Shown piece after piece: positions 1 through 64,000 of a stretch of DNA of 64,000 nucleotides (its first letter is position 1; the number at the start of each line of letters is the position of its first letter). Source of the DNA: Arctopsyche grandis (lineage: Eukaryota > Arthropoda > Insecta > Trichoptera > Hydropsychidae); NCBI RefSeq assembly GCF_051622035.1, contig NC_135359.1:26558501-26622500 (forward strand), in the 5' to 3' direction. The notes under the pieces are model-generated. The model was not told the DNA's origin and did no database searches. It saw nothing but the letters and a program-made list of their open reading frames with translations. The position numbers were made by a program, and so were the translations under genes.

Positions 1-242
1 TGTGAGAGCATTTTTTCAATCTTATTTTGGACAGATTTACACAATCTGAATATGGTTAGTATTTACATACACATAATTCTGCAGATATGTTTTATGAAGG
101 TATATTATATATTGTGAGTATGTACATACACAGAACCCAAGTGGACTGGATTAGTAATTTGTATTATATGTATTATAATATTCAATTCGATATAACGCCA
201 GCAAAAAAAAATGTAATCACTATGTGAAAACATTGTATTTCT
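1..242. other. AT-rich intergenic sequence, nothing recognised
   Basis: The stretch is AT-rich with short ATACATA and TATATT runs. I see no coding potential, no RNA gene and no element end. Confidence 0.5.
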
Positions 243-451
243 TTCATCGAACCAGCAGTATGGCTCAGTAGTTGGGTCTTTGTTTGGCACCGAGAGGTTT
301 ACGGGTTTGATCCTGTGCTAATCTTTAATATTGCTGGTCAGACTTGGATATTTGTGACTCCAAGTCGATTTATTATCAGAATTTGCCAATGTATATGATT
401 TCATTGTTGAAACGGTTCCTTCATCAAATTGGCAAAAATCATCCTACCCGC

Positions 452-1715
452 CAGTGGCGGATCCAGGTAATTTGCAGGGTGGGAGGCATTTCTAATTTTT
501 AATACACATATTTTTTTTCAAAAATAGGACGTATGTGTGTACATATATTCAGTTATATTACACTGTTCGACACGAAAAATGGTTCAGAGACGAGATATGA
601 CTTTTCTTATAGATCTATGCCCAGTAAACACGAATCTGGTAATAAAAAATGTTGATTTGCTCGAGATTCGGAAATATGTATATGTGTTTTTTTTTAAATC
701 GCGCGATTTTTCTATATCTTGGTGTTGTTTGGTCGATATCTCAAAATCTGTCAATTTTCTGTTCAAAATGAATATTGAAATCTATAGTCGGCTGTTTTAT
801 CTTTCATTTGTAGTACTTTTCAGCTTTCAAATCTCTCCAAGTAGTCGTCCAGTTCAAATCAAAAGTCAAAAGTACGTATTTTCACTTGGGATTTTTTCCC
901 ACTTTTAATACTATTTTATATTGAGAATTTTTTATTGAAACATATTTATTGAGATAGTGTTCTGGCCACACTATTTTTTGTTTTCGTTTAAAAGGATTAA
1001 TTGGAAGTGTGCTGAATTTTAAATCGGTAAAACTCGTATTTACACGAATCGGAATTGAATTATATATTATCAATATAAAATAGTCTTAACAGTGGGAAAA
1101 AATCTCAAGTGAAAATACGTACTTTTGACTTTTGATTTGAACTGGACGACTACTTCGAGAGATTTGAAAGCTGAAAAGTACTACAAATGAAAGACCTGAC
1201 TATAGATTCCAATATTCATTTTTAACAGAAAATTGACAGATTTTGAGACATCGACCGAACATAACCACGATATAGAAAAATTGCACGATTTAAAAAACAC
1301 ATATATCTCCGAATCTCGAGCCAATCTACATTTTTTATTACCAGATTCGTGTTTACTGGGCATAGATCTATAAGAAAAGTCATATCTCGTCTCTGAACCA
1401 TTTTTCGTGTCGAACAGTGTTATTAATTTGTGAAGCCAATATTTCAACTAATAAAAAAGTGGAAATTCCCAGTGTAGGCGAAGGATTATGGATCAGCTGA
1501 ATTGATTATGCACATGATATTATTTTATACCTGACGGGAAGAGTGGTCTGCTCACATCCCCGATTCAATAATTTTACTTTTTAGACCAAAAAGGCGTTTG
1601 AAATGCGTTTTTAAACGCCGAATGCGAATTTATATTATTATTTATATGTATAATATTATGTAGTCCTTAGGGTGGTGGCCACTGACCTCGTTCCGCCACC
1701 ATGGATCCGCCAGTG
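452..1715. mobile_element. Non-autonomous hAT-like element inside the SINE
   Basis: The ends are inverted repeats: CAGTGGCGGATCCAGG on the left and, read inward from the right, CACTGGCGGATCCATGG. They are flanked by 8-bp direct repeats CTACCCGC (444-451) and CTATCCGC (1716-1723), differing at one base. An 8-bp target duplication with CAGNGGCG ends is the hAT signature. No transposase is visible. The interior is mostly taken up by a second, palindromic element (561-1419). Confidence 0.75.
561..1419. mobile_element. Long-armed palindromic element, TIR CACTGTTCGACACG
   Basis: The arms at about 561-905 and 1090-1419 are reverse complements over roughly 330 bases, separated by a unique spacer of about 185 bases. 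The ends read CACTGTTCGACACG and CGTGTCGAACAGTG, flanked by TTA on both sides. A second copy at 56745-57337 is flanked by TAA. A 3-bp TWA target is typical of PIF/Harbinger-type or CACTA-type insertion, and the family is not decided here. The ORFs that run through the arms are mirror images of each other and not genes. Confidence 0.75.
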
Positions 1716-1962
1716 CTATCCGCTATGTCACAAATATCTGAATTTGATTTATGTACAATATGTAAAAATGTATGTACATACAAGTCTAAATCCATTGTCT
1801 CTATGGATTAATTCACTAATTAATTAATTGTTAATTTCGTGTCTTTCAGCCTCTCGAAATACAGCGATTTATTTGGTAATTAGTTGTCTAGGAAGGCGCA
1901 TTGAGGTCTACCTGGTAGGCCTTCCTGGTATATATCTATGTAAAATAAAATAAAAATAATAT

Positions 1963-2764
1963 TGGAGAGATTATTTTAAGCGTGGATAAAAAAGAAAAAA
2001 ACATCAACATGTACATTCTACAAGTTTAATTAAAAAATAAACAATAAAAAAATGAACTATAAGGCTATTAAACCACTATTAAATAATGGTCGATCATTGC
2101 AAAATCACATAAGAAGTACATAAGCAGACACTTATTTTCTTTGTTGTTATACTTGCATAATTGCTAGCATAACTGGTTCGCATCGAATGCCGTGGCGATA
2201 GAGATCGATCTTGGTCTGAAGATAAGACTATCAGACCAGTCGTTAGACACTGAACAACTGGACTAACTTCCCGAGAACGCTGCAAATTACTCTCAATTAA
2301 TAGTAATCGATACTCTCGCCTTTACAAATGTCACAATCGCAAGCGAGACTCAATACTAAATAAGTGAATTCTTGAAACGGTTATGCGACAAAATGTCACG
2401 AGACGGATTCAGGATTTTATCTGCAGTGATTCAATTGATTTTAATCAATGCTGAAAAAATACGCATATTAAGAGTTAATTATCGAGTACCAGGAAGACAA
2501 CATGTTATTCATTATTTTATGTATCACCTAATATCTCTTCTGGTATATGTACATATGTATACTGTGGTGTAGTGATAGATTTTGAGGTGCCGGTATGCAC
2601 TTTTTTGCAAGAAATGCATCGAGTGTATCCTCAAAGCAATCTTCGAGCGATGAATGTATCCTTCAGTTCATGACACAAAGCCGTTTGTTTGTTCGTCGCA
2701 GCCCTAGAGAACGCTACCTACCCTCATGTATCGAAAGCACAATTAAACATCCACCCTAGACAAT
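1963..2764. other. Intergenic stretch, nothing recognised
   Basis: Short ORFs up to 66 codons occur but have no coding character. The part from about 2577 onward seems to belong to the Tc1/hAT debris that follows. Confidence 0.4.
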
Positions 2765-3004
2765 GGTTTGAGCCGTCATAAGCGAAAAAAAGGTCCAGGT
2801 CCCATTTATTTCGTTAATGAGTCCATGAATGGGGACCAATATTTAAATGTGCTAAAAACACATCTGGTGCCTCACATAAAGACTGGTGGTATCATTGATC
2901 CTGACAGCATTTTTATGCTCTATAGCGCTCCCTGTCATCGAGCTTAGGTGAAATATATTGCAAAAGTGTTTAAAATTTTCGAAAAAATAAAGATTTATGT
3001 CGCG
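2765..3004 (+). pseudogene. Tc1-like transposase fragment, inactivated
   Basis: Reading from 2792 in one frame gives GPGPIYFVNESMNGDQYLNV, then a stretch containing HLVPHI and the block FMLYSAPCHRA at about 2912-2944, followed by an in-frame TAG at 2945-2947. Tc1/mariner transposases have this order: a GxGPI strand, the MNGxxYxxVL segment, then a block with the second catalytic aspartate just before GAPCH. Here the aspartate position is tyrosine and a stop follows at once, so the fragment is dead. Coding similarity continues for about 15 codons past the stop. The flanks at 2995-3066 look like an end of a hAT-type element (CAGGGCTGTAGAAT on the minus strand). Confidence 0.75.
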
Positions 3005-3320
3005 TACCGGTGCCGATAAAGGTGGCGGGGCACCGTACCGGCGCGTACCGGCTATTCTACAGCCCTGTATGTATATTATATGAATACATATGTAAAATAG
3101 AAGTAGCAATCTAAAAAAATTCGGATGTGATCAACCCATGACTTTATCTATATATTTGAGGAAAATAAGAAGGTCACAAAAGAAAATTCGATAATTAAAC
3201 ATAAATACACGTTCACACATACCGGTTATGAGAACATTTTCGATACAAATTTAGCGCAAATGTAGCGAAACTTACACAAGATAAAATTTCTACTACCGGT
3301 TGTCGGATTTTGTACGAAAT

Positions 3321-4804
3321 TTTTACTTTATCTATGTACGTAGTAACAATAGATGAAGTTTTGTGATCATGCGAAAATTTGAACTCGAGATTTTTTTATT
3401 ATACACATTAAATATAAAAAAAAATCCAACAAGAGTAAACTGCCACTTGCGGTTGACGGACGCTTCCCAAATTTTATACATTACTTGGTATCAAGCTTAA
3501 ACTTCTAGATGTGAAATTTCAGTTTAATAAACCAAAAGATTTCTGAGACAAACATAAAAAACCTCGATTCTCTAGAAGTAAAAGTACTACTTCCGGTTCA
3601 GGTAAAAAATTCAAAGAATATTAGGGAATAAAATTTATAATTTCTATTACATGTAAAAAAATTCGGGTGTGACCAGCCCATGACTATCTATGTATTTGAG
3701 GAATATAAGAAGGTTACAAAACAAAATTAGATATTGAACTAATAACTATGATAGCGATACAAATTGAGCGCAAATATATGCAAATCCTTGCACAAGACAA
3801 AAAATCTACTTCCGGTTGTCGGATTTTGTTCAAATTTTTTTTATTATTTAAAATCAGTATAATTATTATACACATTAAATATCAAGAGGATAAAAATAAT
3901 TTAAAAGGTCAAAATAAAATAATGAAATATTGTTTAAAAAAAAAAATACTACTTCCGGTATACGAATTCTGACCAAAAAGTTACCAAATCTAAGTTAGTA
4001 CATAAAGAAAACAAATATAATTTTTCAGCTTAATACGTTCAGGGGTGTGGACAGGATCCAGGCGTCAACATTTTTGACCTTTCTAAGAGGAGAAAAACCC
4101 ACTTCCGGTTTATTAAATTTAGTGATTTTTTTTTATTTTCATCACATTAATACAAAAATTATACTTGATTTTTTTTCGTGAAGATCACACATGTTTAAGG
4201 GGTCGAAAAAAATAGTGGATGATAAATCGAACAAAAGTAAACTGCCACTTCCGGTTGAGGTATGCTTACCAAATTTTATCCATAACTTTCTATTACGCTT
4301 AAACTTCTAGATATAAAATTTCAGTTCAATAAACCAAAAGGTTTCTGAGAAAAACATAAAAAACCTCGATTCTCTAGAGTAAAACTACTACTTCCGGTTC
4401 AGATAAAAATATTTAAAAAATATAAGGTTATAGACATTATTATTTCTATTACATGTAAAAAAAATTTAATCCGATTCAGTCAGCGGTTTGGGAGATAATT
4501 GAATTCAAAAACTTAAAAAAAAAGAGGACACCTATGTATAAGGGGAGGTACCATTTCCGGTCAACTTAAAAATTTGAAAAAAATTTACGTCGTATAGATA
4601 AGAATTTCAGTACCCGATACTAAGTTTCAGATCGATAGGACTAACGGTGTTCAAAAAATCCCCAAAATACACTGACACACACGCATACAGACACACACAC
4701 ATTTTTTCTAGATCATGAAAACGTGTAAACGAGTTCGAATCTTTCGAATTTTTGCATGATTACAAAACTTCATCTATTGTTATTACAGGCATAGATAAAG
4801 TAAA
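3321..4804. mobile_element. Inverted-repeat-bounded element with repeated ACTTCCGGT motifs
   Basis: The left edge (about 3324-3387) and right edge (about 4722-4804) are inverted copies: the left reads TTTATCTATG, then AACAATAGATGAAGTTTTG, and the right is its complement. Inside, blocks are duplicated. A segment with AACTGCCACTT and CGGTTGA is at 3438 and 4237, one with AAACTTCTAGAT is at 3499 and 4307, and ACTTCCGGT-like motifs recur many times. A related segment (ATGACTTTATCTATATATTTGAGG at 3138 and its counterpart at 3678) starts just outside the left edge. No protein is encoded. The family is unknown to me. Confidence 0.55.
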
Positions 4805-7016
4805 ATATATGCATGCATGCACATTGTATGTTTGTAGGTAACTATAATGTGAATGCTTTAAAAACATTAAGATTGGTGATTCAAATTAGATTGCATTGAC
4901 CTTTGAAAAATAAAGGTCCATATTGTACATACATATACATATGTCATTTGTACAATCGATTTATAATAATATATTAGTTAATTTCTGGGAAATTTTTGCT
5001 AAATATTTAAAAATGAAATAAACATTTGAATTTAATCCTATATATGTACATGTATTTAAAATGTTTAGTCAGTTGAAAAAATACAGCATTTTAATTGGGA
5101 CTTTACTATAATGTTTTATAATATCGGTAAAAATCTACATGAAATTTAAAATGAAATGAAAATCAAGAACCTAAAGCAAAACTAAAATATAATTATTTCA
5201 TATATGTACTATATATGTATTAAGTATTGCACCATCTATAAAACTTTCGAAACCTGTTTTTGATTAGTTATGATGTAAAAATAAGGCATTTCATTTTTCA
5301 AAATGGACTTTGTTCAATTAGTTAACCCATATATATATTAAATATGTATTGTATTTCAAATTTCAATTAAATCAAAAAGAAAATTACCATTGTATGGATC
5401 GTGTATTTCCCAAGTATGAATCATATTTTAAACGAAGCGAATGTTATGTATTTATGAATATCTATACATTTTACAGAAATCAATTTACGCAATTATGTTA
5501 CATGAATATGTAACATTGTATTAGGAATCATAGATATTATATGTATATCGTTGACTATTAATAAAACAAGGTCTTATCTTGTTCAGTCGCATTACTAAGT
5601 GTTAAGCTACATATAAACAAGATTACATTTGTATGCTTTTTATTATTGAAAAATACATATTAAAACATAAAATAAATAAAAAATCTTAGATTGATGATAC
5701 TTAAATGTATGTGAATATATACGAATATGCGTGTGTATTAAATAAAGAGGTCAAGGCAAAACAGGATTCCACGAAATTACACATCGGAACGCCAACGGGG
5801 AAAACCAGGATCAAGATAATTTTCGGGTTTAAATATGAATTTTTAACTTTGGGAATTTAATAGTAATTTTTAAATAAAGGTATTTTTTCTTTTTGCTGAA
5901 TACATACATACATATTCGTCATGTATGGTGTAATGAAAATTTCACAAATATATACGCACGTACTCAAATGTTTGAATAATTGGTCATATTTTACATAATA
6001 TTGTTGGTTAACAGAAAAAATTGTTTGCACAAGATAAAAAGAAAATCGGACTTAAATCTACGCGATTTTCCGATTGTCATTTACTGTCATCTATCGGTTT
6101 TGATGGAACTAAAAGTACAAGTTGAGAAGTGGGTCGCTGGTTACCTGTAATGAGATCGACAACCTTTTCTCATTCCAACTAGACTCCGATTGGAATCTTA
6201 CCAGAATGAAAAATCACCAATCAGGTTTTCCATGGAAATTTATTTACAGTCAAATTTTAGAAAAAGCTACACAAAATATTTTCATATGCACAGCAATAAA
6301 TGAAAATATTTGGATTTACATAAATTATGATAATGTAACGTGGGAACACGAGAGAGAGTGAGTACCCACTGTCTAAGTGCATTCGTGGGTGAACAATAGA
6401 GACCCCAGATTAGGCTAATGGGATTGAGTAAGTGTTCGAACAAAGGATACGCTGGAGTTCTCACAGGCCGGGGCGAGTGCGTTCGTAAACAATAGACTCG
6501 CCAGGGTAGACCTTTAAGTGCTTAGGCAATAGATACATTAATGTACTTGGGAAGCTGTGCTGGGCAACTTGTCCTTTATAATTAGGTACACACGGTAGAT
6601 CAGATTATTCTGGAGTGAGCGGTGGATCTGTGTGGACCTCTTGAATCGTTGAACAAATGCTGTGAAGCGAATTTAAGCGGAGTTCTTTGATCGAAGATTT
6701 TTACAATTGGTGAAGTCGCATACTACTACATGAAATACATACATAAATATATCCTAATAAATTAAAATATCAATACAATACACTATAAATAATAGTATTT
6801 TGATTGTTCACATTTCAACAGGTGGTTTTTGGAAGAAATTGATAAGTGATTTGAAATTTGAGCTAAAACTTTTGTATATTGTAATGTAAAATTTACACTG
6901 TTTTCTAATATTGTTTTGCCCGTTGATATTTGAACGGGTGATTTTAGAAGGTTATTTTAATTCAAAGTCAAAATTCAAAGCCAAAAAGCTTTAATTTTTA
7001 AAAAGGTATCGTTTAA
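4805..7016. other. Long AT-rich intergenic stretch
   Basis: I find no gene. The part from about 6110 to 6730 is less AT-rich and contains a short ORF, but its codons look random. It may be a decayed retroelement segment, which I could not confirm. Confidence 0.4.
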
Positions 7017-7140
7017 GCCAGCAGCATAGTTTGGTGTTTCAATCCTGTTGGTTGACCTCAATTGAAAATAATTTATTCCAAGTATTATCTGTAGAGCTGC
7101 TGTCAGACTTGGATATTTGTGACTTCAAGTTGATTGTTTT
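7017..7140 (+). repeat. Degenerate SINE fragment
   Basis: It contains the family's head (AGCCAGCAGCATAG, then TTTCAATCCTGTTGG near 7040) and the body marker TTGGATATTTGTGACTTCAAG at about 7110. It matches the copies at 243 and 42448 and is truncated beyond 7140. Confidence 0.5.
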
Positions 7141-7289
7141 TTTTTTAATTAATTAAATTTTAAATTATTAATAATTTATTAATTCCTTTGATCTGAATTA
7201 CGATATTTTACCGAGTACACAATTATGTGCAAGCAGGCCACTTGTATGTATGTATATATTGCACAAGAACAATCCGATAATGGCATCAG

Positions 7290-7530
7290 GGGAAAATATA
7301 AAATTGGGTCCACCGCCTTTACCAAAGTATAAATCTTCTTTCTTCTTTTTCGCTTGCTCAATGCGTCGTCGTGGTCATTGGAGTCACCTTGGAAACGATT
7401 GACGATCCGCCTCCACTCCTCTAGGTTCTGTGCCAAGTTAAAAATAGTGTTGATCCCGCTGGTTCCTTAATTTGGTCAGATCATCTCTTGGGAGACCGTC
7501 TTCTCGCTCGCCCTCCCTCTATCGTTCCGG
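7290..7530 (-). pseudogene. Decayed C-terminus of a non-LTR retrotransposon ORF2
   Basis: On the minus strand, with frame changes, one reads a W-S-D-Q-I-K block around 7460-7490 and then LAQNLEEWRRIVNRF at about 7390-7440. LINE reverse transcriptases of several clades end with this kind of motif, an RWxDQI segment followed 15 to 20 residues later by AxxRxxWRxIV. A short basic tail with KRKRRKK follows. The frame is broken, so this is a remnant, and upstream conserved RT blocks are not visible. Confidence 0.5.
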
Positions 7531-7919
7531 TGACTACCAGCTTCTTCAGACGTTATAACAGTGATGTTATCTTGTTTTCTGGAACTCGAGGTTATCCTTG
7601 GTCTCTGGGTGACGAGATCGTCCTTCTGGAAGTTTTCACGAGCATGGAGGTCAGGTCAATGTGCAAATGTGACTCAAAGTTCATCGAGTGATGAAATCTT
7701 CCTTCTGGAATAGTCGAATTGGGTCATTGCCCTCAAATAGCGAAGGTAATTCCAGGAGAAGTTAGCTCTGAATGTTTGTACAGCAGCGCAATGTTGCCAT
7801 CGTGCGACTTGTGTATTATTGTGAAATATATGAGATCATTGGCTTTGGTTCACGATAGCACAAGTTGTGCTATATTCCTACAAGCTCTTTTCCTACACAT
7901 TGTGGAGAGTCTCTCTGAG

Positions 7920-8330
7920 CAGTGGCGGATCAAGTAAATGGGAGGTCCCAGGCTCATTCGAAATTTGAGGCCCCCACAGTACAAAAATGCTATCATGATT
8001 TTTACCATGCTTTTCGGTATATGGATTATACAAAACCATATTGTTTGTATTTATTTACTATATGTACTTGAAACACTAACAGTTTTTTTTTGTATAAAAT
8101 ATGTACTATTATAATATTACTAATACTATGTAAAATAAGTATTAATTTCATTTATTCTTGACTTGCGAACGTATTTTGGATAACGATAATAATTTGTAAG
8201 TTGTAAATTTTATTTATTTTTATTTGTATATATTTAAATTAATCATGCACTAACAGATTGTTCCAAAGCGGCGAGTGTGCTAAACAGATTAAGACTTGAG
8301 AAATTATAAATACATATATTAAATACATAA
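7920..8330. mobile_element. Possible truncated hAT-like element (one end only)
   Basis: CAGTGGCGGATCAAG at 7920 repeats the terminal sequence of the hAT-like element at 452. I find no matching right terminus or target duplication, so its extent is unknown. The remainder is AT-rich with nothing recognisable. Confidence 0.3.
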
Positions 8331-8589
8331 TTATTACATACATACACCTGTAAATCGGAACAAGACCTGCCATCTATGGTCATATATTACAAACATCGTA
8401 TACAATACGATTTTAACATTCAATAAACATCCACAGAGACATATATGCACAGAAATCTGGCGAAACCTGAGATAAAACAATAATTTAAGGTTTGCAATAG
8501 AAAATTGGAGAGGAAAAGCCAATTTTACAGAATCGTTTCTGATAAGAAATAATTCGAAAATTCTGATAAGAAACGATCGACCTCGACAA

Positions 8590-8700
8590 ACCAAGTTCTG
8601 GCCAACGACGAGACTCTAGCGGGAATCGAACCCGTGACACCCTGCACGAAAGAATACGACACTCACCACTAGACCACGTTGCTGGTTTTGGTAGCAAAGG
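8590..8700 (-). repeat. tRNA-like pol III promoter region of a second SINE family
   Basis: On the minus strand there is an A-box-like TGGTCTAGTGG (complement of 8666-8676) and a B box GGTTCGATTCC (complement of 8622-8632), about 33 bases apart, as in tRNA genes. The sequences that would form the acceptor stem do not pair, and no anticodon arm is convincing. I therefore read it as a tRNA-derived SINE head and not a functional tRNA. Flanking GC-richer sequence to about 8830 probably belongs to the same element. Confidence 0.55.
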
Positions 8701-8840
8701 CCCATTTCGGGACCTCCAAGATTCGGGAGTCCGAAGCGCGTGTTTATTTTCAATGTATGCTAAACCGCCTCTGAGACTACCAGCTCTTTGAGGATGGAGA
8801 TGTTTGTGGGTCTTGCGGTCCATGGTATGCGCAGCATCCG

Positions 8841-8906
8841 TTTCCAATAGGATTCCAATAAGTTGCCAATAGGATTCTAATAAGTTGCCAATAGGATTCC
8901 AAAAAT
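8841..8906. repeat. Three-unit 22-bp tandem repeat
   Basis: The unit GCCAATAGGATTCYAATAAG recurs about three times head to tail. Confidence 0.8.
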
Positions 8907-9047
8907 ACCGAAATTTTTAATACCGGTATTACCGTAAGAGAAAAAAACGGTATTACCGGTACTAAATTTTGTAATATTGGTTATGTTGAAATTCTGGATT
9001 TATCTGAATACCGGTATTATATATACCGGTACTACCGGTATTGCAAT
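8900..9047. mobile_element. ACCGGT-rich element fragment next to Ets98B exon 1
   Basis: Repeated ATACCGGTATTACCGGT-type palindromes end at CCGGTATTGCAATTT (9033-9047). The inverse of this end matches the start of the larger ACCGGT element at 43051. It is probably the end of a DNA transposon in minus orientation, lying within 500 bases of the Ets98B start codon. Confidence 0.45.
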
Positions 9048-9050
9048 TTC

Positions 9051-9508
9051 AAGTTATTAATATATAAGAATACGAACAATTGCGTTTTTTTCGTAAAACA
9101 ATTTTTGCGGTTTCCTTACATCGAGTTTACACTTTGACTATAGTTGTGGACCCCTGGTATTTGACCAACCACAGAAGCCCTCCCACCCGTTGTCTGTGTT
9201 GTCGAGAAAGCGTTGCTGGCGTTTCATTGCAGTGTTGGGTTGCTGTCGCGTCGGTCGTCGCGTGCATGATGCACAATCGCACCCAAAACTTTGAACTGCA
9301 CCGAAGATCATCTCAACGCCACGAAGCAACACACTGACGACAACGGTGCTGATAAATTGAGAGTTCGTCTGAAAATTTTCGCATTCCACGGAAAAGCCGC
9401 AAATAAACTGTGTGATCTGTGACCGTTTGGTTCGCCGAGTGCTGCGCGCTGCTGCGTGGAGACTTGCTCGGACTACGTGCACACACACACACACACACAC
9501 ACCCAAAA
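9051..9508 (+). promoter_or_regulatory. Ets98B: Putative promoter and 5'UTR of Ets98B
   Basis: Base composition rises sharply here to a CpG-bearing, GC-richer sequence that continues to the first coding exon. A (CA)n run at 9479-9502 sits directly before the start codon context CAAAAATG. No TATA box is evident and I cannot fix the transcription start. ORFs in this block, on either strand, are composition artefacts. Confidence 0.45.
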
Positions 9509-35129
<25,621 letters not shown>

Positions 35130-36279
35130 GATTTATATATATGTACCTATGTTTAAGCCGCGGGAGAAGGGAAGCTGAATCGTATTCTTGTTAAAATTAG
35201 GTTAGGTTTTTTCGCGCGAAAAAAAATTACAACATATTGTTCGTAAATTGTTATAGTTAATAATATATGTAGATTGTACGAAGCTCGTGCAGTGTTGCAG
35301 TGTTGCAAATTGCATTCGAGATTCACCGCGTTGTTTCGCTGTCCGTGTGTATTTGAGCGTCGTGACGCTCCAGGTCACGATTCGCAGCTTCTAAGTCGAC
35401 GGACACACAGCTGTGACAACCTTTAATTTATTCTCAATAGCGTTTAGTTTAGTTGGTAGTGCCGGCCTTAGGTGTAAACGTAACTTTAGCGTGTAGCTGG
35501 TAAGCCAGACCCGGTTGGCGGTTTCGAAAGGTAATTTTCCTAATGCCACGCCGCGGTCTTAGTTGTTAGCGATTTACGTTTCGTAAGTGTTAAAATATTA
35601 AGCTTAGATTGTTTACTGTTTAGGTTTAGTACATTTTTGCTGGCCGCTCGGTGTTTGTCAGCTTTTGTCGTAGCCCGCGCGACCGCCATTCGAACGCGCC
35701 TCGTCCGCCATTTTGTGTCGTGTGGCGGGAAAACCCGAAAAAGGCCGTCGGCCATTTCGCGCGGTTTTTCCGGCCGCGTTGCATAAAAAGTCTAATGATG
35801 AAAATAATAATAAAAAAAATGTGCATGGCAGTATAAATTATACGGTCGTGAACGTTCGAACGGCGATACGAGGGCGATACAAAAATAGACTTGCATCAAC
35901 GGTCGGTGATTTCGATCCCATATATCTATGATATATTTATGTAAGTTCTATGAACAAATAATTATATACGTAAGCAATATTTATTGTTTTAAGGTTAGCG
36001 TGTAAAAAAGTGTGCTTTAACAATACATAGTAAGTGTACGAATTAACATGATGTAAGTATTATGTGTGTGTATATGTTTTACATTGTATGTTATGCGATT
36101 TGGGTGTATAAAAGTTATGCTATCAACCTACCTATGTGTATGTTAAATATGTATATGTAAACATTTTTTCAATTGAAAAAAGATGCTTGGGAATGGTTCG
36201 GAAATTAGAGCTCTCTTCCGGACGGATTCCCGATCATGTTGTAAATTAAATTTTTCTACTACATTCTTTTTTTAGCTTG

Positions 36280-36287
36280 TGTAAATA
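36280..36287 (+). promoter_or_regulatory. PUF-type element TGTAAATA in the Ets98B 3'UTR
   Basis: It matches the UGUANAUA core bound by Pumilio proteins, with AATAAA 4 bases downstream. A role is inferred only from the motif. Pumilio control would suit a germ-line-expressed mRNA. Confidence 0.3.
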
Positions 36288-36714
36288 TGGTAATAAATTT
36301 CCCGCCGATATGTTTGGATTGATGTATGAGATTAAACTGGTGGAGGAAACGTCATAATATATTATTTATGACACACTTTGAAATTTATTAATTTTATGAA
36401 TTTAAAAAATTTCTCGTTTCGAGAACACGAAAGTATATTTTTATTGAATAATTTATTCTCTATGTATTATATATCTAATATTAATTTGATTTGACCAGTT
36501 AGGTTAAAGCAAATATTAAAAATAAATGTATTTTAAAAGTTGAAATGTAATAAAATGTAATTTTATTATGTTGTATTTATGATGTCTTATTTTGTGTGGC
36601 ACAAAAAGAAAACAAAAAATTGTAACTGTTTTTACAGTGCCTTATTGTATTTATTATTGATTGTATGATATAAAAACACGTGTTTTTTTTTTTTTGTATA
36701 AAATATCTATTTGA

Positions 36715-36720
36715 AATAAA
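36715..36720 (+). terminator. Distal polyadenylation signal AATAAA
   Basis: The signal is in TTGAAATAAATGTATATATT, followed by T/G-rich sequence. It is the most downstream plausible signal before ordinary intergenic sequence. Confidence 0.4.
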
Positions 36721-36740
36721 TGTATATATTAAAAATGAAA

Positions 36741-38029
36741 TATATTTTTATTTAAAACTCCATCATTTCCTCGTTTGAATTGCATTCACATTTGATGTTT
36801 TATGACACATTCAGTTACACCAATTAATTATGAAAGCATTTATCAAATTTAGCTCGGATTGTGAGACAAATACAAATTTAAAGGTCAGACAGACCAGACC
36901 AGATCAATATTAAAATTGATGATGCGTATAAACGTGTAGTTCAATAGAGCAAAGTTTCACGAGCTATCGCATGCACGTTTTATAAATTTTAGCTGATTTT
37001 TTAAATTGAAAAAAATATGTATATTGAAAAAACACATTAAAATTACAGCGAACAGCAACAAAAACACAATGGAGTGAGTAATAGCGTTCGCTTTTGACCT
37101 TTTATATGCCAGTAATAAAATAAAATAACATACAAATTCAAACCGGTAGTATCGGCGTGAACTTTAGTATAAAGATTTGTGTATTTGTATCAAAAATAAA
37201 TATGTTTCATTTAAATGTTAAACGTGGTTTTTTTTCCACTCAACGTGCGACGGATTGATTATAACGTTGGTTTTGTTGTCGATCAATATTCATTGCGAAC
37301 AGAACGAACTTCGTGATTGTATGTTATTATCGAATCGTTGGATGTCTCCTACGCATAGGCATTCTAAAACGAAATATATTCACGACCAAAATGGCGATCG
37401 ATCAAAATAAATATTTATTCTGGACAGAGAAGCGTACTCGTTTATCGTCGGACAAATATTTGCCGAAACTAGTCATAATAAATAGCATCGGCAATCACGC
37501 GATTTAAGCACATCGAACATTTATCCACAATGACGATATCTGCACACAAGTGCCATGAAGTGTCGAGAAGAAAACCCACGAAAAATTTATTCCCCTCTGA
37601 CCGATTGCGGTTGCCAGCCGCAAGATCATCGTATTCAAATATACATAAGAGTATAACAAATACAAAATTTTATCGCACTTCAAACTGCATACACAATCAT
37701 TTATAAAAAGTGCATGTATTTGGATCCTTCAAATTATTGTAAATGTTCTATTAAATATACATACATACATACACACTTATACGCTAACATGAATATAAAC
37801 AAGATTATTATTTGTTGAAGAAAGTCAATACAGGCAAAACATTTGAAAATCTACAAAACTTAGAAAATCGACCAGTATAAACGCAGTGTATCAAAAACAC
37901 AGACAAATGGCAGTCAAATATAGTCTACAAATATACTAAATAAAGTTGAACGTTTGCTTGTTTTTAAATGCTATATAAAACTATAGATAAGCTAAATTTG
38001 ATATATATAATATACAACTAAAACGGAAG
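36741..38029. other. Intergenic stretch, nothing recognised
   Basis: Short ORFs only. CATACATACATAC runs occur near 37757. Confidence 0.4.
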
Positions 38030-38079
38030 ATTGGTTTTAGAAGGGGTCAAATAAAAGTTTCAAATTTCAACGCCACGCG

Positions 38080-38169
38080 CGATGGATGAGAGTTGCTTAA
38101 AACAGGGATAAATAGAAGCATGTTGGAGAGGCTTCAATCCAGCGGTGGATGGTTAATGGTTGTAGATGA
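38080..38169 (+). pseudogene. C-terminal fragment of an RTE/CR1-like reverse transcriptase ORF
   Basis: One frame reads RWMRVA, stop, NRDK, stop, KHVGEASIQRWMVNGCR and then stops. This matches the usual end of LINE ORF2 (WxxxAxxRxxWxxxGEAxxQxW). A TGATGATG microsatellite follows directly (about 38165-38185), the sort of 3' tail found in RTE elements. Two internal stops show it is dead. Confidence 0.6.
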
Positions 38170-38185
38170 TGTTGATGATGATGAT

Positions 38186-39337
38186 ACTAAATATATGTAG
38201 AGATATATCAAGTCGTACCGATTGTAAATTAAAGGTGGTGGCTTATTTCCATAATATAATGTATGGATATGCCATTCGAAATAGTTTTATACAGAATCTC
38301 ATAAAGAAGTTGAGTAAGTATGTATACATTATATGACTAGAATTGTAGCTATGAACATAAATAAAATATGATATTTTGTAAAAGCTTTGAAAGGGTTAAA
38401 CAGACAACGGCGCATTACAATCGTTTACACATAGAAAGGCTTTCAAGGTTTTTGCATACAATTCAATCCATTAATTTTTTACTACCTATATTTTTCTATG
38501 GATTAAAGTGTTCCACATTACCGATAAAATAATTTATATTGTGCAATAGTGACACACATAAAAGAACACACGACTAAAAATATGTAAATAATAAAATAAA
38601 GCTTACGTTTAATGCGTTAAATTTATTTTATTGCCCTCAGATATCGAATTCATATATATTACACATTTTTTTTAAATATAAAGGCTATATTTTATAATTA
38701 ACAACCATCGCGTGATTATTAATAACAAAATCGAAGGCCTTTTGGCGAATTGACGAGGCGGAAAACTTCATCAATTTCGCATGGAAAAGGGCAGATTTTC
38801 CGATCATTTTCTTAAATTTTGTGTTTGGACACTCGAAATTATTTTTGCGACGCATATATTTATGTAGACTTTGTGTGCTCTAGGCGTGCAAATTAGGCAC
38901 GTCTAACAAAGCGTGAAGGCCTTCCGAGTCTCTATTTGCTCGTTCATTATCTACCGCACTATTCGCGTAAGGCTATTATTTTTTATATTTTGTGCACGCT
39001 GGCCGGTGAATGGTTGAACAATTTCGCTCGAGTTCGAACAATCGTCTCTCTCGGAGATTATTCACATTTACCTTGGTGACTAATTTCCAGGTAGAGGTGT
39101 TTCGTAAGAGTTGGTCGCCACCAGGCACCGACTCGAGCTGGAATATTTGGGTCGCCTCGGCACGTACACATAACCAAGTCGCGATCAAATCGACTTGCAT
39201 ATTAAACGGTGTTAAAAATGCCCAACGATTTTGCCAAGCGATTGTAGGCATTCTTAACGTTGCAGAATCAAAGATGTCTCACTAGTATTCTTGTATAAAG
39301 AGAGCCATTACAGTTGACGCTGGTTCTAGGACACTTA
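38186..39337. other. Intergenic, with a GC-richer patch at 38990-39260
   Basis: The patch has open frames of 91 codons on both strands, but neither shows a recognisable domain. It could be a small regulatory island. Confidence 0.35.
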
Positions 39338-39425
39338 CCCCCTGGACACATACCCCCCGGACACATACCCCCGGTCAAAAACCCCCTGGATATTAAACCC
39401 CCGTGCAAATAACCCCCCCCCCGTC
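39338..39425 (+). repeat. Degenerate tandem repeat of GGACACATACCCCC
   Basis: Units of about 14-17 bases, GGACACTTACCCCCT, GGACACATACCCCCC and variants, decay into a C-tract near 39412-39422. Confidence 0.8.
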
Positions 39426-39969
39426 AAGGATAAAAATATTTTATAAAAATTGACATAATAAAATAGTCAGTATCAATGCTAATTTATTTCAGCCAGAAAA
39501 ATACAGATATTAATAATACATATATCAGATTCTTTATAAAATATCAATAATCAATAATAAGAAATCAGTAATCAATAATAATAATTTAAAATATACAAAA
39601 CTCTAAAATCAATTGTATTTTAATCTCTTTTTCTTTTCCTTTTCTCGATTTTACAAATTCCATCATGGATAGTCTAAAAATATTTAAAATATAATAATAA
39701 TATGACAATAATATATACTTCTATTAAAATTTACTTTCAATACCACAGAGCGCAAACGCTAACTGGTGACTAAATGTCTTTTAAATTGGTATTTACTCTA
39801 TTTACAACAATAAATTGAAATTAAATATTGTATATAAATTTAAATTCAATATGCTCTACCACACTTAATTTATTCTTATTTATTACTTTATTTAAATTCG
39901 TAAGCTTTTTCAGTATTTTTTGTTTTCAAATTAAATTTATGAACACTCAAGACAGCATTCAATGACTAT
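39426..39969. other. AT-rich intergenic stretch
   Basis: Nothing supported. Confidence 0.4.
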
Positions 39970-40400
39970 TATTTAAAAAAAAAATGACGAACATGGAAAA
40001 AATTACGACTTTCTGACGAGAAAGCTTCTGCCATACAAATATGTAGGTGTAAGCGTTGCGCGCTTTGTATGGGAGTTTCTGTAAATGTGATGACTTTGAG
40101 CTCTTTTTAGTCAGTAAAAACCTATCGTAATTGATCTAATTAAATTTAAATAGGTGAATATTAAATGTATATATATTTTTAAATAGCAAAAAATAGAAAC
40201 TATTCTAAAACACAAGATGTATAAAAAAAACCAATTTTTTTGAAATTTTCGTCGAGATAAATCGATTGTTTGAAAGCACAGGAAATAGTTTAAAATCGAT
40301 TTTTTTACATTTCCTTGATACGACGCAAGTTTATCAAGGAAACACTAGGTCGGTCGATGGAATTTCAAAATTAGCACATTTACGGCCTACTATATGTACA
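39970..40400. repeat. Dispersed repeat family C, copy 1
   Basis: It shares with 48430-48850 the ordered blocks AATAGGTGAATA, ATAGAAACTATTCT, TTTCGTCGAGATA, TTTAAAATCGAT and GTCGATGGAA. It is non-coding and its ends are not defined. Confidence 0.65.
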
Positions 40401-40784
40401 GTATAGGTATACTATCACTATTGATTAAACTAGCAATTCATGTAAATATGTATGTTTGAATAGTTGTAAGTTTTATCTTAAAAAAAAGGGCTTACGGCCG
40501 TTTATAAACTGAGATGAATCTACCCATTTCAGGCTCAAAAAAGAATTTTAAATAGGTCTTAATTTAGAATTTTAATTAGACTTGGAAAAAACTAATTTAT
40601 GAAGTTAAATTTACCAAATTCATACATACCGTGAAAGTCTGTTGAATGTTAAAAATAAATAATTTTATCACAAATACAACGAAAAGTGATTTACAAAACA
40701 ATTATACATGATAATTCTAATAAAGTCACCTGCATATCTAACCTATGTATTATAGTTACGGTTGAAATTAAATGGATTGTTAAT

Positions 40785-41030
40785 ATTTGAGCCGTTATAT
40801 TTGGAAGAGGCAGGTCCACTTTTCTTTGTTTCGAGAAACATTTCGCAAACCATTAAATATTAGTTTTACATTTAACAATATTTAAAAATACTGGTGGCCT
40901 GTAATAAGCTTTTTCTGCTTTTCCGAGATTCTGGACATATCGAATTAAAATAAGTGATAACAATTTGTGTATTAAGTCAAACAGAAATAGCGTTTTTGGA
41001 ACTGAAAATTGGACTTGGTTCATTTATAAA
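40785..41030. mobile_element. MITE, TGAGCCGTTATAT family, third copy
   Basis: The left end TTTGAGCCGTTATATTTGGA and the interior (TTTAACAATATTTAAAAATACTGG, TTCTGGACATATCGAATTA) match the copy at 15766. The right end is eroded. Confidence 0.6.
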
Positions 41031-42447
41031 AAATATTCTGAAAATTGCTTAGATCATGACTTTAATGCTAAATATAGTTTACGATTGACAAGAATATCTA
41101 TTGTTAATTAATTATATTTGTTGAATAATATATGTATGCATTCACCAGAAAGAGTGCAATCAGTCATGAATACCAATTAAATATATAAATACATAAATAA
41201 TTCAAACGATGAATCGGTCGACAATTGAAATTAATATTCACTGTGTAATATAATTATATTACTAAGCAATAAATATAAAATTTATTGGAAACGATGCTGA
41301 AGCTAATATCCAAGTATTATATTATACTCGAACAAACATATGTATGCAGATTAAAAATTAAAATAATACCTTCATTAATTAGTTTTATAATTATCGAAAT
41401 GAAATCGATAAAACTATTACATTTATTACACATACGATTATACATTTTCTAATGGATGCATTTTATTTGTGTATTATATACATATATTATATTTGCACAT
41501 AAATAAGTACGTTTGTATAAAATTTGTATTTACGATACATTTCATGCAGTATGTTGTGTAATGCCGGAAAATTCTAAACGTATAACATTAAAAATATATT
41601 TTTTAATTAATCTCGTATTATGAAAATGTATGAATATCCGTGTTTTGAAATAAATTAGTATTAGGTATTCCTCGAATTATGTATTTTAATATTGAATATT
41701 CATGTCAAATATTAATTAATTATAAAGGATCGTGACAAAAATTAACATTGTGCATGTATAAACGAGTACAATTTAAGAAAATAATATAATATTATATTAC
41801 ATGCATAATCACGAAATAAGTATGTAAAATATGAAATATTTGTTCGTTAACATTTTATATGAACTTTAAATTGGATAGAAAATGTCATGAAATGTTTGCA
41901 ACGTTACTTTTTTATTTGCGAAACGTCAATATTACTTAGTTTTTTGAGATTTTTGTCCAAATTACGCATTTACGTGGTCAATCAACTCTTGTTTCGAAGA
42001 AATGGAGAAAGGAAACTGTGTTCACTTTCTCTTCCGAGCTTAGCAATTGCGTCAGTTTTTGTACCTACCTCTACCGTGGCAAACATCCAGAACGACATTC
42101 ATTCCTATTATATTATCACATTCATAATTTTTGCAATGCTAATTTTATTTTTTATTACATTAAAAAGTAAAGTGAAAAAAATCACCGAGAATATGGATAT
42201 AGTCATACGAATAGGCGAAAATTAATTCCATAAAGAAATAACTGTACAGTGAATATGAAATTTTTGTATATATTATATGTACATATGTATAATATATTTT
42301 TCGTGAGGATCAAAGCATTGTCGAATTGGCTGGCGTATGTCAATATTTCGATTTTTAATAAAAAAAACTGTAGATCTGCATATTGGACATACAAAATTTC
42401 AATTTTTATTGATATGTATGTACATATATACATATGCACATATATTA
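41031..42447. other. AT-rich intergenic stretch
   Basis: The longest ORF (41887-42225, 112 codons) is rich in Ile/Leu/Phe codons typical of AT-rich DNA. Its one hydrophobic run could look like a membrane segment. There is no domain, splice context or start context to support a gene. Confidence 0.4.
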
Positions 42448-42862
42448 GCCAGCAGTAAGGCTTAATGGTAGCGTGTATGTTTAGCACCAAGTGATCAGTG
42501 GGTTCGATCCACTACTGGTTAGATTTGTGGGTATTTGTGACTCCAAATCGATCGTTTCTTATCAGACTTTGCCAATTTTATCTGAACATTGTTGAAACGG
42601 TTCCTCAAAATTGACAAAAAATCATCTTTCCTGTTGTCACAAATCTTCTGTATTTATTGTGTGTATAATTTGTAAAAAATATGTACAAAATCTAAATCCA
42701 TAGATGTCTCAATGAATTCGTTCTGTAATTAATTAATCAATTGTTATTTCGTGCTCTTCAGCTTCTGGAAATACAGTGATGTATGTAATAATAAAATGCT
42801 GCATTGTTTGTAATTACTGTCAAGCCTTCCTGGTATATGTATATCTATGTAAAAATATAATA
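42448..42862 (+). repeat. Complete tRNA-derived SINE, reference copy in this window
   Basis: It starts GCCAGCAGTAAGGCTTAATGG, has an A-box-like TGGTAGCG (42467) and a B box GGTTCGATCC (42501-42510). It continues with GTGACTCCAAATCGATCG and ends CTTCCTGGTATATG before an AT-rich tail. The uninterrupted length is about 415 bases. Confidence 0.8.
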
Positions 42863-43050
42863 TATGTAAATCGAAGATGGATAGATAAAAGCTTCAAATG
42901 TTATTGCGATAATAGTAAATACTTTTATGATTATACAAAACAGCATTCTCAATTATAAAGTCTATATGTTACAGTCCAAGTTTTCACTCCAGTTCGTTCA
43001 TGAATATACTAGTTTGTTCATACACAAACTACATAATTGGTTTTGGTATA

Positions 43051-43808
43051 AGCGGCAACTAGGAATTGCAATACTGATATATCGGTATGCCGGTTTACCG
43101 GTAAATAGACAAAATTTCACCGTCGGTAAATACCGGTAAAGAGAAAAAAAATCGTCATCGATAAATACCGGTAAATTAAAAAATACCGGTATTAAGTACA
43201 CATACAGGCATATTAACATTACATTAAAAATCCATGCAAATGGCGTATTGTGGATTAGTTTGTTTGGAATTTGTTTATTTTCGGTATCAAATGTGGCAAT
43301 TTCAAATTGATAAATTAATTGGCAGCACAGACCAATCAAATCGTAATAAATGCAATCAAATGGTTGTTTCAATTATGATCGAACCTAAAAATGGTCCAAA
43401 CTTATAATGTATATGACTGGTTAAAAAAAAAAAAAAATAACACTTATTTATTATTACTAGAGGTAGGATAGTCACAGTGCTATCCATTGTTCGGCAAACC
43501 GTTAACAATGCATTTACAACCTTTGAACAATACACGGCCCCCTCAGGCTCCGGTGACTAATTATTACGAATTTACTTTCAAATATTATATATGACATTTT
43601 TTACCTGAGATTTAATTTTAATTATTTACTTTTCAATCTAGGTTAACGTTTGAAGAAAAGTAACCACATATCTACAGCTATCTAATCTAATCCACGAAAG
43701 ATTTTTATTTTTTTCATTTACCGATGAATATGGGTATACCGGTAGTAGGAAAAATCATTTACCGTTTACCAGTTTATGAAATTTGACGGTAAATTGCAAT
43801 CCATAGTG
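43051..43808. mobile_element. ACCGGT-rich element with TTGCAAT ends
   Basis: It runs from GGAATTGCAATACTG to ATTGCAATCCATAG, with many TACCGGTAAA palindromes near both ends. The start matches in inverse the fragment at 8900-9047. It contains a degenerate copy of the TAGAGGTAGGATA MITE. Confidence 0.5.
43457..43560. mobile_element. Degenerate copy of the TAGAGGTAGGATA MITE
   Basis: The left half TAGAGGTAGGATAGTCA plus AACAATGCATTTACAAC matches the intact palindrome at 63791-63923. The right end is decayed. Confidence 0.5.
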
Positions 43809-44659
43809 GTAACAGTCAAAAGCTATCTTCAAATGGAATCAAGCGGTGAAGCTTAAACCTTTTAGCTGTCAAAACTTTCGAGCTGTCAAAACCTTTGAAG
43901 ATGTCAAAACGCATTACAACATCGCTTATTTTAAAAATTTTGCAACCCAGGATAAGGATGCATACGTAGAGGATGAGACAAACTATTGAGAATACTTAAA
44001 CGTATGCCTATAGTCGATCCGATGCGAGAACCGAGCATGCTGTTACAATCGTGCAATTTCTTGTAGCATTGAAAGAACGCAAAATAATTTATTTATTTCT
44101 AATTTAACTATATAATATTATTACAGTATAATTCGTTGCAAAGTCTTTGATAATATTACTGTAAGTTTTGCTGTCCATAACATGATGTTGAAAATTACTT
44201 TTACCGTTTAAAAAATTTAAATTTCCATTAATATAAAATATATACACACATATTCCGTGAATAATTTAATAATATCAACAACCTATGTATTTTATATTAA
44301 AATTTTAATAATTTAAATATTTAAAAATGCGAAACACGAACTCAAAACTAACAAAAAATAAAAGTCATCGATTCTACCTACCGCTATATGTACGTAAAAT
44401 GATGTATTTCTTAACCAAAATGCAATACGAAACTGAAACGAAATGTAATTGGCCATCGCGGGTCGAGTGGGGGGTGAATGCAACAGAATGTACATCATAT
44501 GTAAGTCTCAAGTTTGTCCACAAACATACTAGTTCGTTTGTCAATATGTTCTCTTGTGTAAACTATAACTGACTCGAATGGTTCCTGCATGAACAAACTA
44601 GTATGCTCATGAACGAACGAAATGTACACTTGGACTGTAACATACATACATACATATAT

Positions 44660-45419
44660 CAGCAGCGTCACTAGACCCGTGCGGGGAGTGCTGTCTGCAC
44701 CATTGCCATTGTGACACCATTTTTGGGGTGACACCAAATTGTTCAAATTGAAAAACGCAAATTTGACATATTCGTTCTATGAAAGTCCTCACCTCATTTA
44801 AATTTCTGTATATATACAGCTTTCTGTATATATATGTATATACAGATTTCTGTATTGATATACATAGCTTTCTGTATTTATACAGCTTTCTGTATTTATA
44901 CAGCTTTCTGTATTTATACAGCTTTCTGTATTTATACAGCTTTCTGTATTTATACAGCTTTCTGTATTTATACAGCTTTCTGTATTTATACAGCTTTCTG
45001 TATTTATACAGCTTTCTGTATTTATACAGCTTTCTGTATTTATACAGCTTTCTGTATTTATACAGCTTTCTGTATTTATACAGCTTTCTGTATTTATACA
45101 GCTTTCTGTATTTATACAGCTTTCTGTATTTATACAGCTTTCTGTATTTATACAGCTACCGTGAAATCCATCTGGTGCAGTTATATACATATGTATATAC
45201 ATATATTTTGTAATATAAGCCATATTGGATTTTGTTTGAATTCCTGAGAGATCAGTGAATGTATCTAAAGGTAAGAAGGTTAACCGATTCAGTCAGACGG
45301 AGATGCAATGCAGAAACAACGCGCGAACTTCCAATTAACAAATATTAATAATTAATAAAAAATATTTTTTAGGGAACACCACCACGCAACAGGTGACACC
45401 ACCCCTAGCGACGCCACTG
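44660..45419. mobile_element. hAT-like element carrying a minisatellite
   Basis: The ends CAGCAGCGTCACTAG and CTAGCGACGCCACTG are imperfect inverse repeats, with GTGACACC and GGTGACACC motifs inside. I do not see an exact 8-bp target duplication. The centre is occupied by the 18-bp minisatellite. Confidence 0.55.
44868..45160. repeat. 18-bp minisatellite, about 16 near-perfect units
   Basis: The unit TTTCTGTATTTATACAGC repeats head to tail with almost no variation. Each unit contains CTGTA-TTTA-TACAG, a 5-bp-stem hairpin. Since 18 is a multiple of three and the unit has a stop in only one frame, five frames stay open. The long SFLYLY, FCIYTA and SCINTE ORFs are artefacts. Confidence 0.95.
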
Positions 45420-45424
45420 CATAT

Positions 45425-46203
45425 CTAATGTATAATTTCGATAGATACTTTTTACGTATGTATGTAAGGTTTGTTGGCAATCGAAAAACGAATCAAATTT
45501 TCTATGACGACGATTCGATATGGTTGAATTTGAATTTTATTTTTTCGATTCAAATAGCAAGTTTATAGATAACAAATGAATATTTACTATTAGATTCGCC
45601 TTGTTTAAGCTGTTTATATTACAAATACTGAGTGAAGCCGGGTAAAACAACTAGTCTAATATACATATAATTTCGAAAGAGACTTTGTAAGGTTTGTTAG
45701 GAGCATCGAAAAAAAATTAAAGTTGAATATGATTTTTTTTCGATTCAAATCTATATATGTATATAAAAATGATTGTGTGTGTGTGTGTCTCTCGAATAGG
45801 CTGCTAAACCACTGAACCGATTACGATGAGTTTCAGGATTTGTTGTGTGCATGTCCGGGAAGATTACTGTGAAAAAAAAACGGGGAAAAACGGGAACGGA
45901 AACGGGAAAAAACGGGAACGGAAACGGGAAAAACGGGAATGAGTGTCATTGCAACGCAAAAATTTCAAATGTGTTCGCTACCTGCGTTTTTCCGTCAAAT
46001 GGGAATGGGAACGAGAACGGGAACGGAAATGGGAACGGGAACGAGAACGGGAATTGCATGCGTTATCATGGCATTGCAACGTATGCCCGGGTTCAGCTAG
46101 TAAATTTAATAAAAAAACAAATGAATGTTTAATATTAGATTGTTTTGCCATGTTTAAGCTGTTTATATTAAAAACACCGAGCGAAGCCGGGTAAAACCAC
46201 TAC
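45425..46203 (+). mobile_element. Two tandem Helitron-like 3' end units
   Basis: The first unit ends GAAGCCGGGTAAAACAACTAG (45634-45654) followed by T. The second, starting near 45660, ends GAAGCCGGGTAAAACCACTAC (46183-46203). Both share TTGTTTAAGC or GTTTAAGCTGTTTATATTA upstream and AGGTTTGTT near the start. A CTAG end before T is the Helitron rule. The second unit is split by the Helitron at 45750-46100. Confidence 0.55.
45750..46100 (+). mobile_element. Small non-autonomous Helitron
   Basis: It begins TCTATATATG after A (45749) and ends GGGTTCAGCTAG before T (46101), as expected for Helitron insertion between A and T. Inside are a GT run and an imperfect GGGAACGG/GGGAAAAACG microsatellite (about 45880-46056). 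The short ORFs of ENGNGN repeats come from that microsatellite. Confidence 0.7.
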
Positions 46204-47352
46204 ATAGTATAATATTATAATGTAATGCATCAGTTAAACAAATCAAACACACAGCGGTCTTCATTTGACTATGAAAAAATACTCGTCAGTGTTTGTAGTT
46301 CGAAATAAATAATAAAAAAACAAACACAATAGAACAATTGCACTTATTTTTTTCGCTATTATTCTTTGTAGCGGAAAAAATAGTTGGTCATAATAAGGCT
46401 TTTCTGACGCAGGTTGAATTCGACCGTGAAGTAAATATAATACATATGCCACTCGTCGACCATGAAAAAGGGTCTCTCGAGCGATATGTTTCAATCTAAT
46501 TTTTAATAGCGTACGGCTTGCTAGATACAAATAGATAGAGCAAAAAAAGTATATATTATATATGTATGTATGTATATATTTATTTGCGCACTATATCGTA
46601 TCTAAATATAAGTCGGGCAAAAAAGCTATCGTGATTGCGAATCGAGCAGCTTTGTTCTGGCCGGCCAATGGCGGTCTTTATAAACAAATCGGCGATAAAT
46701 AAAACCTGTCCGTGTTCTTATGAATTTGAGCAGCGGCTGTATGGCTGCGGTTCAACAGTGAATGTAGAATGTAGTCGACCTTGGTCCAGCCAGCTCCACT
46801 CAGCCACGTCTGTATGGTCTCTCTTGGCTCATTCGCACTCTACCTGACACTGCAGCAAAAAATAAAACTCAATTGAAAAAAAAAAAATAATATGTTGTAG
46901 GTATACCTTTATATAATTTGCCCGACGTGATTTTCACCCGAAAACCGGTGAAGGCTCTCAGAGTGGCGCGTTATGGTGTCCAAAACTCTTGCTAGGGTGA
47001 TGACATCATGCCGAGGGGCAAAGCTTCTAGCATTTAATTCAACTCATTGAATTTTTTATAGTCTCAAAGATTAAGATGATTTATTCGAAAAATAATTTCG
47101 TATGGTTTTTTATTATTTCGTATGGTACTTTTTTATCTCCTCGTATTTATTTACCTCTCAGGTACTTATATATTCTTGCTGATCGCTTTAAGAACAGAAG
47201 TGAAATTTGCCACATTCTTTCAATATTCAGTAGTCAACCTTTGAAGGACGGAGTGTCGAGATCGAACGAGTGTCCCGAACCGGGGTCGCGTAAGACCCCA
47301 GTATTTTTTAATCAAAATACAACTTTTCTCAATACAAATGGGTTCAATATAT
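46204..47352. other. Intergenic stretch, nothing recognised
   Basis: The segment 46615-46850 is GC-richer with a 70-codon ORF without recognisable features. Confidence 0.4.
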
Positions 47353-47737
47353 TGTTACGTAGGGGTGGGTGGAGGATCCAAGTAAAAGGCCAACAGTCGT
47401 TTCACAGCATTTATTGATGATTAAGGAGATACACGCACTGTCACTGCTCAGTCCAGAATGACATGATATCGCCTACGTACCGCCTTATAAAGGGTAGATC
47501 TCTCAGGACGCCTAATATGTTTACCTGTTGTATAGTCACGTATTCGGATATGTATTTCCTAGACATTGGGTCTCCCCGTACCGATTCTGAGAAATAACTA
47601 ATAACGGTCATTGTTTAGCCTAAATGCACTTAGAGTCCAGATATAATCCTTGGAAGTAAGTGCAAGCACTTAGTTAATCCGATAACAGATATCCGTTGAT
47701 CTGATTGCAATTCGCTCAATCCGCGGCGTACGTAACA
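47353..47737 (+). mobile_element. Solo LTR, Ty3/gypsy-like, copy 1
   Basis: The sequence runs from TGTTACGTAG to GTACGTAACA, a TG...CA LTR with matching short inverted ends. TTATAAAGG near 47484 could be its TATA box, implying plus orientation. Flanks are ATAT and TTAT, a 4-bp duplication with one change. A second copy is at 63054-63446. No internal retroviral-type coding region is next to either. Confidence 0.75.
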
Positions 47738-47750
47738 TTATGTATATCTT

Positions 47751-48056
47751 GGATGCGGTGCATCCGCTCTAAAATCGCCAGACAAATTGAACGACAAATT
47801 AACGGACGGCTGCTTTAAATGCAATTGTCGTCTTCTCGAATGATAGATTGCACATCATATGACGGGTAACCTTTCGATGTGCACAGATGCAATTATTATT
47901 AAAATGGTAATTATTAAAATTGAGTTGGATCTTTCAGGCGAGTTTAATGAGGCAAGATTCGATAAGTTCCGATAATCTATCATTCGAGAAAACGAGAAAT
48001 AAGTTTAAAGCTGCCGTTCGTTTGTCTGGCGATTTTAGAGCGGATGCACCAAACCC
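47751..48056. mobile_element. 306-bp palindromic MULE-like element, 9-bp duplication
   Basis: The arms share GGTGCATCCGCTCTAAAATC and its inverse; the arms reach almost to the centre near 47900. GTATATCTT flanks both sides exactly (47742-47750 and 48057-48065). It landed 13 bases beyond the solo LTR. Confidence 0.8.
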
Positions 48057-48149
48057 GTATATCTTATTAATCATTTTATACATTAACATAAAAAAGTTTT
48101 AGTCATGTAGCATGTTTTTGACTATTTTTGTATTAAAAAATAACGAGTC

Positions 48150-48330
48150 CCGCTGCTGGCTAGATATATCCAACTATATCCAAGTCTGACCAGCAGCACT
48201 ACAAATATCCAAGTCTGACCAGCAGCACACAACAGAATTCTTATTTTCAATCGTCGATTTAGGGCTTGAACCTGGGAACTTCTCGGTGGTTAGTATTAGC
48301 GCAACCACCGAACTATACTGCTGGCAAACA
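48150..48330 (-). repeat. SINE head, reverse orientation, with local duplication
   Basis: On the minus strand there is a B box GGTTCAAGCC (complement of 48263-48272) and a tRNA-like head. The segment ATCCAAGTCTGACCAGCAGCA occurs twice in tandem (about 48178 and 48208). Confidence 0.65.
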
Positions 48331-48429
48331 TACTACATACATATGTACATATGTATAGTGTCTTTAGGTATTTTCATGTGTTTATAATAAAGTTAGATAC
48401 GCAAAGAAGCTCTCAATAACTTATATTTT

Positions 48430-48850
48430 CAAAATGATAATGGAAGCATGAAAAAATTTATATTTTCCTGAAATGACCGCTTCTTCCATATGAAGGAACG
48501 TTGTGGGCCTGGCGCGATTTTTATGGCAGTTTCTGGTTAAGCAGCGACTTTAAGTTCTCGTTAATCAGTCAAAGCTTAGTAATAATTAACCCGATTAAAC
48601 TGCAATAGGTGAATACTAAACGTTTATTTTTTTAAATAGCAGAATAGTAGAAACTATTCTCAAACACAAGGAATATGAAACAAAACCCACTTTTCAAAAA
48701 TTTCGTCGAGATATATTGATAGGTTGAAGGCACAGGCCAGCTTAAAATCGATGATTTTTTTTATTCTACGTTTCTTTGATACGAAGCAAGTTTTCCATTA
48801 GATTCGTCGATGGAAATCCAAAATTTGCATTTTTCGCTCCGGCCTAATGT
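48430..48850. repeat. Dispersed repeat family C, copy 2
   Basis: It is the counterpart of 39970-40400, with the same blocks in the same order and similar length. Confidence 0.65.
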
Positions 48851-50382
48851 ACATATTATTTAAATTTTAAAATCAACACTACATATCTTAATGGTCGGTT
48901 TGTTTTTAATTAGACTTTTTTTTTAAATCTTCTTGATATTTTCTCAAGAATCGGCCCCCCCAAATAGAATAGGCCCCGGGAATTTATCTCCTCTCATAAG
49001 CCCTACATATATATTTATTTACAGGTATATTTGGTCAATTCTATGTTGAAAACTGTAGATTTGTATTGCAGACATACATATGTATGTATATACATAAGAA
49101 TATTAATTTTTATATACACATACGAAATCAGTGCGCTCCGTTGTAACAACTTGCAATATCTCGAGACTTGTTTTCTGAACTTTACTTAAACAGGAGTTTG
49201 TATATTATTTGTATATATACAGAAATGTATTGTTTGTATATATACAGAAATGTTTTTTTGTATACATGTATGTAATATCTTTAATATTCGAGACATATTG
49301 TGATCATTCAGAAAATTTTAAACTATAAAGAAACACCTTTAAAATAAAATAAAAAAAAAACATTTAAAAATTAATTGTTACTATATATTTTTGATAGTTA
49401 ATGTTTATCTCATAAAATAAGTATTTCACGGTGTAAAACATTTTCATATATGTGTTTTGTATATATAAATTATATTTATTTATTGATTATATACAAATTC
49501 AACGACGAAATACAGTGAAAAAGTTGGGAAAACGAGTTTTGGGATATTGCAAGTTGGCGGAAAATATTTTTTGATTAAATGCTCTTGTAAACATGTGTCG
49601 CATAGATAGTTAGTTTAACGCTAAACATATTTTTGTATATTGTAATATATATATGTACATATGTACATATGTATAGCCAAAAATAGTTATTTGTATAAAT
49701 TACCCATTTAAATATGTATGTAGTATGGATTGTTACTATAGAAAGCGTTTATTTTAAAACCCATTTTACTTTTGGATATTCGTTTCACTGTCACTCATCA
49801 AGTGCATTTCAAAACAGGCTCAAAAAGTTGAGTTCGAAAATATGTTATAAACTATTATGTTTATGAGTGCGATTCCACTTAAAGTAAATGGCTGGTTACA
49901 ATATTCGAAAAGGCATTATTAAATTTTGATGGCCTGTATTTTAATCCTTTAGAAAGTCGAACACTTTATTTATTCTTATTCAATTCAGGGAATATATGCA
50001 AGTATACAAAATGTGGTTGGAAATAATTGACTACCCATAAAGTGTATTACTTCTGTTAAGTATTACTAAACTTTAGAAATTCCTCAGAATTATTACACCG
50101 ATTTAGAAATTGTGAAAATACTGTAGTGTTTCATAGTATGATTAGGAAATATCAAATTTTAAATTACTGGGTGGGATTTTTTCTATTATTTTTCGATTAA
50201 TATTAATAATAAAAATAATATTTTTTTTCTAGACGATAGGAAGAAACATGCAATCCCTATGGACCAAATATTAATTAATATATAGATAAATACAAAAATT
50301 AAATAAATGTAATAATACATATATTGTGTCGCTTTTTCTAAAATTATTAATTTCACAAATAATTGGGTGGTACACCGTGGAG
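48851..50382. other. AT-rich intergenic stretch
   Basis: Nothing supported. CGGCCCCCCC and GGCCCCGGG near 48953-48980 may be an element end. Confidence 0.4.
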
Positions 50383-50398
50383 AGGGGGGGGGGGGGGA
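50383..50398. repeat. Poly-G tract
   Basis: A run of 14 or more G residues on the plus strand, in an otherwise AT-rich setting. Confidence 0.9.
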
Positions 50399-50745
50399 GA
50401 TAGTACAAATTCCCGGGGTCTGTCATTTTTAAATTCTGTAAATTTTTAAGGGCTTGGTTCGAAATGTTAAGCAATGTAAGTGAAGGCTGGAAATTCTTGA
50501 CTGCTCAGCGGTGACAAATTTATCTGATTTAATTGTTAAAACGGTTCTTCACACGGTTTTTATCCTGCATTTGTCAACACTGTCTGATTCAACACAATAA
50601 AAATTAACCAGAAAAACAGACAGAAAACCAAAACGTTTAGTTCTGAACAGGACCAGACGACAAGAGAGACTGAATGTTTTCAAGTTCATTCATAAAAATA
50701 TAGTGTTTTACCCCCCAATACCACACCTAGGACATTGTTCTTTCA

Positions 50746-50889
50746 ATGGCACTGTCGACACCAACAGTATTTACTAACAATCCTTACAATATTTTCCGTA
50801 TCCAGTTCTGAAATAGCAATCACAGGTTGGTATATAGGAACTGGAAATGGAAAATATTATTAGTAAATACTGTTGGTGTCGACGGTCCC
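50746..50889. repeat. Imperfect palindrome, about 144 bp
   Basis: GTCGACACCAACAGTATTTA on the left is mirrored by TAAATACTGTTGGTGTCGAC on the right. It is likely a small foldback element; a target duplication is not clear. Confidence 0.7.
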
Positions 50890-51300
50890 AATAACCAACC
50901 AATAATCAACATCCTTGAAGAAATACATCAGGCAGTCGCAAAGATAATAAAACATTAAAGATCTAGCTGTATGCAGACCGAAACTATACCTGCTATCCCG
51001 TTATTCCCCCGAATTATAGTTCGGGTGTGTTACAAGTTGTAGCATTCAACAGCAATCCACAAGTAGACAACCTAAATGAATTTTAAAAAGTACGATGTCT
51101 ATGTACTTTCGTATTTTTTAAGGAATATAATTTTTTCGAATCATTTCTTTCAGCCGACTTTATATTTCGGCCGCCTGTGTGCGTTGCACACATTTGTACA
51201 TATAGTAGGTGAGGCCCTGCATATATATGTACATACAAGTTTGGTTCAATTCCCACGTGTCGATTTGGGCCAACCTATTTTGGCACGCTGATAAAAATGA
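50890..51300. other. Intergenic, nothing recognised
   Basis: No coding or repeat signal that I can support. Confidence 0.35.
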
Positions 51301-51869
51301 TTATTATTTTATTTTTATTTTTACATAGATATATACCAGGAAGACTCCAATGCGAGACTCCTAGACAATTAATTACAAACAATGCAGCATTTTATTATTA
51401 CATAAATCACTGTATTTCTAGATGTTGAAGAGCACGAAATAACAATTAATTACAGATGAGACATCGATGGATTTTAGATTTGTACATACATTTTAAAAAT
51501 TGTACATACAATAAATTAAGAAGATTTGTGACAGCAGAATAGATGATTTTTTGCCAATTTTGAGGAACCGTTTTAACAATGATCAGATAAAATTGGCAAA
51601 CTCTGATAAGAAACGATCGATTTGGAGTCACAAATACCCCCAAATCTAACTAGCAGTATTGCGGATCAAACCCACTGACAGGAAGGAGCGGGTCGACCGA
51701 GCCTCGCTTCCGAGCCTAGAGGGTCCGCCCTGTCTAGATTTCCGACTTTTACCCAACTTGGTACTAAACATACACGCTACCATTAAAGGTCTGTTCATAC
51801 CTATCCAGCACGACCCGTATTCTGCAGGTGTCATGCAAGTGCGGATAGTATTCTTTGGTACATTATATA

Positions 51870-53159
51870 CAGTGGCGGCTCGTCCATACGCACTGCGGTA
51901 CTGCAGCACCCCCAAGGAAATTGAGAAAAATTTAATATTATTATATACGTAAATGTATGTATATTATATGAAAATATCAATACTATTTAAGCGTGTATTA
52001 AGCTCGCCCGCACACCGATACATCCAATAATGATCATACATCGCGATACTAATATCAGAAAGTGAGGCATCGTGTATGATTTTGTGCAGTACGGTTTTCG
52101 ATGGAATTGCTCGAGTGGGCGAAGGAGGGGCGCGGGGGCAGCTAGAAGCTTGGTCCGTACTGCACTCCCAACAGTGCTATACACATTTCTTGTTGCGTTC
52201 GTGTGCGCTCGACACGCTCCTCACTTTTCCTCATTTCTTCTGCACCTTTTGTCTTTCTTTCTACACCTCTTACACTTTCTATCTTTCTACACTTCCTTCT
52301 ACACGTCACTCTAAGTATTTAAGATGGTATAAAAATCAAGAGAAGCTGAGCCAATGTTTTCAAGAACTTAAATATTCTTCCGAAAATACTGATAAAACAA
52401 TTACAGATTCTACCAATTTACGGAATACAATTTTTTATTTAAGTTAATGCCGCATGTAGAAATTATTTATAACCAAATGCAATCTAGTAATATCGATGCA
52501 TTGAGGCCAAAAATATGTGATGCATATATTATCGCACATATTATAGAAGCCAAAAATATGTGCGATGTTATTATTAAGGATATAAAAGAAAGATATACTT
52601 TTTCTAATCAATTAAAAGCTGTGAAATTATTTAATAAAGAAAATTTAACCTTACCTAACCTAACCGTTGAATCATATCCTAGATAAAGAAAAACTTCAAA
52701 CTGAATTAGAAGTGTTTTACTCAAGGAAAGAAATGCATAGTATTAACGATTTATTAATAATTTTAAAACTTATTTTTGCAATCAATTTATGCAAAGTTCG
52801 TGTGGAAATAGCAAAACTTCAAAACTTAAATAGCAGAACGGTGTTTTTCATCAATAAATAGAATAAATACATACATATACGAGTATAAGAAACACAACGG
52901 TTCAGGAAAGATTGACGGCTTTGTCTATGCTGTCAATTGAAAAAAAATGATTATGAACAGTAAAAAATTTAACGAAAAGGTAATAGATCTTTTTTCAAAG
53001 AAAAAATACAGAATAATCAATTTTATAATGAAATAAAATACATACAATGTTTAATTTTGATAATATTATGTTAATAGTAAAATATAATCCAAATAAACAT
53101 TTTTTTTATTTTTAATCAACCGCAGCACCCCCAGATATCTTATCCACGAGCCGCCACTG
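51870..53159 (+). mobile_element. hAT element with decayed TTF/ZMYM1-like transposase
   Basis: The ends are CAGTGGCGGCTCGT and ACGAGCCGCCACTG, with exact 8-bp duplications ATTATATA (51862-51869 and 53160-53167). Coding relics in order are FLRWYKNQEKLS (about 52312), then MPHVEIIYNQMQSSNID (52447), then VFYSRKEMHSINDL (about 52710) with a later RCFSSINK-like block near 52835. These match the order of hAT transposases of the ZMYM1-like type, including the C-terminal dimerisation region. Frame breaks make it inactive. Confidence 0.88.
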
Positions 53160-53301
53160 ATTATATATGGACGCGCATGAATGCGTAAATGCGCATGCGC
53201 GAATGGAGTGTGACTACGTCCATATAATGTACCAATGAATACTATCCGCACTTGCATGACACCTGCAGGATACGGGTCGTGCTGGATAGGTATGAACAGA
53301 C

Positions 53302-53610
53302 GGTAAACGAACTTCTAGTCATATGTGAACCAGTCACAGGACAACCGGTCGCTCTAGATCGGTCACTCGTGATCACCCGTCACACTAAAACTGGTCACAC
53401 CCGAAAATTGGTCACGAAAAAACTGGTCACACCCAAAAATTAAAAATTGCTCGAATTTTTGGGTGTGACCAGTTTTTTCGAGACCAATTTTCGGGTGTGA
53501 CCAGTTTTAGGGTGTTACCAGTTTTAGCGTGACGGGTGATCACGAGTGACCGATCTAGAGCGACCAGTTGTTCTGTGACCGGTTCACATTTGACTAGTAA
53601 TCACCGAACC
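53302..53610. mobile_element. 309-bp palindromic MITE inside element 1
   Basis: The two halves are complementary over about 150 bases with the centre near 53447. The ends read GGTAAACGAAC and GTTCGGTGA on opposite strands. GAACAGAC occurs on both sides (53294-53301 and 53611-53618), an 8-bp duplication of the host element's own terminal sequence. GGTCAC/GTGACC motifs recur in each arm. Confidence 0.85.
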
Positions 53611-53623
53611 GAACAGACCTTAA

Positions 53624-54148
53624 GAGGGCTGTACACCCGAAACCTTAATTTTGTTGCCGTTCAATTCTTCGATATATATATTGAGTGAATGTATATATTG
53701 AGTGAATACGACAATATATATCAATATATATATTGAATGAATGCGACAGTTGCGCTTCGACCAGATAAAACGTATTTCAAATTGACAAAACCGAGGTTTC
53801 GTATTCTTTTATTTTCTCCTCCGAAACTGAACCAATTTTTAAAAAAAATTCATCATTCGTATGAGAAAGATATTTTTTGTGCAACTATGCGCGTATTTTT
53901 TTAAAAATCGACCTTTAAATAAGCACGCTGGACTCTTTTCGTGGGTGTAAAAAAGAGGCGATTTTATCGATGATATCGAGGCGGCTCCTAGCTCTTATAA
54001 AATATAACTAATCAAAAAAATAAAACGATAGATGCAAACCATGGGTAGATATCCATAGCATATTAAAAAATAATTTCTCTAGTGCCATAATTGAGGAAGG
54101 GAGAAGTCTAATACGTTTGTATGGACAAGGTACTGGTGTCCAGCCCTC
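53624..54148. mobile_element. Element 2 at TTAA: TIR GAGGGCTGTACACC
   Basis: Ends GAGGGCTGTACACC and GGTGTCCAGCCCTC are inverted and bordered by TTAA at 53620-53623 and 54149-54152. The 525-base interior has TATATATTGAGTGAATG repeats and no coding region. TTAA target choice suggests the piggyBac superfamily. Confidence 0.7.
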
Positions 54149-54152
54149 TTAA

Positions 54153-55072
54153 CCCTTTGACTGCTACAACAACGATAAATCGTTGTTTTGAAATCGGCGA
54201 AGATTGCTACGACGATCGTTGTTGACGTCATTAATTGTCGTATTTCATTACTTTCTTTGCCAGCGCATCAGTGGCACGAAACATTTTTTTATATACGTAT
54301 TTATATTTATTTTTCAATCAAGCTTTATAAATATTTATCAATTTTTTAAAAGCTCTTCAATTTCGGGTTCATCATCAAAGTAAATTTCGGGTTCGTTGTC
54401 AAAGTCATATAAGGAGTTATTACTTGGGAATTGATTATTGTCGATAAATTCATTTTCAGAATCAGTAGAGCTGCTGATTTGTCGAGTTCCTCGACGAGGA
54501 GCTATTATTTCGCTTTCGTCACTTTCACTGTCCGATATCATTTTGCAGAGTTAAAATAAATGGCAAAAAACAATAGAAATCCGCTTTCAATTATATAGGT
54601 CACGAGACGTCACGAATTCGTGCAATCAATCAAATACAACTGAAATGCATACAAAATGTTTATGATACATGTTGAAAAATTATTTGATTATTAGAAACTT
54701 CGCATCCTTGTGTGTCTCGCTCACACATACACAATTAAAACCAAGAAAGAAAGAGAGAAAGACCGCTACCTGTTTCAAATGTATCGCATGTTTTAACAAC
54801 GACAAATACATCGATGTCTAAAAATAGATTATTGAAAAAAATAATGCGTCGGAAACAATCGTCAAAACTTATTTAGTGTATATATGTAGGTATCTCTTTC
54901 GCACGCACGCATGTAAAAGCAAGACAGAAAGAGAGAGCGCGAGTCCACAACTGCTTCTTAAAAATGTATATAAAGTATTAAAAAAATACATTATATTTAT
55001 TTTTTTATAAAGTAATTACAAATGTTAGCATTTTTCGCTTGGACATTGAAAAACCTCGTAGCAGCCAAAGGG
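54153..55072 (-). mobile_element. Element 3 at TTAA: internally deleted piggyBac-like element
   Basis: Ends CCCTTTGACTGCTAC and GTAGCAGCCAAAGGG lie between TTAA at 54149-54152 and 55073-55076. CCC...GGG termini with TTAA are the piggyBac signature. The minus strand keeps the N-terminal part of a transposase. Confidence 0.8.
54338..54541 (-). pseudogene. Truncated N-terminus of a piggyBac-like transposase
   Basis: The 67-codon frame begins MISDSESDESEIIAPRRGTR and continues with acidic runs (TDSENEF, FDNEPEIYFDDEPEIEELL) before a stop. An acidic Ser/Asp/Glu N-terminus is usual for piggyBac transposases. The DDD catalytic core is missing, so the product could not transpose DNA. Confidence 0.6.
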
Positions 55073-55095
55073 TTAAGCCATACTGCTGGCTATGA

Positions 55096-55361
55096 AACGA
55101 ATACAGTAAAAAATATAACAAAGATCTTTCTGAAACATATTTTTTATTATTTTACCTGCCTGAGCAACACTGGAGAATCATTTTCGTAATAAAATAAAAT
55201 GGAAATAGTTTGAAATGAATGAATTAATAAAATGAACAATGGTTGTAGATGTCGGTGTTATAGCCTAATGACGGCATTGTCAGTTCGTTGTTTGAAAATG
55301 GCGTTTGGCAAATGTCAAAGGTGAATGCGTGGGTGGCGCGGCCCCCGGCGCACCCCTTGGC
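55096..55361 (+). promoter_or_regulatory. Putative promoter/5'UTR of the TMEM237-like gene
   Basis: Only about 200 bases separate the end of the SINE from the GC-rich first exon. A short upstream ORF (ATGGCGTTTGG at 55298, stop 55322-55324) precedes the main frame. In-frame TGA at 55293-55295 rules out a longer N-terminus on this exon. The site AAAG then GTGAAT at 55320 could also be a splice donor. Confidence 0.4.
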
Positions 55362-56106
55362 ATGCCTGCGCCCCGCTCGCCCCGCGCACCCCGCGCACCC
55401 CGCACCCCCGGCGACACCCCCGACACCCCCGGAGCCCCGACGCCCCCTCCCACGCTGACAGCTGGCGCAGAGGCCGAGTCGGAGCCGGAGCCGGAGCCGG
55501 AGCGGGAGCGGGTTCGCAGGGCGAGGGACTCCTGGGCCGACTCCGACCTCAACATATCCGCCGATGGTGAGCTCCACATCCACAACCAGATCAAGCTGGG
55601 CATCATGGGCTTCATGGAGAACGAGATCAAGAAGCCCGACGCCACCAAACAACCCATCACCACCCTCTCGGCATATGTCAACTCGGTCACCGAGTCCGAT
55701 GAGAATTTGCTCCGCCACGCCAAGAGCTCGCGGCCTTCCGTTCACAGGGAACGCAAAAGTCCGTCTCGCAGGAAGAAGAAGCGCGTCTCCAGACATCGCT
55801 CGGATATGGGCTCCGATTTCGACATCACCAGTATGAGTGCTCTGGAGAAGGTCGACGATTATCTCAAGGAGTACGACAAGGCGGAGGAGGTTACACTGAG
55901 TGGGGAGCTCGAAATCGATCCGAACGATCTCGTTAATAATAATGGTTCGTCTAAAGAGAGCAAGCTGAAGCCGAGGAGGACGAGGAGGAAAAGCCGACAC
56001 GAAGATGGCAAAAGGGAGAAGAGTCTCAATAGTAGAGATATCAGCCCGAGGGTATTTGATCCGTCTACTGGCAAACTTGGAAAACCTTCACCTGGAACGA
56101 AACCAA
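55362..56106 (+). CDS. TMEM237: TMEM237-like exon 1
   Basis: It encodes residues 1-248. The first 200 bases are extremely GC-rich (Pro/Arg/Ala codons). NQIKLGIMGFMENEIKKP near residue 85 and SALEKVDDYLKEYDKAEE are the most protein-like stretches. The donor CCAA then GTTCGT is weak but is the only nearby GT that keeps phase with exon 2. The opposite-strand frame of 258 codons is a shadow of this composition. Confidence 0.7.
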
Positions 56107-58856
56107 GTTCGTACTTTTACAATATGTTGCGTTATTTTGTAGTCATTTTTTAAATTATATGTTTATATCGATTACTTCTTACTTACCGGAGCGAAGACTT
56201 ATCAATCTTTACTGAATTTGACCCACTCCACTGAATTCGAATATGAGAATGATTTTTGTTGGTGTTTTTCCTTTTTTTGAGAAATGAGCGTTTAAAAATT
56301 GCGTAAGTTTTACAGGTTTTTGGTTTGGCAGTATTTAACTCAACATCTAGTATTGCTGTGCTAAAAGTTAGTATTTGAATTAATAGTCGGATGGTTTTCT
56401 ATTGATTTGGAATTTTTATTGCTATAAAATACTTATCATTTATTTATTGTACCAGTTTTATATTTTCCTACGTTTACTTACAAGGCTAAAAAATGTGTAA
56501 AAAAATATATTTTTGACTTAAAATTCACTAGATAATTAATTATACGTATTGTAAAGCGATAAAATATCCCAATCAATAGAAAAAACATCTGACTATTGAT
56601 TTTAATATTCACTTTTAGTAATGCAATACTAAATTTAGAGTTTAAGACTGCAAAAGTCAAAAATCTGTAAAAACGCTCAAAAATCAAAAGTCAAAAATCT
56701 GTAAAACTTTTTTTTTATCTCATAAACGAGAAGACAAACAATAACACTGTTCGACAAATGACGGCTTTTTTTTTTGGTTCAGAGAAATAGTATTTAACAG
56801 TAGGAAAAATCCCAGATGAAAATATGTACTTTTGACTTTTGATTTGAACTGGACGACTACTTAGAGAGATTTGAAAGCTGAAAAGTACTACAAATGAAAG
56901 ATAAAATACCCGACTATAGATTCCAATATTCATTTTGAACGGGAAATTGACAGATTTTGAGTCATCGACTGAACAACACCAAGATATTGAAAAATCGCGC
57001 GATTTAAAAAACACATATATCTCCGAATCTCGAGCCAATCAACATTTTTTTTACCAGATTCGTGTTTGATTTGATTTTTAAATGCTTTTTATTATTACGA
57101 AATTATGTTCACAATACATCTTATATCTATTTTAATAGCTACTGATCTACTGATCATTTTCTATTTTACAATTTTAATTTAATTTGGTTAGTAATCACAG
57201 TATTATATTATTCTAATGTTAATCTAAAGCATAGTAGGAAAAAGAGCTCAAAAACCTATTAGATTCGTGTTTACTGGGCATAGATCTATAAGAAAAGTCA
57301 TATCTCGTCTCTGAACCATATTTCGTGTCGAACAGTGTAATCATTGTTATATTCGAATTCAGTGGAACAAACTTAAGAAATATTGTCTGATTTTTTTATT
57401 TATTTAAATAATAATTTTTTTATTAATAAAATAATCTCTTAAAACAACAAGCAATCTACATAGTTCAACTTTGAAATAGAGTTGTAAATTGTATACCATT
57501 TTTCTTGTTCTGTTCCGGATTATTGTTATGAAACAGCAGCTTTACGTATGAACATATATTGTCCAATTATATACAATAACATGTTGCTGCTTTAATTAAA
57601 ACAAGTTGTAATAAAAAAATTATATCATAAAATAATGAGGAAGACAATGTTTGATGAAATCTACTTCTTGATATTTTTATTTATTTTCTCAATCGGCTTA
57701 AAAATTAATAATATTTATTTGATTTCAATACAGGTAGCAGTTAAATGGAATTTAATTTTTATATTTTCATTTACAGTGCGTCCAACTCTTGATTTAACAT
57801 CTATGCTCGATGAAATTGGTTCCGATATCACTAGTTATAACGATAGACATATTGACAACCCATTTTCTTCTCCTTCTCCGATGACGTCCCCTAACGACGG
57901 AACTTTGGATCGTGCTTTTAGCAACAGAACAGAAAGGATATTTGTACAGAGGGGCGGCACATTCAGAGCTGTAGCCAGAGACAGAGTGATAGGCGACGGA
58001 CAAAGGCGAGCTGATGAAAGAAAATACTTTAGGTACGGCTAATTATACTTCAAATTCAAGTCCTTTCAGTGGGTGTATATAAAATTATGATTTGTGTTTC
58101 AGGTTAAGCAGTCTCACTCCACTAGATATAGCCATAAGTAGTCAAGGTGGTTGGAGAGGGGTGGCGACTTTGTGTCACGGATTGCTCGGTGGTTTATCAC
58201 TGATGCACCTATTATCAATATGCTACGGTGACGGGACTAGTTTTGGTCATTTATCATTCCATTCGGCGATCGTGCTACCGTACACGGCAGCGTATTACTT
58301 TCTGTGCGCATGTTGCATAGTTTCAGTGCTGGATAAGTATGTATAGATATTTCTCTATAAATATAAATGCTCGATTCCTTGTATATTGATTTAAAATATA
58401 TACATTTATTGTTTTTAGTTTGGATCTCAGCGAATTTTCGTATTCGGTCAGTATCCAGCATCAAATCAGAGGGATTTTCCTAGCATTCCTGTATATTATA
58501 TGCATACTACTTACTCTATCCAGTCGCAAATATGATGAACTTATGGCATTCCATTTCGATTCCTTTACGAATCTCACTCATTCTGACAATTTTAATGCTA
58601 CTACTACGGTATCTGTTTTATTGATATTTTAAAATTTTGTTTTGTTTTTTTTTTTGTATTTTGACATTGTCTTGTGTTATTTCAGCACGTGCCTCCAGAG
58701 TTTTATTCGACTTGGTCACACTTGTCCATATGGCGTGCTGTTTTACCAATTTTAGCTGCCGTATTTGTGGCCATAGTTAGACAAGAAGATACGCTATACA
58801 GAGACCTTACAAAACTACTTCAATTCAAACATTCCTTGCAATCTATCGGAGGATAA
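55362..58856 (+). CDS. TMEM237: TMEM237-like ciliary transition-zone membrane protein, five coding exons
   Basis: Joining 55362-56106, 57777-58032, 58103-58336, 58419-58608 and 58686-58856 gives 531 codons in one frame. The N-terminus (1-60) is Pro/Arg/Glu-rich, and basic patches follow (RKKKRVSRHR, KPRRTRRKSRH). Four membrane segments lie near 353-374, 389-410, 430-448 and 490-506. The pattern CCIVSVLDNLDLSEF followed by IFLAFLYIICILLTLSS fits the TMEM237 family, where a loop with FDR-D-F-AK precedes a FLYFTALILSLS helix. In other animals this tetraspan protein sits in the ciliary transition zone and is mutated in Joubert syndrome. In an insect it would act in sensory cilia or sperm. The start is the first in-frame ATG and is uncertain. 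Confidence 0.72.
56179..56480. mobile_element. MITE, ACCGGAGCG family, third copy
   Basis: It starts TTACTTACCGGAGCG and shares AATCTTTACTGAATTTGACC with the copy at 34357. A second, inverted fragment of the same family lies at about 56567-56720 (CAATCAATAGAAAAAAC, TCTGACTATTGATT). Confidence 0.6.
56745..57337. mobile_element. Second copy of the CACTGTTCGA element, in TMEM237-like intron 1
   Basis: It has ends CACTGTTCGAC and GTCGAACAGTG flanked by TAA on both sides. It corresponds to one arm plus ends of the copy at 561-1419, with sequence such as TTGAACTGGACGACTACTT shared. Confidence 0.8.
57068..57260. mobile_element. 193-bp insertion with 12-bp target duplication
   Basis: AGATTCGTGTTT flanks both sides (57056-57067 and 57261-57272) and interrupts the palindromic element. 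A 12-bp duplication is in the range of LINE-mediated insertion. On the minus strand the end is A-rich (AATAATAAAAAGC). A related copy is at 34048-34200. Confidence 0.7.
57777..58032 (+). CDS. TMEM237: TMEM237-like exon 2
   Basis: It encodes residues 249-333: RPTLDLTSMLDEIGSDITS, then a Ser/Pro segment, then FVQRGGTFRAVARDR. Acceptor TTTACAG, donor GTACGG; the split Arg334 codon is completed by exon 3. Confidence 0.8.
58103..58336 (+). CDS. TMEM237: TMEM237-like exon 3, membrane segments 1 and 2
   Basis: It encodes residues 334-411 with helices GVATLCHGLLGGLSLMHLL and AIVLPYTAAYYFLCACCIVS. Acceptor TGTTTCAG; donor AA then GTATGT leaves two bases of Asn412. Confidence 0.85.
58419..58608 (+). 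CDS. TMEM237: TMEM237-like exon 4, membrane segment 3
   Basis: It encodes residues 412-475, NLDLSEFSYSVSIQHQIRG then the helix IFLAFLYIICILLTLSS, then an Asn/Thr loop with NLTH and NATT sequons. Acceptor TTTTTAG, donor GTATCT. Confidence 0.85.
58686..58856 (+). CDS. TMEM237: TMEM237-like exon 5, membrane segment 4 and C-terminus
   Basis: It encodes residues 476-531, ending with helix IWRAVLPILAAVFVAIV and a cytosolic tail LLQFKHSLQSIGG before TAA at 58854-58856. Confidence 0.85.
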   Translation, partial: HVPPEFYSTWSHLSIWRAVLPILAAVFVAIVRQEDTLYRDLTKLLQFKHSLQSIGG

Positions 58857-59690
58857 TATTGTAATTTAAAAGCATATTATACCTGTAATGTTTTATACAG
58901 AATGGAAATATTTGTTTGTGTTAATAATATTGTCATTTTAATGATTTCCACTATGATCAAATTATTTTAGTTTTGCAACTGTATGTATTTACTTAGTTCA
59001 AAAAAGGCTTAGGGCGAAAACACTGAGTGGGATGTGTTTTTTTTTTAATATATTTTTACACATACGAAAAAAACGCAGCATCCCTAGCCCATATACAGTC
59101 ACAAAAATCACCCCCTGGAGTGTTTTCGGTGATATTTTATCCTTGCTTGACAGTGATCGATAACTTTGAATCCCATATTTCAAGAAATGTAATAGAAATT
59201 TGTCAGTTGCATATGGATATGCATACACATGCAATCAATGTCCCATACCACTCAGTGTGTTTTCGTCCCTATTGGATTTAAACTACAATAATGTAGACAT
59301 TTAAATACATTAAATTGTTTTTCACAAATTTAATTGCTTGCAATAGTAATATTGTTTTCATATCGGAATTGTTAGTAACGTTTAATTATTATTATAGTGA
59401 AAATATGGCTTAAATCAGTGGTGGCTATTAAATTAGTTGTGCTTTTTTTGTTATTTATTTTCGTATTTCCTTCTAGTCATTAGCTGTGAACTACATATGT
59501 AATTGATTATATATAAATTATTTTTAAAAAAGGAAATGAAATTTTATGTAGAAATAAATGAATACTGTGCTCTGTGGATGTATTATATGTATAGTATAAA
59601 TGCAATATTTACTTTGCCAGTGCATAATGTGATATTATCTAGTCACTTTCAACTAAAAGTTTCTTTCGATAAGCTTCTAAATAAAATTAT
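58857..59690 (+). other. TMEM237-like 3'UTR and downstream sequence
   Basis: AATAAA occurs at 59544 and 59680. The true end is not determined. No other coding signal is present. Confidence 0.4.
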
Positions 59691-59913
59691 ATTCTAAATG
59701 TACTATAATTGTATGTATGTATGTATGCACTTGTATATTTTATGAAAATTAATTTGACCAATATACATGTTATATATTATAAATATGAAATATATTTATT
59801 GTGATAATTCTATAATATCATATTTATGTGAATTTCATGGGTCTACTTCGTTCCACCGACTTGAAATTTTTCGTTTTCCCGACTTTTTCGGTGTATTTCA
59901 TCGTCGAGTTTGT

Positions 59914-60504
59914 ATATATGTTACAGTCGAAGTATATTCTCAGTTGTAATATATTCCAACTGGCGCTTTTGGTCATTCATATGCCAATACAATTCAACTA
60001 GTAAATTATATCTCTACTAGTGCAAATACACTTTCAACAATGTGTGCCAGTTGTAATAAGTTTTGACAGCTCTGATTATTTTTACAAATGCTTTAGAATT
60101 CAATAATGCGTTAATATTTGCTAGGTATTACGAATAAAGGTAATGAGTACCGTATTACATTAACTCTAAGAATGTGCTCAAAACAAAAATTTGACTTTCT
60201 AACTCAATTTACAAGTCGAGTGACGTTTTCATGAAAATCTAACCTCCATCTAACCTGGTACCAACTTATAGTTGAACTGTATTTTCAGTTGTAATATATT
60301 TTGACCAGTTGGAATGTAATTCTCCATATGAATCAACTTATGTGAGTTAGACGGAATATATTCCAACTAGTCAAAATATAGTATTACAACTGAAAAAAGT
60401 ACACTTCAACTATAACGGTAGTTGGTACCAGGTTAGATGGAATATATTCCAACTAGTCAAAGTATATTAAAACTGGAAGATACACTTCAACTCTAACATA
60501 TATG
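59914..60504. mobile_element. Palindromic element, ends ATATGTTACAGTCGAAGTAT
   Basis: Left end ATATGTTACAGTCGAAGTAT and right end ACTTCAACTCTAACATAT are inverse with mismatches. A strong inner palindrome (60247-60440) pairs CATCTAACCTGGTACCAACT with its inverse. AATATATTCCAACT motifs recur. It is non-coding. Confidence 0.65.
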
Positions 60505-62307
60505 TATATAAAACACTTGACAATTTTTTTAAATTGTGAAATACCTATTTTATGAGATAAACATTTAATTATTAAAAACTATGGTAAGAATTGATTTTTA
60601 ATTTAAAATATGAATGATCACAATATGTTCAGTATATTAAAATACACCAATATACAAACCAATTATACTATATTATACCAATATTTGAATTGAAAAGAAA
60701 TTTCACGCCGGTAGAATGGAGCGCACTGGAATTCCATATATGCGGGGTATAACATTATTTTATGTATCTGATTTATTTTATGCGTTTTGTTATATTTTTG
60801 GAAGACTGATCCATTTTAAATTTCATTTCGATATCTGAAAAGAATTACTAATAAAGTATAACTTCTGATGCAATCTGTAGTTGTATACGTATATAATTCC
60901 CAAGCCTTTCATATTCCATCCTAGCTATTATAAAATATGTTTCTTCATATATATAAAGTAATTGAGGACAGATTTTCAACAAAAGGAAGGTATATTTTAC
61001 CAGCCCAGCTTATATGATTAAACATATCTTAATGTATGTATGTATGTATACATATCTCTTGGAACTAACATTTTTTTGTACATGTTATTCTGACCAATTA
61101 AAAAACGATTAAATTTAAATATATTTTTATTATACAATTGATGACCACAATAATTGCATTATTGATATTAAGTATTTGTATTTACAGAAGAAATTAAGTA
61201 CATAAATCATAAAAAATATATTTTTTAATTTTATTTAAGTAACAATACAGGATTGTTGTAAATTTAGTACGAAATGATTACAAGACAAATGACCAGACAG
61301 CTGAATATATTGTCTTGAAAAAATTGGTTAATAAAAAATATTTAAACGCTAAAGGGTTATACCAAATATGAGCTAAACATGTTTATTCAAAAATATAAGG
61401 CAGAGGGGATTCTATAGTAATATTTTCGTATTAGTAGATCTACAGCAATAAACGCTATGTTAATGAATGACTCCAAATTCATCCAGACTTTATTTGCTAT
61501 CCCCATCTTAAATATTTGTTAACAATTCCTTATGTGCTTAAAATCTATTAAAAACAACTTATGGTACTACATATTACATATAATCATAAATATATATAAA
61601 TATCATAAAACTTTCTTTGGGTTTTAGCGTTTTTATTATTTACAAAACAAAATATTTCTAATGCCTTATATATGTATGTATTGAATTTTTATTCATCTAT
61701 ATTACAAAAGCTACAAATTTTTATTCAATTTTTTCATTTAATTCAGTAATAAATATTATATATTTGACTCATCATTAAATAAAAAAAAAATCAGATCATT
61801 TTAACAAGATAATTTTATAGTTTTGCCTGAGATTTGATTTCGTGTAAACATTTATTTCATTTATTTATTATAAAATTAATACTAATAATAGAAGTCATTA
61901 AAATACAACAGTTTATAATAAGAAAATAGTGTTTTAAGAATATTTAAGTAAACATAAATATTTATTAATAAATTAATAAAGTTGTGTTTATATAACAATA
62001 AATTTGTGGTCTACTGAATACATTGACTAAAATGGTTGATATATTTTGTGTTATAATTTAACATTAGCAATATATATGTATATGTAAGCATAATTATCAC
62101 ATTTAACATTACAGCATAATATTATAGAATTAAATCAATATCATATGTCAATATTCCAATTCAAATAGAACTGTGTACATATAGACAGATACAATCCAAC
62201 TCGGCAGACCACCTAATGCAACAGTACGCAGTATCTAGTCAATATTTATACAATTACATACATTTGTACTGAATAAATGAAGCAGTGTCAATATAAAAAA
62301 GCTAATT
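60505..62307. other. Very AT-rich intergenic sequence
   Basis: No gene. The last few hundred bases must include the 3'UTR of the minus-strand tetraspanin gene. Confidence 0.45.
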
Positions 62308-62559
62308 TTAAAATCCCATATCGCTTATGGTGGTGATACTAATATTGTTATCGACTTGGTGCTGTTTACGGTGAGATCTTCTCTTCTTCGAATGTACGGG
62401 ACACGGGGCTCGTCCCGCAATGCCGAATGCATTCCCCCTGGAGATCTTTCCGTTTCTGAAGTCGCCCATGTGCTCGGTGGACTTGTCGAACACTTTAGAC
62501 TTGGAAGAGTTGGTCGCCTTCCTCGGATTGTTTGCTAACGGAGTAGCTTTGGGTAAAGG
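62308..62559 (-). CDS. Candidate readthrough extension of the tetraspanin (83 codons)
   Basis: Immediately after the tetraspanin TGA the same frame is open for 83 codons to TAA at 62308-62310. It begins PLPKATPLANNPRKATNSSK and includes EHMGDFRNGK, a basic patch SKKRRSHRKQH and the end ITTISDMGF. By my count about 48 of 83 third positions are G or C in an AT-rich region, and this composition falls away right after the TAA. The stop context is TGAC, the class most often read through in insects. The alternative is an exon joined by a splice I did not find, or a chance open frame. Confidence 0.5.
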   Translation of the reverse strand, partial: PLPKATPLANNPRKATNSSKSKVFDKSTEHMGDFRNGKISRGNAFGIAGRAPCPVHSKKRRSHRKQHQVDNNISITTISDMGF

Positions 62560-62703
62560 TCAGTCGAGAATGTCCTTCAGTTTGACGTATATGCAACAAG
62601 AAACGACCATTCCGAAGATCGGTATGACGCTAATGCCCAAACCCACCGCTCCCAGTATGATAAGATGATCCCTGATGTGATTAGCCATCGGTCTTATACA
62701 ACC
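62560..62703 (-). CDS. Tetraspanin last exon
   Basis: The acceptor on the minus strand is TACTTTCAG before GGTTGTATA. It encodes GCIRPMANHIRDH, the fourth helix and the tail up to TGA. The frame continues open beyond the stop (see 62308-62559). Confidence 0.88.
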   Translation of the reverse strand, partial: GCIRPMANHIRDHLIILGAVGLGISVIPIFGMVVSCCIYVKLKDILD

Positions 62704-62931
62704 CTGAAAGTATTAAAAGTCATTTCAGTATGCATTTTTATATTTTGTTACAATGAAAGTGTATTTCTTGCATACTGTGTAATGAATGTTTGATGGGTGG
62801 TCTCTGATGCCGCACCGGGGAGTCACCGATTTGCAACATGAGTCAGGAACTAGTCTTTTCTCCCCGAGAGACACTCTCAACCAAGCACTAGCTTTCCAAT
62901 CTTCGTGTCGGACTGCTCCACAACATTTGAA
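62560..62931 (-). CDS. CD151/TSPAN11-type tetraspanin, C-terminal two exons (partial gene)
   Basis: Exons 62931-62776 and 62703-62560 (minus) join in phase 0 to 99 codons plus stop. The first exon begins FKCCGAVRHEDWKASAW and contains VPDSCCKSVTPRCGIRDHPS, giving the large extracellular loop. With GC of the next exon there are six loop cysteines (CCG, CC, C, C), the CD151/TSPAN4/9/11 pattern. The second exon has the fourth membrane helix (HLIILGAVGLGISVIPIFGM) and the short tail YVKLKDILD before TGA at 62562-62560. Tetraspanins organise membrane partners such as integrins. Exons for the first three helices are not seen up to 64000. Confidence 0.85.
62776..62931 (-). CDS. Tetraspanin penultimate exon, large extracellular loop
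   Basis: The acceptor on the minus strand is AATGTTTCAG before TTCAAATGT, the donor ACA then GTATGC. Length is 156 bases (52 codons, phase 0 to 0). It carries the CCG hallmark and PDSCC. The 5' exon it joins is not identified. Confidence 0.88.
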
Positions 62932-63053
62932 CTGAAACATTAAAAATACAACTGAATATAAAGCTACTTCCAATATGCACGTACTATTATATACACAATC
63001 TGCTTTAGATCGTCGACTTTGGAGAGTCTTTAGTTAATATATTATAATAATAT

Positions 63054-63446
63054 TGTTGCGTAGAGGTGGGTGGAGGATCCAAGTAAAAGGCCAAAGTCGT
63101 TTCACAGCATTTATTGATGATTAAGGAGATACACGCACTGGCAGTGCTCAGTCCAGAATGACATGATATCGCCTACGTACCGCCTTATAAAGGGTAGATC
63201 TCTCAGGACGTCTTATCTGTTTACCTATTGTATAGTCACGTATTCGGATGTCTTCCCACGGTATGGGTCAGTCGTTCTGAGAAGTGCAATCACTGTTTAG
63301 ATTACTTGCACTTAGCCTGTCGCTAATCCTTGAAACCACTTATACCGGTCGCACGGTATGCACTTAGTTAATCCGTTAACAGATAATCCTTGAACGGTCA
63401 CACAGTCTCTGGGATTCTATTCGCTTAATCCGCGGTGTACGTAACA
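63054..63446 (+). mobile_element. Solo LTR, copy 2
   Basis: TGTTGCGTAG to GTACGTAACA, flanked by ATAT on both sides. It is clearly the same family as 47353-47737: identical over most of the first 200 bases, more diverged afterwards. It lies about 120 bases upstream of the tetraspanin loop exon, probably in an intron of that gene. Confidence 0.8.
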
Positions 63447-63767
63447 ATATATGTATATATAAAAAGAGACGTGACGGATGTGGATATGTGACTATGTGTG
63501 TGGCAGACGCGTGGACACACAACCAATCAGAGCAAAGTATTAGAGACGCGGGGTAGCGTGGTAGCGGGGGAGGTGGGTGGGGTGTGCGACGTTGGGCCGA
63601 GTCACGGGTGACACATACACACTATTTATTACGATTAATATTACGTGGGCCCGCGTGACTATAAATTACCTTACTAAATATTTATATTATAACATATAAC
63701 TTTATTTTAATTCGTGTATCAATTCCTTTCCGAAAACACCCGTTGAAATCAACGGGCAGAACACTAG
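63447..63767 (+). mobile_element. Helitron 3' portion
   Basis: The 3' end has a perfect 8-bp-stem hairpin (63739-63756, CCCGTTGA and TCAACGGG around AA), then seven bases and CTAG (63764-63767) before T, the canonical Helitron terminus. The start near TATATATAAAAAGAGACGTGA is typical of Helitron 5' ends, but the first TC is missing or displaced by the LTR insertion. Confidence 0.75.
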
Positions 63768-63790
63768 TTATGTATAAGATGTATTATGAG

Positions 63791-63923
63791 TAGAGGTAGG
63801 ATAACCAAGGTGCCGTTTATTGTTAAAATGTTGTAAATGCATTGTTAAAGGTTTGCCGAACCTTTTTTACAAAGCATTTACAACAATTGAACAATAAGCG
63901 GCACCTTGGCTATCCTACCTCTA
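63791..63923. mobile_element. 133-bp hAT MITE, near-perfect palindrome
   Basis: It starts TAGAGGTAGGATAACCAAGG and ends with the inverse. ATTATGAG is on both sides (63783-63790 and 63924-63931). TAGAG fits the hAT terminal consensus. A decayed copy is at 43457-43560. Confidence 0.9.
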
Positions 63924-64000
63924 ATTATGAGCATTTATAAGAATTGTGAATAGGTTTTTGAATTATTTTTCCTATTATGCTGTCCATTAAAATTATAATA

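Follow-up and report, generated by a model that had tools for sequence, protein, structure and literature searches.

Candidate UGA-C stop codon readthrough in a predicted CD151-like tetraspanin of Arctopsyche grandis

Described readthrough genes and related tetraspanins

Abundant stop codon readthrough is reported for every Drosophila and Anopheles species tested, for the majority of the other insects tested and for one crustacean; Tribolium and Apis failed the test for abundant readthrough and, within the part of the study consulted here, no species outside Pancrustacea passed it (PMC5100048). The same part of that study estimates that functional readthrough occurs at 5-6% of the stop codons of A. 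gambiae and D. melanogaster and describes large introns as common in readthrough genes. In the available portion of the ribosome profiling study of Dunn et al., the median readthrough rate is 5.2% where the extension is conserved and 1.7% where it is novel, and UGA is found at only 25% of the readthrough events (PMC3840789), so that UGA is not required for readthrough. The extensions reported by FlyBase curators are mostly 8-300 residues long, and many of the longer ones have disorder-like features, according to the excerpt of PMC4528330 used here.

The locus described here lies near one end of a window of 64,000 nucleotides, that is, the whole stretch of DNA that was analysed (contig NC_135359.1, positions 26,558,501 to 26,622,500, of the A. 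grandis assembly GCF_051622035.1). It resembles the readthrough genes of insects and the crustacean, as described in the consulted parts of PMC5100048 and PMC3840789, in its single in-frame TGA-C stop, a coding-like second frame and a large intron, and the 83 residues of its extension fall within the usual range of 8-300 (PMC4528330, excerpt). Unlike the known cases, which were recognized by conservation among multiple species or by ribosome footprints, the present one comes from the sequence of a single genome.

Among tetraspanins, Drosophila Tetraspanin 86D (Tsp86D) is a readthrough candidate (PMC5100048, in part) and is like the present gene in being a tetraspanin whose stop has this status; the extension of Tsp86D, however, carries a predicted peroxisomal signal, whereas the C-terminus of the present tail, DMGF, shows no such signal by eye. 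In vertebrate CD151, a sorting motif of the YXX-hydrophobic type, YRSL, follows TM4 (PMC3981038, in part), and the present protein has YVKL after TM4. A full-text literature search of main texts for readthrough with tetraspanin, Tsp74F and CD151 found no published readthrough in a CD151-like tetraspanin, and the publications that pair readthrough with CD151 concern, in the portions available, other matters. We take the subfamily of Tsp86D to be TspanC8, which is other than that of the present CD151-like gene. To our knowledge, little work has been done on single readthrough cases beyond flies and mosquitoes or on those in membrane scaffolds. If real, the present case would join the hundreds of readthrough genes of flies and mosquitoes, Tsp86D included; if confirmed, it would be a second readthrough tetraspanin and would make an isoform of a protein that organises receptors available for testing; if the extension is a product of chance, nothing changes.

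The tetraspanin gene, its stop codon and possible routes past it

Both the tetraspanin gene and the extension are on the minus strand, a detail absent from the first-pass annotation, with the following features in window coordinates.

62776..62931, minus strand: penultimate coding exon, encoding a portion of the large extracellular loop (FKCCG...VPDSCCKSVTPRCG...SNIHYT) and in phase 0 at its two ends
62560..62703, minus strand: last coding exon to the first stop inclusive, with the final loop cysteine, TM4, the tail IYVKLKDILD and TGA at 62562-62560
62559..62562, minus strand: four-base termination context TGA-C, read from the sequence
62308..62559, minus strand: in-frame extension, predicted readthrough tail, with 83 codons (62559-62311) and TAA (62310-62308)
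61961..61966, minus strand: first AATAAA or ATTAAA downstream, an AATAAA 594 nt past the TGA and beyond the TAA

A search with the penultimate exon alone identifies the Pfam tetraspanin model PF00335 with an E value of 3.7e-6, and the last exon alone does so with 2e-5; joined, the two exons reach 7.2e-17 and 62.2 bits against a cut-off of 32.1. The last exon begins at 62703 behind a CAG acceptor in phase 0, and the score of this acceptor, 11, is the joint best among those listed; the donor of the penultimate exon is inferred to be ACA/GTATGC, with a consensus score of only 5 out of 9, so that the scale of splice scores is coarse. While the exons with CCG and with TM4 lie inside the window, the next exon found, which encodes the end of TM1 and TM2 (C5:26644831-26645127, 40.1 bits), is located about 23 kb upstream, across a large intron. 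No exon was found for TM3 or for the first part of TM1; in the case of TM3, motif scans, a hydrophobicity scan and an HMM built on six TM3 segments yielded nothing convincing, the best HMM match (E 0.15) falling outside the interval. Part of the intron reads N, so the missing TM3 exon is no sign of a broken gene. In tblastn searches with two human queries, CD151 is the better of the two (E 2e-26 vs 3e-15 for CD63), which is a point of likeness to vertebrate CD151/TSPAN11; in contrast, the best sequence match among solved structures is CD63 (E 1.6e-10), with no CD151 chain among the matches listed. The gene product is predicted to be a CD151-like tetraspanin.

The strongest readthrough context has CUA after the stop codon, and here the stop is followed by CCU. 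The first-pass annotation gave the context as GAC-TGA-CCT, and the minus strand reads exactly so, with C at +4, that is, a leaky context; its further statement that UGA-C is enriched agrees with the over-representation of TGA, and of C after TGA, among readthrough candidates in the consulted part of PMC5100048. Unlike the known insect and crustacean cases, the present one lacks CAGCAGCA, which the partly available sources describe as enriched in fly and mosquito readthrough cases, and it lacks a downstream hairpin, three overlapping folds after the stop being no better than shuffles (z 0.35, 0.01 and 0.38); among the candidates of flies and mosquitoes, however, no more than about 9-10% have a predicted structure (PMC5100048, in part).

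The normal tail, annotated as about ten residues, is IYVKLKDILD, precisely ten residues past the CC of TM4, and is followed by TGA CCT. Human CD151 has the same number of residues, ten, past its CC. Counted from the last residue aligned to solved tetraspanins, nine residues are left here, compared with 11 for CD9 and 13 for TSPAN7, although the chains of these structures may carry tags. These comparisons make it most likely that the TGA is an ancestral stop; given its position near the family's usual end, the extension would be an addition and not the remnant of a newly truncated protein. If instead the long tail were ancestral and the TGA new in this genome, through a nonsense mutation of recent date, an allele or an error of the assembly, the extension would also be intact and coding-like, as expected soon after such a change; false positives of this type are subtracted by Jungreis et al. 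in their single-genome test (PMC5100048, in part). The TGA, however, stands about where other tetraspanins end and so is unlikely to be new, which makes this explanation improbable.

Another route past the stop is alternative splicing from a donor before the TGA to an acceptor inside the extension, in frame, with the TGA bypassed. Acceptor-like sites at 62499 and 62361 preserve the frame of the extension and, with the phase-0 donors available (that of the previous exon and two weak sites within the last exon, 62646, GCG/GTGGGT, and 62607, ATG/GTCGTT), would give in-frame products, the phases having been worked out by hand. These acceptors, however, score 7 and 9 vs 11 for the true one, the weak donors score 6 and 5 out of 9, each product loses TM4 wholly or partly, and the first 30 codons of the extension are also coding-like, so that a splicing explanation appears quite improbable.

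Three further explanations are, taken together, very improbable: the UGA could be decoded as selenocysteine, it could be converted to UGG by A-to-I editing, or a separate frame could be translated from an internal ATG. UGA is the selenocysteine codon, but there is no Rfam match up to E 5 within 61500-63000 and hence no SECIS element is seen there. ADAR disfavours a 5' G, and the edited A would here follow G, so editing to UGG is unlikely. An in-frame ATG, the first in the extension, is present at 62469 and could start a separate frame; the synonymous-codon signal described below, however, is found upstream of this ATG (+0.078) as well as after it (+0.092).

Length, composition and codon choice of the extension

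After the TGA, the frame stays open in frame 0 for the claimed 83 codons, to the TAA; the first AATAAA lies beyond this TAA, and thus the mRNA should include the whole extension. The first-pass annotation put the probability of 83 open codons at about 0.02; calculated from the frequency of stop triplets, the corresponding values are 0.026 for the GC-matched local background and 0.0056 for all local background, but when the extension itself is shuffled with its dinucleotides preserved, 769 of 20,000 shuffles (3.8%) are open as far, so that, once the GC content of the extension is granted, the length of the frame alone is not strong evidence. The third-position GC of roughly 58% is borne out by a measured value of 57-58%. 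Overall GC is 48.4% in the extension vs 26.6% in the 252 nt after the TAA. The drop in composition said to occur exactly after the second stop is found near the TAA, with the best change point at 62314, four bases before it, but the 2-lnL interval of 62146-62357 does not warrant 'exactly'; over the first 128 nt past the TAA, GC is still 32%.

The main rival of readthrough is chance: the proximal 3' UTR would simply be GC-richer than its surroundings and would contain one open frame in phase with the stop, with no protein made from it. This explanation is regarded as possible rather than probable. A GC-richer 3' UTR would produce long frames on both strands, and several other frames are indeed open in the same stretch, namely 62281-62538 (85 aa) and 62375-62668 (97 aa) on the plus strand and 62325-62534 (69 aa) on the minus strand; the fraction of open shuffles and the lack of a hairpin point the same way. 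Against chance, open antisense frames are common opposite real coding sequence, and GC falls near the second stop.

Codon choice was assessed with a synonymous-codon score, for which 31 exon pieces of kinases and tetraspanins from this genome (18.1 kb) served as the training set. The kinase training loci are all 19 that lie on the large contigs C1-C13 among 30 listed, the other 11 being on small, possibly contaminant contigs. The tetraspanin training loci are 12 of 30 listed: 15 were left out for internal stops, including L014 of the target, and so were L033, which is on a small contig, and L034 and L038, which are weak matches, although the equally weak L036 was kept; one of the training exons, L024, is part of the target's own gene.

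The synonymous-codon score of the extension is +0.087 bits per codon, a value that 31 of 59 coding pieces do not exceed, and the sense frame is the best of six. By comparison, only 1 of 511 GC-matched background windows and 0 of 23 open ones score as high or higher, these windows being unannotated so that some coding sequence may be included; the same holds for 312 of 20,000 shuffles. This exon-like synonymous codon choice, above 510 of the 511 background windows, argues against chance. When the GC3-rich training exons are removed, the sense frame is still the best (0.063). Against a null that keeps the amino acids and draws codons from the base composition of the extension, the codon score gives a p value of 0.054, which favours chance, and third-position GC a p value of 0.098.

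The full-codon score of the extension is 0.0, with 9 of 59 coding pieces at or below it and 26 of 511 background windows at or above it, and an antisense frame with one stop exceeds the sense frame on this score (0.107), another point in favour of chance. The known exon 62931-62776, however, scores -0.11, below the extension, which indicates that the full-codon test is weak on short stretches. An antisense gene was considered and rejected: the antisense frames are lower on synonymous codons, though this one is higher on full codons. The period-3 power of the extension is modestly above that of shuffles (p 0.03), which again speaks against chance; the p values are 0.006 for the last exon before the TGA, 0.67 for the penultimate exon and 0.87 for the 252 nt past the TAA. 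Thus, the coding signal of the extension is moderate and depends on the null chosen.

The extension is single-copy, with one match in the whole genome and no repeat; an origin from a transposon or other repeat was rejected for lack of a second copy. Pattern searches for relatives in collections of viral contigs (0 of 4 matches confirmed for the tail and stop region, 0 of 5 for the two exons) and in genome contigs of viruses and prokaryotes (0 of 23 for the exons with the tail and stop region) are uninformative on insects.

The predicted extended isoform and other observations

The reading of the locus as readthrough is partly supported: the position of the stop, C at +4, synonymous codon choice, the absence of a visible SECIS element, the weakness of the bypass sites and the single copy are in its favour, whereas the moderate coding signal and the lack of RNA structure are not. 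Low-level UGA-C readthrough leading to a minor, C-terminally extended isoform is considered the best single explanation, and a moderately probable one. What the sequence itself shows is the last two exons, the stop, the open frame and a synonymous codon choice that is coding-like; translation of the extension, its rate, its conservation and its role are predicted. Under this readthrough explanation, the main product would be a normal CD151-like tetraspanin ending at the UGA, and in a minority of ribosomes a near-cognate tRNA would decode UGA-C, adding 83 codons. The outcome would be a minor isoform with a long, basic and probably disordered cytosolic tail. That the tail is basic had been claimed from the outset and is evident from its composition (9 K and 7 R vs 4 D and 1 E); Pfam, NCBIfam and PDB contain no match for it. 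The tail would likely serve for extra cytosolic protein contacts or altered trafficking, beside the sorting-type motif YVKL, which would be retained in both the normal and the extended forms.

A bolder proposal, put forward tentatively, is that readthrough of the CD151-type tetraspanin is conserved and regulated in this lineage, the basic tail of the resulting isoform providing a second set of cytosolic contacts for the membrane scaffold, and that several of the genome's tetraspanins may behave alike. Tetraspanin ends were compared at 13 of 30 listed loci; in the 12 others, the second frames are 0-37 codons long, several of these 'ends' probably being introns, and two of the 12, L012 and L015, have TGA-C ends with a GC-rich in-frame continuation. 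L012 (C9:1918965-1919567, plus strand) is a tetraspanin-like 377-codon frame; its stop, TGA CTA, is in the strongest context known for readthrough, and the next 24 codons are open and have 68% GC. L015 (C3:30870520-30870789, plus strand) has the stop TGA CTG followed by 17 codons with 55% GC, in a frame that crosses a probable intron, so that its exact end is uncertain.

Several repeats were observed in the window. The tetraspanin intron contains a dispersed repeat at 63046-63249, pieces of which are 84-95% identical to 47346-47549 and are also present in L005 (which overlaps L024), L015 and L042. A MITE-like foldback element lies at 63791-63923 (within 63783-63931). Its inverted ends (TAGAGGTAGGATA...) are 34 nt or longer, and its target duplication, ATTATGAG, has 8 bp; partial copies are found at 43489-43538 and in L007 and L049. 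The region 44607-45292 is repetitive, and five of its frames are open over 98-182 codons owing only to the repeat.

Elsewhere in the genome, a full-length COI-like frame with 14 TGA codons is located at C1:36084296-36085831, inside a 42.7 Mb contig, and is either a mitochondrial copy newly inserted in nuclear DNA or the result of a misjoin; short COI-like pieces are numerous at other places. Read with the standard code, the COI-like matches reach 69% to Bombyx and 67% to Drosophila, in keeping with an arthropod but with no particular order. The small contigs C45-C175 (18-138 kb) carry 11 of the first 30 kinase-domain loci, and 10 of these 11 have no stop inside the match, a hint that the assembly includes contigs from a contaminant or a symbiont.
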